Assembly: GCA_947565425.1 (NCBI GenBank)
Contig: CANOFW010000013.1
Location: 18,195 to 82,194 of the forward strand
Length of the DNA: 64,000 nt
Direction: 5' to 3'
Origin: an uncultured Lachnospiraceae bacterium
GTDB lineage: Bacteria > Bacillota > Clostridia > Lachnospirales > Lachnospiraceae
The notes under the pieces were generated by a model that worked only from the letters and a program-made list of their open reading frames with translations, ran no database searches and was not told the origin of the DNA. Position numbers and translations under genes: made by a program. Positions 1 through 64,000 of this stretch are shown here, in pieces. Each line of letters starts with the position of its first letter. Position 1 is the first letter of the stretch.

Positions 1-587
1 ATGCTGCATGCAAAAATAGGCAAAGCGATACGAAATCCAATCGCCATCATGTCTGTCATATACATAACCATGGTCCCCAGCAGATGTTCCCAGTCAAACA
101 CAGCGCCATTGATAGGTATAATCTGATAGGTATCCACCAAAGCACGCAAGATATAATGGTGCATATTCGTAATGATGAGAAGCATCATGATAAAATAATT
201 ATACATTGTACCGGTAAGACCTGACTGCGCCTTCGTGGTCGGATCATACATGTTTGCCATGGCAAGCCCAATTTCCATATCAATAACTTTTCCAGAAAAC
301 ACAATAATGGAATTACAAATATTTGCTGCATAACCTATGAGCAACCCTGTAATTCCTTCTTTCAGAACGATGATGGCAAACCCAATTACTCCAGAATACT
401 CCAAAACTCCCTCTGGCTGTATTGTCTGAAACAAGACAATTGCCAAAAACACCGAAAAACCAATTTTGACCCGATTAGGAGTATTATTCATCCCAAAAAA
501 CGGAGCAATATATACAAAGGTTGCAACCCTTACCAGTATCATCAGAAAATATTCAAATGTATATAGCGAAAACCCATAGTTAATCAT
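1..587 (-). CDS. fliR: Flagellar export gate protein FliR, 3' part outside the window
   Basis: Integral membrane subunit of the flagellar type III export gate, working with FliP and FliQ. The reverse strand is open from an ATG at 587-585 to the left edge, giving about 195 codons of a family usually near 260 residues. The product begins MINYGFSLYTFEYF and continues as alternating hydrophobic segments, with a conserved-looking stretch DMEIGLAMANMYDP near the middle, as in FliR. The C-terminal third is missing because the window ends. The start lies 11 bases after the fliQ stop, so it belongs to the same operon. Identification rests on sequence style plus the fliP-fliQ-fliR order. Confidence 0.9.
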   Translation of the reverse strand, partial: MINYGFSLYTFEYFLMILVRVATFVYIAPFFGMNNTPNRVKIGFSVFLAIVLFQTIQPEGVLEYSGVIGFAIIVLKEGITGLLIGYAANICNSIIVFSGKVIDMEIGLAMANMYDPTTKAQSGLTGTMYNYFIMMLLIITNMHHYILRALVDTYQIIPINGAVFDWEHLLGTMVMYMTDMMAIGFRIALPIFACS

Positions 588-598
588 ACTGCCTCAAC

Positions 599-871
599 CT
601 AACGCAGATACAGTCCAAAATTGCTCCACAGCTCTACCATAAAATCGGAAAGCTGCTCCATCATCCAGCCTCCTATGAGCATAAGGCCCAGAAAAACAGC
701 AATAATTTTCGGTACAAAGGTCAAAGTCTGCTCCTGAATTGAAGTAACTGTCTGAAAAATACTGACAATAAGACCTACTATCAGAGAAATAAGCAATAAT
801 GGCGCTGCCACTCTAATTATCAAAAATAATGCATCTTTGGCGATATCTAAAACTTGGTCTTCTGTAATCAT
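599..871 (-). CDS. fliQ: Flagellar export gate protein FliQ
   Basis: Small membrane protein of the flagellar export gate. The 90-residue length matches the family. Two hydrophobic helices are visible, at about residues 15-40 and 52-75, separated by the FliQ-like stretch TSIQEQTLTFVPK. It sits between fliP and fliR, 22 bases downstream of the fliP stop, and is surely cotranscribed with them. Nothing unusual was seen. Confidence 0.95.
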   Translation of the reverse strand: MITEDQVLDIAKDALFLIIRVAAPLLLISLIVGLIVSIFQTVTSIQEQTLTFVPKIIAVFLGLMLIGGWMMEQLSDFMVELWSNFGLYLR

Positions 872-893
872 GCGTATTCACCTCATTTTGCCG

Positions 894-1781
894 TCAATAA
901 AATGTTTTTACAAGATTTCCTATTACAAGATCCCAGCCATCCGCAAGAACAAATAATAATATCTTGAACGGCATAGAAATTGTCGTCGGCGGCAGCATCA
1001 TCATACCCATAGACATAAGCACGGATGCCACAACCATATCAATCACAATAAAAGGAATGTAAATCAAAAAACCTATAATAAAAGCCGTCCGCAGTTCACT
1101 GACAATGAAACTCGGTATAATTACATGCATGGGAATCGGATCTAAGGTCTCCGGCTCACTCAAGTCTATACCTGTCATATCAATCTCTGCAATATCACAG
1201 AACAAAGCTAGGTCCTTGCGCTGCATTTCCTTAAACATAAATCTGCGAAATGGCTTCTCTGCTTCCTTTAATGCTTCTTCTTGCGTAATCTCACCAGCAT
1301 CCAATGGTTTGAGCACATTCTCATTTACTTCTGAAAACACCGGATTCATGATAAACAGCGTCAAAAACAATGCCAACCCCACTAGCACCTGGTTTGGCGG
1401 AGCTGTCTGTGTTCCGACGGCTGTTCGCACAAAATGCAATACCACAATAATTCTTGTAAAGGAGGTAAGCATTATCAGAAGCGACGGTGCAAGCGAGATC
1501 ACTGTCAATATAATAAGAATCCTCAGATTCCCTGACAGACTCCCTTCCTCATTACCCCACATGACGGAAATGCCATTGGTACTATCTCCTCTGGCATCTG
1601 CCCGCTGTGTATTAGGCGGATCTACCGTGCCTGCCTCCTCCATTGCCTCATCTCTCAGTTGACCTGCCGGAGTCGTCGCAAAAGCGCTTTGTCCAAAGCA
1701 TAGAAACAGTGTCAACAACAATGTGATCGTGCCAAAGGCTAAGGAAGTCCCGCAATATATTTTCTTTATTCTCTTCATCAT
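894..1781 (-). CDS. fliP: Flagellar export gate protein FliP
   Basis: Core subunit of the flagellar export gate. The 295-residue product starts with a signal-like segment ending near residue 35 (QSAFA), as known for FliP. It then has four hydrophobic segments, including the family-typical TALFLTLFIMNPVF-like stretch (here ALFLTLFIMNPVF), and the C-terminal block MGMMMLPPTTISMPFKILLF. Residues 37-75 form a polar spacer before the first helix, somewhat longer than in many homologues. It lies 7 bases after fliO and 22 before fliQ. The start could be either of two adjacent ATG codons. Confidence 0.95.
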   Translation of the reverse strand: MMKRIKKIYCGTSLAFGTITLLLTLFLCFGQSAFATTPAGQLRDEAMEEAGTVDPPNTQRADARGDSTNGISVMWGNEEGSLSGNLRILIILTVISLAPSLLIMLTSFTRIIVVLHFVRTAVGTQTAPPNQVLVGLALFLTLFIMNPVFSEVNENVLKPLDAGEITQEEALKEAEKPFRRFMFKEMQRKDLALFCDIAEIDMTGIDLSEPETLDPIPMHVIIPSFIVSELRTAFIIGFLIYIPFIVIDMVVASVLMSMGMMMLPPTTISMPFKILLFVLADGWDLVIGNLVKTFY

Positions 1782-1788
1782 GTCTTGC

Positions 1789-2175
1789 CTACTTCCTTGG
1801 AATTTTATCTTTCAACTTACCAAAAATCTGCTGAAAGTTTTCATTCACCTTAACTCCCCGCTCCTCCTGTGAGGGTCTCCATACCAAATCATCTTCTGTC
1901 AACTCTGACAGAACATTTACCACATCTTTACATACGGAAATAACCAGATATTTCTTTCCAACCTGGATAATCTGAATAAACTTATTGTTGTTGACTCGGA
2001 AAGTCTCCACAACCTGAATATTCTTATTCTGCATCATCCCCTGCTGATACTGACCAATCCATCTGGTAGTTATATATGTAATCGCCAGCACAAACAGAAA
2101 AATCAACAACACACCAATTAACTGGAAAAAACTTTCCCACTCCGAGAATACTCCCAATAAGACCATATTATCCAA
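1789..2175 (-). CDS. fliO: Flagellar biosynthesis protein FliO (FliZ type)
   Basis: Single-pass membrane protein thought to help FliP assemble. The 128-residue product has one helix at about residues 15-38, followed by the basic juxtamembrane RWIGQYQQG. A compact beta-rich domain follows (IQVVETFRVNNNKFIQIIQVGKKYLVISV), the usual FliO/FliZ pattern in Gram-positive operons. Its start overlaps the end of cheY by 8 bases, implying translational coupling. FliO is poorly conserved, so position upstream of fliP is an important part of the call. Confidence 0.85.
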   Translation of the reverse strand: MDNMVLLGVFSEWESFFQLIGVLLIFLFVLAITYITTRWIGQYQQGMMQNKNIQVVETFRVNNNKFIQIIQVGKKYLVISVCKDVVNVLSELTEDDLVWRPSQEERGVKVNENFQQIFGKLKDKIPRK

Positions 2176-2530
2176 CTACTTTTTTCACGGCTTCCAATAC
2201 ACGCTCTGCCTGGAATGGCTTAACAATAAAGTCCTTTGCTCCTGACTGGATAGCCTCAATAACCATCGCCTGCTGTCCCATTGCAGAACACATAATAATG
2301 CTTGCCGAAGGATCCGTCGACTTAATCTGCTTTAGGGCCTGGATTCCATCCATTTCTGGCATGGTAATATCCATCAGAACAAGATCCGGTTTCGTCTCAT
2401 TGTACTTTTCCACTGCTTTCAAACCATTTTCCGCTTCTCCAGCAATGTTGTAACCATTTTTGGTCAGAATGTCCTTAATCATCATTCTCATAAATGCTGC
2501 ATCATCACAAATCAAAATATTCTTTGCCAT
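2168..2530 (-). CDS. cheY: Chemotaxis response regulator CheY
   Basis: Single-domain receiver that carries the phosphoryl signal from CheA to the flagellar switch. At 120 residues it has no output domain. The acidic pair D9/D10, the phospho-acceptor D54 (in VLMDITMPEMDG), S82 and the invariant K104 (VKPF) are all present, so it should be active. It lies between fliY and fliO, the usual Bacillus/Clostridium position. Its natural phosphatase is probably the CheC-like half of the adjacent FliY. Confidence 0.95.
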   Translation of the reverse strand: MAKNILICDDAAFMRMMIKDILTKNGYNIAGEAENGLKAVEKYNETKPDLVLMDITMPEMDGIQALKQIKSTDPSASIIMCSAMGQQAMVIEAIQSGAKDFIVKPFQAERVLEAVKKVVG

Positions 2531-2559
2531 ATCTTCTTCTCCTTGATATCACTTTTATT

Positions 2560-3714
2560 TTAGTTGTTTATAATTTCAGTAATACGCACACCAAAGCTTT
2601 CTTCTAGAACTACTACTTCGCCTTTTGCAACGTATTTACCGTTTACTAACACATCAATCGGTTCTCCGGCAATCTTATTCAATTCTATAATCGTACCTGG
2701 AGCAAATTCCAAAATGTCCTGGATAGATTTGCTGGTCCTTCCCAATTCCACCGTAACATCCAGCGGAACATCCATAATCAATCCGATGTTTTCTTGTTGT
2801 GTAATCGGATTAAAATCTCCTGCAAATGCCTGGAACTGTACTGGCTGTGCATTCACCGGCTGTTGCGCATACATTGGCATGCCCATCATCGGTTGCTGCA
2901 TCATTGGTTGTTGCATCATCGGTTGCTGCATTTGCGGCTGCATCATCGGTTGCTGCATTTGCGGTTGCATTGGTTGTTGCTGCATCTGTGGTTCCGGCTG
3001 CGGTGTACTCTGTGAAGTGGAAGCCACTGCGGAACTATCCGCCTCCATGGTCTCCGTTACTCCGGTACACATCTCCTTCGCAAAGGATGCCGGATATAAC
3101 TGCATAATAGTGCTTTTTACCAAATCTCCAATTTCCATCAAAAAAGAGATTTTTACAAACTTCCCACCCAGAAACTCATCAATATCTGTTCCATCAACCG
3201 TATCTTTCAAATCCACAAGATCCGCTGTAGGAGGGCTGATATCAATCATCTTATTTAACATGGATGACAACGATGTGGCAGAACTTCCCATCATCTGATT
3301 CATAGCTTCACAAATTGCGCTCAAGTGCAATTCGCCAAGCTCAACCTCTGTATTTGTACCATCCCCACCCATCATTAAATCCGTTATAATTTTAACATCC
3401 TGTTCGCGCAACACTAAGAGATTGCTTCCATCCAATCCTGTGGTATAAGCAATCCGGATAAACACGCAAGGCCGTTCGTATTCATCTACAATGTCATCCC
3501 AGGTGGCAAAGCTTACTACCGGCGTGGAAATCTCTACTTTTCGGTTTACCAGAGAAAACAAAGTCGTAGCCGCTGTTCCCATACTGATATTGGAAATTTC
3601 TCCGATCGCATCAATCTCATCCGGCGACAGTAAATCATTGCCATCTCCACCCGCTGCTCCGGCATCATCGCTCAGCAGGGCGCTAATTTCTTCCTGTGAC
3701 AGAACTCCATCCAT
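2560..3714 (-). CDS. fliY: Flagellar switch protein FliY (CheC-like phosphatase plus FliN domain)
   Basis: Switch component of Gram-positive flagella that also dephosphorylates CheY-P. The 384 residues begin with an EIS motif peptide ([14 protein letters not shown]). Two CheC-type phosphatase signatures follow: [11 protein letters not shown] around residues 38-46 and [14 protein letters not shown] near residue 132. The C-terminal SpoA/FliN domain spans about residues 308-384. Between them lies a low-complexity linker of about 60 residues made of M, Q and P (repeats of [10 protein letters not shown]), much more repetitive than usual. The ATG is 5 bases from the fliM stop. Confidence 0.95.
2875..2996 (-). 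repeat. Tandem repeats encoding the FliY Met/Gln/Pro linker
   Basis: On the + strand, units such as CATCATCGGTTGCTG and CATCATTGGTTGTTG recur with small changes, encoding runs of QQPMM and QPQMQQ in FliY. Unit length is 15 bases or multiples of 3, so copy number can change without shifting the frame. It is a candidate for length variation between strains. Confidence 0.8.
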
Positions 3715-3718
3715 AACT

Positions 3719-4699
3719 TCACTGCTCCTCTCTGATTACTGATGTAACTCTTACTGCATATCGATCTCCCGACGATCCCGGCAAGGCAGTAAATTTCTTG
3801 ATGTTTCCAACATATACATTCAGTTCTTCTTCTACTTTTGTGTTCAAGCGGATAATATCTCCAACCTGAAGATTAATAAAATCATTAACAGAAATGTTGC
3901 TCTTGCCCAAAACTGCTTTCACCGGCATGGGCGCTTTGGAAATCAACGTCTCAATAAGTTCCGTATATTCCTGATCCCCATGCTGTTGCATACTTGAAAA
4001 CCAATACTTGGTATTCAGTCTGTCCATGACATCTTCTAATGTCATATAGGGAAGGCAAATATTCATAAGCCCCTCTACATCCCCTATCTTCATATTGATT
4101 GTAATAATTGCAATCATCTCACTCGGTGAGATAAACTGTGCAAACTGTGAATTTGTTTCAATTCTCTCCAGCCTGGGATGTATATCAGCCACATTCTTCC
4201 ATGGCTCCCTCAAAAGATTAATGCAAGCATTCATAATACGCTCTATAATTAGAAGCTCTATCTCTGAAAACTCACGGCTTCGGTCCAACGGTTCTCCTAA
4301 GCCTCCCAACATACGGTCTACCATAGCATATCCCAAATTCGTTGCCAATTCTATAATAATACTACCCGGCATAGGTTCAAAATTCACCACGCCAAGAAGT
4401 ACTGGATTTGACAAAGCGTTTGAAAATTCTGAATATGTAACCGCCTCTGAATTCATCACCTCTACCTGAATATTCTTGCGCAGATATCCCGGCAGGTTCG
4501 TGGACAACAGACGCCCATAATGCTCAAATATAATTTCCATTGTCCTTAGATGCTCTTTGGAGAACTTCGCAGGCCTTGCAAAATCATAATCTTTTACCTG
4601 CTTTTCTCCACTGTCTTTAATCTCCTCCGCATCTAACTCTCCATTGTTCAATGCGTTCAGCAGACTGTCTATCTCATTTTGTGATAAGACCTCGCCCAT
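3719..4699 (-). CDS. fliM: Flagellar motor switch protein FliM
   Basis: Middle layer of the C ring, which binds CheY-P and sets rotation direction. The 326 residues start with the CheY-binding peptide ([17 protein letters not shown]). The CheC-like middle domain follows (residues about 45-230, with NLPGYLR and the GGLGE loop near residue 131), then a C-terminal SpoA domain containing [11 protein letters not shown]. Length matches the family. FliY begins 5 bases after it. No missing motif was noticed. Confidence 0.97.
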
Positions 4700-4730
4700 T
4701 CTTTTTCACCACCTGACATTTTGTCACACT

Positions 4731-5258
4731 TTAGTTGCTGCTCTCTTCATATGTATAAGTCGGAAATGCCACACTTACGATAAAATCAGAATCAAACAGC
4801 TTGCGCAGGCTTACCAGCACCTCATCCTGTAATTCCTTTTGTCCATCTCTCATATCATCCACCGTATAATTAGATACGATTTTAATAATTTCATCCTTGA
4901 TGATATCCTCATTTGCAGTAATTGCCTCAAGCCCCTTCTTGTAGCCCTTGTTCTTCTTATCCACTGCCAGCGATATAGAAATCTTAGCATAGCTCTTTCT
5001 ATCATTATCGCTCTTCAAATTGATAGTCAGACTATCGCCATTCGCAATCTTCACCGTCTCCAACTGATCCATTGGGATGTCAATGGTTGATTTCTCCTTA
5101 CCACCTTCCAATTCAAGATCAATGGCTGAACATACTTTTGTAACCAGCTCATTAGCCTTTTTGGTCTGCGGCACAATCGAGATCATCAAAATCGCAGTCA
5201 AGATCAGGTTCGCAACTACCAGCGCCAGAATTAGGACACTCATTAAATTCTTTTTCAT
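4731..5258 (-). CDS. fliL: Flagellar basal body-associated protein FliL
   Basis: Single-pass inner-membrane protein that surrounds the stator and helps motor function. The 175 residues have an N-terminal membrane helix at about residues 7-30 and a periplasm-side domain with the FliL-like pattern of a beta strand rich in charged residues (DSLTINLKSDNDRKSYAKISISLAV). It lies between motB and fliM, its usual place. Sequence conservation is modest, so order supports the call. Confidence 0.88.
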   Translation of the reverse strand: MKKNLMSVLILALVVANLILTAILMISIVPQTKKANELVTKVCSAIDLELEGGKEKSTIDIPMDQLETVKIANGDSLTINLKSDNDRKSYAKISISLAVDKKNKGYKKGLEAITANEDIIKDEIIKIVSNYTVDDMRDGQKELQDEVLVSLRKLFDSDFIVSVAFPTYTYEESSN

Positions 5259-5272
5259 GATGTTTTTCCTTT

Positions 5273-6106
5273 CTAATTAGAGTTATACGAATTGTATATC
5301 TTAATCTCCACCCGTCGGTTCCTTGCACGTCCCTCTGGCGTAGAGTTGTCTGCTACCGGATTATATTCCCCGCAGCCTGCGGCATAAATCTTCCCGGCTT
5401 CTAACGCTGTGTGTTCCAGGATATAATCCTTCACTGCAAAAGCACGGTAAGCAGATAGCACATCATTGTTCTCATATTTTGCATTGCTAATAGGAACATT
5501 ATCGGTATGCCCTTCGATTTCAATCTGATTACTATTATAATTTGCTAATATCATTGACAGCTTGTCAACAAGCGGGAGAGCATCTTCACGGATCTTAGAC
5601 TCTGCCGAATCAAAGAGTAGAGCACCGCTCAAGGTAATTCGCACAAATTGGGCATTCACATCCACCTCTGCCTGATTGTCAATCTGTCGTTTTGCCAGCA
5701 TTTCTTCAATCTGCTCCGCCATCTCCTCAGATTCTTTTAAACCTGCCGCTTCATATTCTTCTTTGAGCTCTTCCTCAGCGGTTGGTTCCGTCTCCTTATC
5801 CTTAGGCTCCGTCTCCTCCTCATCAGAAGAATTCGACTCTTCCTTAAAATAATCATCCAGCATTTCTAACTGACTGATGCCAGTAGCAATCATCATTCCT
5901 TCTCCAACGGAGGCTCCGCCGGAAGTTAAAATACTAAAACTGCTCTTCTGCATGGAATTGATAAGTTGCTCCCACTTTTCCGCATCAACCGTAGACATGG
6001 CAAACAGTAATACGAAGAAGCACAGCAAAAGATTCATCAAGTCCGCAAATGTATTCAGCCATGACGCTTCTCCTCCGCCAGACTCTTCTACTTTTCTCTT
6101 TGCCAC
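5273..6106 (-). CDS. motB: Flagellar stator protein MotB
   Basis: Stator subunit that anchors the motor to peptidoglycan. The product has a single helix near residues 17-40 carrying the proton/sodium-binding Asp in FADLMNLLLCFFV. A strongly acidic linker (DEEETEPKDKETEPTAEEE, about residues 95-120) is followed by a C-terminal OmpA-like domain (IEIEGHTDNVPI, RNRRVEIKI) that binds peptidoglycan. At 277 residues it is typical in size. Its ATG overlaps the motA stop by one base (TAATG), so the two are translationally coupled. Confidence 0.96.
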   Translation of the reverse strand: MAKRKVEESGGGEASWLNTFADLMNLLLCFFVLLFAMSTVDAEKWEQLINSMQKSSFSILTSGGASVGEGMMIATGISQLEMLDDYFKEESNSSDEEETEPKDKETEPTAEEELKEEYEAAGLKESEEMAEQIEEMLAKRQIDNQAEVDVNAQFVRITLSGALLFDSAESKIREDALPLVDKLSMILANYNSNQIEIEGHTDNVPISNAKYENNDVLSAYRAFAVKDYILEHTALEAGKIYAAGCGEYNPVADNSTPEGRARNRRVEIKIYNSYNSN

Positions 6107-6909
6107 TATTCTTCACCTCCACCCTGCTCCAACATATTCTCTCGCATTTTCGGTGACAGGAAGGATTTCAATTTTTCTTCTATAACACGGGGATTCTCTC
6201 CTGCCTGGATTGACAAAAGACCTTCCACCGTAACTTCTTTAATCATAATTTCTGTATCGTTGTTTACTTTCAGCTTTGCTGATGTTGGCGTACAGAGCCA
6301 GTTGGCAATGATAGAACCATACAACGTCGTAATCAGGGCAATCGCCATACTAGGTCCGACTGTCGAGGGGTCATCCATCAACTTAAGCATGTTAATCAGA
6401 CCAATCAGCGTACCAATCATACCCCAAGCAGGTCCCAAAGCTGCCCACTTATCCCAAAAGCCAATATTTGTCTTATGTCGGGCTTCCACACACATCAAAT
6501 CAGCTTCCATAATGCCTCTGACAAGCTCAGGATCTGTACCATCGACTACCAGCATAACGCCCTTTTTTAAGAACTCATCTTCAATTCCATTTGCTGCCTC
6601 CTCCAAAGCAAGAAGACCTTCCTTTCTCGCTATGTTGGATAAATCAATGATGTGCTTGATTACCTCACCTACATCTGCCTTGGGCGTCTTAAACACCAAA
6701 GTAAAGCTCTTTAGTCCATTAATGAAATCTGCCATTGTATGTGATGCCAGCACACCTGCCAGAGAACCACCGATTGTAATAAATACAGAGTTCAAATCAA
6801 AGAAATTCCCCAACGCTGCCGGTCCCTGGTCTCCACTGATAATACCCAGCACCATCAGACCAACACCAAGTATAATTCCCAATAATGACGCTATATCCAA
6901 TTCTTCCAC
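6106..6909 (-). CDS. motA: Flagellar stator protein MotA
   Basis: Ion-channel partner of MotB in the stator. The 267 residues show four hydrophobic segments: two near the N-terminus and two around residues 150-205, with the family stretch WGMIGTLIGLINML. A cytoplasmic region between them carries the charged residues that contact FliG. It lies upstream of and overlaps motB. The 85-base gap to flbD holds nothing recognisable. Confidence 0.96.
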   Translation of the reverse strand: MEELDIASLLGIILGVGLMVLGIISGDQGPAALGNFFDLNSVFITIGGSLAGVLASHTMADFINGLKSFTLVFKTPKADVGEVIKHIIDLSNIARKEGLLALEEAANGIEDEFLKKGVMLVVDGTDPELVRGIMEADLMCVEARHKTNIGFWDKWAALGPAWGMIGTLIGLINMLKLMDDPSTVGPSMAIALITTLYGSIIANWLCTPTSAKLKVNNDTEIMIKEVTVEGLLSIQAGENPRVIEEKLKSFLSPKMRENMLEQGGGEE

Positions 6910-6994
6910 CTGCCCTTTTCATCCATGAAATGTATTCTGTCCGTAATGATATATCTCTCCGATACACGCCCTCAGGTCATATCCTCAGAGCACA

Positions 6995-7204
6995 TTATTC
7001 CTTATTCAACCAGGGAAGACCGGTTGTCATGAATTCTCTCTTATACAATATTACTAAATTTTTTATCTCTTGTCTACTTTCTTTTACAATTATTTTCTTC
7101 CCTGTTACAAAAGAAATGACAGTGTCCGGCGTCTCCTCTACGGATTCAATCAGCTCTGCATTGATTAAAACCTTCGATTCATTTAACTTTGTAACCTCTA
7201 TCAT
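6995..7204 (-). CDS. flbD: Flagellar protein FlbD
   Basis: Small cytoplasmic protein conserved in Gram-positive flagellar operons between flgE and motA; its precise role is not settled. The 69 residues begin MIEVTKLNESKVLINAELIE, the family signature, and contain the ISFVTGKKIIVKES block. The only odd feature is the strong hairpin in the leader between it and flgE. Confidence 0.92.
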   Translation of the reverse strand: MIEVTKLNESKVLINAELIESVEETPDTVISFVTGKKIIVKESRQEIKNLVILYKREFMTTGLPWLNKE

Positions 7205-7221
7205 AAGGAAACCACCTTCCT

Positions 7222-7256
7222 AATTTGGGGGAACTATGAAACATAGTCCCCCAATT
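7222..7256 (-). other. Stem-loop between flgE and flbD
   Basis: TTGGGGGAACTATG at 7225-7238 pairs with CATAGTCCCCCAA at 7242-7254 around an AAA loop, with one bulged base. On the transcribed strand it is followed by AATTAGG rather than a T run. It is therefore more likely an mRNA processing or stability element, or a partial attenuator inside the operon, than a full terminator. Confidence 0.6.
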
Positions 7257-7287
7257 ATTCTATATTAGTTTATCTTACAACAGTTGC

Positions 7288-8883
7288 TTATCGTTTCAGG
7301 TTGACCAGCTCTTCTAATAAACTGTCAGAAGTTGTGATAATTCTCGAGTTAGCCTGGAAACCTCTCTGAGTTGTAATCATCTCTGTAAACTCATTTGCCA
7401 GGTCTACGTTGGACATCTCCAAAACACCACTGGACATCTTACCGCCGTCTGCGGTAATATCCTGACCGATACCATCGAACTCACCAGAGTTCAACGTCTG
7501 CTGGTAGCAGTTCTCTCCAAGTTTTTCAAGGCCTGCCGGGTTCGCAAATACTGTTACGGCAATCTGTCCTAACAGCCTGCGCGTACCGTTGTCATAACTT
7601 CCGTAAATCTCACCGTTCTCCTGTACAGAAAGACCAGTCAAAGCGCCAAGCCTTCTTCCCGTACCGTCAATTCCATTGACAGCTCCTTTATCTGTGCCAA
7701 GCGTGGGAACTCCTCCATTATCATAACACCCTGACGTGGAAAAGTCTATATTGATATTACGAAATTGGTTGCCAAGTGCTGACATTTTTAAAATTACGGA
7801 ATCAGAACCCTGCTGTCCAACCCAGTCGAACGTTCCGGCATTAGGCTCTCCTTCTTTATAGTCCAGTTTATAACCGTAAACTACTTCCACATACTCATAC
7901 TTACCGTCCGCAGTGATTCGATCCTCTGTATACTCCTGCGCCTGTTTGTCAGAAATTCCAAACATGGAGGTTACCGTATACTCTTTGCCGCCCGCTGCGG
8001 TATATTTCTTGTTTGCATCATCATAAGTAAGCTGATTGCCATCTGCATCAAAGAAGTTCGTGCCATCATATGTAAATCCATCAGCAAGCTCATAAGAACG
8101 GTCAATATTGTTCGGCTCGCCAAATACATTCGTCATAGTAGCGCCTGGCGTTGCAAGATAATCCTGTAAAACAGAATGGTTATTTGCATCCAAAATATCA
8201 GACAGCTCTACCGTATAAGTCAACTCATCCTGATTTGCCATCTTTACTGCAAATTTTGCAGTATAGCTATAACCGAGCGCATCATAGAAATTGAGGCTCA
8301 TCATATAGCCGTCATCCGTATTCACCTGTTTACAGTTTTTATCCATAATACCGGAACACGTTGCCTCCGTGGTTGCCTCTGGAGGAGAAGTCATGTTAGA
8401 CTCCTGCATGATAACCAGTGGAGATACCGTATCTTTACGGATTGTCTGAGTCGTCGGATCTACCTGCCATCCCATAACGGTGTAACCAGTCGCCTTTGTG
8501 GCAAGTTTTCCAGAACCATCAATTGTAAACGCTCCCGACTTCGTAAACAAATTCTGGCTTCCATTGTTGACAATAAAGAAACTGTCTCCAGTAATCCTCA
8601 AATCCCAACCATCACCAGTCGTCTGGGTAGAACCCGGCGATGTAATATTTACAGAAGTAGATCCTGTAGTAACACCAAGACCAATCTGCTTGGCGTTGAC
8701 GCCGCCTCTTGTCTGGGTAGCCCCAGAAGCGCCCGATACCGTCTGGTACATAAGATCACTGAATGCCGTACTTGAAGATTTAAAAGCAATAGTGTTTACG
8801 TTTGCAATGTTATTACCGATAACATCCATCTTTGTCTGGTGTGTCTTCAATCCTGACACGCCAGAATACAATGCTCTCATCAT
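7288..8883 (-). CDS. flgE: Flagellar hook protein FlgE
   Basis: Structural protein of the hook that joins basal body and filament. The N-terminus MMRALYSGVSGLKTHQTKMD and the C-terminal EMITTQRGFQANSRII-type block are the rod/hook family signatures. Taking the ATG at 8883 gives about 531 residues. The reading frame extends 17 codons further upstream, but only this ATG has an AGGAGG at proper distance (10 bases). The middle region is a long variable surface domain, so the protein is bigger than the roughly 400-residue enteric FlgE. Confidence 0.94.
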   Translation of the reverse strand: MMRALYSGVSGLKTHQTKMDVIGNNIANVNTIAFKSSSTAFSDLMYQTVSGASGATQTRGGVNAKQIGLGVTTGSTSVNITSPGSTQTTGDGWDLRITGDSFFIVNNGSQNLFTKSGAFTIDGSGKLATKATGYTVMGWQVDPTTQTIRKDTVSPLVIMQESNMTSPPEATTEATCSGIMDKNCKQVNTDDGYMMSLNFYDALGYSYTAKFAVKMANQDELTYTVELSDILDANNHSVLQDYLATPGATMTNVFGEPNNIDRSYELADGFTYDGTNFFDADGNQLTYDDANKKYTAAGGKEYTVTSMFGISDKQAQEYTEDRITADGKYEYVEVVYGYKLDYKEGEPNAGTFDWVGQQGSDSVILKMSALGNQFRNINIDFSTSGCYDNGGVPTLGTDKGAVNGIDGTGRRLGALTGLSVQENGEIYGSYDNGTRRLLGQIAVTVFANPAGLEKLGENCYQQTLNSGEFDGIGQDITADGGKMSSGVLEMSNVDLANEFTEMITTQRGFQANSRIITTSDSLLEELVNLKR

Positions 8884-8960
8884 AATTAATTGACCTCCTA
8901 ATTCTTTTGCCGCATGGCCTTCTCTGTCATTCAAAGGCTGTAAGCTTCCTTTCGGTCCAG

Positions 8961-9359
8961 CTATATAATTACGGCTCCATCTATGTTCGTGTATACATTC
9001 TCTGCCGACTCTGCCTGATCCATTGCTGTCACCACCGTTTTATTCGGCACATTGACAATAAAAGAATACGAGTCGACAATCACAAGGGATTCTCTCATTC
9101 CCTTCGCTTCTGCCTTCTCCGCTCCCGTCTCTAAACGCTCCTGCTGCTCACTGGAAAGTTCTATATTCCTGCTCTGTAACCGCATTGAAGCGTGCTTGGA
9201 AAACTTGAGCGCAGAAGTATCGTTTACAGACTGCCTGCGTTTTAAAATATCCTCAAATGACACTTCCGGTGCAGCTTGCGCTAATTCCGGCACGCCTTTT
9301 TTCAGATACTGGTCTGTAATCTGTTCAATAGAAGAGAATTGATTTGAAATTTTATTCAT
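8961..9359 (-). CDS. TIGR02530-type flagellar operon protein
   Basis: Cytoplasmic 132-residue protein of a family found only in Gram-positive and spirochaete flagellar operons between flgD and flgE; its function is not firmly established. Diagnostic parts are the centre LKFSKHASMRLQSRNI and the C-terminal VIVDSYSFIVNVPNKTVVTAMD. The ATG follows AGAAGGAGAG at a normal distance. Placement next to the hook-cap gene flgD suggests a role in hook assembly, which is inference. Confidence 0.85.
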   Translation of the reverse strand: MNKISNQFSSIEQITDQYLKKGVPELAQAAPEVSFEDILKRRQSVNDTSALKFSKHASMRLQSRNIELSSEQQERLETGAEKAEAKGMRESLVIVDSYSFIVNVPNKTVVTAMDQAESAENVYTNIDGAVII

Positions 9360-9395
9360 ACGATCTCTCTCCTTCTAAGCTTCCCTGCTTTCCTC

Positions 9396-10157
9396 TTACT
9401 TTTTGTCAGTAGAGGTATCATCCTTGTCTCCCTTATCACCGTTATCTACATTGCCGTCGCCCTCTACGTTACCTTCGCCGTCTGTCTTATCATCACTGTC
9501 TGTTCCACCGGCAGCTTCCGTCATCTCTTTCATCTTAGCAAGCAATTCTTGTAACTTCTCCAAGGCTTTCGGGCAATACTTCGCAATAAATTCCTGTTGA
9601 TACGTAGAGAGGTTGTTATATGCTTTACGCACTCTTTCAAGTTGGTCTTTATCATCGAGCCTCAAATTATTCACACTCGGAAGCTCTCCGATTACTTTCT
9701 CAAAATCGGTAGCTATTTCAAGCGCTTCCAGATAATCATCATCAATCACCTTATCAAGATCATCAATGTTATAGAGCTCATCGTCAATAGAAAGGTATAC
9801 CTTATTATTCTGTTTTACAACAAAATCCACTTTACCCTGTACAACGTTCGTTGCTCCTGTGGAACTCGTCACATTCATGATTACCGTCTTGCCCACCAGG
9901 TTCGTTGCATGCTGCGTTGTCATAGTTCCATTCAGATTCTGCATTTCTTCCAAAGATGAGAACGTCGCAAGCTGTGAAATATATTCCGTATTAGAAGTCG
10001 GTTCCAATGGATCCTGATACTTCATCTGCGCTACTAAGAGCTGTAAAAATGCTTCTTTATCCAGACCGCCGCCCGCTTTCCTGTTTGCTGCCAGCGAATC
10101 TTGGGATGCGCTATTTTCTACGATTTTACCGTCTTTGACTGGTACTAAAACTGACAT
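9396..10157 (-). CDS. flgD: Hook assembly scaffold FlgD with acidic tail
   Basis: Hook cap protein needed to polymerise FlgE. The N-terminal part carries the family signature (DKEAFLQLLVAQMKYQDPLEP, about residues 33-54, and SQLATFSSLEEMQNL). A short FLN-like region follows. From about residue 215 the 253-residue protein ends in a G/D/K/N-rich acidic tail (GDGNVDNGDKGDKDD), which is not part of the FlgD fold. The tail may be a flexible, lineage-specific extension. Confidence 0.92.
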   Translation of the reverse strand: MSVLVPVKDGKIVENSASQDSLAANRKAGGGLDKEAFLQLLVAQMKYQDPLEPTSNTEYISQLATFSSLEEMQNLNGTMTTQHATNLVGKTVIMNVTSSTGATNVVQGKVDFVVKQNNKVYLSIDDELYNIDDLDKVIDDDYLEALEIATDFEKVIGELPSVNNLRLDDKDQLERVRKAYNNLSTYQQEFIAKYCPKALEKLQELLAKMKEMTEAAGGTDSDDKTDGEGNVEGDGNVDNGDKGDKDDTSTDKK

Positions 10158-10181
10158 ACTATTCTCCTTTCTTAATTATAA

Positions 10182-11699
10182 TTAGGCCGTGACATCCATG
10201 CTGTTGCCTTGTTCTGCCATCATCTTTGCCGCAAGGCTTTCTTCTTCTGACATTGTGCCTTCCAGTTCATCCAGACTGTTCAGGTTGAGATTTCTTCTGG
10301 CATTTTGCGCCGCCTCTTCTTCCTGCTGCTGTCTGGCCGCATTTTGTTGGTTCTCCTCTAGATTTCGTTCAAATTCATGGCTGGCAATTGTTACCTCAAT
10401 GGCTTCCACTTTCAGCCCCTGCTGATTCATATTCTCTTTGAGCGTTGCCACCTGACTCTCTAAAGCTTCCTTAACTGCTTCATTCTGAGCTGCAATCTGC
10501 GCTGTAATCATACCCTCTCTGGAGACTACCTGTAAATAGATTTTGCCAAGATTTGCCGGATTAAGCTGCATTTCAACAGATGATTCTGCCTGGTTTACAA
10601 ATACCCTGGTCATCTGACTCACTTGACGGAGAATATCTTCTACGTTTACCCTAGTCTGTACAACCGTCTGCGTCACCTCTACCGTCTGTCCCTGTCCGAC
10701 ATTTTGTGTAGTCGTCTGGTAAGTTACATGCGTCTGTTTATTCTCAGCCTTGTCATCCGCACTTGTCTCCTTAGACAAATCAGAGAGTTTCTCTCCTATC
10801 TGGGAACTATCCGTATCTTCCTGTTCCTGTGTTCCCTCCTGTGCTTGAGTAGTCACGGCAGTCTCATTTTCTCCCTGCTCCGAACTCTCTCTCATCACTT
10901 GATTGAACACATCACTATCATCGACAGCCTCCTGTTGATTGGCCTGCGTCGTTGCAACACTGCTCTGAACGTTTGCGTCACTCTTGACTTGCTCTGTTGG
11001 AACCTCCTGCACATCCTGAGACATAACACCCGTTTCCTCAAGCAATTGCCCTTCATTCTTGGTTGCATCTCCCTGTGAATTGTCAGACATCGCAAGTTTT
11101 AACTGTTCATTGAGCTGATTCATTTCCTCCGGCGTCAGATTAAGCTGCATGGCAAGCTCCTGCGACAACTCACTAATTTGGGAAAGAATCTGCTGGAAAT
11201 TACCATCCAACAACAAACCGCCAATGTCTTCGCTTCCAGTCAACTCCATAACCAAACCGGCAAGCTTGGATGGATCCATCAAATCCATGACAGTAAGCCC
11301 CATAGCTTCCATTTGCTGCGTAACCTCTTCCTCAGAAATTCCCAGCTTTTCTGCAATTACTTCCTTAACTTGTTTATCAAATGCCTGCAATTTCTCATTG
11401 GCATCCTGCGGAAGCTTACTTTGGACATCCGCTGGATTATCGCGTGAAATAGAATTCTCACGATATCCTGATTTAGCTGCTTCCCGCTCAAAAGCCGTCT
11501 GATTGACACTGTCATTTCTAACAGGCTGGCTTATACTTTCTGCGGAAAGCAATTCCTGTTGTTTGCTATTCCCTGCTGTCTGACCAAGAAATGCGCCAAA
11601 TGCAATACCTGTTCCCTGAACTTGGTTCTGCTTCTGCATTCCCGGCATCTCAGGCGATTTGAGCATTGACATAATCTGCGTTACTTTGCTGGTCGTCAT
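10182..11699 (-). CDS. fliK: Flagellar hook-length control protein FliK
   Basis: Secreted molecular ruler that ends hook growth and switches export specificity. The 505-residue product is Q/E/T-rich and unstructured over about residues 1-360. The conserved C-terminal domain then appears (VEMQLNPANLGKIYLQVVSREGMITAQIAAQ), the FliK_C signature. Its length implies a long hook if the ruler model holds. The 152-base gap upstream, after the MotE-like gene, has no gene; a short GGGTGTC/GACACCC-like inverted repeat is present there. Confidence 0.92.
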   Translation of the reverse strand: MTTSKVTQIMSMLKSPEMPGMQKQNQVQGTGIAFGAFLGQTAGNSKQQELLSAESISQPVRNDSVNQTAFEREAAKSGYRENSISRDNPADVQSKLPQDANEKLQAFDKQVKEVIAEKLGISEEEVTQQMEAMGLTVMDLMDPSKLAGLVMELTGSEDIGGLLLDGNFQQILSQISELSQELAMQLNLTPEEMNQLNEQLKLAMSDNSQGDATKNEGQLLEETGVMSQDVQEVPTEQVKSDANVQSSVATTQANQQEAVDDSDVFNQVMRESSEQGENETAVTTQAQEGTQEQEDTDSSQIGEKLSDLSKETSADDKAENKQTHVTYQTTTQNVGQGQTVEVTQTVVQTRVNVEDILRQVSQMTRVFVNQAESSVEMQLNPANLGKIYLQVVSREGMITAQIAAQNEAVKEALESQVATLKENMNQQGLKVEAIEVTIASHEFERNLEENQQNAARQQQEEEAAQNARRNLNLNSLDELEGTMSEEESLAAKMMAEQGNSMDVTA

Positions 11700-11851
11700 T
11701 ATCGTACCTCCTTTCTTAATATTTTTATGAATGGTAAGGGTATATTGACACCCTAACTCTATTATAAAATCCCTTTGGGGACCTTATAACCAACAACAAT
11801 TCTTTATTACTTCTCTCACCAAAGATTCCTTTTTGTTGTAAATCCTCCAAA

Positions 11852-12703
11852 TCAAGGCTCCATAATCTTTGTCAGCCTGGCCGCTACCTCCGAATCCATA
11901 GCATCCAAAATTTTCGCTCTTGCATCCGTATCCATATTTGTAAGTATCTTCGCTACCAGTTTTAAATTATCCGTCATCTTCTCCATGAGCGCAGCCGCTT
12001 GTTTGGGCTTCATAGAAGCATATGTATTGACATAATCTTCTATCTCAGTATCAGCCTCCTGCTGTTGTACTACCTGTTTATACAATACCTCTGCATTTGC
12101 CGGGTCGATGCTCTCATAATATGCTTTATATTCTGATATATCGGGTGCATTCTCATTAAACACAACCTCTTTGTAAAACTCTGTTTTCTGTTGTTCAAAC
12201 GCAGACTGCTCACTCTCAAATCCTCGAAGCCTCTCTACCTCTGCCTCTAACTGTGATACATAATCTGAATTGTCTTTTGTCTGAGACTGTGCATTAGATA
12301 ATTCTGTTTCCAGTTCCTTAATGCGCTCAATCGCCTCATTCAATGTGGTATAGGGATATTGTGCGTCTACGGGCTCTTCCTCCTGCACTGTTTTCGGCAG
12401 AATCTTATTGACATAGGGGACATCTTTTAAAATTGGCTGTAATACCGTGGAGCCAAAACCACCAATATCCATTTTAATTACCAATGCCAGAATTGCCAGC
12501 CATATGGCAACAAAGATAATCGTTGCTATAATGACAGCAACCTTACTTCCACCTTCTTCTTCTTCCTGCGGCGCATCCGCTTCCATCTGCTTTTGATTCC
12601 TTTTTTCTTCCTTTTTTCGCGCTTTTTCCGCTTTCTTCTGCGCCTTTTTATCTAAAACTTCGGTTTCTTCCTGATCTAACTTCTGCTCTGCCATTCGTGT
12701 CAC
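11852..12703 (-). CDS. MotE-like protein (YlxF/FlbE type)
   Basis: Membrane protein of the flagellar operon, probably a stator or motor chaperone. It begins with a K/E-rich cytoplasmic stretch (about residues 15-50), then one helix (VAVIIATIIFVAIWLAILAL, about 54-75), a coiled coil with KELETELSNAQ near residues 125-185, and a C-terminal MgtE-N-like domain (MKPKQAAALMEKM, DARAKILDAMD). This matches MotE/YlxF, located after fliJ. The start used is GTG (AGAAGGA six bases upstream); an ATG three codons later is an alternative. Confidence 0.8.
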   Translation of the reverse strand: MTRMAEQKLDQEETEVLDKKAQKKAEKARKKEEKRNQKQMEADAPQEEEEGGSKVAVIIATIIFVAIWLAILALVIKMDIGGFGSTVLQPILKDVPYVNKILPKTVQEEEPVDAQYPYTTLNEAIERIKELETELSNAQSQTKDNSDYVSQLEAEVERLRGFESEQSAFEQQKTEFYKEVVFNENAPDISEYKAYYESIDPANAEVLYKQVVQQQEADTEIEDYVNTYASMKPKQAAALMEKMTDNLKLVAKILTNMDTDARAKILDAMDSEVAARLTKIMEP

Positions 12704-12706
12704 CGC

Positions 12707-13156
12707 CTATCCTTCTTGTGCATGATTGTGAGTAAAGCTTACCAGCTCATCCACTGCCTTGCTCTCTTCTTTTTCTACTTCTTTTTTGAATTCCTCAAAA
12801 GCTTTGTCTTTCAAAATCTCATGGGTCTTGCGCTCTGTCATGACCTCTTGCAGATGCTTCCTGGCATTTTCCAGATTTCGCTCCGCCACATGGACTGCTA
12901 AAATCTGATTCCTAATAAGCTCTTTCATATTCTCTATCGCCGTCCGGTTCGTACGGATTTCCAGAAAATCAAGCTTTCCACTTGCCAGTTCACGCGCCTC
13001 TATTTCATAGGCACGTTTTCTCTGGCGAAGTTCTTCTAACTTCTCTTCTTCTCTCCGTAATGCCGCAGCCGCCACAGAAAATGCTGTCTTCGCCTGGGTC
13101 TCCAGCTTATATTTGATATTCAGGATATTCTGCATTCTATATAGAAATTTTGCCAT
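12707..13156 (-). CDS. fliJ: Flagellar export chaperone FliJ
   Basis: Soluble coiled-coil protein of the export ATPase complex, acting with FliI and FliH. The 149-residue sequence is nearly all charged alpha-helix, with the starting motif MAKFLYRMQNILNIKYKLE and heptad-like E/K/R patterns throughout. It lies directly after fliI, and its stop is 3 bases from the start of the MotE-like gene. FliJ is weakly conserved, so location matters for the name. Confidence 0.88.
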   Translation of the reverse strand: MAKFLYRMQNILNIKYKLETQAKTAFSVAAAALRREEEKLEELRQRKRAYEIEARELASGKLDFLEIRTNRTAIENMKELIRNQILAVHVAERNLENARKHLQEVMTERKTHEILKDKAFEEFKKEVEKEESKAVDELVSFTHNHAQEG

Positions 13157-13187
13157 AATATCTCTCGCTTATTTATTAATGCTAAAA

Positions 13188-14492
13188 TCAGAAGATTTGT
13201 TTCATCATATCAATTATTTCTTCAAAAGAAAATTTGTCATGCGTCTCCTGTAAAAGAAATTCATTCACACTGTCGATTTTCTCGATGGCATAATCAATAT
13301 TATTATTAGAACCTTTTTTATATGCCCCAATATTGATTAAATCTTCCGCCTCCTGATAAGTCGCCAAAACATTCTTCAACTTACCTGCCGTCGCTTTATG
13401 TTCTGCCCCCGCAATAGAGCTCATAACACGGGAAATACTCTGTAACACGTCAATCGCCGGATAATGGTTCTTATGTGCCAGCTTCCTGTCCAACATAATA
13501 TGTCCATCCAGGATACTTCTTGCCGTGTCTGTAATCGGCTCGTTAAAATCGTCGCCATCTACTAATACCGTATAAAGTCCAGTAATAGAGCCTTTGTCAG
13601 AATTACCGGCACGCTCTAAGAGTTTGGGCATTTCTGAATATACACTTGGAGGATAACCTCTGGTTACCGGAGGCTCTCCGGAGGCAAGTCCAATCTCCCG
13701 CTGCGCCATGGAAAAACGTGTCAGTGAGTCCATCATCAAAAGCACATCTTTGCCCTGATCCCGGAAGTACTCAGCAATGGCTGTTGCTGTCTTTGCCGCA
13801 TTGCGTCGAAGCAATGCAGGACGGTCAGAAGTTGCCACAACTACAACAGAACGCCTCATACCTTCTTCTCCCATGTCGCGTTCAATAAATTCCCGCACTT
13901 CCCTGCCACGCTCGCCAATCAGCGCAATCACATTGATATCTGCACGGGTATTTCTGGCAAACATACCAAGCAAAGTACTCTTTCCTACTCCAGAACCAGC
14001 AAATATACCAATTCTCTGACCTTTGCCCACGGTAATCAATCCATCTACAGCCTTTACACCCAAAGGAAGCACTTCATCAATAATTACCCTCTCCATGGGG
14101 TCTGGCGGAGGAGCGTCAACCGGATAATCCTCTCTCAATGTCAACGACTCTACATCTGTCGGCCTTCCCATACCATCCAAGGTATGCCCAAGCATTTCAT
14201 CTCCTACAGAGACAGACAAAGGATGTCCCGTATTCTCTACGATACATCCTACTCCTAAGCCTTCCACACTCTCATAAGGCATAAGAAGTAATCTCTTATC
14301 ACGGAAACCTACCACTTCTGCCATAATAAAAATGTCCTTGTTTTTATCAATAATAATCCTGCACAAGTCACTGAGTTTGGCATTGGGTCCCACAGATTCT
14401 ATCGTAAGTCCTACAATTTTAACTACTTTTCCCAAATGTCTATAATAATTTTTGTCTGCTAATCGACGGTATTTGTCTAAATCATATGTCAC
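13188..14492 (-). CDS. fliI: Flagellum-specific export ATPase FliI
   Basis: Hexameric ATPase, related to F1-beta, that powers substrate unloading at the export gate. The Walker A motif GIFAGSGVGKSTLLGM lies near residue 165, Walker B is VLLMMDSLTRF near 250, and the export-ATPase block SGEPPVTRGYPPSVYS follows. The 434-residue length is normal. The start is GTG, preceded by GAGGG at a suitable distance. FliJ follows after 31 bases. Confidence 0.97.
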   Translation of the reverse strand: MTYDLDKYRRLADKNYYRHLGKVVKIVGLTIESVGPNAKLSDLCRIIIDKNKDIFIMAEVVGFRDKRLLLMPYESVEGLGVGCIVENTGHPLSVSVGDEMLGHTLDGMGRPTDVESLTLREDYPVDAPPPDPMERVIIDEVLPLGVKAVDGLITVGKGQRIGIFAGSGVGKSTLLGMFARNTRADINVIALIGERGREVREFIERDMGEEGMRRSVVVVATSDRPALLRRNAAKTATAIAEYFRDQGKDVLLMMDSLTRFSMAQREIGLASGEPPVTRGYPPSVYSEMPKLLERAGNSDKGSITGLYTVLVDGDDFNEPITDTARSILDGHIMLDRKLAHKNHYPAIDVLQSISRVMSSIAGAEHKATAGKLKNVLATYQEAEDLINIGAYKKGSNNNIDYAIEKIDSVNEFLLQETHDKFSFEEIIDMMKQIF

Positions 14493-14502
14493 ATTATTTC
14501 CC

Positions 14503-15339
14503 TCACAAACTTAATGACTTTAATGTTGCAAGCAGATTTGCAAGCTGAATATCCAAACCACACTCGAATACGCCAGAATCCGTCTCAATCATACATTGAT
14601 GCTCTTGCAACGATGCATCCGCCATGATGTCTACCAAAATAGACGCTCCCACCTCCGCAGAAATCACGTCCTTTTGTCCCTCTACGAATTCATAATCCGC
14701 ACGGCTTACCCTGACTTGGAATTCCTTTGTTCCTTCTGCATTTAAAATAACTTTCTCTATTAAATAAACCAGTATTTCTTTCTTATCGTCAAACTGTACA
14801 TGAAATACTTTCTCAAAAACATCGGAAACAATATCTACCAAATACGGCTCTAACTCCTGAACTCTCTGCCGATAATCCTCTTCTAACTGCCGCTGTTCCT
14901 CTTCCATCTCGCTTCGCAGCCTGGACAGCTCTTCTTGCGCTTTTGCTGTTCCTTCTTGATTCCCCTGCACAAAGCCGCTGTTCCTTGCCTCCTCACGAAT
15001 CGCTGTCGCCTGACGCTCCGCCTCTGCAAGAATCTCATCCGCCTGTTTTTTGGCGTCCGCAAGCATATCATCCGCTTCCTCCTGCGCCATCTTGCGAATT
15101 TCTTCCGGCGAAATTACCGGCTCCGGCTCCTTAGGAACTGCGTCCACTGCTTCCGCATTCAGCCCCACCATAAAGCCATCTGCGATTCCCTGCATGTCTG
15201 GAATCTGGGCCTTCATCCGCTCTTCACGCTGTAATTCCTCGAGCCGCTCCGCTATTTTAGCATTTGAATTGATCACTCTCTTAGAAAAGCTGTCAGAAAA
15301 CACATACCTCTGCTTATACAAATTAGACAACGATCTCAT
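14503..15339 (-). CDS. fliH: Flagellar assembly protein FliH
   Basis: Peripheral stalk-like regulator of FliI, tethering it to the C ring. A long charged coiled coil spans about residues 70-170 (with AEEDADD-type Glu/Ala repeats and QLEEDYRQRVQELE). The C-terminal half is the FliH/HrpE fold (ILVYLIEKVILNAEGTKEFQVRVS). The start is inside the end of fliG. I chose ATG 15339 (product MRSLSNLYKQRY); a GTG four codons earlier and a TTG two codons later are alternatives, because GGAGG is only 2 bases from this ATG. Confidence 0.88.
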   Translation of the reverse strand: MRSLSNLYKQRYVFSDSFSKRVINSNAKIAERLEELQREERMKAQIPDMQGIADGFMVGLNAEAVDAVPKEPEPVISPEEIRKMAQEEADDMLADAKKQADEILAEAERQATAIREEARNSGFVQGNQEGTAKAQEELSRLRSEMEEEQRQLEEDYRQRVQELEPYLVDIVSDVFEKVFHVQFDDKKEILVYLIEKVILNAEGTKEFQVRVSRADYEFVEGQKDVISAEVGASILVDIMADASLQEHQCMIETDSGVFECGLDIQLANLLATLKSLSL

Positions 15340-16333
15340 CACCTCCGCCACGGGAAATTACAATCTCTGCGGAATCCTCAAGCTTACGGATAATACCAAC
15401 AATCTTCTGCTGGGCTTCCTCTACATCTTTCATTCGTACAGGTCCCATATATTCCATATCTTCCTTAATCATAGATGCAAGACGTTTGGACATGTTCTTG
15501 AAAATTACATTCTGTACATCTTCGTTTGCTGCTTTCAGCGCCACACCCAAATCATTGTTGTCGACATCACGCAGCACACGCTGAATTGCTCGGTCGTCCA
15601 ATAGAAGAATATCCTCGAATACAAACATCTTCTTGCGGATCTCATCTGCCAATTCAGGCTCTTCAATTTCCAGAGTTTCCATAATATGCTTCTCTGTACC
15701 GCGGTCTACCGTATTCAAAATATTTACGATTGCATCGACACCGCCGACAATTGTATAATCCTGATTTACCAAAGCTGAAAGTTTACGCTCCAATACTCGT
15801 TCCACTTCCTTTATAACATCCGGCGACGTTCTATCCATCATAGCGATACGCTTAGCAACATCTGCCTGCTTCTCCGGCACCAACGCCCCGATAATCACAG
15901 CAGCTTGCCCTGCGGACAGATACGATAAAATCATAGCAATCGTCTGCGGATGCTCATCTTGAATAAAGTTCAGCAACTGGGATGGATCTGTCTTACGCAC
16001 AAACTCGAACGGACGAACCTGCAAGGATGCCGTAAGCTTGGAAATAACTCCCTGAGCTTTCTCTTCTCCCAATGCCTTTTCCAATAATTCCTTTGCATAA
16101 CCAATACCACCCTCGGCAATATATTGCTGCGCCAGGCAGACCTGGTAAAACTCATTAAGCACATCTTCCTTTGTTTGCGGAGAAATGCTCCTGGTATTGG
16201 CAATTTCCAAAGTCAGTTCTTCAATTTCTTCTTCTTTTAAATGTTTAAAGATTGAGGCAGATTTCTCCGGTCCTAATGCAATCAGCAATATCGCCGCTTT
16301 TTGAACGCCTGTATAGTCTTCTGAACTTGCCAT
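15323..16333 (-). CDS. fliG: Flagellar motor switch protein FliG
   Basis: C-ring protein that receives torque from MotA. The 336-residue product shows the N-terminal domain (GVQKAAILLIALGPEKSA), the middle EHPQ motif in LLNFIQDEHPQTIAMILSYL, and the C-terminal torque helix with conserved charged residues (FVFEDILLLDDRAIQRVLRDVD). All parts are present and the length is typical. It begins right after fliF and overlaps fliH. Confidence 0.98.
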   Translation of the reverse strand: MASSEDYTGVQKAAILLIALGPEKSASIFKHLKEEEIEELTLEIANTRSISPQTKEDVLNEFYQVCLAQQYIAEGGIGYAKELLEKALGEEKAQGVISKLTASLQVRPFEFVRKTDPSQLLNFIQDEHPQTIAMILSYLSAGQAAVIIGALVPEKQADVAKRIAMMDRTSPDVIKEVERVLERKLSALVNQDYTIVGGVDAIVNILNTVDRGTEKHIMETLEIEEPELADEIRKKMFVFEDILLLDDRAIQRVLRDVDNNDLGVALKAANEDVQNVIFKNMSKRLASMIKEDMEYMGPVRMKDVEEAQQKIVGIIRKLEDSAEIVISRGGGDEIVV

Positions 16334-16334
16334 C

Positions 16335-17945
16335 TTAGTTCCACTCCTCGTTTAACCAGTTTCTAAGCAGCGATGCCACCGCCTCTGGATTCTCATCTAC
16401 AAATTTCTCTATCAGAACACGCGTCTCAGACTTCTCGGAAAATCCAATGTCCTCCAGCGAATCTTCTGCCTCTTTGGTAGATGCCAGCAGAGATTCCACA
16501 GAAAGTTCCGGCTCTTCCTCCACCAGTATCTGCTCTTTTCTTGTACTGCGGAATACTACATAACCCAACATCAACATAAGAATAAAGGCAATTATTATCG
16601 GAAGGTAATCCATAACATTCCGGCTGCCTCCAGCATCATATTCAAAGAAAGGAACTTGATATGCCACCATGACAATATTTTCTTCCGGAATTCCGGTTGC
16701 CTTTGCCACCATCTGTATAAAATCCTGATCGACGTCAAGCTTGACTTTATCACGATTTTGCGCCACAAATTCATCAAACGTCATATTATCCAACTGACCA
16801 CTCGCACGCAGCGCCGCTTCACTGTAATACTGGTTCTGGTTTGCCACTACTGTAATGGAAGAACCCTCATAATCAACCTCACCAGGTCCACCTTTTCTCG
16901 TGGTAACACGCTGGCTGGTATTGTACTGTCTGTTCGTCTCATTAACCGTTTCACTACTAGTTCCGCCGTCTTGCAGCATATACGTAGTGTCATCACCATT
17001 GTTTGTGTCTGTTCCAGGAACTCCGCCCTCTCCGCCTAGCGATTCTCTCTCATATGTAGCCTCACTCGATACCGGACCGTGCTCTGCGTCATCCGGAGTA
17101 TAATAGTTATTATCAGTCTCTTCCGTCTCGTCAAAATTGATGTTCAGATTCAAGCCTACGGATGCGCTGTCATAGACGCCTGTACCCAAAACCACATCTT
17201 TAACCTGACTCTTTACCATATTCTCTGCTTTCGTCTTATAAGAAAGTTGTCCACTCGCCGCGCCCATCGCCGTCGAGGTATCTCCACCCAGGAACAAAAC
17301 ATTACCCGCCGAGTCAATAATAGATATATCATCTGTACCGTCGTTGCCGACCGCCGTAGCAATCCATTTTGCAAGGCCGCTCGCACGCTCCTCATCCATC
17401 TCCTCCGCAAGTGTAAGCCTAACTGCCGCATATGTATCTTCCTCTAAAGCAAGAACCGTACCGTCATCTACCGGCATACTGAGCTTCACTGTCGCTTCAT
17501 CTACAATATCCAGCATTTGTAACTGCTGTGCTAATCTGTCTTCCAGATAAAGCTGGTATTTCTTCGTCTTATCCGACTCCGTGTTGCTGAAGCCACCTTC
17601 AAATACATTGTTGATATCATAGCCGGTAGCCGGAATGCCATTCTGCCCAAGCAAGATGGCCGCATTCGCTTCATCCTGCGTCTTTACAGAAAACCTCAGA
17701 CCATCACTAGAAACTTCAAAATCAATGCCTTCTCCATCTAAAAGCTGCTTCACTTCTGCCGCTTCTTTGGTATTCTCGCAAGTTCTAATTGGCACCATCG
17801 TAGGGGTCGTCAACACTCTGGCTACAATCACCAAACCGACTATAACCACTACGCAAATGCTGGCTATCAACGTCTTTTGTTTTACTGAAAATTTATTCCA
17901 CCATTCCAAAAATTGTTTGGGTATGTTTCTTAATCTCTCCTGCAT
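16335..17945 (-). CDS. fliF: Flagellar MS-ring protein FliF
   Basis: Forms the MS ring in the inner membrane, the foundation of the basal body. Two membrane helices are visible, near residues 23-43 and 445-465, flanking the large periplasmic ring-building domains; the C-terminus is the FliG-binding tail (TRVLIEKFVDENPEAVASLLRNWL). The chosen ATG at 17945 has AGGAG six bases upstream; an ATG two codons earlier is too close. About 536 residues. The C-terminal tail ends 2 bases before fliG begins. Confidence 0.96.
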   Translation of the reverse strand: MQERLRNIPKQFLEWWNKFSVKQKTLIASICVVVIVGLVIVARVLTTPTMVPIRTCENTKEAAEVKQLLDGEGIDFEVSSDGLRFSVKTQDEANAAILLGQNGIPATGYDINNVFEGGFSNTESDKTKKYQLYLEDRLAQQLQMLDIVDEATVKLSMPVDDGTVLALEEDTYAAVRLTLAEEMDEERASGLAKWIATAVGNDGTDDISIIDSAGNVLFLGGDTSTAMGAASGQLSYKTKAENMVKSQVKDVVLGTGVYDSASVGLNLNINFDETEETDNNYYTPDDAEHGPVSSEATYERESLGGEGGVPGTDTNNGDDTTYMLQDGGTSSETVNETNRQYNTSQRVTTRKGGPGEVDYEGSSITVVANQNQYYSEAALRASGQLDNMTFDEFVAQNRDKVKLDVDQDFIQMVAKATGIPEENIVMVAYQVPFFEYDAGGSRNVMDYLPIIIAFILMLMLGYVVFRSTRKEQILVEEEPELSVESLLASTKEAEDSLEDIGFSEKSETRVLIEKFVDENPEAVASLLRNWLNEEWN

Positions 17946-18036
17946 GTGCATCTCCTACCAAAATTTATTCTCCGCAAAATTGATTCAGGCGCCATTTGTT
18001 TTGCGACGCACCCGTTCAATTCCCTTCACTCTGAAA

Positions 18037-18348
18037 TTAAACCTGCATGTTCATAATCTCTTTGTAAGCTTCTAACATTCTGTCCCTGACAGCAATTGTA
18101 TAGTTGAGCGCAATATCGGCCTTCTCTTGCGCTGCATTTAAACTATGCGTATTCGTCGCATAACCAAGTTCAAACTGCATCATTGCCGACTCCGCATCGT
18201 TGCTCGCATCATTCGCCTCACCTATCGTATTCATCATAGACTGCAAGATACCGCTAAACTCTTCATCCTGTCTGCCAACCTGAGTGGCAGAATTTGCAAC
18301 GTCTGTGAGATAACTTGGAACCACATTATTTAACGCTGAAATATCCAT
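18037..18348 (-). CDS. fliE: Flagellar hook-basal body protein FliE
   Basis: Adapter between MS ring and rod. The 103 residues include the family block SGILQSMMNTIGEANDAS and the C-terminal QEKADIALNYTIAVRDRMLEAYKEIMNM, which are diagnostic. It is located after flgC as usual. The 91-base gap to fliF has no gene. Confidence 0.95.
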   Translation of the reverse strand: MDISALNNVVPSYLTDVANSATQVGRQDEEFSGILQSMMNTIGEANDASNDAESAMMQFELGYATNTHSLNAAQEKADIALNYTIAVRDRMLEAYKEIMNMQV

Positions 18349-18368
18349 TTAAAATGCCTCCCTGTATT

Positions 18369-18809
18369 CTACTTGCCAAGTTCTAAGCCCTTCAAAGCAA
18401 TTGCCTTACTTGTCTCAAACGCCGTAAGGTTCGCTTCATAGGCGCGACTGGCATCAATCATATTTGTCATTTCGGTAATAATATTCACATTTGGATAAGA
18501 TACATAACCATTCTCGTCTGCATCTGGATGAGAAGGTTCATATTTCATGATATAATCGCTTACCGTATCATCCGATACCTGGCTCACCTTTACGCCATTT
18601 CCCAGAAAGGCTTCTCTCGTATGCTCCAAAACTCTGCTAAAAGGAGTTGTCCGCTTCTCCTGGAAGGTTACAATCTTTCTCGTATAAGGCGTCCCATCCT
18701 CCGTCCTAGTCGTAGTTACATTCGCAACATTCTCCGAAATCACATCCATCCGAAACCGCTGTGCAGTCAAACCGGATGTATTAATGTTAAATGACTGAAA
18801 CAATGACAT
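18369..18809 (-). CDS. flgC: Proximal rod protein FlgC
   Basis: Rod subunit of the basal body. The N-terminus MSLFQSFNINTSGLTAQRFR with ENVANV is the rod-protein signature, and the C-terminus (MIDASRAYEANLTAFETSKAIALKGLELGK) is classic FlgC. I set the start at 18809 because GGAGG lies 7 bases before it; the frame runs 16 codons further but without support. About 146 residues. Confidence 0.96.
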   Translation of the reverse strand: MSLFQSFNINTSGLTAQRFRMDVISENVANVTTTRTEDGTPYTRKIVTFQEKRTTPFSRVLEHTREAFLGNGVKVSQVSDDTVSDYIMKYEPSHPDADENGYVSYPNVNIITEMTNMIDASRAYEANLTAFETSKAIALKGLELGK

Positions 18810-18888
18810 ACTGTTACCTCCACATTTTCGCCCTATCCGGCGTTCTCTTCCCTTCAATATCCCTAAAATATCCCTTACTCAAACACCC

Positions 18889-19278
18889 TTACTTAATCAC
18901 ACTCTTAATTCTGGCAAATTCCTTTGACATACTGTCAATCAGACCATTATATTTCACCCTGACAGACGCCAGCTCTGCGTACTCCTGCTCCGGGTCTACA
19001 TTGTTCTTGTCCAAACGATAAGAGTATCCCGGCGCATCCGTATAAATCGAAGCGTCCAAATGATCCATATGCAAACTTTTTACCTTCTTATCCAATGAAA
19101 TATACTTGGATCTCCCTAATTCCTGCTCAAGGATCCCTTCAAAATCTACGTCCTGCCGTTTATATCCAGGCGTATCCCCATTCGCAATATTGTTACTGAT
19201 AGCTGTTTCACGCAGCCAGGCCGCATTTGCACCCTTCTCCAACACATCAATGTAGTCATAAATCCCACTGGCTAACAT
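18889..19278 (-). CDS. flgB: Proximal rod protein FlgB
   Basis: First gene of the flagellar operon; a rod subunit. The product MLASGIYDYIDVLEKGANAAWLR with the signature ISNNIANGDTPGYKR is unmistakable. The ATG at 19278 has AGGAG 8 bases upstream; an upstream in-frame extension of 17 codons lacks a ribosome site. About 129 residues. The upstream 19279-19395 region holds the likely operon promoter. Confidence 0.96.
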   Translation of the reverse strand: MLASGIYDYIDVLEKGANAAWLRETAISNNIANGDTPGYKRQDVDFEGILEQELGRSKYISLDKKVKSLHMDHLDASIYTDAPGYSYRLDKNNVDPEQEYAELASVRVKYNGLIDSMSKEFARIKSVIK

Positions 19279-19340
19279 AATATTGCTCCTTTCCTCTTTA
19301 GATTTTCCCTTTTTCCACACATGAATCAATCTTATTATAG

Positions 19341-19367
19341 ATTATCGCAATCGACCTTATATTGCAA
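19341..19367 (-). promoter_or_regulatory. Candidate flagellar operon promoter
   Basis: On the minus strand, TTGCAA (19367-19362) and an extended -10, TGCGATAAT (hexamer GATAAT 19346-19341), are separated by 15 bases. This is shorter than ideal, but the TG extension can compensate. It lies about 63 bases upstream of flgB. A second TATAAT-like hexamer at 19339-19334 has no matching -35. Sigma-A type is inferred; no sigma-28 motif was seen. Confidence 0.4.
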
Positions 19368-19368
19368 G

Positions 19369-19383
19369 TATTTTTTGCAAATT
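19369..19383 (-). promoter_or_regulatory. Candidate CodY box upstream of flgB
   Basis: The minus-strand 15-mer AATTTGCAAAAAATA matches the CodY consensus AATTTTCWGAAAATT at 12 of 15 positions. It abuts the candidate -35 of the flagellar promoter, and codY itself is the next complete gene upstream. CodY is known to repress the fla/che operon in Bacillus subtilis. Binding here is inference. Confidence 0.4.
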
Positions 19384-19394
19384 CTTCGTATATT

Positions 19395-19694
19395 TTACAT
19401 GATATTGTGTTTTGCCGTCGATATGGGCACAAATACATGGTATAAACTCCCTACCCGCGAAATATCTGGCAAACCTTTGCCATCACTTTCCACAAGGCTT
19501 TTTTCCATGTATATGAACCTTTTCTGAAAGATATGCCAATACACGCCCGCGTTTTTGTATTCCGCAATTTCATTGTGCAGGCCAAAGTCGTCGCACAATT
19601 ACATTATTTCATTCAGCAAAGCAGCTTTTACTGCCATATTCTTGGCAACAAATGGGCAAAAAAAGGAATCTGCAACTTTATTTGCAAATTCCAT
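19395..19694 (-). pseudogene. Small ORF split by an in-frame TAA between codY and flgB
   Basis: An ATG at 19694 with GTGGAG just upstream opens a 31-codon frame that ends at TAA 19601-19599. The same frame then continues for 67 more codons to a second stop at 19395. Both halves look like ordinary protein (first half MEFANKVADSFFCPFVAKN; second half includes FGLHNEIAEYKNAG and YHVFVPISTAKHN). I do not recognise the family. A gene of about 98 codons with one nonsense mutation is the simplest reading; a chance frame is possible. Confidence 0.45.
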
Positions 19695-19773
19695 TTTATC
19701 TCCACCACCGATTCCGTTCGGCTGTTTCCCCAATTATACGCTTCTCTCTACAGATAGATTCGCTGTTCTATAT

Positions 19774-20562
19774 TCAATTAACCTTCATATGCTCTTTTTT
19801 TAAACTCTCAACTTCTTCAAACACCACATCATTCAATACCTTTATGTATGTACCTTTCATACCGGAAGATCTGGATTCAATAACTCCCGCACTTTCAAAC
19901 TTACGAAGCGCATTCACAATGACGCTCCTCGTAATGCCTACGCGATCAGCAATCTTGCTGGCTACTAAAATGCCTTCTTTCCCATCCAGCTCATCAAAAA
20001 TATGAATAACCGCCTCCAGTTCCGAAAAGGAGAGTGTGCTAATTGCTGATTTAACAACCTGAACTTTTCGATTCTCTTCGGCATTCTCCTCGTTGACGGA
20101 GCGCATCATCTCCAATCCAACTACCGTAGTTCCATATTCGCTCAATATAATATCATCAATATCATACTGCTCTTCCAGACGATAAACAAACAGTGTTCCC
20201 AAACGTTCTCCAGCAATATCAATAGGCGTAATGATTGCCCGGTACTTATTCACTTCACCGGACACAAAACCCAATGTCTCTAGATTCACGTTCTCCTTTG
20301 TAGACAAAATTCCCAGCAGCCGTTCATTCAACAAAACATCAATAAAACCGCCGACATCGCCTGCAACCAGCTCCTGGAGCTCTTCTGTCTGCCTGCTCTT
20401 ACCTACTCCGAGAATCTTTCCTTTCTTACTGATTACAAGAATATTAGAGCCTAATATTTCAGTCAGAACTTCACAAATATCGTTAAAGACAACTTTCGAG
20501 GAACTATTGTTGTGAAGCAACTTATTAATTTTCCTTGTCTTGTCTAATAACTGGACACTCAT
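19774..20562 (-). CDS. codY: GTP- and branched-chain amino acid-sensing repressor CodY
   Basis: Global nutritional regulator. The 262-residue protein has an N-terminal GAF domain that binds isoleucine/valine (starting MSVQLLDKTRKINKLL) and a C-terminal winged helix. The recognition helix is near residues 205-222 (VASKIADRVGITRSVIVNALRKFESAG), the diagnostic CodY sequence. The ATG has AGGAGGT at ideal spacing. It lies between topA and the flagellar operon, all in one direction, as in many clostridia where codY is linked to fla genes. Confidence 0.97.
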   Translation of the reverse strand: MSVQLLDKTRKINKLLHNNSSSKVVFNDICEVLTEILGSNILVISKKGKILGVGKSRQTEELQELVAGDVGGFIDVLLNERLLGILSTKENVNLETLGFVSGEVNKYRAIITPIDIAGERLGTLFVYRLEEQYDIDDIILSEYGTTVVGLEMMRSVNEENAEENRKVQVVKSAISTLSFSELEAVIHIFDELDGKEGILVASKIADRVGITRSVIVNALRKFESAGVIESRSSGMKGTYIKVLNDVVFEEVESLKKEHMKVN

Positions 20563-20668
20563 TAAGATACCTCCTGACTAAATATTATTTCCCTCTATAC
20601 TCTCATAAACTCTTTTTTACTATAACACATTTATCTTCAGAAAACAACAACTTTCTACATTTTGCACC

Positions 20669-20845
20669 ATTTATGGTAACAGTTCAGCCATCGCCAAATT
20701 TATGGGCGAATCATGCTGGCATGAATGAGCACATAATGCCGGCGATGAGCGGAACGCCAGATTATGAGCAAAAAGAGTTGCGAAGCAACGGAAAGCACGT
20801 AAGTGCGGTTTTGCGAATGGCGTGGGCTGAACTGTTACCATTTAT
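20669..20845. mobile_element. MITE-like 165-bp element with target duplication at the topA stop
   Basis: GGTAACAGTTCAGCC (20675-20689) is repeated exactly, inverted, as GGCTGAACTGTTACC (20825-20839). Just outside both ends lies the direct repeat ATTTAT (20669-20674 and 20840-20845), a likely 6-bp target duplication. The inside has no open frame of note but holds several short hairpins (GTTGC-GAA-GCAAC, GCAC-GTAA-GTGC, CATGC-TG-GCATG). The right-hand duplication contains the TAA of topA, so the insert left the topA frame intact. No transposase is encoded, so it would need one in trans. Confidence 0.72.
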
Positions 20846-22926
20846 GGATTCTCCTGCTTTTTGGGCTTCTCCTTGACGAATCCACACTGATTATCTGCAC
20901 ACACCAATTTATTGCCTTTTTCTACCATATATCCGCCACATTGCGGACATCTCTCCTCGGAGGGACGTTGCCAAGTCATAAAATCACAATCCGGATTGTC
21001 CTCACACCCATAATATTTCCTGCCCTTTTTCGTCTTGCGTAATACGACTTCCTTTCCACATTTTGGACATTCCACGCCAATTTTCTCCAAATAAGGCTTG
21101 GTATTACGGCATTCTGGAAATCCGGGACATGCAAGAAACCTTCCATGGGGACCATATTTAATCACCATGTTGCGACCGCACAAATCACAAACTACATCTG
21201 TGACTTCGTCATGAATTTCTACCTTTTCCAATTCCTTTTCCGCAATCTGCACCGCTTCGTCCAAGTCTGGATAGAAATTCCTTACCACCGTCTTCCATTC
21301 CACATTTCCCTCGGCCACCTTATCCAGAAGAGATTCCATATTGGCAGTAAATTGCTCGTCAACAATCGTGGAAAAAGCTTCTTTCATAATAGAATTAACT
21401 ACCTCACCCAATTCCGTCACATACAAATTGCGGTTTTCTTTCGTCAAATATCTGCGCGCCAACAGCGTGGTAATCGTCGGCGCATAAGTACTGGGACGTC
21501 CGATGCCTAGTTCCTCTAACGTCTTCACCAGCGAAGCCTCCGTAAAATGTGCCGGCGGCTGCGTAAAATGCTGTTTCTCATTCATCTCCTTCATTTCCAG
21601 CTTTGTATCCGTGTCAATCGACTTCAATAGAACATTATTTTCGCTCTTTTCGTCATCCTCACTCGTATACACAGATAAAAATCCCTCAAAAATAATTTTG
21701 GACGCCGACACATGAAAACGATAAGCTCCTGCTGTGATTTTGACGGAAGTCGTCTCATACTCCGCACTGGACATACGGCTTGCCGTAAAACGATTCCAAA
21801 TCAATTGATACAAACGAAATTGGTCACGGCTCAATGATTCTTTGATTTTCGCCGGAGTCCTTGTAATATCTGACGGGCGGATCGCCTCATGCGCATCCTG
21901 AATTTTCTGATTGCTCTTCTTGCTCACGCCAGCCGCAGCCGCATACTTCTCACCATAGGCAGACTGGATATACTCTCTTGCCGCCACGTCCGCCTCTTCG
22001 GAAATACGCACGGAATCTGTTCGCAAATAAGTAATAACACCCACCGTTCCTTGTCCTTTGATATCAATTCCTTCATAGAGCTGTTGCGCCAAACGCATTG
22101 TCTTTTGCGTGGAAAAATTCAATCGTTTTGCCGCCTCCTGCTGAAGCGTGCTGGTTGTAAACGGCAACGGTGCCTTCTTCACCCGGCTTCCTTTCTTTAC
22201 ATCTAGTACCTGATACTTTTCTTTTTCCAGGTTGTGCAATATCTCATCCAACTCCTGCCTGGAGCCTATCGTTATCTTTCCTTTATCATCACCGTAAAAC
22301 TTGGCGTCAAGCAATTTTTTCTCGCCCGGGATTGCAAACTTGGCGTCCAATGTCCAGTACTCCTCCGGGATAAATGCATTGACCTCTTCCTCTCTGTCGC
22401 AAATAATACGCAGGGCAACGGACTGCACGCGCCCCGCGCTTAGTCCCCGCTTTACTTTCGCCCACAATACAGGGCTGATACGATAGCCCACCATACGATC
22501 CAACATACGCCTTGTCTGCTGAGCGTCCACCAGATTCATATCTATATTGCGCGCCTGTTTCAAGGAAGCTTTTACCGCATTTTTCGTAATCTCATTAAAA
22601 CTTATCCGGCTTACCTTCTTATCTTCCAGCTTTAAAGCTTTGGACAAGTGCCAAGAAATCGCCTCCCCTTCACGGTCCGGGTCCGTCGCCAGAAATACTT
22701 TATCTGCCTTTTTCACCTCTTTTCTGAGATTGGCAAGAATATCCCCTTTGCCGCGGATTGTGATATATTTCGGCTCATAATCATGTTCTACATCTATACC
22801 AAGCTGGCTCTTTGGCAAGTCACGCACATGTCCGTTAGACGCCACAACCTCATAATTTTTCCCTAAAAATTTTTTGATTGTCTTCACCTTTGCCGGTGAC
22901 TCCACAATTACCAGATACTTCGCCAT
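20842..22926 (-). CDS. topA: DNA topoisomerase I
   Basis: Type IA topoisomerase that relaxes negative supercoils. It starts MAKYLVIVESPAKVKTIKKF (Toprim, with DPDREGEAISWHL near residue 80). The catalytic tyrosine segment is VGVITYLRTDSVRIS. The C-terminus carries three four-Cys zinc ribbons (CDLCGRN...FPEC, CPKCGKE...NPDC, CPQCGGY...NQC). I set the ATG at 22926, where GGAGAGGAG precedes it; six extra upstream codons lack support. Its stop codon lies within the MITE target duplication. Confidence 0.97.
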   Translation of the reverse strand: MAKYLVIVESPAKVKTIKKFLGKNYEVVASNGHVRDLPKSQLGIDVEHDYEPKYITIRGKGDILANLRKEVKKADKVFLATDPDREGEAISWHLSKALKLEDKKVSRISFNEITKNAVKASLKQARNIDMNLVDAQQTRRMLDRMVGYRISPVLWAKVKRGLSAGRVQSVALRIICDREEEVNAFIPEEYWTLDAKFAIPGEKKLLDAKFYGDDKGKITIGSRQELDEILHNLEKEKYQVLDVKKGSRVKKAPLPFTTSTLQQEAAKRLNFSTQKTMRLAQQLYEGIDIKGQGTVGVITYLRTDSVRISEEADVAAREYIQSAYGEKYAAAAGVSKKSNQKIQDAHEAIRPSDITRTPAKIKESLSRDQFRLYQLIWNRFTASRMSSAEYETTSVKITAGAYRFHVSASKIIFEGFLSVYTSEDDEKSENNVLLKSIDTDTKLEMKEMNEKQHFTQPPAHFTEASLVKTLEELGIGRPSTYAPTITTLLARRYLTKENRNLYVTELGEVVNSIMKEAFSTIVDEQFTANMESLLDKVAEGNVEWKTVVRNFYPDLDEAVQIAEKELEKVEIHDEVTDVVCDLCGRNMVIKYGPHGRFLACPGFPECRNTKPYLEKIGVECPKCGKEVVLRKTKKGRKYYGCEDNPDCDFMTWQRPSEERCPQCGGYMVEKGNKLVCADNQCGFVKEKPKKQENP

Positions 22927-23030
22927 TTGTCTGCTCCTCTCCATTTATTATCAAGCGAATACATCCGCACAAACTTCCTGCTTCTCCATTCCTTTGGATA
23001 CGTCTTCACAGGAAATTGCACGGCAACCTC

Positions 23031-24152
23031 CTATGATACAAAATCATCGGAACGGACATAGTAATTCTTATAAACCTCTAAAACAACACCCCTTTCACGC
23101 AATGATTCCAGCGTTTCTATCAATTTCCCCAGATTCAGCCCTGTTTCTGTTATGAGCTCTTCCAGGTTTTTGGGTGTCAAACCGAGACAACTATACACCA
23201 ACCTCTCTAAATTTTCAAGAGATATTTTTTGCTTTCTGCATGAATTTTCTTCTGTTTTTGCAAAAATATGCATCTCTTTTAGAAAATCTTCTATATTTAA
23301 AAATATTCCCGCGCCCTGCTGAATCAGCCGGTTTGTCCCTTGGCTTAATAGGTCTGAAACCCTTCCCGGCAATGCATAGACGTCCTTGCCCTGTTCCAAA
23401 GCAAAATCTGCTGTAATCAGCGAACCACTCTTCTCTTTTGCCTCCACCACCAGCACGACATCTGACAATCCACTGATGATGCGGTTGCGCTGGGGAAAAT
23501 GAAAAGCAATCGGCTGTGTACGCGGCGAATATTCAGAAATTACACCACCCATTTCTATGAGCCGTCCATATAATTCACGGTTTCCGACAGGATAACATAC
23601 ATCCACGCCGCAGCCCAATACGCCGAATGTGCTGCCTTTGCCGCGCAGCGCTCCCCTATGTGCCGCCCCATCAATGCCTGCCGCCATGCCGCTAATCACA
23701 GCAATGCCCGCGGCAGCCAATCCCTGTCCAATCTGTTCTGCGGCAGCTTTTCCATAATATGTACAATTTCTGGCCCCCACAATGCCAACTGCTTTTTGTT
23801 TCTCAGAAGGAAGTTTTCCACGGTAAAAAAGCCCATAGGGAGGATTATAAATGCTCCTAAGCCTGGTTGGATAAGCTTCCTCCTGCCATACCGCCAGCCT
23901 TATCCCATTCTGCATACAATATGTCAGTTCTTTTTCCAGCTCCTCCTCCTGCCGGCGCTGCTCTATTTCTATCATCGCCTTTTCCTGCTCCGTGAGAATA
24001 GGAATCCGTTCTAAGAATTCCAGGCGTGCACGGTACAACCCTTCCGCTCCCGCAAACATTTCTTCCAGAAAAATTTTTTTCCTACCGGAAAGCGATGCAA
24101 TACTGGCAAGCCAATATTCATATTTATTATACGCTGCCTGATTCTTACTCAT
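23031..24152 (-). CDS. dprA: DNA-processing protein DprA
   Basis: Rossmann-fold protein that loads RecA on incoming single-stranded DNA during transformation. Conserved blocks GIVGARNCTYYGKAAA, SGMAAGIDGAAHRGAL, GVLGCGVDVCYP and FPQRNRIISGLSDVVLVVEA are all present. A C-terminal winged-helix-like region follows near residues 300-373. The ATG at 24152 overlaps the comM stop (ATGA); a GTG four codons upstream is an alternative start. About 373 residues, normal length. Confidence 0.95.
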   Translation of the reverse strand: MSKNQAAYNKYEYWLASIASLSGRKKIFLEEMFAGAEGLYRARLEFLERIPILTEQEKAMIEIEQRRQEEELEKELTYCMQNGIRLAVWQEEAYPTRLRSIYNPPYGLFYRGKLPSEKQKAVGIVGARNCTYYGKAAAEQIGQGLAAAGIAVISGMAAGIDGAAHRGALRGKGSTFGVLGCGVDVCYPVGNRELYGRLIEMGGVISEYSPRTQPIAFHFPQRNRIISGLSDVVLVVEAKEKSGSLITADFALEQGKDVYALPGRVSDLLSQGTNRLIQQGAGIFLNIEDFLKEMHIFAKTEENSCRKQKISLENLERLVYSCLGLTPKNLEELITETGLNLGKLIETLESLRERGVVLEVYKNYYVRSDDFVS

Positions 24153-25699
24153 TCCCAGTCCCACACCTTTCTGTCAATACTTCGGTATAAAAGACTCTCG
24201 CTGATGTGGACCCGTCCAATTTCAGACGCTCCATCCATATCTGCAATCGTGCGCGCCACACGCAGCGCCCGATAATAGCCGCGCGCCGTCATCTCCAACC
24301 GCTCAAACGTCTCATTCAACAATTTCTCTCCCGCCGGCTCCATCGCACACCATTGTTTCATAGCAGACGAGGGAATCTGACTGTTATATAAAAGACCGCT
24401 TCCTCGAAAACGTTCCTCTTGTATTCTCTGTGCCTGCTTTACCCGGCTTCTAATCTGGGCAGAGCTCTCCTCCGGCTGGTTCGCCGTCAGATCACACAAT
24501 GCCGGACGACTGACTTCCACGCAAAGATCCATACGATCTAGCAGCGGACGGCTTATCTTATTGAGATGCCGCTCTATCATCGCTTTTGAGCATGTACAAC
24601 GATTTTTGTCCGGGAAATACCCGCAATTACAAGGGTTCATCGCCGCTATCAACATGATATCTGCCGGATAAAAATAAGTGCCGTTTCCTCTCACCAAACG
24701 TATTTCCCGCTCTTCTAGCGGCTGACGCAACGACTCCAAAACCGGCTTTTTAAATTCTGTCAGCTCGTCCAAGAACAACACGCCCTTGTGCGCCAGGCTG
24801 ATTTCACCGGGTCTGGGCACCGTTCCGCCGCCAGCCATTCCCGCAAGGCTAATCGTGTGATGCGGACTGCGATACGGCCTTTGACGAAAATTCATTTCAC
24901 GCTGCGAAAATATTCCCAAAACACTGTATACTTTCGCAAGTTCCAACGCTTCCTCCTCCGTCAACGGCGGAAGGATTGTAGACACCGCACGCGCCGCCAT
25001 CGTTTTTCCCGCCCCCGGAGAACCAAGCATCAGCATATTATGTCTACCGCTAGCTGCAATCTCACAGGCACGTTTCAAGACTTTTTGACCATGAATTGAC
25101 GCAAAATCAAAGTCCGCCGTACGCTCGCTCACGCGTGTTTCTTCTATATTATTAGCAATAGCCACCACATTTTTCCCATCTTTCTTATGGAATTTATCAA
25201 TCATGGCAATCACCTGATTCAAATTTTCTCCCCCCAGAATCGCAACCCCTTTTACAACCTGCGCCTCTCTAATGTTTTCTTTTGGAACACAAACCACTCG
25301 TTTCCCTGCTTCCCGCGCGGCAAGGACCATGGGTAAAATCCCGGTAGTGGGGCGAATTTCACCATTTAAACTAATTTCGCCTGCAAATAAAATGCCCTCC
25401 AAACTTTTCTGGGGAATCCTACCATATGCCGCTAAAATAGCAAGCGCAATTGGCAGATCAAACACCGTTCCACTTTTTCGGATATCAGCCGGATAAAGAT
25501 TTACGGTTATTCTTTTTGGAGACAAGCGAACGCCGCTGTTGCGAATTGCCGTGCGTATACGCTCTTTTGCCTCTTTTACCTCCGAGGACAATACCCCCAC
25601 CATCTCAAACGCAGGCATTCCATCACAAACGTCTGCTTCTACTTGAACAAGTATGCTGCGAATACCACAGACAATAGCCGTTGATACAATACTATACAA
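24149..25699 (-). CDS. comM: ComM/YifB-family Mg-chelatase-like AAA+ ATPase
   Basis: Helicase-like AAA+ protein that promotes branch migration during natural transformation. The N-terminal domain resembles Lon-S16 (QVEADVCDGMPAFEMVGV). Walker A is GSPGAGKTMAAR near residue 220 and Walker B is GVLFLDELTEF; a Mg-chelatase C-terminal domain with FRGSGLLYNSQIP follows. The start is a TTG at 25699, preceded by GGGAGG 6 bases away, which gives 516 residues, the family norm. The open frame continues 35 codons further up into the sigK end without support. Confidence 0.93.
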   Translation of the reverse strand: MYSIVSTAIVCGIRSILVQVEADVCDGMPAFEMVGVLSSEVKEAKERIRTAIRNSGVRLSPKRITVNLYPADIRKSGTVFDLPIALAILAAYGRIPQKSLEGILFAGEISLNGEIRPTTGILPMVLAAREAGKRVVCVPKENIREAQVVKGVAILGGENLNQVIAMIDKFHKKDGKNVVAIANNIEETRVSERTADFDFASIHGQKVLKRACEIAASGRHNMLMLGSPGAGKTMAARAVSTILPPLTEEEALELAKVYSVLGIFSQREMNFRQRPYRSPHHTISLAGMAGGGTVPRPGEISLAHKGVLFLDELTEFKKPVLESLRQPLEEREIRLVRGNGTYFYPADIMLIAAMNPCNCGYFPDKNRCTCSKAMIERHLNKISRPLLDRMDLCVEVSRPALCDLTANQPEESSAQIRSRVKQAQRIQEERFRGSGLLYNSQIPSSAMKQWCAMEPAGEKLLNETFERLEMTARGYYRALRVARTIADMDGASEIGRVHISESLLYRSIDRKVWDWE

Positions 25700-25800
25700 A
25701 AAAACCTCCCTTTGTACTGGATTGGGAATTACGGGCAGACACGCCCGGAAAAAAGATGTTTTTATCATATCACGTTTCGCTGGAATTGAAAAGCTGTTTC

Positions 25801-26418
25801 TCAAAAACAGCTTTTCAGTTTTTCCAGGGCACGCTTTTCAATTCTGCTTACATAGGAACGGGAAATCCCCATTCTATCTGCAATTTCTCTCTGTGTCAGC
25901 GGTTTTCTGTTGTAAAGCCCATACCGCCATTCAATAATCTGCCTCTCTCTTTCGCCGAGCACCCTGGGAATCATCTCGTAAATCTTTTTGGTATTACTGT
26001 TCAATTCTATAATTTCAAAAATTTCTCTGTCCGTACTCTCAACTACATCCATCAAATTAATCTGATTTCCCTCTTTGTCCGTCCCTATAGGCTCATATAA
26101 AGACACCTCCCTGGACGTCTTCTTTTTCCCTCGAAAGTACATTAAAAGTTCGTTATCAATACAGCGGGCGGCATAGGTGGCAAGTCTGTTCCCGCGCTCA
26201 TAATTAAACGTGGCGATTGCCTTGATGAGACCGATCGTTCCTATGGAAATCAAATCCTCCATATCATCTTCCCCGCTCTGATATTTCCTGGAAATATGCG
26301 CTACCAGCCTCAGATTTCGCTCAATCAAAATATGTTTAGCTTCAAGGCTGCCCTCTCTCATTTTTTTCAGATAATATTTCTCTTCTTCCACATTCAGCGG
26401 CTTTAAAAAAGTTTTCAA
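25801..26418 (-). CDS. sigK: Late mother-cell sporulation sigma factor SigK, no pro-sequence
   Basis: Sigma-70 family factor for late mother-cell genes. Region 2 has IERNLRLVAHISRKY, LISIGTIGLIKAI and RLATYAARCIDNELL; region 4 has LTQREIADRMGISRSYVSRIEKRALEKL. These, together with VSLYEPIGTDKEGN, mark SigK rather than SigE. The 205-residue product begins directly at MKTFLKPLNVEEE, without the membrane pro-peptide of Bacillus SigK, and the frame is uninterrupted (no skin element). The start is TTG with AGAGGTG upstream. It is followed by comM. Confidence 0.93.
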   Translation of the reverse strand: MKTFLKPLNVEEEKYYLKKMREGSLEAKHILIERNLRLVAHISRKYQSGEDDMEDLISIGTIGLIKAIATFNYERGNRLATYAARCIDNELLMYFRGKKKTSREVSLYEPIGTDKEGNQINLMDVVESTDREIFEIIELNSNTKKIYEMIPRVLGERERQIIEWRYGLYNRKPLTQREIADRMGISRSYVSRIEKRALEKLKSCF

Positions 26419-26494
26419 AAAAGCACCTCTAAGCTGATTTATTACATTTTATGAAAAATCAAGCTTTGAAGTGCCTTTCCATATAAAATTCAAC

Positions 26495-26523
26495 TTGTCA
26501 CCTCTGCAAAAAGAGGGTATACT
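26495..26523 (+). promoter_or_regulatory. Promoter of the DUF4250 gene with a palindrome in the spacer
   Basis: TTGTCA (26495-26500), a 17-base spacer and TATACT (26518-26523) make a good sigma-A promoter. The spacer itself is a small inverted repeat, CCTCT-GCAAAA-AGAGG, that fills nearly all of it. This could be a repressor site, or chance. The rest of the 175-base gap between sigK and this gene shows no other clear signal. Confidence 0.6.
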
Positions 26524-26593
26524 AGTGAACTGACATAGTTATATTTGATAATTATTTACTGAAATAACAACAAACATGGAGGTATCAATTCTT

Positions 26594-26770
26594 ATGAACT
26601 TTCCCAAAGATCCCGTTATGCTGCTCAGTGTTGTCAACACTTACCTGAGAGATTACCATTCTACATTGGAAGAATTGTGTGAACACGCCGATGTTTCTGC
26701 TGAAGAAATTACCTGCCGGCTGGCCATTATTGATTACCATTACGATCCACAACAGAATCAATTCCGCTGA
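26594..26770 (+). CDS. DUF4250 domain protein
   Basis: Short conserved Firmicute protein of unknown function. The 58-residue product MNFPKDPVMLLSVVNTYLRD with a C-terminal IDYHYDPQQNQF matches the DUF4250 pattern closely. I chose the ATG at 26594 because GGAGG lies 11 bases upstream; an ATG six codons earlier has no ribosome site. It ends convergently, overlapping the end of the DUF5662 gene by 13 bases. Confidence 0.82.
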   Translation: MNFPKDPVMLLSVVNTYLRDYHSTLEELCEHADVSAEEITCRLAIIDYHYDPQQNQFR

Positions 26771-27342
26771 ATCTCAGGATTTGCCGGCTTTTGATACGGC
26801 GTCCCATAATCTTTCTGTTTGAGCAGCACATGTTTGATATAATGGAAGGTAACGTCTTCGCCCTGGTCTGCTAACATATGCAAAAGCTCTTCCAACAGTT
26901 GCTTACTGTCTTCATGCAAAATATGATGTGCCTTGCCGTGCTCATAATATTCAAGTGCGCTTCTGTCGGTGTACTTTTCTTTCTGATAATTCTTAGATGC
27001 CGACACGCGGTCGATAAACATCTCTACAACATATTTCAACGGCATTTTCATACCGGTAATTCCCTTTTTCTCTCCAACTCCGTAATCAATCCAATATTCC
27101 AGGTGATGTTTGTTCCTGCCCTTATGGTGCAGCCATGCCTGAGAATATCCTTTCTCTAACCGTTCAATATTGTTGGGACTCAGATTGCCCTGATAGTACT
27201 TACAACCCATCAAAAATTCGGTAGGACTATACTTAGACAAATCGTGCAATAATCCCTGTTTATACAACCCCACCCGAAAACAACCGCGCATCACTAACAT
27301 TTTATGATGGTTGATTGTCCTCAAATGCTGCCAAGCCTTCAT
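26758..27342 (-). CDS. DUF5662 family protein
   Basis: Protein of 194 residues, probably cytosolic, with many His and Tyr. The blocks HLRTINHHKMLVMRGCFRVGLY, GLLHDLSKYSPTEF and AWLHHKGRNKHHLEYWIDY suit an HD-like or metal-binding helical fold; the HDLSKYSP and HHKGRNKHH motifs are typical of DUF5662. Function is unknown. It is next to, and codirectional with, the TraX-like gene 26 bases upstream. Confidence 0.75.
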   Translation of the reverse strand: MKAWQHLRTINHHKMLVMRGCFRVGLYKQGLLHDLSKYSPTEFLMGCKYYQGNLSPNNIERLEKGYSQAWLHHKGRNKHHLEYWIDYGVGEKKGITGMKMPLKYVVEMFIDRVSASKNYQKEKYTDRSALEYYEHGKAHHILHEDSKQLLEELLHMLADQGEDVTFHYIKHVLLKQKDYGTPYQKPANPEIQRN

Positions 27343-27368
27343 AATTCACCTCGCAATATATAAGTATA

Positions 27369-28031
27369 TCAATAAATAATCCTGACAATTAAATATAAAA
27401 TTAATAAATGGAGCGGGTAAAATGCATAGAAAAAATATTTTAACGAAGGTCCCTTTTTGCCGTTATACAGCAACATTGGAACCACCGCAAGAGAAGCAAA
27501 CATCTGAATGCTTCTTCCATAAATCAAAAAATTTTCAACAGCAAACAAAACCTGCTTCACCACTTTTCGCTCATACAAAAGATAATAGCAAAAGATAAAA
27601 ATAATTCCCTTTCCGCCATAATCCGTGTTAAGCAATTCAGCAGCTACAATCATCGGCACAAAAATTAAAACTTCACATAACTTATACTTGCACTGTTTCG
27701 CCAAATCAATCGCCACAACTCCTAGAAGAAGTGTGAAAAACACATTCTGATGATCCCAATTAATCCCTCCCCGAAATGCGAGATCAAAAGGGATTTCAGA
27801 AATCAGGGCAAATCCGAATAGCCGCAGCTCATACTTACGGATATCCCTAGTGTGCATTGCTCCCTCCACCAGAAGAAAACAATAAATAGGAAAAGCTATC
27901 CTCCCAATCACACGCAAAATCCTGTACTGTGGAAACAACACTGCTCCTGTATGGTCAATGAGCATACATATCATGGCTATACATTTTAAGGTAAACCCAT
28001 TGATTCCAAATAATTCCTGTTTCTTTTCCAT
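27369..28031 (-). CDS. TraX-like membrane protein
   Basis: Polytopic membrane protein of the TraX family; in F plasmids TraX acetylates pilin, but chromosomal Firmicute copies have unknown roles. The product begins MEKKQELFGINGFTLKCIAM and has the family features MLIDHTGAVLFP, RIAFPIYCFLLVEG and RGGINWDHQNVFFTLLLG. About seven hydrophobic segments, 220 residues. The start at 28031 is 10 bases after the GH13 stop; the open frame extends upstream into that gene. The two are likely one transcription unit. Confidence 0.8.
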   Translation of the reverse strand: MEKKQELFGINGFTLKCIAMICMLIDHTGAVLFPQYRILRVIGRIAFPIYCFLLVEGAMHTRDIRKYELRLFGFALISEIPFDLAFRGGINWDHQNVFFTLLLGVVAIDLAKQCKYKLCEVLIFVPMIVAAELLNTDYGGKGIIFIFCYYLLYERKVVKQVLFAVENFLIYGRSIQMFASLAVVPMLLYNGKKGPSLKYFFYAFYPLHLLILYLIVRIIY

Positions 28032-28041
28032 TGATTCCTGA

Positions 28042-29967
28042 CTATGCCCCTTTCTCTTTCCCGCGAATGGGCTTGCCGGACAACAGGCAAATCGACTGCT
28101 CACGCACACGAAATTCCTGCACTCTGCCTACCATCTTAGGTTCCTCCAATACCGACTGCTCACGCGACGTATCCAGCAGTAATTTCCATTCCATATTTCC
28201 AGGAAGCGCAAACTTCTGCGTAGAATACTGAAAATTATATGCAATATAAATACTTTCCCTAGCGCGTGCATACTCTCCAGCATAATACATGCCGATAAAG
28301 CCACGATTCATTTCAAAATCTATCTTCCATCCGCCATCACTGTGATAAGACAAATCCGGACAACCCAGGTTTTCATAATCCATCATCCGGTAAGGACTGG
28401 GGCTGCGCAGCATTGGATAACTCCTCCGCAACTTGGCAAGTTCCCGTACATAATTGACAATCTGCCTGCTCGTTGCATTATTCTTCCAATCCTTCCAGCC
28501 AATTTCATTGTCCTGGCAATAAGCGTTATTGTTGCCATTCTGGGAATTCCCGCATTCATCCCCCATCCAGAGCATAGGAACCCCCTGGGCAAAAAACAGC
28601 GCCGTCAATGCGTTCTTGACCTGACGTTTGCGCAAATCAAGAACTGGACGCTTGCGGCTAAAGCCCTCCTGCCCACAGTTCGTACTGAAATTCCAACGAT
28701 TGCCATCGCGGTTATCTTCGTCATTTAATTCATTATGCTTATACTCGTAAGAAAAGACGTCCCACAAGGTAAATCCGTTATTTTCTGCAATAAAATTCAC
28801 AAATCCCTGACGCTTCTGCTGTCTGCGCATCTGGCAGGCAAATTCGTAGATATTACCACCCTGATGATTGAGCATTTTACGTACTTCATAAAGAAATCTG
28901 TCGTTATAAGCAAACAATTCCGGGCCGAACCGCTGTGAATCCTGCGCCAAATCTTCCGCAAATTCATCAAAAAACAACTTGCATCCGCCAAGCTTATCAT
29001 CCAGCGCCGCCAATCTCGCTCCTTCCGGACTGCCAATAATTCGGAATCCATCAACATGGTATTCCTCGCGCCAATAACGAAGAACCTCAATTATAAAAAG
29101 TGGATTCATTTTCTGTGGAAAATAAAACTCTAACACACATTCGATATTTTTCTGGTGCATTTTAAGAATCAAACGTTTCAATTCATCCGGGTTATTCTCT
29201 TTGAGAAAAGATGCCTTGGGCGCAAAGTAGCTGCCCTCTGTATACCCCCAGTAATTGAGCTGCGCTTTGGAATTCTTCTGCTCCTTATGCTCATCCAACG
29301 CCAAAATTTCTTCAAACTCATACAAAGGCATAAAAAGCAAAGTAGTGACGCCCATCTGTTTTAAGTCATCGAGTCTGTGTTCAATTGCTCCAACCGTTCC
29401 CCTCTTTGCATTATTGCGCATTCCCATAGAAAACCCACGCGCATGAAGTTTATAAATTACCATATCTTCTTTAGAAATTTGCGGAAACCTCTCTTGTTTC
29501 CACTTAAAGTCCGAAAAACAAAATGAACTTTTAATTTTATCTCTATCTTTGCCGTTCTGTTTACCGGCTACAGCTCCTATTCGCTGTGCCTCTTCCTCGG
29601 CTTTGCGCACTCTCTCCCGTTGCGGCACAAACGGCTCCGCCCGCCAGGATAACGGTATGCGCCTTTCATCCCCCCATATTTCACGCCCGGTAATCCTATG
29701 GGCATACCGGTCGGTCTGTTCTTTTGCATTCACCTCAAAATTATAATTGTAATTCTCCCAATCCAGCCCCTGTACCCCCACAGTATACAGAGTTTTCCTG
29801 CTTTCGTCCGCTTTCATAGGAATTTTCACAACCGCCCCATTGTCTATTGGGTATAATAAAAGCTTGCATTTAGCGTCCTGCGGCGCCTGGACAGAAAACA
29901 AAATCACATTGCCCTGCTTTGTTACACCTATCTGTTTTGGGATTCCGGTACAGATTTGAAAATTCAT
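28042..29967 (-). CDS. GlgX/isoamylase-like GH13 protein, likely catalytically inactive
   Basis: 641-residue protein with the layout of a debranching enzyme: N-terminal beta domain (about 1-110), TIM barrel (about 165-530), C-terminal beta domain. Retained family landmarks include YKLHARGFSMG, HVDGFR (305-309) and HNELNDEDNRDGNRWNFS (411-428). The catalytic positions look lost. Region I (normally DVVYNH) reads LEFYFP near 279-284. The nucleophile position after GFRx is Ile 311. Region IV HD is NN (396-397). No obvious acid Glu follows strand 5. A binding or regulatory role in glycogen metabolism is inference. Confidence 0.8.
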   Translation of the reverse strand: MNFQICTGIPKQIGVTKQGNVILFSVQAPQDAKCKLLLYPIDNGAVVKIPMKADESRKTLYTVGVQGLDWENYNYNFEVNAKEQTDRYAHRITGREIWGDERRIPLSWRAEPFVPQRERVRKAEEEAQRIGAVAGKQNGKDRDKIKSSFCFSDFKWKQERFPQISKEDMVIYKLHARGFSMGMRNNAKRGTVGAIEHRLDDLKQMGVTTLLFMPLYEFEEILALDEHKEQKNSKAQLNYWGYTEGSYFAPKASFLKENNPDELKRLILKMHQKNIECVLEFYFPQKMNPLFIIEVLRYWREEYHVDGFRIIGSPEGARLAALDDKLGGCKLFFDEFAEDLAQDSQRFGPELFAYNDRFLYEVRKMLNHQGGNIYEFACQMRRQQKRQGFVNFIAENNGFTLWDVFSYEYKHNELNDEDNRDGNRWNFSTNCGQEGFSRKRPVLDLRKRQVKNALTALFFAQGVPMLWMGDECGNSQNGNNNAYCQDNEIGWKDWKNNATSRQIVNYVRELAKLRRSYPMLRSPSPYRMMDYENLGCPDLSYHSDGGWKIDFEMNRGFIGMYYAGEYARARESIYIAYNFQYSTQKFALPGNMEWKLLLDTSREQSVLEEPKMVGRVQEFRVREQSICLLSGKPIRGKEKGA

Positions 29968-30176
29968 ATGCTCCTCCTATGCTGTCTCTTAATCTCTGTT
30001 TCCTGTTTCCTGCTTTTTATTATAACAACTCATAAAGATTTTGGAAAGAGAATTTTAACAATTGTCTTTATAACAGTGGAATTTTTTTCCCATTTATGAT
30101 ATTCTATAAGAAAAAAACTGTAACATAGGGTATTCTACAGTTACGATATTCACTCTAAAGAAAAGGGGAACTTCAT

Positions 30177-31265
30177 ATGATCAAAACAGCAATAAAAGAC
30201 ATCCAGACAGGTTCATATACTGCTACGCCTGTTTACACCAAAACGGGACAAATGATTCTCTCTGCTCACACACTCCTTACTGCACAACAAGTATCCCGTT
30301 TGGAGTTTTACGGAATCGAATGGGTAAACATTCAGGAGCCTTCCGATGTTACCGAGGATACAAATTCCGGAAAACAAGAAGAGCCGGTCTCCTTCTCTCA
30401 GAAAGTACGCGTAAGCAAAGAATTTCACGAGTTCAAAGTTGATTATGACAAGAAATCTCGTTATCTGGAATCTTCTTTTGACGATCTTTTAAATAAAAAT
30501 ATTCCGGTAGAATCCAGAGTCCTTATAGAAAATGTAAGCACACTGTACACGGACTGCCTGACCTCGCTTTCCATCTTTGACATGCTGCATAATATGCGTC
30601 AGATTGACGATACGACTTTTGCGCACAGTATTAATGTTGCCCTGATTGGCAGAATGTTAGGAGAATGGCTGAATCTTTCTGACGAAGATTTAGATGTATT
30701 GACGCTGGCGGGACTACTCCACGATATTGGAAAATGCACCATTAACCCCAATATCCTTCTCAAACCCTCCGCCCTTACTCCTAAGGAATATGAAGAAGTG
30801 AAAAAACATGCTGCAAACGGTGCAGAAGTTCTTGCCAGCCAGAATTTAGATGAACGCATCCACCAGACGGCTCTTATGCACCACGAGAGATGCGACGGAA
30901 GCGGTTATCCGTCAGGTTTAACCAAAGACGAAATACCTGACTTTGCCAAAATCATTGCCATTGCCGATGTTTATGACGCAATGACCTCCAATCGTCCTTA
31001 CCGCAAGGGCTACTGTCCTTTCGAGGTAATTGCCACGTTTGAGCGGGAAGGACTGGAAAAATACGATATTGAATATATTATCACCTTTATGACGCGCATC
31101 CTCGATACTTATATGGGCAATACGGTATTATTAAGCGATGGCAATATCGGCACCGTTATCATGAATAACACAATCCATCGTTCTCGCCCATTGCTTCGTC
31201 TTGCGTCCGGCGAATGTATTGATCTTGTGAAACATCCTGAACTCTATATTCAGGCAATTATATAA
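30177..31265 (+). CDS. HD-GYP domain protein, probable c-di-GMP phosphodiesterase
   Basis: Cytoplasmic signalling protein. Residues about 1-60 form a small N-terminal domain of the kind often found before HD-GYP; no receiver or membrane segment is seen. The HD-GYP core has HSINVALIGRMLGEW, GLLHDIGKCTINPNIL, HHERCDGSGYPSGL and IIAIADVYDAMTSNRPYRKG, with the metal ligands and the GYP motif (GSGYP) present. The DUF1292 gene follows after 27 bases. c-di-GMP is the expected substrate; it could link to motility control. Confidence 0.9.
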   Translation: MIKTAIKDIQTGSYTATPVYTKTGQMILSAHTLLTAQQVSRLEFYGIEWVNIQEPSDVTEDTNSGKQEEPVSFSQKVRVSKEFHEFKVDYDKKSRYLESSFDDLLNKNIPVESRVLIENVSTLYTDCLTSLSIFDMLHNMRQIDDTTFAHSINVALIGRMLGEWLNLSDEDLDVLTLAGLLHDIGKCTINPNILLKPSALTPKEYEEVKKHAANGAEVLASQNLDERIHQTALMHHERCDGSGYPSGLTKDEIPDFAKIIAIADVYDAMTSNRPYRKGYCPFEVIATFEREGLEKYDIEYIITFMTRILDTYMGNTVLLSDGNIGTVIMNNTIHRSRPLLRLASGECIDLVKHPELYIQAII

Positions 31266-31292
31266 ATAATCAGAAAGAATGAGGTACTTGCC

Positions 31293-31655
31293 ATGAAAGA
31301 CAAGCCAAACAACGCCCCTGCCAATGCAGCAGAGGAAGACAATATGGAAGATTTACGCGTCACACTTACCTTAGACGACAATTCAGAAATCGAATGTGAA
31401 ATACTCACTATTTTCGATTTGGAAGACCAAAATTATATCGTTCTGGTTCCCGCAGAGGAGGATGAAGACAGTGACGAAATTGAAGCCTTCATCTACCGCT
31501 ATTTTGAGGACGAAGACGGCAATCCATCCCTGGAAAACATTGAGGATGAAGAAGAACTCGAAGCAGTAACAGAGCGTTTTGATGAACTCCTAGATGAATC
31601 CGAATGGGATGAATGGGATGAAATCGACGAAATGTTGGATGAGGAAGATGTATAA
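31293..31655 (+). CDS. DUF1292 family acidic protein
   Basis: 120-residue, extremely acidic protein, especially the C-terminal third (DESEWDEWDEIDEMLDEEDV). The middle strand pattern LTLDDNSEIECEILTIFDLEDQNYIVLVP is the DUF1292 signature; the function of the family is unknown. The ATG has GAGGT upstream. It is cotranscribed with the HD-GYP gene and followed by a very strong terminator. Confidence 0.87.
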   Translation: MKDKPNNAPANAAEEDNMEDLRVTLTLDDNSEIECEILTIFDLEDQNYIVLVPAEEDEDSDEIEAFIYRYFEDEDGNPSLENIEDEEELEAVTERFDELLDESEWDEWDEIDEMLDEEDV

Positions 31656-31690
31656 TATATCATCCACTCCTCAAGATATGTTATGAGTCA

Positions 31691-31741
31691 AAAACAGCAG
31701 ACGGATTCAGCCACAACCTGAATCCGTCTGCTGTTTTATCT
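31691..31741 (+). terminator. Strong rho-independent terminator after the DUF1292 gene
   Basis: A perfect 20-base stem (31691-31710 with 31718-31737) around CCACAAC, ending in TTTT and preceded by AAAA on the other side. It should stop transcription from the HD-GYP/DUF1292 unit and may also act on leftward reads from the helicase gene. Confidence 0.92.
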
Positions 31742-31760
31742 TAACAGGAAAGACGGGAAT

Positions 31761-31821
31761 GTCGCACTAACATAAATTACAAGCTATGATTTGTTCAAAC
31801 GGTTTACATTGCCAAGCAATG
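31761..31821. repeat. Partial copy of a dispersed palindromic element
   Basis: GTCGCACTAACATAAATTAC and the following bases up to the CATTGC-CAA-GCAATG hairpin match 41410-41470 at roughly 88 percent over 61 bases, with no indel. Only the left arm is present here, ending at the helicase stop codon. The remainder of the 41-kb element is missing, so this is a truncated copy. Confidence 0.75.
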
Positions 31822-31822
31822 C

Positions 31823-33670
31823 TCAACTTACATCCTTTCCCCGCATCTCTTCTACAAACCGAGAGACATCCATCTCTTTGCCGTTGTACTTCTTCACACT
31901 GTGAATATGCAGCCTCTCTCTGGCACGGGTAATCCCCACATAGAACATCCGCCGTTCTTCCTGGAGATCTGCATCTAAAACAGCTTTTTTGTATGGCATT
32001 AACTCCTCATTGACGTCCAGAATATGTACAATCGGATATTCCAATCCCTTGGCGCTGTGGAGTGTGGAGAGCGATACGCAGTCTCCCGATAATTCCTGTT
32101 GCCTTTTCTGTTGCTGTAACTCTTTGGTATATGCCTCCATATGTGCAAACCATGCATCATAATCTGCAAATGCTCTGGCATCGTCTTGCAGCTCGTCCAA
32201 AACTTCTACCAGGTTATCTGCACTGATTCTGCGATACTCTGCATACTCCTGCAAATACCCTTCGTACCCGATACCCATTCGGATATAGTTCAGCGCGGCA
32301 AATGGACCCAGGCGGCTTAAAACTCGCAAGTCCGCTTCGAGTTGTTCAATGCGTTCCGCCACCCAATGTTGGTCCTTATCATAAAAATAATCCGCCCAAA
32401 CATCAAATGCTACCGTCTCTTCCTCCAAACTCTCCCTCGTAATATAGCGGTTGGGGCGATTCATAATTCCTAACACGTCTTTGCGGCTGCGGTTCCCCAA
32501 CGCAAGGCGTATGTAAGTGAGAATGTCCCGTGTTATCCAATGTTCATATAAGTTAGGGATATTATCACGCGTACAAAAAGGAATATTATACGCCATCAAT
32601 TGAGACATAAATATCCTTGGCTGCGTGTTGGTGCGGAACAAGACCGCACAGTCATTGTATGTGTAGCCCGACTTACAGGACTGTAAAATCTGCGCAATAA
32701 TTCCCTTTCCCTCTTCCTGCTGACTGTTCCAGATATGGTAACTAATCCTACCCTTAGCACTCTCCATATATGACGTAATCTTTTTTTCAAACCGCTGTGC
32801 ATTATGCGAAATGAGACGCAGAGAAGCTTCTACAATCTCCGTGGGCGAACGGTAATTTATATCTAAAAGCACCCTCTTTGCTTGAGGATAAGCCTTCTCA
32901 AACCCCAGCATCAGCTCCGGCTTCGCTCCACGAAAACGGTAAATCGACTGATCATCATCCCCTACTGCAAACAGATTATTTTCCGGCAGAGCAAGCATTT
33001 TTATTATCTCAAACTGCACTTGATTGATGTCCTGAAATTCATCAATCAAAATGTATTGAAATTTGCGCTGCCAGGATGAGAGGATGTCCTTTCGCTGCGC
33101 AAGCAGTTCATAGCAATATACCAACATATCGTCAAAATCAATCAGACGCCGCCTGCGCATCACATCGTCGTATGCCTGATAGATTTTTTCAAAAATTTCC
33201 TGTGCACAATTCTTAGAATAATAATGTTCCAGAGGAATGCCCGTATTTTTCACCAGACTAATTTCCCCCAGCAAATCTCCGATAAACTCATTTTCATCTT
33301 CGTATTCCAAATGCATCCGCCCGATAATTTCACGCATAAACTGAAAACGCTGTTCTTCTCTGGCAATATTTCCGCGATTAAATCCGTAGGCATATTTCAG
33401 AATCTGAAAAAAGACCGCGTGAAAGGTGCCGAAAGTGACAGGATATTTCTTTTCCCCCATCAGCCGGTAAAACCGTTCCTTCATTTCTGTCGCCGCTGCC
33501 TTCGTAAAAGTGATGACAAGGATATTTGAGGGCGCAACGCCCTCATTTACAATTAAACTCCTTGTTCTCTGTGTAATTACCGTGGTTTTCCCTGAGCCCG
33601 GACCTGCCAATACTAGCATAGGCCCTTTGGTATGCCCGATCGCTTCCGTCTGCGATGTATTGAAACTCAT
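31823..33670 (-). CDS. UvrD/PcrA-type superfamily 1 helicase
   Basis: 3'-5' DNA helicase of 615 residues, shorter than PcrA (about 730). Motifs: Q-motif [11 protein letters not shown], Walker [16 protein letters not shown] near residue 25, Walker [10 protein letters not shown] near 210, [14 protein letters not shown], and motif [20 protein letters not shown] and [18 protein letters not shown]. The C-terminal PcrA tail is absent, so this is a distinct short paralogue rather than the housekeeping enzyme. Its start overlaps the gltX stop by 4 bases (ATGA). Confidence 0.92.
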
Positions 33671-35139
33671 AGAGATGATTCCGTCGCTGCTTGCAGTTTC
33701 GCCACCGCAGCGCGAAGCCTTGCCAAAGATTCCTCCTTGCCCAAAACTTCCATAATCTCTGTGGCCCCACCCGGCGTCATCTGCTTACCGGAAACTGCGG
33801 TGCGCACTGGCCACATGACATAACCGTTCTTACAGCCCTTCTCCGCCACATATTTAGAAAGCGTCTCATATAAGGCGTCATTGGAATAATCATCCTGTTC
33901 TTCCAAAATAGGCAACAGCTCTTGCAGCACTTCTAAAGAAGTCTCCGGCGTTGTCTTCATTTTCTTATGCGCGTACATGGAAATGTCGTATTCCGGCACG
34001 CACTCAAAGAAATCAATGTGCTCTGCAATGTCCGGGAAAATTTCGATCCTGGTTTTTACCATAGCGGCAATCTTCTTCAAATCATATTCCTTGGTGATAC
34101 CCTTTTGCAAATAAGGTAGCGCCATCTCATAAAACTTGTCAAAATCCATGGCTTTTAAGTATTCCCCATTCATCCATTTTAATTTGACAATATCGAAAAC
34201 AGCCGGAGATTTACTGATTCTATGGTAATCAAATTCCTTAATCAGCTCATCAAGGGTGAAAATTTCCCGATTGTCTTCCGGGCTCCAGCCAAGAAGTGCA
34301 ATATAATTGACAACAGCATCTGTAAGGAATCCTTGCGCAATCAAATCCTCAAAAGACGCGTGGCCGCTGCGTTTCGACAGTTTCTTATGGTTTTCATCCG
34401 TAATCAACGGCAGGTGAATATAAACTGGCGACTCCCAGCCAAACGCATCATACAACCGCTGATACTTAGGCGCAGAGGACAAATATTCATTGCCGCGCAC
34501 CACATGCGTAATATTCATCGTATGGTCGTCCACCACATTTGCAAAATTGTAAGTGGGATAACCATCGGATTTAATCAACACCATATCGTCAAGCTCTGCA
34601 TTTTCTACGCTGATATCTCCATACAATTCGTCATGAAACGTCGTTGTTCCCTCATTGGGAATATTCTGACGAATAACAAATGGTATTCCCGACGCAAGCT
34701 TAGCTTCCACTTCCTCTTTGGACAGGGAGAGGCAATGCTTATCATACATCATGATCTCCTTGCCCTCGACAATTTCTGTTTTGAGGGAATCGAGCCGCTC
34801 CTTATCACAGAAACAATAATAAGCCTCGCCGCGCTCTATGAGCTGTTTCGCATATTCCATGTAGATCCCGCTCTTCATACGCTCACTCTGGATATAAGGA
34901 CCAAAGCCGCCGTCTTTATCGGGTCCCTCATCGTGTTTGAGCCCCGCACTATCTAACGTACGGTAAATAATATCCGTTGCCCCTTCCACGAAACGTTCCT
35001 GATCCGTATCTTCTATCCTAAGCATAAAATCTCCGCCTGCATGCTTGGCAATCAAAAACTCATACAATGCAGAGCGCAGATTGCCCACATGCATTTTACC
35101 AGTCGGGCTTGGTGCATATCTTGTTCGTACCTTACTCAT
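33667..35139 (-). CDS. gltX: Glutamyl-tRNA synthetase
   Basis: Class I aminoacyl-tRNA synthetase. The start at 35139 gives [20 protein letters not shown], with the HIGH-type motif (HVGN) and KMSKS-like KLSKRSG near residue 247. 490 residues, normal. GGAG lies 7 bases before this ATG; an ATG two codons earlier is too close, and further upstream in-frame codons fall in the promoter. In clostridia lacking GlnRS this enzyme is usually non-discriminating; that cannot be judged here. No T-box is present in the short leader. Confidence 0.97.
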
Positions 35140-35181
35140 TGTCATTCTCCTTTTCTTACTGCAAATTTTAATCTGTTGCCT

Positions 35182-35210
35182 ATTATATACCACCGTTTCA
35201 GAATTTACAA
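35182..35210 (-). promoter_or_regulatory. gltX promoter
   Basis: On the minus strand TTGTAA (35210-35205), a 17-base spacer and a perfect TATAAT (35187-35182). It lies right behind the terminator of the ABC-importer operon and about 43 bases before the gltX ATG. Confidence 0.75.
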
Positions 35211-35211
35211 G

Positions 35212-35247
35212 AAAAAAACAGTCCAGCATTTGCATTAAGCTGAACTG
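35212..35247 (-). terminator. Terminator of the ABC-importer operon
   Basis: Minus-strand stem CAGTTCAGC / GCTGGACTG (one G-U pair) with an 11-base loop, followed by seven T residues. It ends the ssuABC-like operon and is directly followed by the gltX promoter. Confidence 0.85.
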
Positions 35248-35259
35248 CTCTATTTCTAT

Positions 35260-36027
35260 TTATTCATTTCCACCTGTCAGCCCGCGTTTGCGCAAGATAC
35301 GCTTCTCAGCAACAGAAAAAATACATTTGTCAATGATGATGCCCACCAGCACAATCACCAGCATAACTAACATAACCTGATTGATATCGGCAAGATCGCG
35401 CCCCATGATAAGCGTCTGCCCAAGACCTACCGAAGTCGTCATCACTTCTCCTGCCATCAGCGCACGCCAAGCAAATGACCAACCCTGTTTCATACCAGCC
35501 ACCAACTCAGGGAGACATGCCGGCAGGATTACGTAAAGATAGAGCTGCTTCTTATTCGCACCCAAGGTCAACGCGGCTTTCGTATAGATGGGCTGCACAT
35601 TTTTAATGGCATTATCCACGGAAATAGCAACACTGAACGCTGCACCCATCACGACCACAAATAGAATTGCCTGTGTCGTTAGCCCAAACCATAAAATGGA
35701 AAACGGCACCCAGCAAACACTTGGCAAAGTTTGGACTCCCAATACCAGCGGCTTTAAATTTTTCTGCAAATACTTGGACTGATGAATGAGAAGGCCCAGC
35801 GCCACACCAATTACTAAAGCTATCACATAACCACCAATTCCTCGCAACAAGGAATTGCCCGTTGCCTCCAACAGCCTGCCATCCTGACACAGATCAAGGA
35901 AACTCTCTGCAACCCCCAATGGAGAGGGCATCGCATATGGCTTCCACAATGCTAAAATCTCTACGCCAAGCCAGTAAATTCCCTGCCAGGCTGCAATCAG
36001 TAATACAAGAAATAATAAAAATCCCAT
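35260..36027 (-). CDS. ABC importer permease, sulfonate/nitrate/taurine type
   Basis: Inner-membrane permease of 255 residues with about six helices and the EAA-type loop LTLGANKKQLYLYVILPACLPELVAGMKQG, as in SsuC/TauC. Last gene of the three-gene importer, overlapping the ATPase stop by one base. The true substrate is not visible; the family imports sulfonates, taurine, nitrate or thiamine precursors. Confidence 0.88.
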   Translation of the reverse strand: MGFLLFLVLLIAAWQGIYWLGVEILALWKPYAMPSPLGVAESFLDLCQDGRLLEATGNSLLRGIGGYVIALVIGVALGLLIHQSKYLQKNLKPLVLGVQTLPSVCWVPFSILWFGLTTQAILFVVVMGAAFSVAISVDNAIKNVQPIYTKAALTLGANKKQLYLYVILPACLPELVAGMKQGWSFAWRALMAGEVMTTSVGLGQTLIMGRDLADINQVMLVMLVIVLVGIIIDKCIFSVAEKRILRKRGLTGGNE

Positions 36028-36770
36028 TACACTGCCTCCCCTCTAACTTCTTCCAGAATTCTATGACGCAACTCTACGAACTCTGGCGCATATACATGCC
36101 TGGGGCGCGGCAAGTCTATGGTAACGATCTCTGCCACCTTTCCGCTATCCGGTGAAAGCACCACCACACGGTCAGCGAGATAAACCGCCTCCTCCACGCT
36201 GTGGGTAATAAAGAGAATTGTTTGCTTCGTCTCCATCCAAATACGCTGCAATTCCTCACGCAGACGGTTGGACGTCTGTTTATCCAATGCGGAAAAAGGC
36301 TCGTCCATCAAAAGTACCCTCGACTCCATCGTCAGGGAACGCGCCAAAGCCGTGCGCTGGCGCATCCCGCCGGAAATCTGATGAATCGGATAATCACGAT
36401 AATCCCAAAGCTTTACCATTTCCAGGTAATGCTGTGCCTTTTTGTCCTGCTCTTCCTTAGAGAATCCTGCCATCCTCATGCCAAATTTAACATTTTCTAA
36501 TACAGAAAGCCAGGGAAACAAGCCGTGCTCCTGAAACATCACTGTACGGTCAGCCCCAGGCTTTAGCACTTCCTCACCGTCAAGCAGCACCTTCCCCTGC
36601 GTAGGCTGTTCCAATCCCGCCACCAAATTTAACAGCGTACTTTTCCCACAACCGGAAGCTCCCACGATACACACAAATTCGCCTGTCTTCACTTCCAAAT
36701 CAATCTCATGCAAGGTGTCCTTCTCACTATTATCAAAACGCTTGCATAAACCCTCTAACACTAAAGCCAT
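36027..36770 (-). CDS. ABC importer ATPase, sulfonate/nitrate/taurine type
   Basis: Nucleotide-binding subunit of 247 residues. Walker A GASGCGKSTLL near residue 37, signature ISGGMRQRTALARSLTM, Walker B VLLMDEPFSALD, and the H-loop THSVEEAV. The start at 36770 has GGGAGG 6 bases upstream; the open frame continues 14 codons into the binding-protein gene without support. It is coupled to the permease by a TAATG overlap. Confidence 0.9.
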   Translation of the reverse strand: MALVLEGLCKRFDNSEKDTLHEIDLEVKTGEFVCIVGASGCGKSTLLNLVAGLEQPTQGKVLLDGEEVLKPGADRTVMFQEHGLFPWLSVLENVKFGMRMAGFSKEEQDKKAQHYLEMVKLWDYRDYPIHQISGGMRQRTALARSLTMESRVLLMDEPFSALDKQTSNRLREELQRIWMETKQTILFITHSVEEAVYLADRVVVLSPDSGKVAEIVTIDLPRPRHVYAPEFVELRHRILEEVRGEAV

Positions 36771-36786
36771 CGTTTTCCTCCCGCAT

Positions 36787-37812
36787 CTACTCTGCAAACA
36801 AGGTCGCCTCATCCGGCAGCTCGTCTATAAATCCCTGATCCTTGCTAATCTGTGCAAAATCAAGCACAGACTCCTTGTTTAATTCCGCGCTTACACCAAT
36901 TCTGCCAAAAGACTCTGATATAATATCCTCACCCAACGCTTTACCGGTCGCGCTCTTTAACTCTTCGTTGATAATAGGAAGGGCAGTTTCCTTATCTTCG
37001 TTGATTGCTTTCGTGGCTGCCTCATGTTCTGCTAGAAATTTCTCTACTACATCCGGGTTCTCCTCCATAAATTCCTTACGCACAACCACAACTGCTACAT
37101 TATATTTTCCTTCCATATAGAACTCATCATAATCCAGCAAAAGCTCCGCGCCATTTTTAAGTAAGGTAGCTCCCCAAGGTTCCGGCACTAATGCAGCGTC
37201 GATATCGCCGCGCTCCATCATATTCGCTACATCTGCATTTGCCACTGCACTGACTGTCACCGTCCCGCCCTCTGTCACCGGCTTTAAATCATTCTCTTCT
37301 AAGAGTTTCAACAACGACAAATGCTGCGTATTGCCAATCTGGGGAATTGCCACTGTCTTGCCATCCAAATCGTCCACACTCTCTATTTCCGCATCCGGGC
37401 GTTTTACTAATATCGCTCCTCCAGTAGAAGAACCTGACAATATTACGACATCTCCTCCGCTCTTAACATTCGCGCTGACCGCCGGAACCGGTCCGATATA
37501 TCCGATGTCAATATCTCCTGAAAAAAGAGCTTCCACCTCAGCAGGACCCGCATTAAATGCCGTCCAGTTCACCTTCTTGTCCTCTCCCAAACTTTCCTCA
37601 AGTGTCTTCTGTGCTTTCATATAAAGCGCCTGCGGATGTGTTACATTATTAAAATACCCAACAGACACCTCACTAGCATCACCCTTTGAGCCACAACCTG
37701 TCATCCCTGCTACCAACATAACTGCTGCTGCCAGAAGGCAAAGCTTGCGGGAAATCTTCTGATTGCCTGACTGTTTCCCCAAATGCTGTCTGTAAATTTT
37801 TTTCCAACTCAT
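36787..37812 (-). CDS. ABC importer substrate-binding lipoprotein, SsuA/TauA type
   Basis: Lipoprotein of 341 residues. After a basic N-terminus and hydrophobic stretch, the lipobox VAGMTGC puts the lipid anchor at about Cys 40. The mature part has the NMT1/SsuA-like blocks VSVGYFNNVTHPQALY, GDIDIGYIGPVPAVSA and ALVPEPWGATLL. It is the first gene of the operon, divergent from the LacI-family regulator. Ligand is unclear: sulfonate, taurine or nitrate-like molecules are the family norm. Confidence 0.88.
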   Translation of the reverse strand: MSWKKIYRQHLGKQSGNQKISRKLCLLAAAVMLVAGMTGCGSKGDASEVSVGYFNNVTHPQALYMKAQKTLEESLGEDKKVNWTAFNAGPAEVEALFSGDIDIGYIGPVPAVSANVKSGGDVVILSGSSTGGAILVKRPDAEIESVDDLDGKTVAIPQIGNTQHLSLLKLLEENDLKPVTEGGTVTVSAVANADVANMMERGDIDAALVPEPWGATLLKNGAELLLDYDEFYMEGKYNVAVVVVRKEFMEENPDVVEKFLAEHEAATKAINEDKETALPIINEELKSATGKALGEDIISESFGRIGVSAELNKESVLDFAQISKDQGFIDELPDEATLFAE

Positions 37813-38149
37813 TGTATATCCTCCTTCATACCAATCGCCATATATCTGGTGCAGTTGGTTATTTATTATTTGCTTTCCTCAAATAGTTTAAACAAATACT
37901 TTTCACTTTTATACCCTAATTTTTGCAAACGTTTTCACTTGTGCTTTTCTTCTTCTTATGGTACGATTTTACTATATTTCTGCGGATTATCAAAATTATA
38001 TGTATGATATAAATATTTCTTTAAAAAGAGATAATTTGCAAACGTTTTCACTTGTTTCACCACTATATTCGCCATAATTTCCATATGTTTGCCAAATTTG
38101 TGGGAAAATAACACTGTCAATTTTATGCCGGAGAAAGAGAGGAGCTACA
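37813..38149. promoter_or_regulatory. Divergent control region between the importer and the LacI gene
   Basis: A 337-base gap with two exact 21-base copies of TTTGCAAACGTTTTCACTTG(T), at 37922-37942 and 38035-38055 (113 bases apart). Each contains the LacI/CcpA-type core TGCAAACGTTTTCA. One lies near the importer gene and one nearer the regulator gene, which fits repression of both, perhaps with a DNA loop. Clear -35/-10 pairs could not be assigned. Confidence 0.82.
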
Positions 38150-39226
38150 ATGTCTTTAAAAAAAATCGCCCTGCGCGCGGGCACTTCCGTATCTACTGTC
38201 TCAAGAGTACTAAGTCAACCTGGACACTGTTGTAATCAGCCGGGCCTTGCAGAAAAAATATGGAGCATAGCCGAAGAAATGAACTATTTGCCAAATGCTG
38301 CCGCACGCACGCTGCGTATGGGTGCAGCAGGCAGCGCGTCCCCTTTTACCGTAGATATTTTCCTCACACGCTTTGATTCTATGGACGCTGATCCGTTCTT
38401 CCAAGAATTGTTCGTGCATATCAAAGAGGAACTTATGGCACAAAACTGCCTGCTGGGAGAACTGCTCTATTCTGCGGACCTTGGCATCCTGGAAGGTAAA
38501 ACTTCCGTACCAAGCATGGTTCCTTACAAATCTTCCGAAACACTGCGCAAAGAGCTTCCCCTTACTTCTCCCTCTCTGGTTTCACGAAAGCACAACACAG
38601 GTCTGGTCATCCTCGGCAAATGTCCGGATTCTTTTGTCCCTGCCCTGCAAAAACGCTATTCCTGCCTGGTGGGTATTGACCGAAATCCCACAGATTATCT
38701 ATACGATGAAGTATTCTGTGATGGCAGCGCCGCCGCCCTCAAAGCCGTAGAATACCTGATTTCTCTGGGTCACCGCCACATTGCCTATATCGGGGACTGT
38801 ACATTTGAATCACGCTATATCGGCTACTACCAAGCGCTTTTAAATCATAAAATTCCTTTGAACTACCAAAACATTCATCCCAGCCATCAGACAATGGAAG
38901 AAGGGTTTGACATTATGCGTTCCATCATACATTCCACAAAGAATCTGCCCTCTGCCATCTTCTGCGCCAACGACAGCACCGCCATCGGCGCTTTAAAAGC
39001 CTTAAAACAGCATAAAAAAAGAGGGTACATGCCCTCTGTAATCTCCATCGACAATATTGCCGCCTCCGAAAAAACCTCTCCCATGCTCACAACCATAGAT
39101 ATCCCCAAAAAGGAAATGGCGCATCTTGCCATAACGCTCCTGCTAGACCGCAAACGCGGCTTCCATCAGGAAACAGTGCGCATGGAATTCCCCTGCCGTT
39201 TGATTGAACGTGAAAGCTGCCGCTAA
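38150..39226 (+). CDS. LacI-family transcriptional regulator
   Basis: 358-residue repressor. The N-terminal helix-turn-helix MSLKKIALRAGTSVSTVSRV with the hinge (YLPNAAARTLRMG) is clear, followed by a periplasmic-binding-like sensor domain (GLVILGKCPDSF, HIAYIGDCTFESRYIGY, PSAIFCANDSTAIGALKAL, TTIDIPKKEMAHLA). The HTH to sensor linker carries an unusual CC pair near residue 27. The two twin operators in front of it and the divergent importer suggest that it controls both. LacI control of a sulfonate-type importer is unusual; the effector may be a sugar or sulfo-sugar, which is speculation. Confidence 0.92.
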   Translation: MSLKKIALRAGTSVSTVSRVLSQPGHCCNQPGLAEKIWSIAEEMNYLPNAAARTLRMGAAGSASPFTVDIFLTRFDSMDADPFFQELFVHIKEELMAQNCLLGELLYSADLGILEGKTSVPSMVPYKSSETLRKELPLTSPSLVSRKHNTGLVILGKCPDSFVPALQKRYSCLVGIDRNPTDYLYDEVFCDGSAAALKAVEYLISLGHRHIAYIGDCTFESRYIGYYQALLNHKIPLNYQNIHPSHQTMEEGFDIMRSIIHSTKNLPSAIFCANDSTAIGALKALKQHKKRGYMPSVISIDNIAASEKTSPMLTTIDIPKKEMAHLAITLLLDRKRGFHQETVRMEFPCRLIERESCR

Positions 39227-39243
39227 AGACAGCGACAGCTTTC
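39212..39243. terminator. Stem-loop between convergent LacI and permease genes
   Basis: GAAAGCTGCCGCT (39212-39224) pairs with AGCGACAGCTTTC (39231-39243), one mismatch, 6-base loop. It includes the LacI stop codon. The following TATTAAAAA gives only a weak T tract, so a bidirectional terminator is likely but not certain. Confidence 0.55.
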
Positions 39244-39269
39244 TATTAAAAACTAAGACCGAGCTTTGC

Positions 39270-40457
39270 TTATTTGGAAAACATTATTTTCTCATTATCA
39301 AACATTTTCGCAAGCACAAAGACACCAATTCCAGCGTAACAAACATTCGCCGCTACCGTCACTGCAATATTCAGCACATCCGCATTCATGGAAAAAATAC
39401 CATTCATACTCTGCACACTGTTATACAGCGGAATCAAAAACCACACCGGTTCCGTCTTGCACAAACTTGGTATCATAGAAGTTACACCCAAAAGCATAGA
39501 GATGATCATTACAGGCGTTACCCACCCGGTCGCTTCCTTCACATTACGAGCAAATGCAGAGATAACCGACACAATGGTAATGATTACCAACACCGTCGAC
39601 AGGACTACAAAAAGCACCAATACATAATCCGTCATATTATATACGCTCGCATCCACGCCTTCGGCGCCGCCCATCATCTTCGGCAGCGAGAGCATCATGC
39701 CCAGGAAACTAGATAGTCCACTTAAAATAGCGATTACACTCAGACTGACAATCTTGCCAATTGCTAAATGGCTGCGCTTCATCGGCGTAACAAGCAACGT
39801 TGCAATCGTTCCACGCTCCTTCTCTCCCGCGATGGATTCTGGCGCTACGGCCATACATCCGCTAAACAAAAAGATCATCAGCAGCATGGGCACCATCATC
39901 GAGAAGATCTGTGCAGACAAATCCTCGTCGGTCGCCATATCGTAGCCTTCCCCGCCGGGATTGATATCAAATTTATTGGCAAGCGCTGATTCATATGTAT
40001 TGAGCATCTCCGTCATCATATTGTAAGACGACTGTGAATCATTGTCTGTAGAATTATAATAAAGCTCCACAGCCGGCGCTTTGCCGCCTGCGGTCACATC
40101 GTACGCTGCCACCTGCGCGTCAAAATCCCTGGGAAATACTGCCAACACATCAAATCCTGCTTCTGATGACGCTAGCTCCTCTTTCGCTTTATCCGTCTCT
40201 TCCTGCGAAATCTCCGTAAATTCCAGAAAAGCCCCGTTATCCTCCAATGCACGCATGCTCTCCGGCAAATCAACCGCATAGACGCTCGCCTTATAATCCT
40301 CTGTCGTCTCAAACTGAGAGGCTAGCCCGCTACCCATAAAAGAATACAGCACATAAATCATCAAACCTGGCATTAGCACCGTCGTCAAAACCATTCTACG
40401 ATCCGTGAAAAACCGCGTAAATTCCTTTTTCATGATTGTCATAATACTATTTTTCAT
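39270..40457 (-). CDS. ABC-2 exporter permease, NatB-like
   Basis: Membrane subunit of an exporter, about 395 residues. It has one N-terminal helix (MVLTTVLMPGLMIYVLYSFM), a large outside domain (about residues 45-190), and five or six C-terminal helices with AGEKERGTIATLLVTPMKRS, the ABC-2/NatB signature. The start at 40457 lies inside the ATPase stop region with GGTGGGAAG upstream; an in-frame ATG eight codons earlier is less likely. Substrate is unknown (Na+ or peptide/drug export are family roles). Confidence 0.85.
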   Translation of the reverse strand: MKNSIMTIMKKEFTRFFTDRRMVLTTVLMPGLMIYVLYSFMGSGLASQFETTEDYKASVYAVDLPESMRALEDNGAFLEFTEISQEETDKAKEELASSEAGFDVLAVFPRDFDAQVAAYDVTAGGKAPAVELYYNSTDNDSQSSYNMMTEMLNTYESALANKFDINPGGEGYDMATDEDLSAQIFSMMVPMLLMIFLFSGCMAVAPESIAGEKERGTIATLLVTPMKRSHLAIGKIVSLSVIAILSGLSSFLGMMLSLPKMMGGAEGVDASVYNMTDYVLVLFVVLSTVLVIITIVSVISAFARNVKEATGWVTPVMIISMLLGVTSMIPSLCKTEPVWFLIPLYNSVQSMNGIFSMNADVLNIAVTVAANVCYAGIGVFVLAKMFDNEKIMFSK

Positions 40458-41229
40458 TCTTCCCACCTGCTCTTTCTGCAAAAATATCGAAGAATTTCTC
40501 TTCCAGCGTTTTCTCTGCGGTAAGACTCTCCAATGTGTCGCAGACTGCCATTTTGCCGTCTATCACGACTCCTACCCTGTCGCAAATTTTCTCAATCAAA
40601 CTGAAAATATGCGTAGATACCACAATCGTCTTTCCTTGCTCCTTGAGCTCTAACAGAAAATCCGTTACAACCTTTGCCGTCAGAACATCGAGACCATTGG
40701 TCGGTTCATCAAAAATAATAATATCTGGGTTATGTACTATGGAAATTACCAGCGATACCTTCTGCTTCATTCCGGTAGAAAGATCCCCAACTTTAACCTC
40801 AGCAAAATTCGTAATTCCAAATTTATCAAACAAGCTCTGTTTCCTGGCTGCCGCCGTCGCTTTATCCACACCGTGCAGCTCTGAAAAAAATGTAAACAAG
40901 TAATTCGGCGTAAAAAATTCTTCCAATTTCAGTTCACTGGTGAGAAAACCGATCTTTTTACGAACTTCCTCCGGGTTCTTGACCACGCTTGCGCCGTCCA
41001 CAAGCACATCCCCCTTATCCGGCTTCACCAGCGCAGACATCATACGCAGCGTAGTGGTCTTGCCCGCACCATTCGGGCCTAACAGCCCAAACACCTCTCC
41101 CTCATAGGCAGTAAAGCTCAGATCGTCGACCGCTACCTTGATGCGCTCCTTCGTCCTTTCAATCTTCTGCTGCTTGGCAGAAATCTTAAACGTCTTCCTT
41201 AAATTCTGCACTTTCAACAATTCTTTCAT
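40447..41229 (-). CDS. ABC exporter ATPase, NatA-like
   Basis: 260-residue ATPase. Walker A GLLGPNGAGKTTTLRM near residue 50, signature LSTGMKQKVSLVIS, Walker B IIIFDEPTNGLD, H-loop VVSTHIF. Between the first strand and Walker A sits a basic insert (AKQQKIERTKERIKV). It is coupled by an 11-base overlap to the permease. A strong promoter with an operator-like palindrome precedes it. Confidence 0.9.
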   Translation of the reverse strand: MKELLKVQNLRKTFKISAKQQKIERTKERIKVAVDDLSFTAYEGEVFGLLGPNGAGKTTTLRMMSALVKPDKGDVLVDGASVVKNPEEVRKKIGFLTSELKLEEFFTPNYLFTFFSELHGVDKATAAARKQSLFDKFGITNFAEVKVGDLSTGMKQKVSLVISIVHNPDIIIFDEPTNGLDVLTAKVVTDFLLELKEQGKTIVVSTHIFSLIEKICDRVGVVIDGKMAVCDTLESLTAEKTLEEKFFDIFAERAGGKNEK

Positions 41230-41247
41230 ATTCTGTCCTTTCTTTCC

Positions 41248-41303
41248 ACTGTACTATCCACTTAATACAGTAGTATAATAATATAATCTTAGAGATTTGT
41301 CAA
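41248..41303 (-). promoter_or_regulatory. Promoter and operator of the NatAB-like operon
   Basis: On the minus strand TTGACA (41303-41298), 17-base spacer, TATTAT (41280-41275). Just downstream, ACTGTA-N12-TACAGT (41271-41248) covers the start region and would suit a dimeric repressor. The arms resemble GntR/YtrA-type or MarR-type sites. No such regulator is adjacent; the neighbouring PadR is another candidate. Confidence 0.7.
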
Positions 41304-41332
41304 GAACTTGCTAATTTCAGTTCGCCATTTTT

Positions 41333-41627
41333 TGTAATAACCTATATTTCAGTACCAAAAGGTCTTGCTGCCTTTGGCAGCATAGACATCTTGCACAAAA
41401 AGTGGGGTTGTCGCACTAACATAAATTACAAGTTATAATTCGTTCAAAAGGTTTGCATTGCTTCGCAATGTAAACAACATGCACAAAAAATATCTTGGGA
41501 AGCTAGCTTCCCAGAATGATTTTTGTGCATTCTGTCTTTGCCGCATAAGCGGCAAGACCTTTTGAACGAGTAAATATATTCGTGCGACAGCTCCATTTTG
41601 GTACTATGCATATACAAAATGGGGAAA
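41333..41627. repeat. Nested palindromic intergenic element
   Basis: A region of several nested inverted repeats. Outermost are AGTACCAAAA 41351-41360 with TTTTGGTACT 41596-41605; then TGTCGCAC 41409-41416 with GTGCGACA 41582-41589; then CGTTCAAAAGGT 41441-41452 with ACCTTTTGAACG 41557-41568. Inside are TGCACAAAAA/TTTTTGTGCA (41480/41520), GGGAAGCTAGCTTCCC (41497-41512), CATTGC-TTC-GCAATG and TTGCCGC-ATAA-GCGGCAA. No protein is encoded. Parts recur at 31761-31821 and 55881-55935. It looks like a composite non-autonomous mobile or structured-RNA element. Confidence 0.75.
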
Positions 41628-41672
41628 CTCAAACTTGCTAACCTTGTATGTGAATAACCCTATCCTATACAC

Positions 41673-42230
41673 TCACATTCTAAGCCTTTGGATCTTATCC
41701 GTACATCTCAATACCATCAAGAAACATCCCGCTGTGAGAGACCAGCAGATGAACGCGGCAACTAAAATAACATACATAAAGCTATACGTAAAACTACCGC
41801 CTGTGCTCTCCCAGAAATGAAACACGTTTATGGTATTCAAGAATGCAGGAGAAAGTTCTAATATTCCTACGAACAAAAACAGCCAACGTATTCTTCGATA
41901 CAACGCAATCTGGGATTCCGTGTCTGTATATAGAGCAAACTCTCCCTTGGCAGCCTCCTTGCGAAATATCAGCCAAAAACCCCAGCGGCAGACATACTCA
42001 GCGCCAGTCTCTTCCACAAATTCTACGTATTTCTGATAATCATCACTCCAAGCAGGTACATGTAAAGCGTCCTTCCACATATCAACCCGGTAAATATATT
42101 TTCCCGGCTCACAAGGCGTAAAAATATACAGACCCGCAAAAAATTCCGTCATCGCCCATCCCTGCCGACTCATCTCATTCAGCCACTCTTCCTCTTTATC
42201 TTTATCCAAATATAACCTGAACTTCTTCAT
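41673..42230 (-). CDS. DUF2812 membrane protein
   Basis: 185-residue protein beginning MKKFRLYLDKDKEEEWLNEM, the DUF2812 signature, with the family's GKYIYRVDMWKD and Trp-rich cytoplasmic part (RWGFWLIFRKEA). Two C-terminal membrane helices span about residues 112-130 and 145-170. DUF2812 genes very often follow a PadR gene, as here (29-base overlap), and the pair is thought to respond to membrane or antibiotic stress. The direct function is unknown. Confidence 0.85.
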   Translation of the reverse strand: MKKFRLYLDKDKEEEWLNEMSRQGWAMTEFFAGLYIFTPCEPGKYIYRVDMWKDALHVPAWSDDYQKYVEFVEETGAEYVCRWGFWLIFRKEAAKGEFALYTDTESQIALYRRIRWLFLFVGILELSPAFLNTINVFHFWESTGGSFTYSFMYVILVAAFICWSLTAGCFLMVLRCTDKIQRLRM

Positions 42231-42612
42231 CTTCTCCCGCCTCCTTTTCCTTCTCTTCCCCTGTTCTTACATTCGTTCCCTCCAACTTAACGCACCCTTG
42301 ATGTAAAACGCGCCTGCCATTCTCTAAAAGCTCTTCCAGCCGTTCTATTTCCTGCCCCAGCGCCCGCTTTCCCTGCTCCGTAATAATATACTGCTTTTTC
42401 TTCCGCGATTGTTTATCTTCACTGTACAGCCGAATCCAACCTCTATCCAGCAATGTATTGATAGCTCCGTACAATGTCCCCGCCCCCAATTCCAGCCTGC
42501 CATCCGTCAATTCTATGGTATTCTGGATAATTCCATATCCGTGGTTGGGCGTATTTAAAGACAGAAGGATATAGTAAAATGCCTCTGTCATCACCATCTG
42601 CTTTTCCGCCAA
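42202..42612 (-). CDS. PadR-family transcriptional regulator
   Basis: Winged-helix repressor of about 136 residues. The typical start block MTEAFYYILLSLNTPNHGYG and LGAGTLYGAINTLLDRGWI are present, with a basic KQSRKKKQYIITEQG wing. The start is a TTG at 42612 with GGGAGG 8 bases upstream; an upstream ATG gives eight more codons without a site, and ATGs follow at residues 6 and 8. Its C-terminal tail is charged and overlaps DUF2812. The gene is probably autoregulated through the palindromes in its leader. Confidence 0.88.
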   Translation of the reverse strand: MAEKQMVMTEAFYYILLSLNTPNHGYGIIQNTIELTDGRLELGAGTLYGAINTLLDRGWIRLYSEDKQSRKKKQYIITEQGKRALGQEIERLEELLENGRRVLHQGCVKLEGTNVRTGEEKEKEAGEDEEVQVIFG

Positions 42613-42718
42613 AACTATCACCTCCCTGACCGCCATAGTTTCGCTCTTAGAACCAAGCGTAGACCTTGGATGCTTTGCATAATCATTGTTGTATCATGCA
42701 GCAATGTATCACCGCACA

Positions 42719-42739
42719 ATATATCGTCCTACGATATAT
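42719..42739. promoter_or_regulatory. Probable PadR operator upstream of the PadR-DUF2812 operon
   Basis: ATATATCGT-CCT-ACGATATAT, a perfect 9+3+9 palindrome, about 110 bases before the PadR start. A second weaker one, AAATATA-N11-TATATTT, lies immediately to the right (starting about 42740). PadR proteins usually bind such AT-rich palindromes in their own promoter. Confidence 0.65.
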
Positions 42740-42782
42740 AAAATATATCAGATGCCGCTATATTTGTCAAGATTTAAGATTG

Positions 42783-42811
42783 AAAAAGGCTGCCGGCAAT
42801 TGCCGACAGCC
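42783..42811 (-). terminator. Terminator of the hydrogenase gene
   Basis: On the minus strand GGCTGTCGGCAATTGCCGGCAGCC (24 bases, 42811-42788, near-perfect hairpin with a single mismatch) followed by TTTTT. Begins 25 bases after the hydrogenase stop. Confidence 0.9.
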
Positions 42812-42836
42812 TGTCACAAACTTTGTTATTCTTGTT

Positions 42837-44285
42837 TTATTCCCGATGCATAGAGAAGCTAGCCATATCGTATTCCTCCAGATTCTCGTGAATCTCTCGA
42901 TTATCTGCCTGTTGGATCAGTTCATCTCTATCCTTCTTAAACTTCATCTGAGCTTTGAATGCACTTGGACCGCCAACACAACCGCCGTCACAAATCATAC
43001 CTTCAATAAAATCATTCGGCAATTTCGCTGCACGCAGAAGAAGAAGCGCTTTCTTACATTCTGCTGCGCCGTTAGCCTTATATACCTTAGCGTCAATGTC
43101 TTCCCCAGATTCTTTCAAGCTCTGCAATACGGCCTCGGTAACTCCGCCGGAATTAGCGAAACGCTTGCCATAAACAGATGCGATCTGATCGTCATTGCCA
43201 CATGGCTGCAAAGCGACACCCTTCGCACGCATAATCGCACGCAGTTCACTGTACGTCAGCACATAATCTGCATTCCCGGGAATCTTCTGGTCGACAACTT
43301 CAGACTTCTTCGCAAGGCAGGGCCCGATAAATACCGTTATAGCATCCGGTTCCTTGGCCTTAATCAGACGAGACACCGCGCACATTGGAGAAACTGTAGT
43401 CGACACGCATTCTGCAAGCTGTGGATAATGCAGACGCACCATATTAACAAACGCCGGACAGCAGGAGGTCACTTTCTTCTTGCCTTCCTTGTATGCTTCC
43501 GCCCACTCCTCTGCTTCATAAGCTGCTGTCATATCTCCGCCAAGACCAACATCGTAAAAATCATCAAAACCTAATTCCAACATAGCGTTTTTCCAGCTCG
43601 CCATCGTAATGTCACGGCCAAACTGTCCCTCTGTTGCCGGGGCTGCCATTGCATAAACCTTTTTGCCAGACTTCAAAGCTTCTATTACATTGACAATATA
43701 TGTCTTGGAGCCAATTGCACCGAACGGACAGCTATGAATACATTTACCGCAGCGGATGCATTTCTCTTTATCAATGATAGAAATGCCATTCTCGTCATAT
43801 GTAATCGCGTCTACCGGACAGGCATACTTGCATGGTCTCTTGAGATGCGCAATGGCATTGTACGGACACGCATCTGCACACTTCCCACATTCCTTACACT
43901 TAGAAGCGTCAATATGGGAACGATGTCTGCCCATCCTGATTGCGCCAAAGTTACATGCATTGATACAAGCCTTACCGATACAGTTCTGGCAGTTCTCGGT
44001 AACCGTATAACTGGAAATCGGACAGTCCTCACATGCCGAACTGATTACCTGGATTACATTGCCGTCATCTTCCGCACCTGGCGCCTTGCCCTCTGCAAGA
44101 CGAACTCTCTGCCGGATAATCTCTCTCTCCTTGTAAATACAGCAACGGAACTGAGGCGTTGGTCCCGGAATCAGTTCCATCGCAATATGGTCCCTTCCTG
44201 ATTCTAATTCTCCGGCGAATGCCAGCTTCGCCACTTCGTACAGTACATCATGTTTGATTCTAATCACATTTTCATCTGCATACAT
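42837..44285 (-). CDS. Monomeric [FeFe] hydrogenase, group B-like
   Basis: 482-residue iron-sulfur enzyme expected to interconvert protons and H2 with ferredoxin. The N-terminal half carries several 4Fe-4S motifs (CEDC...CQNCIGKACINAC, CKECGKCADACPYNAI, CIRCGKCIHSCPFGAI). The H-cluster loops are L1 TSCCPAF (273-279), L2 IGPCLAKKSE (320-329) and L3 MICDGGCVGGP (430-440). All four Cys ligands are there; L2 has GPC where group A has MPC, consistent with the group B branch. It has its own terminator. Maturases are not in the window. Confidence 0.9.
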   Translation of the reverse strand: MYADENVIRIKHDVLYEVAKLAFAGELESGRDHIAMELIPGPTPQFRCCIYKEREIIRQRVRLAEGKAPGAEDDGNVIQVISSACEDCPISSYTVTENCQNCIGKACINACNFGAIRMGRHRSHIDASKCKECGKCADACPYNAIAHLKRPCKYACPVDAITYDENGISIIDKEKCIRCGKCIHSCPFGAIGSKTYIVNVIEALKSGKKVYAMAAPATEGQFGRDITMASWKNAMLELGFDDFYDVGLGGDMTAAYEAEEWAEAYKEGKKKVTSCCPAFVNMVRLHYPQLAECVSTTVSPMCAVSRLIKAKEPDAITVFIGPCLAKKSEVVDQKIPGNADYVLTYSELRAIMRAKGVALQPCGNDDQIASVYGKRFANSGGVTEAVLQSLKESGEDIDAKVYKANGAAECKKALLLLRAAKLPNDFIEGMICDGGCVGGPSAFKAQMKFKKDRDELIQQADNREIHENLEEYDMASFSMHRE

Positions 44286-44409
44286 CGTAATTACCTCGCT
44301 CTTTATTGTTTGTCAATATTTTAACATTATGCTACTAGTCTTGCAAGCGGAAATTGTTTCTGTTTTTGGTAGTTTATCATCAAATGTTACTGTTCACTCT
44401 AAATTTTTT

Positions 44410-45687
44410 CTAATGCGTCCTGCGATTAATGTACTCCGTTTTATACTTGGAATAGACAATTTTCTGGCTGCGGTACAGACCATAATATCCTGACAACATA
44501 TAACTGAGGGCGATGGATAACAGGAAATACGGCATTCCATCATAGCCGAACATTTCAAAACAAATCAATAGAGATGTTATCGGACAATTGGTGACGCCGC
44601 AGAATACAGCGCCCATGCCCGCTGCTGTACAAAGCGCCGGGGCAAAACCGATCAAATTACCAAACAAACAGCCGAATGTCCCCCCTACCACAAAAGAGGG
44701 CACAATCTCGCCGCCTTTAAACCCGCAGCCAAGCGTAACCGCCGTGAACAGCATTTTCAAAAGAAATGCATAGGACACATATTCATTCTCAAAGCAGCGC
44801 TCGATAATCGGCATACCTGCACCATTATAATCCTGACATTTTACCACCAACGTCATAATAACAATGAAAGTCCCTCCGGTAAAGATTCTCAAATACGGAT
44901 CCGGAAGATATTTTTTATAAATTTTTTCACCATGGTGGAGTATAATGCAAAAGATGATACTGAGCCCGGCGCAAAGCATAGCAAGTATGGCAATTTTGAC
45001 AGCGGATGCAATGGAAAAAGCCGGCAAATCTGTCAAAAGAAACTGCTCTGGGGTCACCTCAAAATAAGCAGCAATCCCTTTTGCTACAAGTGCGGAAATC
45101 ACACAGGGCACTAATGCTGCGTAATGCATAATCCCTACGCTCACAACCTCCATGGAAAAAATTGCCGCAGCCATCGGAGTTCCAAACAGCGCAGAAAACG
45201 CTGCGCTCATACCACACATAATCATTACATGCTGGTCTTTATCATCAATTTTGAAAAGCCGTCCCAAAGAATTGCCAATACTTCCGCCAAGCTGCAATGC
45301 CGCGCCTTCGCGACCGGCAGAACCGCCAAATAAATGTGTCATGATTGTGGAGATAAAAATCAACGGAGCCATTTTTAGCGGGATACGCTCTCCTGAATGA
45401 ATCGCGGCAAGCACCAGATTTGTGCCCGTGTCCTTCTCATCATGTAAAAGATGGTAAGCCCCAACAATTACAAGCCCAGCAATCGGCAGCAGGAGAATTA
45501 GCACAGGATTTGCCGTCCTGGTATCATTTGCCCAAACCATACAGTAATGAAATAACGTTCCCGCGCCTCCAATCACAACGCCAGACAGCAACGAAAAAGC
45601 CAACCATTTGCAAAATGCAGACATACTTGCAGTAAAATGGCGCATATAATAGCAAAATGTCTCTTTGAAATCAAATTCATCTCTCAT
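44410..45687 (-). CDS. ClC-family chloride/fluoride channel or antiporter
   Basis: 425-residue polytopic membrane protein (about 11 helices). The filter motif near residue 125 is GREGA (normally GREGP), with the gating Glu at residue 127; a second motif is GGEIVPSFVVGGTFGC (usually GGxFxPxLxxG). The GREGA change fits the variant ClC branch that includes fluoride exporters, but the central GSGIP motif is not clear. No fluoride riboswitch was seen upstream. The ATG has GGGAG upstream. Divergent from the two-component system. Confidence 0.87.
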   Translation of the reverse strand: MRDEFDFKETFCYYMRHFTASMSAFCKWLAFSLLSGVVIGGAGTLFHYCMVWANDTRTANPVLILLLPIAGLVIVGAYHLLHDEKDTGTNLVLAAIHSGERIPLKMAPLIFISTIMTHLFGGSAGREGAALQLGGSIGNSLGRLFKIDDKDQHVMIMCGMSAAFSALFGTPMAAAIFSMEVVSVGIMHYAALVPCVISALVAKGIAAYFEVTPEQFLLTDLPAFSIASAVKIAILAMLCAGLSIIFCIILHHGEKIYKKYLPDPYLRIFTGGTFIVIMTLVVKCQDYNGAGMPIIERCFENEYVSYAFLLKMLFTAVTLGCGFKGGEIVPSFVVGGTFGCLFGNLIGFAPALCTAAGMGAVFCGVTNCPITSLLICFEMFGYDGMPYFLLSIALSYMLSGYYGLYRSQKIVYSKYKTEYINRRTH

Positions 45688-45787
45688 ATGTAAACTCCCT
45701 GGAAATCAAATTTATCTAAGTGCAAGCTTCTGCCGTTTTTACGGCTATTTTTCATCTTATCACCCCTCTGGAAAATTGGCAAGAGGC

Positions 45788-45815
45788 TTGTAATTTTTGC
45801 TGGCAGCGGTATAAT
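45788..45815 (+). promoter_or_regulatory. Promoter of the two-component operon
   Basis: TTGTAA (45788-45793), 16-base spacer and perfect TATAAT (45810-45815), 38 bases before the response-regulator ATG. The 166-base gap to the ClC gene has no other clear feature. Confidence 0.72.
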
Positions 45816-45853
45816 GACAAAAGACAACCCGATGAAATGGAAGGACAACAACT

Positions 45854-46525
45854 ATGCGATTACTATTGGCGGAAGATGAAAAAGAACTCTCACGCGCACT
45901 CACGGCCATCCTTGTGCGAAACAATTACTCTGTGGACGCCGTATACGACGGCGAAGAAGCACTGGCATATTTAAACAGCAACAACTATGACGGGGCCATT
46001 TTGGATATTATGATGCCCAAAATGGACGGACTTTCTGTCCTTAGAAAAATCCGCAACCAGGGAAATCCTGTTCCAATTTTACTCTTGACAGCAAAATCAG
46101 AAATTGACGATAAAGTGGAAGGACTGGACGCCGGAGCAAACGACTATCTCACCAAACCATTTGCCGCCAAAGAACTGCTGGCAAGAATCCGCGCCATGAC
46201 AAGAGAAAACACAGGCGCGGTTAATTCCTACCTGCAAATGGGCAATCTTTCTTTAGACCTTGCCTCTTTTACGCTCTCCTCTCCCAGTGGCAGCTTGCGG
46301 CTTGCCAATAAGGAATTTCAAATGCTGGAAATGATGATGGGTAATCCCGGACAATTGATTTCCAGCGAGCATTTTTTTGAACGCATTTGGGGTTACGATA
46401 GTGAGGTGGAACTCAACGTTGTCTGGGTCTATATTTCCTACCTCCGCAAAAAATTGACAACGCTTAACGCCAATGTACAGATCAAAGCGGCTCGAAACGC
46501 CGGCTATTTTCTGGAGGAAACATGA
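45854..46525 (+). CDS. OmpR-family response regulator
   Basis: 223-residue regulator: receiver domain (residues 1-120, with acidic E7/D8, phospho-acceptor D51 and KPF near 102) and winged-helix DNA-binding domain (about 130-223, with FERIWGYDSEVELNVVWVYISYLRKKL). All phosphorelay residues are present. It overlaps the kinase gene by 4 bases (ATGA). Target unknown. Confidence 0.94.
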   Translation: MRLLLAEDEKELSRALTAILVRNNYSVDAVYDGEEALAYLNSNNYDGAILDIMMPKMDGLSVLRKIRNQGNPVPILLLTAKSEIDDKVEGLDAGANDYLTKPFAAKELLARIRAMTRENTGAVNSYLQMGNLSLDLASFTLSSPSGSLRLANKEFQMLEMMMGNPGQLISSEHFFERIWGYDSEVELNVVWVYISYLRKKLTTLNANVQIKAARNAGYFLEET

Positions 46526-47859
46526 TGATCCGCAAACTACAGAATAAATTCATTCTCATTTCCATGCTCTCTATGCTGCTAGTGCTGACAGTCATCATTG
46601 GCAGTATTAATATAATCAATCACAGACAGCTTACAGAAGATGCCGACCATATTTTGCATATTCTATCTGAAAATGACGGAGAATTTCCCAAAGACCGCCC
46701 GCACCCAGATTTCAGGGAACCGCAGGGGGATAATTCCTCTCCTGATTTTAGAGATGAATCCACAGATAACGCTTCCTCTGATTCCAGGGAACCGCAAGGG
46801 GATAAGTCTTCCACTCCAAAGGAACCGAAACCGCATTCCCTGGACATGTCGCCGGAAATGCCTTTTGAGACACGGTACTTTTCTGTAATTTTGACAGAAG
46901 ACGGCGCCGTATCTTCTACAAATATCAAAAAAATCGCAGCCATCGACAGCGAAGGCGCCTGCGCGTATGCGCTCCAGGTATGGAAACGACAACAAGCTAC
47001 AGGCTTCCTCTCCTCTTACCGCTATCTCATGGAACATACGCCAGAAGGAACACGAATTATCTTTGTGGACTGTGCAAGAAGCCTTTCCACATTCCGCTCC
47101 TTTCTTTTTACCAGCGTCCTCATATCTGTTCTTGGGCTTTTGTCCGTATTTGTACTAGTGCTCTTCTTTTCCAGACTGGTCATGAGACCTGTTTCAGAAA
47201 GCTATGAAAAACAACGGCAGTTTATTACCGATGCCGGACATGAAATAAAAACACCGCTCGCCATTATTGAAGCAAACCGCGAACTCTTAGAGATGGAGTA
47301 TGGCGAAAATGAATGGAATAAAAGCATCGGCAAACAGACAGCGCGCCTCGCTGACTTGACCGATAGCCTCATTTATTTGTCAAAAATGGAAGAAGCCAAA
47401 AATCATATACAGCAAAAGGATTTTTCTATCTCTGACCTGGCACAAGATATAGCACAATCCTTCCAGACACTGGCAGATTTGCAAGGCCGGCATTTTTCTA
47501 TGGAAATTACGCCCCTTTTGTCTTACTGTGGAGATGAATCTTCCATAGGCCGCCTATTTTCCATCCTCATAGACAACGCCATAAAATATTCCCCGCCGCA
47601 AGGCACCGTCAAGGTTACCCTGAATAAGCGGGGAAAAAACATTCAATTTATGGTATATAATACGGTAGCACATATTTCTGCGGAAAGTCTGCCTTTTCTC
47701 TTTGACCGCTTTTACCGCGCTGACAATTCAAGGAATTCCGAGACTGGCGGTTATGGCATCGGTCTTTCTATTGCACGCGCCATCACCGAAGCCCACAGAG
47801 GAAAGATTACCGCCAAGAGCACGGATGAACAATCGCTCTTGATTACTGTAATTCTATAA
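46522..47859 (+). CDS. Sensor histidine kinase with a repeat-rich sensor loop
   Basis: 445-residue membrane kinase. Helices at about residues 10-32 and 194-217 bracket an outside domain of about 160 residues. The catalytic part is HisKA (ITDAGHEIKTPLAIIEANRE, H240), then N box LFSILIDNAIKYSPP and G box (GGYGIGLSIARAI). The outer domain begins with repeats of REPQGD/SS/DFRDES-like units (residues about 60-100), rich in D, S, P, E. Acidic linkers like this may sense cationic compounds; that is inference. Probably OmpR partner of the gene before it. Confidence 0.92.
   Translation: MMIRKLQNKFILISMLSMLLVLTVIIGSINIINHRQLTEDADHILHILSENDGEFPKDRPHPDFREPQGDNSSPDFRDESTDNASSDSREPQGDKSSTPKEPKPHSLDMSPEMPFETRYFSVILTEDGAVSSTNIKKIAAIDSEGACAYALQVWKRQQATGFLSSYRYLMEHTPEGTRIIFVDCARSLSTFRSFLFTSVLISVLGLLSVFVLVLFFSRLVMRPVSESYEKQRQFITDAGHEIKTPLAIIEANRELLEMEYGENEWNKSIGKQTARLADLTDSLIYLSKMEEAKNHIQQKDFSISDLAQDIAQSFQTLADLQGRHFSMEITPLLSYCGDESSIGRLFSILIDNAIKYSPPQGTVKVTLNKRGKNIQFMVYNTVAHISAESLPFLFDRFYRADNSRNSETGGYGIGLSIARAITEAHRGKITAKSTDEQSLLITVIL
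46700..46812 (+). repeat. Tandem repeats encoding the kinase outer loop
   Basis: CCAGGGAACCGCAAGGGGAT (about 46783-46802) repeats the earlier CAGGGAACCGCAGGGGGAT (about 46714-46732), and shorter ATTTCAGGGAA/ATTTTAGAGAT units surround it. This gives two REPQGD copies and one diverged RDESTD unit. The repeats are in frame, so expansion or loss would alter only the sensor loop length. Confidence 0.6.
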
Positions 47860-48100
47860 AAAGAATCGACCAAGAACATATGCTTCTTTTAACTACCTTG
47901 CTCGATGCGATGGGCTAACAGTTCAAAATAGGAACTTTTACAGACGAACATCTACAGATGCATAATTCACTGGCGGGGTCAATTCCGGCGCTGTCGCTGT
48001 CATCTCAGCCATTTCCGCAGACTGCGCAGCTGTTTCTATATTCGCATTGCCTGCCTCATGCCTCCCCTCTTCTTTCTCTACCTTTCCTTTGTCTGGACTC

Positions 48101-48826
48101 TTATGCTTCCCTCCAAAGCCTGCATTGTTCAATCCGTTTCCCATCGTCGCCCTGCTTTTCGTCGTATGCAAATTGTTTCAACAGATCGCATGGAAACGCT
48201 TCACATTGACCGCAATGAGAAAGCTCTCGCTCTTCACAGCAGGCTTTTACCGGACAGCTCTCGCCCCAAAATGGTTTTTGCATATGTACGCACCCAGCGC
48301 AGCCCGTCTGTTCACGGTATTCACATTTGCTGCATAATAATCCACATCTCGACTCCGCCGTTGTTTCCTCCTCCTGTACAAGCCCCACATAGATATGAAT
48401 TTCCGCATTATCCATACTGTCATTTTGATATTCCTCAAAATCACACTGGAATGTCCGCGGCAGATCCATCTGCCAGATTTCCTGCCAAGCCGCGGCAACT
48501 GCCTGCACCATATCCCCATGAATGACAAATTTTGCATACCGGCCGGCTGGAATCCGGCAAACCGCATATTTTTCCTCTAGCGGCTCCTCTAACGTCTCAC
48601 AGGCAACCACAGCCGTATAGTCCGCTTTTTCGTCTCCGGCATAGTCAGTGTATATCCCTAAAGCCTTCCCATCCGCCTTACTGGGTATGGAAGCATATAC
48701 CCCCTCTTTATAAAAACGGTTCCAAAGCCCGCCGATAACCGCTCCCATATCCGGCGACGCATTGTTTGTCCGCGCCGATACGCCTACCGCAATTTTCTCT
48801 TTCAATGTCACAATTTCGTAATCCAT
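48101..48826 (-). CDS. GyrI-like effector-binding domain fused to DUF3795
   Basis: About 241 residues. The first 155 residues are a GyrI-like/AraC effector-binding domain (MDYEIVTLKEKIAVGVSART, YASIPSKADGKALGIYTDY, EKYAVCRIPAGRYAKFVI). The last 85 are a Cys-rich DUF3795 domain (CGLLCSKCEYREQTGCAGC, CPVKACCEERELSHCGQC), likely zinc-binding. Start at 48826, where AAAAGGA is upstream; an ATG four codons earlier is too close. It follows the WYL regulator by 63 bases. After the stop, another frame stays open with coding-like composition to 47938. Confidence 0.85.
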   Translation of the reverse strand: MDYEIVTLKEKIAVGVSARTNNASPDMGAVIGGLWNRFYKEGVYASIPSKADGKALGIYTDYAGDEKADYTAVVACETLEEPLEEKYAVCRIPAGRYAKFVIHGDMVQAVAAAWQEIWQMDLPRTFQCDFEEYQNDSMDNAEIHIYVGLVQEEETTAESRCGLLCSKCEYREQTGCAGCVHMQKPFWGESCPVKACCEERELSHCGQCEAFPCDLLKQFAYDEKQGDDGKRIEQCRLWREA

Positions 48827-48889
48827 AATATTTACCATCCTTTTCTTTTGATGGCTTCATTCTATCAAAACAACCACGACAACTGTATG

Positions 48890-49798
48890 TCATGATTGCA
48901 AATGTTTTTCCTGGATTCTTTCGGCAAATTTCAGAACTTCTTGCCGCAATTCTTTCGGCTCTAACAACTCCGCACCGCCCCCAAAGGAAACAATCCAGCT
49001 AATAATGCTTGTCTTATCCATAAAGCCAAAAGAAAACAACAGCCTTCCATCTGGCAAGGCAATAAAACTCTCCGGGCCATATTCCTCCACGAGCCTCCAT
49101 TTATATTGCGGGTCAATCAACGCTTTTACCTGATACATATAAGGAAATATGCGCTCTGGGGATAAATCAGGCAGCGGGACCGCACGCCGCTCAAACACCT
49201 CATTCGTCTGTAAATCCGTCATCCGCGTCAATTTGAAAAGGCGAAAATCTTCTCTGCACTCGCACCAGCCCCACAAATACCAGCTTGACCACTGAAAGAT
49301 CAAATCATATGGCTCTACGCTCCTTTTTGATTCACCCTTGGGCGCAAAATAAGTAAAAGAAACTTTGCGCCCGGTAAGAATTGCATTGTGCAATAATTCT
49401 ATTTTCGGGGACAGAGAATCCTTGTACCAAGAAGAAAGGTCGATTAAGATATGCATATCGCCAGCAAGCAAGCTGGAACTCCCCGCCGACAGCTTCTCCA
49501 TCAGTTGCGCATAACGATTGGTGCCGCTCACGCTGTCAAGGCTCTTTAGCCCGGCTAAAATTGCCTGCATATCCGTCCTGCTTAATAATGTGCGGTCAAT
49601 TTTATATCCCTCCATAATGGAAACACCGCCGTTTTGCCCTGGTTCCGTCACCAGCGGAATGCCTGCCATACAAAGGGCCTCAATGTCCCGATTAATCGTG
49701 CGGCGGGAAACTTCAAACTTCTCAGCAAGATAAGGCGCCGTCACCTTATCCTGCTGCAAAAGTACAGATAAAATTCCAATCATTCGGTCTAATTTCAT
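48890..49798 (-). CDS. WYL-domain transcriptional regulator (YafY type)
   Basis: 302-residue regulator: N-terminal HTH (LAEKFEVSRRTINRDIEAL, about residues 24-42), central WYL domain (VSFTYFAPKGESKRSVEPYDLIFQWSSWYLWGWC, about 145-185), C-terminal WCX extension. Such proteins bind nucleotides or nucleic acids and regulate defence, DNA repair or metabolism. The AGGAGG start site is clear. The GyrI-like gene follows in the same direction and may be its target or partner. Confidence 0.9.
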   Translation of the reverse strand: MKLDRMIGILSVLLQQDKVTAPYLAEKFEVSRRTINRDIEALCMAGIPLVTEPGQNGGVSIMEGYKIDRTLLSRTDMQAILAGLKSLDSVSGTNRYAQLMEKLSAGSSSLLAGDMHILIDLSSWYKDSLSPKIELLHNAILTGRKVSFTYFAPKGESKRSVEPYDLIFQWSSWYLWGWCECREDFRLFKLTRMTDLQTNEVFERRAVPLPDLSPERIFPYMYQVKALIDPQYKWRLVEEYGPESFIALPDGRLLFSFGFMDKTSIISWIVSFGGGAELLEPKELRQEVLKFAERIQEKHLQS

Positions 49799-49822
49799 AA
49801 AGAATCTCCTCCTTCGTATTTG

Positions 49823-50713
49823 TTAGACATACCTTGCCAGCTCCTCCGGTCCTCCCAGCACTTCACGCCCAATGTACAAAAGATTATCTTCGCGCACTTT
49901 CACACTCCATTTCACCAACGAGACTTCTCCGCATTCCAACTCAAGCGCCGTGATGCTGCGGGGATGCACGCAGCTTCCATCGTTAAAATAATGCCCTTCC
50001 CCGGGGAGGGGGAACGAAGGCCTGTGCGTATGGCCGGCAACCAGGTTCTTGCCATGCCTCTTGGCCCATGTCGCCAGCCTCCGTTCTGTCTTTTCTTTTT
50101 TCTGATAGTTCTTTGCCGCGCTTGTAGGATCGTTGCATCCCGCCATCTCCAATGGTCGCCAGAGATAACGGACCAAAAAACGGGTAAGCTTCCAAAGAAT
50201 ATCATTCCACAAATCGCCTTGGTGCCCATGCACCAAGAACAGTTCCGCCCCGCTTGACCTATCTTGCAGCCGAATTCCCTCATGCACTTTCATATCTGGG
50301 AAAAGGCTTTTCATCTGGCTCTCCATCTCACAATAGTAATCATGGCAATGAGATTTGAAATATTTCCGGCACGCTTTCTTACGGTCATGATTACCATAGA
50401 GCATATAAAAATGACCTTTTCTGTAAAACTCCGCCATCAGACGAAACTGCTCATCATGTGTCTGCACAATCTCTCTTAAATTGCGGTTCTCCCACAATTC
50501 ATCTCCATCCCCCAACTCAATATATGTGAAATTTCTTCTGTTATAATACTGCAACGCAGCATAAAACAAATTCTGATTGGGTTGGAAATTGTCTCCCCAA
50601 TTGCCAATACCACGATGACAATCGCTCATCAGCACAATCCGGCTCCCTCTGTCCACAGGTAGACAGAGCGCGTTCTCATACGCCTCGTTTAGTTTTTTTT
50701 CGGTGAAATCCAT
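49823..50713 (-). CDS. Calcineurin-like metallophosphoesterase
   Basis: 296-residue predicted metal-dependent phosphoesterase. The five motifs are MSDCHRG (residue ~30; His replaces the usual xH spacing D-x-H), GDGDE, GNHD, HGHQGD and AGHTHRP. The first segment reads SDCHRG and the second LGDGDELW, consistent with UDP-2,3-diacylglucosamine hydrolase-like enzymes. It overlaps the preceding DUF4474 gene by 38 bases, so they are coupled. Substrate cannot be told. Confidence 0.88.
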   Translation of the reverse strand: MDFTEKKLNEAYENALCLPVDRGSRIVLMSDCHRGIGNWGDNFQPNQNLFYAALQYYNRRNFTYIELGDGDELWENRNLREIVQTHDEQFRLMAEFYRKGHFYMLYGNHDRKKACRKYFKSHCHDYYCEMESQMKSLFPDMKVHEGIRLQDRSSGAELFLVHGHQGDLWNDILWKLTRFLVRYLWRPLEMAGCNDPTSAAKNYQKKEKTERRLATWAKRHGKNLVAGHTHRPSFPLPGEGHYFNDGSCVHPRSITALELECGEVSLVKWSVKVREDNLLYIGREVLGGPEELARYV

Positions 50714-51620
50714 GTTTTTTCTTCCCCCAGGCTATTCTTCCTGTATTTATAATTATGCCAAAAATTCTGGGGTATGCCTGCATGAGATAGTCCAGTTTAT
50801 CAATTGTTCGTGTAAAATCTTTGGTAATCCTCTGATACAACTTACAATTTCTTCGGTTCTGTCTCTGAATCCATCTGCCAAATATTTTGCCATATTTCGA
50901 CGGCTGCGCTGTCTTAGGCTGATACAGACGGAAACACACTCTTCGATACCACACACGGAAATCTTCTGGCTGGTAACCTGCATAGTAACAGCCATCCAAA
51001 AATGCTTCTAACATCCCAAAATCCGGAAACGTCAAAGACACCTCCAACATCAACTCTGCCGGCCACGAAAATTCCCCCAGGGAAAAACCCGTAAGCCACC
51101 AATGGCTCCTGTTTCGCTGGAACATGCGCTTGCCGTTTTTGTAGAGAACCATGCTGATGGGCAGTTCTTCATCCTCGGAAACACATTGGTAAAACGCATC
51201 CTCCGGGTCTTTTTCATCATCTCGTTCCTTCTCAACGTATATTCCAACCTCTGCCCCGGTGGTAATGCCGTACTGCCCTTTCCAAAACTCGATCATCCAT
51301 CGCTTGCCCTCATATTCAAAATAGATGGGTTCACTGTGAATTATCATATTCATCACCGGCGCCATTTCATCGTACAGCTTCCCATATCCGAACTGCTTCT
51401 GCCAGGCGCTTTTTAGCGAATAAATAATATCCCTGTGCAAATCATAGGCAAAACCAAACGGCTCCAACGCCCGGTTAATGTCACGCAACTTTTCTTCATC
51501 GCAACGTCTTTTCACACGGCATTTTGCACGTTTATGGCGCCGTATTCTTAGGCAGCATATAAAAATAAGCAGCAGGATCACTGCTGCAACTACTCCGCAA
51601 ATAATCCAATTAATATGCAA
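50676..51620 (-). CDS. DUF4474 membrane-anchored protein
   Basis: 314-residue protein with one N-terminal helix (about residues 4-26), a basic stretch (RIRRHKRAKCRVKRRC), then a folded domain. The DUF4474 signature is LKSAWQKQFGYGKLYDEMAP followed by EPIYFEYEGKRWMIEFWKGQYGITTGAEVGIY. Function unknown; possibly linked to envelope lipids with the coupled phosphoesterase (inference). The start is TTG at 51620, with GGAG four bases upstream, and that site lies in the arm of a long hairpin. Confidence 0.85.
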   Translation of the reverse strand: MHINWIICGVVAAVILLLIFICCLRIRRHKRAKCRVKRRCDEEKLRDINRALEPFGFAYDLHRDIIYSLKSAWQKQFGYGKLYDEMAPVMNMIIHSEPIYFEYEGKRWMIEFWKGQYGITTGAEVGIYVEKERDDEKDPEDAFYQCVSEDEELPISMVLYKNGKRMFQRNRSHWWLTGFSLGEFSWPAELMLEVSLTFPDFGMLEAFLDGCYYAGYQPEDFRVWYRRVCFRLYQPKTAQPSKYGKIFGRWIQRQNRRNCKLYQRITKDFTRTIDKLDYLMQAYPRIFGIIINTGRIAWGKKKHGFHRKKTKRGV

Positions 51621-51707
51621 AACTCTCCAACCCCTTTCTGAAAATTTTAGTAACTAAAAACGAGGCAATAGTTACAATATATTATATTCAGAAAGAATTG
51701 GAGAGTT
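51621..51707 (-). other. Long inverted repeat covering the DUF4474 ribosome site
   Basis: AACTCTCCAACCCCTTTCTG(AA) at 51621-51642 pairs with TTCAGAAAGAATTGGAGAGT(T) at 51687-51707: 19 pairs with a small internal bulge, and an inner GTAACTA/TAGTTAC stem. In the RNA the GGAG before the TTG start is inside the 3' arm. It may be an RNA switch, a terminator for metH, or a small palindromic mobile element. Confidence 0.65.
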
Positions 51708-51755
51708 CGGTATCAGCCGAAAAGCTCGTTATTTATCACGCAAACCTCCTTTGCA

Positions 51756-54137
51756 TCAACGGAAAAGCTCATTGGCATAACGCACGGAACCCATAGCGTC
51801 CTTGGAATAGAAATCTGCGCCAATCATATCTGCATATGTCTGGGTCAATACTGCGCCTCCCACCATTACTTTGCATCCCGGAAGCTCCTTCTTTAACATT
51901 TTGATGGTAATTTCCATGTTTGCCACGGTAGTCGTCATCAATGCGCTGAGTCCCACCAACTTCACATCATGCTCTTTCGCCGTCTCTACCACTAATTCCG
52001 GCGGCACATCCTTTCCCAAATCTATCACAGAAAATCCATAATTTTCCAGCAAAACCTTGACAATATTCTTACCGATATCGTGAATATCTCCTTTGACTGT
52101 GGCGATTACAACCGTTCCCTTGGAAGCGGAAGCACCACCCTCAGCCTGAAGATGTTCTTTGATCGCGTCAAACCCAGCTTTCGCAGCGTCTGCACTCATC
52201 AAAAGCTGCGGCAGGAACACCGTCTTCTTCTCAAATCCCTGCCCCACCTTGTCCAAAGCCGGTATCAATGCACCATCTATCACTTCCAAAGGTTTTTTGC
52301 TTTCCAGTTCCCGCTTTGCCGCCTGGTAAGCGCTCTCGGAAAGCCCACGCACGACCGCGTCAAAAAGACTGATTTCTCCTGATTTATCAACTGCGGCTTT
52401 TGTCTGTTCCTCCTGGCTGGAATAATGCGCAATATAATCTGCGCACTGGCTATCACTGCCATTTAAAGCGCAATAGGAATGGTAAGCCGCCATCATCGCC
52501 TCGCTGTTCGGATTGATAATACCGGCGCTTAGTCCTTTGGAGAGCGCAATCGTGAAAAACGCCGTATTCACACGCTCCCGCTGCGGCAAGCCAAAAGAAA
52601 TGTTCGATACGCCCAAAGTTGTGTGCACGCCCAACACATGACGCACATGATACAATGCATCCAGCGTAATCCCCGCATTGTCCTGCCCGGTACTGATTGT
52701 CATCGTCAAGGTATCTATGAGCAAATCGTTCTTATCAATGCCATACTTCGCCGCTTCCGCAATGATCTTCTTGGCAATCTCAATTCTTCCCGCTGCTGTA
52801 CCGGGAATTCCTCCCTCGTCCAAAGTTAAGCAGACAACCATGCCGCCGTATTTTGCCACCAGGGGGAATACCGCATCCATAGATTCCTGCTTGCCATTGA
52901 CGGAGTTTATCAGCGGCTTGCCATTATAAAGGCGCATCGCCGTCTCCATCGCCACCGCATCCGAGGTGTCAATCTGCAAAGGCAAATCCGTAATCCCCTG
53001 CAAACCTGACACAACTGCGCGCATCATCCGAACTTCATCAATCTCAGGAAGCCCCACATTCACATCCAGGATATGCGCACCTCGATCCTGCTGCGCCAAC
53101 GCCTCCTTATAGATATATTCCAAATCATTTTCCCTAAGCGCCTGCTTAAAACGTGATTTTCCGGTCGGATTAATACGCTCTCCAATGATTTTCGGGCGTT
53201 CGTCAAAGACCACAGCATGAGTATAGGAGGAGACTACCGAACGCTGCTTATCCGTAAGCTCCATCGCCCGAATATCCCTGCACGCTTCCACCAACGCCCG
53301 GATATGCGCCGGTGTGGTGCCGCAGCAACCGCCCATCACAGAGACGCCCTCTAAGGCAATCTCTTTCATAATAGCTGCGAATTCCTCCGGTCCCACATGA
53401 AACGAGGTCTTACCATCTACCACTACAGGAAGTCCTGCATTGGGATTTAGTACGATGGGTAGTGACGTCACTTGCCGAAGACGCGGCAAGAATCCCTGCA
53501 TCACGTCCGGTCCAAAACCACAGTTAAGACCCAATGCATCCACTCTCAACCCTTCGAGCATAGCGACCGCCGCTTCCATATCCGCCCCAGTCAAAAGTTT
53601 GCCGTCCTCATCAAACACCATCGTCACCACAATCGGCAAACTGGTATTTTCTTTAGCTGCCAAAACTGCCGCCTTGATTTCATACGTATCATTCATGGTC
53701 TCAATTAAGCAGAAATCCGCGCCTGCCTGTTCACCGGCGATACACATAGGCTTAAACGCCTCATATGCCTCCTCAAAGGACAAATCGCCCAAAGGCTCCA
53801 ACAGTTTTCCCAAAGAGCCGATATCGAGCGCAGCATACGCCTTTCGTCCGGATTTTGCTATCGCGCGCTTTACCAGCGCAATGCCTTTCTCTGTCAATTC
53901 CTCACACGTATAACCTGTACCTTTCATTTTAAAAGGATTTACACCAAAGGTATTTGCCTTTACAATATCGCAGCCCGCGTCCAAATATTGCCTGTGGATA
54001 TCACAGATAATTTCTTCCTTCGTCACATTCCAAATCTCCGGCAGTTCCCCCGACTGTAACCCTCTCTCCTGGAGCATAGTACCCATAGCTCCGTCAAAAA
54101 ACAGTATCTTCTTTCCCAACTCGTCTTTGAAACTCAT
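51756..54137 (-). CDS. metH: Cobalamin-dependent methionine synthase without activation domain
   Basis: Transfers methyl from 5-methyl-THF to homocysteine via cobalamin. About 793 residues: homocysteine domain (DGAMGTMLQERG; Zn ligands in LNCGFGP and MGGCCGTTPAH), pterin domain (IIGERINPTGKSRFKQAL), and B12 modules (GDIHDIGKNIVKVLLENYGF, with the His ligand). The C-terminal AdoMet reactivation domain of E. coli MetH is absent; it is supplied by the gene just upstream. The start at 54137 has GGAGGA upstream; 14 earlier codons lack support. Confidence 0.96.
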   Translation of the reverse strand: MSFKDELGKKILFFDGAMGTMLQERGLQSGELPEIWNVTKEEIICDIHRQYLDAGCDIVKANTFGVNPFKMKGTGYTCEELTEKGIALVKRAIAKSGRKAYAALDIGSLGKLLEPLGDLSFEEAYEAFKPMCIAGEQAGADFCLIETMNDTYEIKAAVLAAKENTSLPIVVTMVFDEDGKLLTGADMEAAVAMLEGLRVDALGLNCGFGPDVMQGFLPRLRQVTSLPIVLNPNAGLPVVVDGKTSFHVGPEEFAAIMKEIALEGVSVMGGCCGTTPAHIRALVEACRDIRAMELTDKQRSVVSSYTHAVVFDERPKIIGERINPTGKSRFKQALRENDLEYIYKEALAQQDRGAHILDVNVGLPEIDEVRMMRAVVSGLQGITDLPLQIDTSDAVAMETAMRLYNGKPLINSVNGKQESMDAVFPLVAKYGGMVVCLTLDEGGIPGTAAGRIEIAKKIIAEAAKYGIDKNDLLIDTLTMTISTGQDNAGITLDALYHVRHVLGVHTTLGVSNISFGLPQRERVNTAFFTIALSKGLSAGIINPNSEAMMAAYHSYCALNGSDSQCADYIAHYSSQEEQTKAAVDKSGEISLFDAVVRGLSESAYQAAKRELESKKPLEVIDGALIPALDKVGQGFEKKTVFLPQLLMSADAAKAGFDAIKEHLQAEGGASASKGTVVIATVKGDIHDIGKNIVKVLLENYGFSVIDLGKDVPPELVVETAKEHDVKLVGLSALMTTTVANMEITIKMLKKELPGCKVMVGGAVLTQTYADMIGADFYSKDAMGSVRYANELFR

Positions 54138-54138
54138 C

Positions 54139-54804
54139 TTATTCTCCTCCTTCTGCCGGGCTGAGAATGCGAAATTCACAGTCCGTCTTGGCGCAGAGGC
54201 TGCACTTTACCATTTGGCAGGATTCCCGCTCTTTCGTAGTGAGCCCGATGATTGCTGTCACCGATTTCGAGGGCATCATTAGATTCCCTGACGTCAAAGC
54301 GACGCCGATGCGCTTATGACACTCAAGCATCTGAAAAATATCCCTCTGGCACTCCAAAGAAAAATCGCCATATCCCGGGCTAAACCGCGGACGTAAATAC
54401 AACCCGCGCTGATTGGCGTCCCCTCGAATTACCTGCTCCACTTCGTCTACATAACTCTCAATACAGGCTGCTCCCGCCGCCTGTACAATTGCCGCTTTCG
54501 CCATATTAGAGATGGAATATTTCTTGATCATAAAATCTGCCGCCCGTCCAATTGTCGCCGCCAAAAGCACTGCCCGCTCACAGCCTTTCAGATTTACCGC
54601 AAGATTCTTACTCTCAATCGTCAACTCTGCCAGCTTCACCTTATCTTGCGTCACTTCGCAAGCGTATTCCTGGTAAATATATTTGGGCGTGCTGGCTCTT
54701 TCCAATTCCGCCTGTACCTCTTCTATCATTTGCGCAGTCTTTTCTTCTATTTCCTGTCCGTGGTATCCTAAATACCGCAGCGTTTCTTTTCTATCCGCTC
54801 TCAT
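54139..54804 (-). CDS. Methionine synthase activation domain protein
   Basis: Separate counterpart of the MetH AdoMet-binding reactivation domain. About 221 residues: KETLRYLGYHGQEIEE, an AAGAACIESYVDEVEQVI block, RFSPGYGDFSLECQRDIFQML (the conserved RxSPGYGD motif), and a C-terminal Cys-rich KCSLCAKTDCEFR tail. I used the ATG at 54804, which matches the usual N-terminus; an ATG at 54855 gives 17 more codons without a site. It ends 1 base before the metH start. Confidence 0.9.
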   Translation of the reverse strand: MRADRKETLRYLGYHGQEIEEKTAQMIEEVQAELERASTPKYIYQEYACEVTQDKVKLAELTIESKNLAVNLKGCERAVLLAATIGRAADFMIKKYSISNMAKAAIVQAAGAACIESYVDEVEQVIRGDANQRGLYLRPRFSPGYGDFSLECQRDIFQMLECHKRIGVALTSGNLMMPSKSVTAIIGLTTKERESCQMVKCSLCAKTDCEFRILSPAEGGE

Positions 54805-54864
54805 AATCCTTCCTGTTCCCGGTACAATAAATACCGCTGTATTTATTGTCAGCATTTTTATATG

Positions 54865-55740
54865 TTATTCTGCATGATATATTTCTGAAAGATTGTCAAA
54901 AATAGCTCCCGCCACATCCGGCTTATTCATCGCATAAATATGCACATGTGTCACGCCATTGGCAATCAAATCAATAATCTGATCCGTCGCATAGGCGATG
55001 CCCGCCTGCTTTAATGCTGCCGGATTATCTGCAAACCGCTCTACCATCGCACGAAAACGCCGCGGCAGAATACTCCCGCCTGAGAGAGAGGCAATCTGCG
55101 TCATCTGGCTTGCGTTGGTGATTGGCATAATTCCCGCGATAACCGGAACTTCAATATTTTTTTTCAATGCGCGATAGAGAAAATTATAGAGAATGTCATT
55201 GTCAAAAAACATCTGCGTCGTCAAAAACGCGCAGCCTGCTTCCACTTTGCGCTTGAGATTATCAATATCTTTTTCGATAGATTCCGCCTCTGGATGTCCT
55301 TCTGGATAACAGGCGCCGCCGATACAGAAATCTCCAAACGCCTTAATTTCCTCAATCAACTCACTGGCATGATGATACTGATTTGGCAGCGGAAAGTCAA
55401 GATTAGCTGGAATATCCCCGCGCAGCGCCAGTATATTTTCAATCTTCTTTTCCTGTAGCTGTGCCAATACTTCCTGAATCTTATCCCGCCCGGAAGACGC
55501 ACAAGTCAAATGTGCCAGTGCGGTTATACCATTGACATTCTGCACTTCATTGGCGATATCTACCGTATGTTCGCTGATACCGCCGCTAGCTCCGTAAGTC
55601 ACGCTCATATAAGCCGGCTTTAACTTCGCCATCTCCCTTACTACCTCATGCGCTTTCGCCAGCCCGGAACCTTTCTTCGGCGGGAACAGCTCACAGCTTA
55701 TGGTTACTTCTTTTTGTTTCAGTAATTCTGATATTTTCAT
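54865..55740 (-). CDS. metF: Methylenetetrahydrofolate reductase
   Basis: Makes 5-methyl-THF, the methyl donor for MetH. 291 residues with the MetF blocks ISCELFPPKKGSG, SVTYGASGG, LRGDIPA, FCIGGACYPEGHPEAESI and FLTTQMFFDNDILYNF. The GGAGG site is clear. First gene of a three-gene unit metF-activator-metH. No S-box, T-box or cobalamin riboswitch is recognisable in the 300 bases upstream. Confidence 0.96.
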   Translation of the reverse strand: MKISELLKQKEVTISCELFPPKKGSGLAKAHEVVREMAKLKPAYMSVTYGASGGISEHTVDIANEVQNVNGITALAHLTCASSGRDKIQEVLAQLQEKKIENILALRGDIPANLDFPLPNQYHHASELIEEIKAFGDFCIGGACYPEGHPEAESIEKDIDNLKRKVEAGCAFLTTQMFFDNDILYNFLYRALKKNIEVPVIAGIMPITNASQMTQIASLSGGSILPRRFRAMVERFADNPAALKQAGIAYATDQIIDLIANGVTHVHIYAMNKPDVAGAIFDNLSEIYHAE

Positions 55741-55880
55741 TTTTTCCTCCGTTCGCAGAATGGAAAATATTTCTCCACAAATTTACACAGATGCAACGAG
55801 ACTTTTGTTTTCCATAGTTTGACACTGAATATGATTGTACTCCAATTTGTGAACTTTTACAAGGAGAAAGAATTTTAAGT

Positions 55881-55935
55881 TTCCCCATTTTTTGATGGAA
55901 ACCTTTTGGTACTAAAAATTTACAAAATGGGGAAA
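55881..55935. repeat. Short palindromic repeat related to the 41-kb element
   Basis: TTCCCCATTTT (55881-55891) pairs with AAAATGGGGAA (55924-55934). TTTTGGTACT followed by ACAAAATGGGGAAA matches 41596-41627. It seems to be the bare outer part of the larger nested element, with the middle absent. It lies in the 300-base gap between metF and the small gene; nothing else is seen there. Confidence 0.7.
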
Positions 55936-56048
55936 GCCAAAGAAAGAATGCTTTGCATGCATAGACGTTCAAAAAAACACAGATACTAACTTTGGCAGAA
56001 ACACTGCTTTGCACAGCAAATTTATCATTTTCAGAAAAGAGGTATCCT

Positions 56049-56297
56049 ATGAGTGAAAATAATAGAAAAAAAGACACCCATCCAGTGCCTGATATGAGCA
56101 GCAGTTACGATTATTTAAAAGCCAGCTCTGCTACAGACTGCACCGGCGTTGTCCCCAGACCCCCGCAGGACAGTGCGGAATTAGATTCCTATCTGGACGT
56201 ATACAATTTCCTGCCACAGTGCGCCTACGCTAACCCAAGTCCCGTAGAAATTGACATGCTGCAAGACAAAAAAGCAAGCCAAAAATACAGAGGCTAA
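56049..56297 (+). CDS. Small protein of unknown function
   Basis: 82-residue polar protein, MSENNRKKDTHPVPDMSSSY at the start and a repeated-looking DYLKASS / DVYNFLPQ pattern. No domain or membrane segment is recognised. The ATG has GAGGT upstream, and composition is coding-like, so it is probably real. It faces DUF6033 and shares a terminator with it. Confidence 0.55.
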   Translation: MSENNRKKDTHPVPDMSSSYDYLKASSATDCTGVVPRPPQDSAELDSYLDVYNFLPQCAYANPSPVEIDMLQDKKASQKYRG

Positions 56298-56338
56298 TTA
56301 CAAAGTCCTCTGCAAGTAACGGAACATCAAAAATTTTA

Positions 56339-56392
56339 GGGGTGTCAAAGACCGGTTCTATCAACAGCAGCCTTCGACACCCCATAATTTTT
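56339..56392. terminator. Terminator between the small gene and DUF6033
   Basis: GGGGTGTCAAAG (56339-56350) pairs with CTTCGACACCCC (56372-56383) with one mismatch and a 21-base loop; ATAATTTTT follows. Works best for the rightward small gene. Confidence 0.7.
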
Positions 56393-56444
56393 GTATACAT
56401 CCCACCGTCTTATCACAGCGAAACGTCTCTGTAATTTTGCAGAA

Positions 56445-57167
56445 TTAAATTGTATAGTCAAACTGCTGGCCTACATAAGTCTCAGCCTGCGACTGTACCA
56501 TATCGCTGCGTCCCATCGCCACAGTCTCATTAATCTTCTGTAACAAATCATCCCAGGAAGAAGCTTCTACCGTCACCAAATCTTCCGGGCGTTTATACTT
56601 CTCTAAGATCTTATCCTGTTTCTCTTTCTGCTCTGCCTTCTTCTCGGCCGCTTTCTTGTCTGCAACTTTCTGATCATGCTTCTGCTGAATACGGTCCTTC
56701 TGCGCTGCCAGAGATTTGTCAACTACGGCAAAGAACGATGCATTTCCATAGTCGTCAAACTTCATTCCGAATGCTTTCACGCTGTCCGCATTACTGCCAA
56801 GACTCTCCTTCATCTGCGCAAACTGCCCGGTTGCTTTGTCGAGAATTCCTTCATATTTCTTGCGGTAAGATTCATCCTCCGCCATCTTCTCTATCTTCTC
56901 ATCGTCAATGAGGACAATCAGGCTCTTGTTGCTGCCATATTTGCCGACATTCGCCTCCGCCTGCTCCTTCTGGTCCGCGCTTACGAGAATGAAATCCATA
57001 TTCTTATATTTCTTCTTGAGCTTCTCATAATATTTCTGTGCTTTCTCACTTAACTGTGGATTGCCAATCTGCTTGCCATATGTCTTAGTTGTCTTCGCAG
57101 CCGGGCTCGTTTTGTCACTTGCTGCAATCTGTGATGCATATACGTCTGCTATTCCGTTAGTATTCAT
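56445..57167 (-). CDS. DUF6033 family protein
   Basis: 240-residue soluble protein, start MNTNGIADVYASQ at 57167 (GGAGG 8 bases upstream; an ATG two codons earlier is too close). Central KKKYKNMDFILVSADQKEQA and VLIDDEKIEKMAEDE, then a long K/E coiled coil (about residues 165-195). Matches the DUF6033 pattern of Lachnospiraceae; function unknown. It has no signal peptide. A flavin reductase and a second small gene lie upstream in the same direction. Confidence 0.75.
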   Translation of the reverse strand: MNTNGIADVYASQIAASDKTSPAAKTTKTYGKQIGNPQLSEKAQKYYEKLKKKYKNMDFILVSADQKEQAEANVGKYGSNKSLIVLIDDEKIEKMAEDESYRKKYEGILDKATGQFAQMKESLGSNADSVKAFGMKFDDYGNASFFAVVDKSLAAQKDRIQQKHDQKVADKKAAEKKAEQKEKQDKILEKYKRPEDLVTVEASSWDDLLQKINETVAMGRSDMVQSQAETYVGQQFDYTI

Positions 57168-57254
57168 TTTCATTTCCTCCTTGAAATAAAATCATCCTAA
57201 AATTATGTACCTTCTAACTCTTATATCGGATGATTCCTGGAAATGGTAACCATT

Positions 57255-57872
57255 TTAGCGTATAAAATTGGTTGGCGTCTTCATTTCCTGCTCCGGCAGA
57301 CCATACGCATCCTTTCCCAACGCAATGCTCTTCATGAGAAACGCCATATTCCCTGCCAGAGTCCGCATTGTCTGTAACCCTTCTGCGTCCTGCAATGCTT
57401 CCCTGGGCGTCTTACCGTGAATGCTGTTCCAATACTGGCTGGACGCCACCGGCATACCGCAGACCGTAAAGTACTTGTTCAGCTCGTCAAAGGTTGCAGA
57501 CATACCGCCTCTTCTTCCAGCGACAACACTGGCGCCCACCTTCATCCGCTTGTCAAAATGCGTACTGTAAAACAGCCTGTCAAGAAATGCAATCAGCGTG
57601 GCATTTGCCGAGGCATAATAGACCGGGCTTCCAACAACCAGTCCGTCACATAATTCAAATTTAGGGGCAATCTCATTTACCAAATCGTCAAACACACATT
57701 TTCCCTTTTCCATACAGGTATAACAGGCAATACAGCCCCGGATATCTTTGTTTCCCACCTGGATAATCTCTGTGTCAATTTCCTCTTTGGCAAAAACTTT
57801 CTCCATCTCCTGCAAGGCCGTAAATGTATTGCCCTGGGCATGAGGACTTCCATTAATCATCAATACTTTCAT
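57255..57872 (-). CDS. Flavodoxin-fold NAD(P)H/FMN reductase
   Basis: 205-residue NADPH-dependent FMN reductase-like protein. Motifs: MKVLMINGSPHAQGNTFTAL (phosphate-binding loop), CIACYTCMEKGKC (Cys-rich insert typical of iron-sulfur flavoproteins, though possibly not a full cluster), and GLVVGSPVYYASANATLIAFLDR. Likely a flavoprotein in electron transfer or nitro/quinone reduction. It stands alone, 81 bases before DUF6033. Confidence 0.88.
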   Translation of the reverse strand: MKVLMINGSPHAQGNTFTALQEMEKVFAKEEIDTEIIQVGNKDIRGCIACYTCMEKGKCVFDDLVNEIAPKFELCDGLVVGSPVYYASANATLIAFLDRLFYSTHFDKRMKVGASVVAGRRGGMSATFDELNKYFTVCGMPVASSQYWNSIHGKTPREALQDAEGLQTMRTLAGNMAFLMKSIALGKDAYGLPEQEMKTPTNFIR

Positions 57873-57992
57873 ATTCTTACCAATCCTTTCTATGATCTAA
57901 TTGAGTTTAGTATACATAATCTCCACGATACAAGCCCTAAGGCACCCTTCCAACTTCATTGGGTCCCTCCTTATGACAAATTATACCATGAA

Positions 57993-58379
57993 TTACTTCG
58001 CAATGACATGGTAATCCGAAAGCAAATCTCCCATATCTTCCTGTAAGCCGCAAACATCCTCCTGCCTGCTCACATTAGGCATATCCGTCGGTTTGGAAAT
58101 CTCTAAGCTCATAGTGGTTTCCATCCCGCCTATGCTCATTGTCACCACCAGCACCCTGGAACCGTCCGGCTTAACAATAATATCCGAACTTGTCTTGGAG
58201 TTGCTTTTTTCACGATTGTAAATATCCATCAATGACAGTTTCTTGGTTGCAGCCGTTTTTTCCGATTCCTCTTTTGGCACTTTGGGGACAGGATAACTAT
58301 TTGCAAACTTGTATTTTCCCTCTTTTTCCATACCATATGCCAATGGATAACTCACTGGGCTTATTCCTTTTATATTCAT
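57993..58379 (-). CDS. Small conserved-looking protein of unknown function
   Basis: 128 residues, MNIKGISPVSYPLAYG at the start, a basic Lys/Thr-rich middle (SLMDIYNREKSNSK), and VKPDGSRVLVVTMSIGGMETTMSLEISKP, a likely beta hairpin. No domain recognised. Start 58379 has GAGAGGA upstream; twelve further codons lack support. The N-terminus resembles the small proteins that accompany DUF6033 in Lachnospiraceae, so a link is plausible. Confidence 0.6.
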   Translation of the reverse strand: MNIKGISPVSYPLAYGMEKEGKYKFANSYPVPKVPKEESEKTAATKKLSLMDIYNREKSNSKTSSDIIVKPDGSRVLVVTMSIGGMETTMSLEISKPTDMPNVSRQEDVCGLQEDMGDLLSDYHVIAK

Positions 58380-58594
58380 ATTTTTCCTCTCTTTTCCTGT
58401 AAATGGAGTTTGCACGAAGCGTCTGCCAACAGGTTATTGATAATAATACTCCATATGTGGCGCCTCTTTCTTTTGGTATATCGGAAAATGAAAAATTTTT
58501 TATAAGCAGATTTTCCTAAAATATAATAATTTTTCATTCTTCCCACCTTCGCACCCGCGGCAAATTCCATTACAACTGCGAAAAATCAATCACT

Positions 58595-59557
58595 TTATCC
58601 GGCAACCTGGTGTTCCTGAAATCCCCTTTTTGCAAATGGAATCATTATCACCGTCAACATTGCATACAAAATTGCCCTCATAGAAAATGCATCCAAAACA
58701 AGAAATATCAGATAAATAACACCGATACTCACAAGAGCCGCCTGCAAGAACGTAAATGGATATGGAATTGTGGTATTTGCAATCTGTACCGGCAAATTCC
58801 AGCCGTCCGCACCAAACGCCATAAGCGGCAGCCCACAGGCCACAACAACATGAAGCGTAAACGCCAGTAATCCAAATAAGAACGACGCCGCAATTTTCGC
58901 TGTTATCAACTTCGTCTTGCCGAATCTGCCAGCTAAGACGACAGCATCTGTCCCCGCCTGGTATTCGCCGCAAAAAACAGGGGCTACTGCAATACAGATA
59001 GATAAGATTGCAAACACCAAGAGCTCAAAGCTGCTCATAATTATCTCCCATCCCTCGAAATATCCATATTACAGAGGAACTTTTATTTTATCACCCATAT
59101 TGCTCCAGTACGCCTTCTGCGCATCTGATACCCCTCTGGACGGTGTGTTTCTCAGCGCTTGCATTTTATCTTCCATTGCCTGATAAAAATTATTATATTC
59201 TGCTGCTTCTAATTCCGCCAATTTCTGATAACCCGAATTTTCCTGGGGACTGTCATACGTTTTGGCAATCATATTGAGCATCTTCTCCCGCGGCGCAATA
59301 TGATTCCAGTAGGCGTCTCCAATCAAAAATCGTTCGTTTCCATCGTAACCGACATTCTGAGAATCAGCAAAAAGCTGCTGTACCTCACCGATTGATTCAG
59401 CGATATATTCCTCCGACAGAGGAACCGACATGGCATACTGCTTTTTGACATAGGCAATTCCCTGTGCCCCTTGAATCACACCATCCTGATTATATGTTTG
59501 GTATTGTATGATAGGCAGGCCGAAAAGAAACGCTGTCAAGAGCAAGCTGGCTGTCAT
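58595..59557 (-). pseudogene. ABC-2 permease broken by an in-frame stop
   Basis: The first part (59557-59069) starts MTASLLLTAFLFGLPIIQYQ and holds a large outer domain. It ends at TAA 59071-59069, but the same frame continues directly for 10 codons (YGYFEGWEII) into a 147-residue second part with four or five helices (MSSFELLVFAILSICIAVAP to RGFQEHQVAG). Together they make one bacitracin/lantibiotic-type permease. Its N-terminus (KYEFLKIIRK, RSTLII) lies upstream in another frame, so there is also a frameshift near 59580. Not functional. Confidence 0.85.
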
Positions 59558-59970
59558 GATAATGAGTGTAGATCTTTGCGTATTATCTTTAAAAATTCAT
59601 ATTTCACCAACATCTCACGCAAATGGCGGATGTGCACCATCATCGTATTGTCGCAGCCCAAACTATCTTCTCCCCAAATCGTCTCATAGAGACGTTCACG
59701 GCTAATCACACGCCCTTTATTTTCTGCCAAATGGCAAAGAATTTCAAATTCCCTGGCCGTTAATTCTATGGGAGCGCTGCCTTTCAGTACTCGGCATCCC
59801 TCGGGATCAATCATCAATTCCCCAATCTTTACCGGATAATGTTCAGACGGATGTAACCGATACTGCGCACGTCGCAACTGTGCCTTTTCCAATAAATTTA
59901 AAATATCCGGCTCATCATCAACAACCATAATCTTATATTTGTCCGCAGGTTTTCCTGTCAATCTGTCCAT
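59554..59970 (-). pseudogene. Chimeric remnant: deleted response regulator fused to the permease start
   Basis: The 138-codon frame begins as an OmpR-type receiver (IMVVDDEPDILNLLEK) but jumps after about residue 29 to the linker (AQLRRAQYR), so about 95 receiver residues including the phospho-Asp are gone. The DNA-binding domain is nearly whole (PIELTAREFEILCHLAE, SRERLYETIWGEDSLGCDNT). It then runs into LVKYEFLKIIRK, the start of the ABC-2 permease. A kinase and an ATPase gene, usual in such loci, have probably been deleted between. Confidence 0.82.
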
Positions 59971-60021
59971 CCCACACCTCCAACAGCTATATTATACCCA
60001 GGCTGTACTCAAAATGCAAAT

Positions 60022-60960
60022 TCAGAGAAACTTCATAATCCTTTCTTTGTGTCTAACCTTGTATTCATATGGCGTCAGTAACATCTTCTTTTTAAACATA
60101 CTGATAAAATAGCTGGTGGTGGAAAATCCTGTTTGAAGTGCAATCTCTGTAATGCTCTTGTCCGTATTGTTCAATAGAAAAATTGCCTGGGACAACCGAT
60201 ACTCCAGGATATATTCAGAAATCGTCATATTCATCATTTTCCTAAAATACCGGCAGCACGCGCTTCGGCTAAGATTAACATAATTGCACAAGTCGTCAAG
60301 AACAAACTTCTTTTGAAAATTTGTTTGCAAAAAATTTATCATCTGTAAAAGCCTTGCATCATCTAATTGAAAAGCATTATTTGCCTGAGATACGATAACA
60401 TTATTCCACAGAGCAATCCATATTTTTTGTAGTTTTTGGTGAATCTGATTTTTCAAAAATGCATCTTCCCAGTAGATATCTTGAAAAATATCTTGAAAAT
60501 CATCTGCCAATAAAAATAGCGATTCACTATTCATAGAAAAATGAAAAAAACCGTTTCTTCTAATAATTTCCGGTTTGTAATAGTGCTTTTCAAAATAACT
60601 TCCTCTGAAGCCGGTCAGCAAACTCGAATCAAACAGCACTGTCTGATACTTTGCCGGACATTCCGTTTTGCTGCTGCGAATACTGTGAAGCGTTCCCGGA
60701 AGAATTAAAAAGCCTTCTCCCGTCCCTATTTGCTCCTGATGGTTGAGTAAATTCACCGTTACCCTATTTTCTGTGACAAGTGATAGCTCTATAAACCCCT
60801 GCTTATGCCAGTTTACGAAACTGTTTTTGTACGAAGACAAATTATCATGTGAAACTGCAAGCGGAAATTCTGGATTTAACCGGAGTAATGAATTCAACTC
60901 GTTATCCACAGGAATTGTATCCATCAGTTTCCAAGGCCAATTGTAGTACCCTTTTTTCAT
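60022..60960 (-). CDS. AraC-family transcriptional regulator
   Basis: 312 residues with an N-terminal cupin-like sensor (LLNHQEQIGTGEGFLILPGTLHSI) and two C-terminal HTH motifs (LDDLCNYVNLSRSACCRYF; ITEIALQTGFSTTSYFISMFK with PYEYK). It looks intact. Start at 60960 with AGGG upstream. Divergent from the broken acetyltransferase, which may have been its target. Lower GC than the flagellar part, suggesting transfer. Confidence 0.9.
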   Translation of the reverse strand: MKKGYYNWPWKLMDTIPVDNELNSLLRLNPEFPLAVSHDNLSSYKNSFVNWHKQGFIELSLVTENRVTVNLLNHQEQIGTGEGFLILPGTLHSIRSSKTECPAKYQTVLFDSSLLTGFRGSYFEKHYYKPEIIRRNGFFHFSMNSESLFLLADDFQDIFQDIYWEDAFLKNQIHQKLQKIWIALWNNVIVSQANNAFQLDDARLLQMINFLQTNFQKKFVLDDLCNYVNLSRSACCRYFRKMMNMTISEYILEYRLSQAIFLLNNTDKSITEIALQTGFSTTSYFISMFKKKMLLTPYEYKVRHKERIMKFL

Positions 60961-61160
60961 CCTCTGTCCCTTCTCATATATTCGCTGTAAAGAAGCTAAT
61001 ATTTTGATATTTTTTATTAATATAAATATATTTTTATCCCTCTAAAGATAATATAATTATATCACAAATCAATACGACTATAATATTGGTTATTATAAAA
61101 ACATGAAAACTAAAACAGTTGTTACATAAATGAAAAACTTGCAGACAGGAGGAAGAATAA
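60961..61160. other. AT-rich gap between divergent genes
   Basis: About 200 bases between the AraC gene and the acetyltransferase pseudogene. It is very AT-rich (long TTTTTATTAATATAAATATA run). No palindrome or convincing promoter pair was assigned; the AraC binding site should be here if the genes are linked. Confidence 0.4.
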
Positions 61161-61765
61161 ATGGGAACAAGCGATGCTTCCAGTAAACTATCCATGAAAG
61201 AACGGCGGGAAAAAGGCTTATTATGGGTTGACACAGGAGAAAATCTCAATCAGCAGATTCTTGCCCGGGGACTGTGCCAGGATTTTAATCAAACAAGGGC
61301 CACGGAGTCTGAAAAGAGAGCCGAGATTTGGAAAAAACTTTTTGCTTCATGCGGAGAGAATGTGTGAATTGAGCCTCCCCTCACAGTCGCTATGGGCAAT
61401 ACCGTTTCGATTGGAGACAATACTTACATTAACTCAAACCTTACGTTAGTGGACGATTATAAGATTCGTATCGGAACAGGCGTATTGATTGCACCTAATG
61501 TGACGATCAGTACTACGAATCACCCCATGCATTACAAGGCACGCACGGCGAAATGTACTGCAAAGAAGTTATTATCGAGGATAATGTGTGGATTGGAAGC
61601 AACGCTGTCATCTGCGCTGGCGTAACCATCGGTATAGGATCGGTAATCGGCGCCGGAAGTATTGTAACAAGGGATGTTCCGCCTATGCATTTTGCTGCGG
61701 GCGTTCCCTGTAAAGTGATTCGTAAAATCACAGACGACGATCTCAAGGAATTTGAACCGCTTTAG
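61161..61765 (+). pseudogene. Sugar O-acetyltransferase (Maa/LacA type), broken twice
   Basis: The N-terminal part MGTSDASSKLSMKERREKGL leads to CGENV, where TGA (61365-61367) replaces the expected Trp codon of NVWIEPP; the frame continues as IEPPLTVAMGNTVSIGDNTYI. After NHPMHYKAR (about 61541-61550) one base is missing, and the rest (EVIIEDNVWIGSNAVICAGV, hexapeptide repeats, to VPCKVIRKI) is in another frame. The AGGAGGA site remains. About 200 codons in all, the family length. Catalytic His (NHP) is present but the gene is dead. Confidence 0.9.
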
Positions 61766-61792
61766 TGACAAAGTAAATGGGGGATATGCGAA

Positions 61793-61918
61793 ATGAATAA
61801 AATGGAAGAGATTATGAATTCTGGAAAGTTATATGACGTAAGGAAGATAACCTCACCATTTTTCGTAATATATGTTGGCTCTTTCGTCTCTTTTGCCATA
61901 TTAGAAATCGTTGAATAG
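61793..61918 (+). pseudogene. 5' fragment resembling a second acetyltransferase start
   Basis: A 41-codon frame with GGGGG nine bases before its ATG. The first 17 residues, MNKMEEIMNSGKLYDVR, resemble the N-terminus of sugar acetyltransferases (Maa domain). Then the sequence changes and runs antisense to the antitoxin fragment. A truncated start joined to foreign DNA; not likely to make a working product. Confidence 0.45.
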
Positions 61919-61953
61919 TCATTTCTTAATGATGTTGATGCTCTTATAATCAT
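61852..61953 (-). pseudogene. 5' fragment of a Phd/YefM-type antitoxin gene
   Basis: Minus-strand residues 1-34, MIIRASTSLRNDYSTISNMA then KETKEPTYITKNGE, are the N-terminal DNA-binding part of a Phd antitoxin (normally continuing GDLVVMS). After KNGE the sequence switches to an unrelated stretch and stops at 61762. The toxin gene and the antitoxin C-terminus are missing. Confidence 0.75.
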
Positions 61954-61956
61954 CCA

Positions 61957-62430
61957 TTAATCTTTAAGTTCCTTACTATGTTGTGCATGTATGCCAATAT
62001 GACCAATCCCCAGAATTATTGTAGCAATTACAAGCCATATCACTTTACCATAAATGCCAAGCAAGAAAAAAGAAATTACAGGTAATGTCGCTCCTGCAAG
62101 GGGAACACCCAAGAAACTGCTATAAAAATCCGATAGTCTCTGCGCACTCCTAAAATAACGTACCCACCATAATTCATACATTACCATTAAACCAAAAGCT
62201 GCAACAAGCCACCAAGTCCAATATGACCACGTGTGTAAATTAAAATCATCAAAAATCAACATACATATTGTAGTCAAAACCTCGCCTGTCCTCTCAAAAA
62301 TTAAAAATATTCTGTTCTCATTTTGCGAAGTATATTCTTGCGGCTTTTTTCTTGTCCAAATAATATTTGGGATAAATAGTAATAGTAAAAACAGCAACCC
62401 TATATAAGAAAATCCAAAATGTCCCATCAT
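61957..62430 (-). CDS. Polytopic membrane protein with PadR partner
   Basis: About 157 residues, MMGHFGFSYIGLLFLLLLF at the start, then four more hydrophobic segments; Trp-rich YWTWWLVAAFGLMVMYELWW. No family name recognised. The start at 62430 follows the PadR stop (62435) by 4 bases and the genes are clearly cotranscribed. PadR genes often pair with a small membrane protein, which may be the regulated or sensing partner. Confidence 0.75.
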   Translation of the reverse strand: MMGHFGFSYIGLLFLLLLFIPNIIWTRKKPQEYTSQNENRIFLIFERTGEVLTTICMLIFDDFNLHTWSYWTWWLVAAFGLMVMYELWWVRYFRSAQRLSDFYSSFLGVPLAGATLPVISFFLLGIYGKVIWLVIATIILGIGHIGIHAQHSKELKD

Positions 62431-62434
62431 TTGC

Positions 62435-62983
62435 CTACGCTCCACTATCCATCAAAAATTTTTTTGCTTCTTCACACCATTCTAAATAGGCTTGATAAGT
62501 TTTTATCCCAAATTTCACTGTCAGCAAGTAGTATTTATGCGCAGCATCCTCATTCAGACAGGCTTTCAGAACCTTTTCCGCTTCCAAAAGATATGGCAGC
62601 TCTTTCTCAATTTTCTCTTCAAATGCTTTTATATGTGTTAATGCCTGTTTTGTCTCCTGCTCATTGCCAAAAAACAATTTGAGCAAGGTTTCATAGCGAA
62701 GTTCATCTTTTTCAACAGGCACGGTCAGCCATTCCCTCAGATAACGACATCCTTCCTCTGTTATGCTATAGATCTGTTTGTTCCTTTTACTCTCTGTATC
62801 TTCTCTTTTCGTAGCTAATCCACGACTAACTAAGTCGCTTAACGCAGGGTATATGCTGCCATAACTTGCACTCCAAAAATATTTGAGTGTTGTGTCCATT
62901 CTTTTCTTTATCTCATATCCTGTCAATTCTTCGTGGCTTAATAAACCCAAAATTACGCAATCAATTTTTCTCTCATTCGCCAA
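62435..62983 (-). CDS. PadR-family transcriptional regulator
   Basis: About 182 residues. N-terminal winged helix: LGLLSHEELTGYEIKKRMD, FWSASYGSIYPALSDLVSRG; then a long helical Vir-like C-terminal domain (about residues 95-180). The start is TTG at 62983 with AAAGGAAG upstream; earlier in-frame codons have no site. It lies downstream of the MFS gene, with twin palindromes in the gap between them. Confidence 0.9.
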   Translation of the reverse strand: MANERKIDCVILGLLSHEELTGYEIKKRMDTTLKYFWSASYGSIYPALSDLVSRGLATKREDTESKRNKQIYSITEEGCRYLREWLTVPVEKDELRYETLLKLFFGNEQETKQALTHIKAFEEKIEKELPYLLEAEKVLKACLNEDAAHKYYLLTVKFGIKTYQAYLEWCEEAKKFLMDSGA

Positions 62984-63024
62984 CGCAATCTTCCTTTCTA
63001 TTATTATTTCATAAATCAATCCTC

Positions 63025-63069
63025 AATATATCACTTTGATATGTTCATCATATATCAAAGTGATATATT
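63025..63069. promoter_or_regulatory. Twin palindromic PadR operator
   Basis: AATATATCACTTTGATAT (63025-63042) and its perfect reverse complement (63052-63069) form an 18-base inverted repeat around a 9-base centre. Each arm is itself a palindrome, ATATCA-N3-TGATAT. This suits two cooperating PadR dimers. It lies 42 bases before the PadR start, so autoregulation is likely. Confidence 0.8.
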
Positions 63070-63107
63070 TTTCAAGACAAAGTTTACATACACTCCTGGA
63101 AAATTTA

Positions 63108-64000
63108 CTATCTGCCTGTACCGTTACCAACGCTCTCAGATACTTTCGTCATACTTAGTGCAGACATTCCCACAATACATACTATGACGCCAGTCGGAAT
63201 TAAGACAAGAGATACAGTACTGCGAAATCTGTCAAACAAAAAACCGTACACGATTTGTCCTATAGGCTGAACGCACAAAGTAACCGTCGATGTATAGGCC
63301 ATTACCTTCCCTATAAAATGGTTCGGCGTCCTCTGCTGTATAAAGGAGACAGCAAAAATAGAAACTATACTGATAACAGCCTGCATACCGCAAAATGAAA
63401 TGATCGTAACAATATATTTCACGGCGGCGTCCACTGGTAAAAGGAAAACCAGACCAGCCGGAATCATAAAAATACCAAGAGAAGCAAGCAGGGCGTATAA
63501 TTTATGTATGTTCAACTTCTCTGCAAAGACTCCTGCGGCAAGGCTTCCTAAGATTGTAGCAACTGCCAATGCACTTTCGGCAGCCCCATAATACTGTGCT
63601 GTATATCCAAGGACGTTTCGCACAAGAAAGGGCAGTCCAACTATGGTGAGCCCCATTACAAAAAACCTTGAGAGTGCCGTTAGAAGCAACATCCCCCCTA
63701 TACTCGTCTGTTCTTTTAAAATATACTGCATACTTGATAAAAAGTCCTGTTTTACAATCTTAAGTATGCCGCCGCTATTCTGTGGACGCTGATAATTCAA
63801 TGTTATAAAACATTCAAACAGCGCCGTGACAAAGAAACAGACGCCACTCGCATACATTAGGGGTCTGAGTCCAAGCATGGCATAGAGCACACCGCCCAAC
63901 ATAGGGGCAATCAGATAGGATAAGGAAGCCACTTGATTTACAATAGCATTTCCTTTCATAATATTGTCGCCTTGTAACATAGTGGGAATACACGCTTGAA
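63108..64000 (-). CDS. MFS efflux transporter, 5' end outside the window
   Basis: The frame is open to the right edge, so the start and the first helices are missing; about 297 codons are seen. Segment QACIPTMLQGDNIMKGNAIV is typical of macrolide-efflux/MefE-type MFS proteins, followed by seven or eight helices (YLIAPMLGGVLYAMLG, TALSRFFVMGLTIVGLPFLV, GVFAEKLNIHKLYALLA). The downstream PadR gene may control it, or they may be separate units since the PadR operator lies between. Confidence 0.87.
   Translation of the reverse strand, partial: QACIPTMLQGDNIMKGNAIVNQVASLSYLIAPMLGGVLYAMLGLRPLMYASGVCFFVTALFECFITLNYQRPQNSGGILKIVKQDFLSSMQYILKEQTSIGGMLLLTALSRFFVMGLTIVGLPFLVRNVLGYTAQYYGAAESALAVATILGSLAAGVFAEKLNIHKLYALLASLGIFMIPAGLVFLLPVDAAVKYIVTIISFCGMQAVISIVSIFAVSFIQQRTPNHFIGKVMAYTSTVTLCVQPIGQIVYGFLFDRFRSTVSLVLIPTGVIVCIVGMSALSMTKVSESVGNGTGR

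Follow-up and report, generated by a model that had tools for sequence, protein, structure and literature searches.

A putatively non-catalytic GlgX/isoamylase homologue widespread in the Lachnospiraceae

The window, a stretch of 64,000 nucleotides from an uncultured Lachnospiraceae bacterium, encodes on its minus strand a GlgX/isoamylase homologue of 641 residues (28042–29967) that has very probably lost canonical catalysis. Proteins with the same kind of loss, here called the dead type, are present in 124 of 150 Lachnospiraceae genomes as judged by reading the sequences, the sample being one genome per genus with the source genome included; an earlier note, made from the DNA letters alone, had suggested searching for orthologues that share these changes. 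The cutting center has been replaced across the clade, and most of the positions with which an active relative grips glucan farther out are retained.

Homology and replacement of the active site

The open reading frame runs from an ATG at 29967 to a stop at 28042, exactly the coordinates and strand given in the earlier note. By sequence comparison, homology of its product to isoamylase-type debranching enzymes is far beyond chance: the protein matches TIGR02100 (GlgX) with 284.2 bits (E = 1.7e-84), below the curated cut-off of 640.9, and a solved isoamylase with E = 1.6e-52; the solved structures closest to it in sequence are those of isoamylases and GlgX. Pfam reports a weak alpha-amylase domain alone (23.4 bits), and no signal peptide was recognized by eye. 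A profile of 39 relatives aligns colinearly with TreX, GlgX, and ISA1 over positions 9–610, divided into two to four segments; on this alignment the protein is, by descent, a member of the GH13_11 isoamylase fold over the N-terminal domain, the barrel, and the C-terminal domain. The N-terminal β-sandwich, predicted to be CBM48-like (residues 13–88; 29704–29931, minus strand), is assigned from the colinear alignment, in which the profile follows the CBM48 region of isoamylase 1 starting at position 9, and from predicted strands, of which a model places six to seven in these residues (pLDDT ~63–84). Pfam CBM_48 (E <= 0.01) matches 5 of the 39 members and gives no match in the window protein. AlphaFold2, run on a shallow 18-row alignment of close relatives, returned a pLDDT of 49.1 and a pTM of 0.37, with a barrel that is unusable. 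For the isoamylase subfamily, glucan binding by CBM48 is not known (PMC12510319, PMC6243121).

We used E. coli K-12 GlgX (L173) as the column ruler and aligned it with the window protein and 13 active-type Lachnospiraceae paralogues. The nucleophile Asp336 of E. coli falls on Ile311 in former region II (HVDGFRII; 29035–29058), the acid Glu371 on Asp334 in former region III (KLFFDEF; 28960–28980), and the His-Asp pair 442/443 on Asn396-Asn397 in former region IV (NFIAENNG; 28774–28797), all on the minus strand. Former region I, the DVVxNH block, now reads LEFYFP (residues 279–284; 29116–29133, minus strand) and is followed by a junction (residues 285–292; 29092–29115, minus strand) at which, by spacing counts, about 44 residues of the loop after region I are absent. 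The missing segment follows barrel strand 3, where GH13 enzymes carry domain B. The columns lost relative to the active type group around regions I–IV (residues 279–288, 309–316, 332–343, and 396–397). Each of the substitutions named in the earlier note (Ile for the nucleophile, Asn-Asn for His-Asp, no DVVYNH) is upheld by the alignment with E. coli GlgX, in which, by sequence, the triad columns of the window protein read Ile, Asp, and Asn.

A dead-type clade under purifying selection

At a match threshold of E <= 1e-10, 128 of the 150 Lachnospiraceae genomes gave matches; three of these carry the active type only, and one (G074), uninspected, stands outside the count of dead-type carriers. 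We aligned 149 distinct proteins, of which 135 are of the dead type and 14 of the active type (13 from Lachnospiraceae and that of E. coli). All inspected catalytic columns are identical to E. coli in the 14 active-type proteins. Among the 135 dead-type proteins, the E. coli residue is kept at the nucleophile Asp in 1, at the acid Glu in 25, at Asp443 in 29, at His442 in 45, and at Arg334 in 31, and for region I the Asp is kept in 13 and the Asn and His in 2 each. Counted per protein, 84 retain no triad residue, 47 retain one, 4 retain two, and 0 retain all three. The single nucleophile-column Asp belongs to L137:5773-7527 (+), the sole such protein among 156 of the dead type, which is without the acid Glu and without the region IV Asp.

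Petralouisia muris is among the named members of the clade, alongside several isolates and assemblies of Lachnospiraceae. Across the 17 named orthologues (L036–L052), which are 57–85% identical to the window protein, region IV is invariably Asn-Asn (17/17) and the nucleophile column is Ile in 7 and Leu in 10. Their acid column holds Glu in 9, Asp in 5, and Ala, Gly, and Ser in 1 each; judged from these residues, an acidic side chain often survives there. Five of the named orthologues (L037, L038, L043, L046, and L049) have a Lys/Arg-rich C-terminal tail, of which the window protein has a short form only.

The distance from region I (His266) to region II (Asp336) is 26–27 residues in 135/135 dead-type proteins versus 71 in 14/14 of the active type, and that from region II to region III is 23–24 versus 36–38 residues (12–15 fewer). 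The spacing of 26–27 recurs in 6 further Lachnospiraceae proteins and in 15 from other genomes of the family, and the 44-residue deletion is accordingly shared by 156 of 156 proteins of the dead type, not one of which retains the complete triad. The landmarks of the earlier note, HVDGFR (residues 304–309) and HNELNDEDNRDG (residues 411–422), are both found in the 641-residue protein. The note had also described the rest of the protein as well preserved; this is partly correct, given the residues lost between regions I and II and between II and III and the divergent N-terminal third. A tree computed without the catalytic columns (a quick method, unrooted, with a long E. coli row) separates 39 dead-type from 27 active-type proteins by one branch with an SH-aLRT of 100. 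Because of this branch, the tree favors a single origin of the dead type from a GlgX-type isoamylase within the Lachnospiraceae.

Beyond the family, hits at E <= 1e-20 came from 6 of 281 genomes sampled at the class level, 25 of 174 at the order level, and 1 of 393 at the phylum level, in samples that overlap and whose division into inside and outside the family follows the order of the listings. The 17 inspected among these 32 hits, the other 15 (order level) lying outside the inspected set, are all of the active type, with the triad kept and regions I and II 69–71 residues apart. Among the proteins inspected, the dead type thus appears in Lachnospiraceae only.

Selection on the dead-type gene is purifying. 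Omega is 0.055 at a dS of 1.48, which is near saturation, in the comparison with L036, at 85% identity the nearest relative, and against four other orthologues it is 0.08–0.12 with dS saturated; the ratio was computable for these five in all and not for three more. The pseudoenzyme interpretation of the earlier note is therefore strengthened by triad loss throughout the clade, a clade-defining deletion, and purifying selection.

Glucan contacts, gene neighborhoods, and candidate roles

The residues with which S. venezuelae GlgX touches acarbose are Trp222, Tyr224, His271, Asp342, Glu378, Trp380, and His449 at the cut and Arg212, Glu470, Asn534, and Tyr536 farther out (PMC9530166). We mapped these contacts by sequence alignment with S. 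venezuelae GlgX and assessed conservation over 108 relatives that are <60% mutually identical. Around the cut, Asp342 corresponds to Ile311, Glu378 to Asp334, Trp380 to Phe336, and His449 to Asn396, and His271 corresponds to the region I His column. Trp222 and Tyr224 correspond to Trp240 and Tyr242, and the Trp240-Gly-Tyr242 segment (29242–29250, minus strand) would be a kept minus-one subsite platform, with Trp in 108 and Tyr in 96 (Phe in 12) of the 108 relatives. Farther out, Glu470 maps to Glu417 in the conserved loop KHNELNDEDNRDG (28702–28740, minus strand), retained in 107, and Asn534 and Tyr536 map to Asn481 (107) and Tyr483 (99, with Trp in 8) in a near-invariant loop marked by its invariant columns, GDECGNSQNGNNNAYCQDN (28507–28563, minus strand). 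Arg212 has no clear partner, and the active-type paralogues are likewise without an aligned residue. The outer glucan grip thus appears to be conserved and the cutting center not. These retained contacts are suggestive of glucan binding, and the glycogen binding proposed in the earlier note gains indirect support from the presence of Trp240, Glu417, and Asn481 in 107–108 of 108 relatives. The kept loops are also conserved in active enzymes and may be structural; the Glu417 column is mostly Trp in the active-type GlgX of Lachnospiraceae.

We see an even chance that the dead type is a non-catalytic α-glucan-binding protein with an adaptor or regulatory role. Plant ISA2 offers a precedent for this reading, and the glycogen genes of the source genome and the near-universal GlgC of the sample count in its favor. 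With its fold and outer glucan grip presumably intact, the protein would, in the cytosol, hold branched α-glucan (glycogen) on its conserved face without cutting it. The bound protein could then act as an adaptor or regulator that tethers partners to glycogen or shields branch points from other enzymes, and its likeliest partners would be either the products of its operon neighbors, a TraX-like membrane acyltransferase and an HD-like hydrolase of the DUF5662 family, or enzymes of general glycogen metabolism. The more specific proposal that the protein is a glycogen sensor/adaptor coupling the glycogen state to these two neighbors, arisen independently of plant ISA2, family-wide, and kept even without an active debranching enzyme, we consider unlikely.

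The gene neighborhood is the ground for the possible, though on balance doubtful, alternative that the isoamylase fold serves as a scaffold in a process unrelated to glucan and tied to the gene neighbors or to DNA maintenance. Ten bases past the stop of the pseudoenzyme gene lies the ATG of a gene encoding a TraX-like membrane protein (Pfam PF05857; 27369–28031, minus strand), followed after 26 bases by a gene for a DUF5662 protein with HD-domain-like conserved His/Asp residues (Pfam; 26758–27342, minus strand). Across 125 loci, a TraX-like gene follows directly on the same strand in 43, a DUF5662 gene takes the first or second place in 67, and either is found in 85, all 17 named close relatives among them; without the 17 named close relatives, the respective counts in 108 other genomes are 26, 50, and 68. 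With mechanically assigned starts, the downstream genes follow after short gaps or with slight overlaps. Further points that fit such a scaffold are the top neighborhood clusters, in which we found no glycogen gene beside the dead type, an exonuclease III-like gene (named by eye) one or two genes upstream at 19 of the 125 loci, and a C-terminal O6-methylguanine-DNA methyltransferase fused to the dead GlgX in two genomes. The fusion, however, occurs in 2 of 135 proteins only, and no standalone copy of the methyltransferase was found at the remaining dead-type loci; moreover, the glucan contacts are kept at 92–100% (counting Tyr/Phe and Tyr/Trp as kept) whereas other pocket residues drift.

Several features of these neighbors are worth recording. 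The two fusions (L072:6407-8833 (+) and L117:587-2968 (-)) belong to two genera, and the PCHRV motif of the methyltransferase is intact in both. TraX is the pilin acetylase family of conjugative plasmids; the TraX-like gene of the window (27369–28031, minus strand) stands in a chromosomal housekeeping setting and adjoins a glycogen-enzyme homologue. DUF5662 is found in 124 of 150 genomes, usually as one copy per Lachnospiraceae genome and often beside the dead GlgX, and it is tied to the dead type (108 of 124 genomes with DUF5662 versus 15 of 26 without; p = 0.001, kinship ignored). Its residues H13, H33-D34, H72-H73, H79-H80, and D111 (L036 numbering) are conserved in >= 95% of the 67 relatives compared, a His/Asp pattern that resembles HD hydrolases; a search of the open-access literature found no paper on DUF5662. 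Upstream of the pseudoenzyme gene lies an HD-domain gene (30177–31265). Because of this gene and the binding of c-di-GMP by S. venezuelae GlgX, we considered control by c-di-GMP and set it aside as confined to Streptomyces according to PMC9530166, in which the RxxD motif (49–52) and the other c-di-GMP contacts of Streptomyces GlgX are absent from the GlgX of other bacteria.

Genome content bears on whether the protein is still an enzyme. The source genome (92.9% complete) encodes two GlgA and two GlgP proteins and GlgB over cut-off as well as two GlgC-type matches, and searches of it for an active-type GlgX, a type I pullulanase, and GDE_C found none; two more GH13 proteins, maltodextrin glucosidase/cyclomaltodextrinase-like, are below cut-off. 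In the sample of 150 genomes, an active-type GlgX was assigned by score to 45 (335–687 bits versus <= 267 for the dead type; the residues were inspected in 13 of the 45, and G042 and G048 are fragments) and a type I pullulanase over cut-off to 36. Neither is found over cut-off in 78 of the 150, and 60 of these 78 carry the dead type. One could accordingly suppose that the active site has been rebuilt and supplies a debranching activity for which these genomes otherwise seem to have no enzyme; the near-invariant acids D403, E417, D470-E471, and D486 and the Glu surviving in the acid column of 25 of 135 proteins would fit as well. We nevertheless judge this quite improbable: Asp fills the nucleophile column of a single protein among the 135, other pocket positions vary among members where a shared new mechanism would predict otherwise, and the invariant acids are conserved in active enzymes too, none looking newly gained. 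In addition, the two GH13 proteins below cut-off could act on branches, and at its level of completeness the absences from the source genome are not firm.

The dead type could also be a strict bacterial ISA2, that is, a non-catalytic subunit in a complex with an active isoamylase, as the shared subfamily and kind of loss might suggest. Dead and active types occur together in 42 genomes, and the dead type is carried by 42 of the 45 genomes with an active-type GlgX versus 81 of the 105 others (Fisher odds 4.1, p = 0.02, with kinship ignored and 123 carriers counted, one genome having been added later). However, 82 of 124 carriers, the source genome included, show the dead type alone, and we therefore reject such a partnership with active GlgX as a general rule; nor does the protein have room for the extra N-terminal domain of ISA2 (PMC12510319). 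A strict ISA2 role is on these grounds very improbable. The regulation of an active enzyme, which the earlier note had put forward, is likewise unsupported as a general rule for active isoamylase, despite the weak positive association; the protein may still regulate other enzymes of glycogen metabolism. Co-occurrence with glycogen synthesis, tried as a further test, is uninformative because GlgC is too universal (147 of 150 Lachnospiraceae genomes at E <= 1e-60); on these matches, glycogen synthesis would be near-universal in the sample. Finally, the loss of active-site residues and the presence of metagenome assemblies among the genomes might point to gene decay or to an artefact of assembly, but the frame is intact and the length similar in >100 genera, omega is 0.055–0.115 against five orthologues, and the length of the deletion is fixed, and we reject this reading as having practically no probability.

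Significance and comparison with known isoamylases

To our knowledge, plant ISA2 is the main example so far of a dead member in the isoamylase subfamily. A dead isoamylase is thus a kind known from plants, and the clade, the deletion, and the setting described here look new; in agreement with the undescribed class suggested in the earlier note, we found no description of a bacterial class of dead GlgX in the open-access literature, which leaves subscription journals mostly outside. If our interpretation as a non-catalytic protein is correct, plant ISA2 has a bacterial counterpart that is common to a large family of gut bacteria, and homology-based counts of glgX may include the dead type as if it were a functional debranching enzyme; in Blautia obeum, a gut bacterial survey lists two glgX homologues (PMC10395257). 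How glycogen branches are opened also becomes a concrete question, given that 78 of 150 genomes have neither an active-type GlgX nor a type I pullulanase over cut-off, yet nearly all have GlgC.

Among known proteins, the 13 inspected active-type GlgX paralogues of Lachnospiraceae share the domain order of the dead type and are often co-resident with it, but are 690–741 residues long and retain all catalytic residues and the full 71-residue stretch from region I to region II. Compared with GH13_11 enzymes more widely (GlgX, TreX, and bacterial isoamylase), the dead-type family is colinear over the N-terminal domain, barrel, and C-terminal domain, its profile matches S. venezuelae GlgX with E = 2.1e-117 and E. 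coli GlgX with E = 5.4e-95, and the GNNNxYCQDN and KHNExN..E.N.DG loops are held in common. Unlike these enzymes, it lacks the triad, the DVVxNH block, the 44 residues after region I, and 12–15 residues between regions II and III and falls far below the TIGR02100 cut-off. A further parallel is with plant and algal ISA2, which is likewise non-catalytic, in the same subfamily, long kept, and faster-evolving, with its active-site residues replaced (PMC12510319). In a complex, glucan was seen on plant ISA2 at one secondary site (PMC12510319). Plant ISA2 also has an additional N-terminal β-sandwich (PMC12510319), whereas homology of the dead type to the CBM48 region begins at profile position 9. 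The dead type differs in being bacterial and in that most carrier genomes are without an active isoamylase partner.
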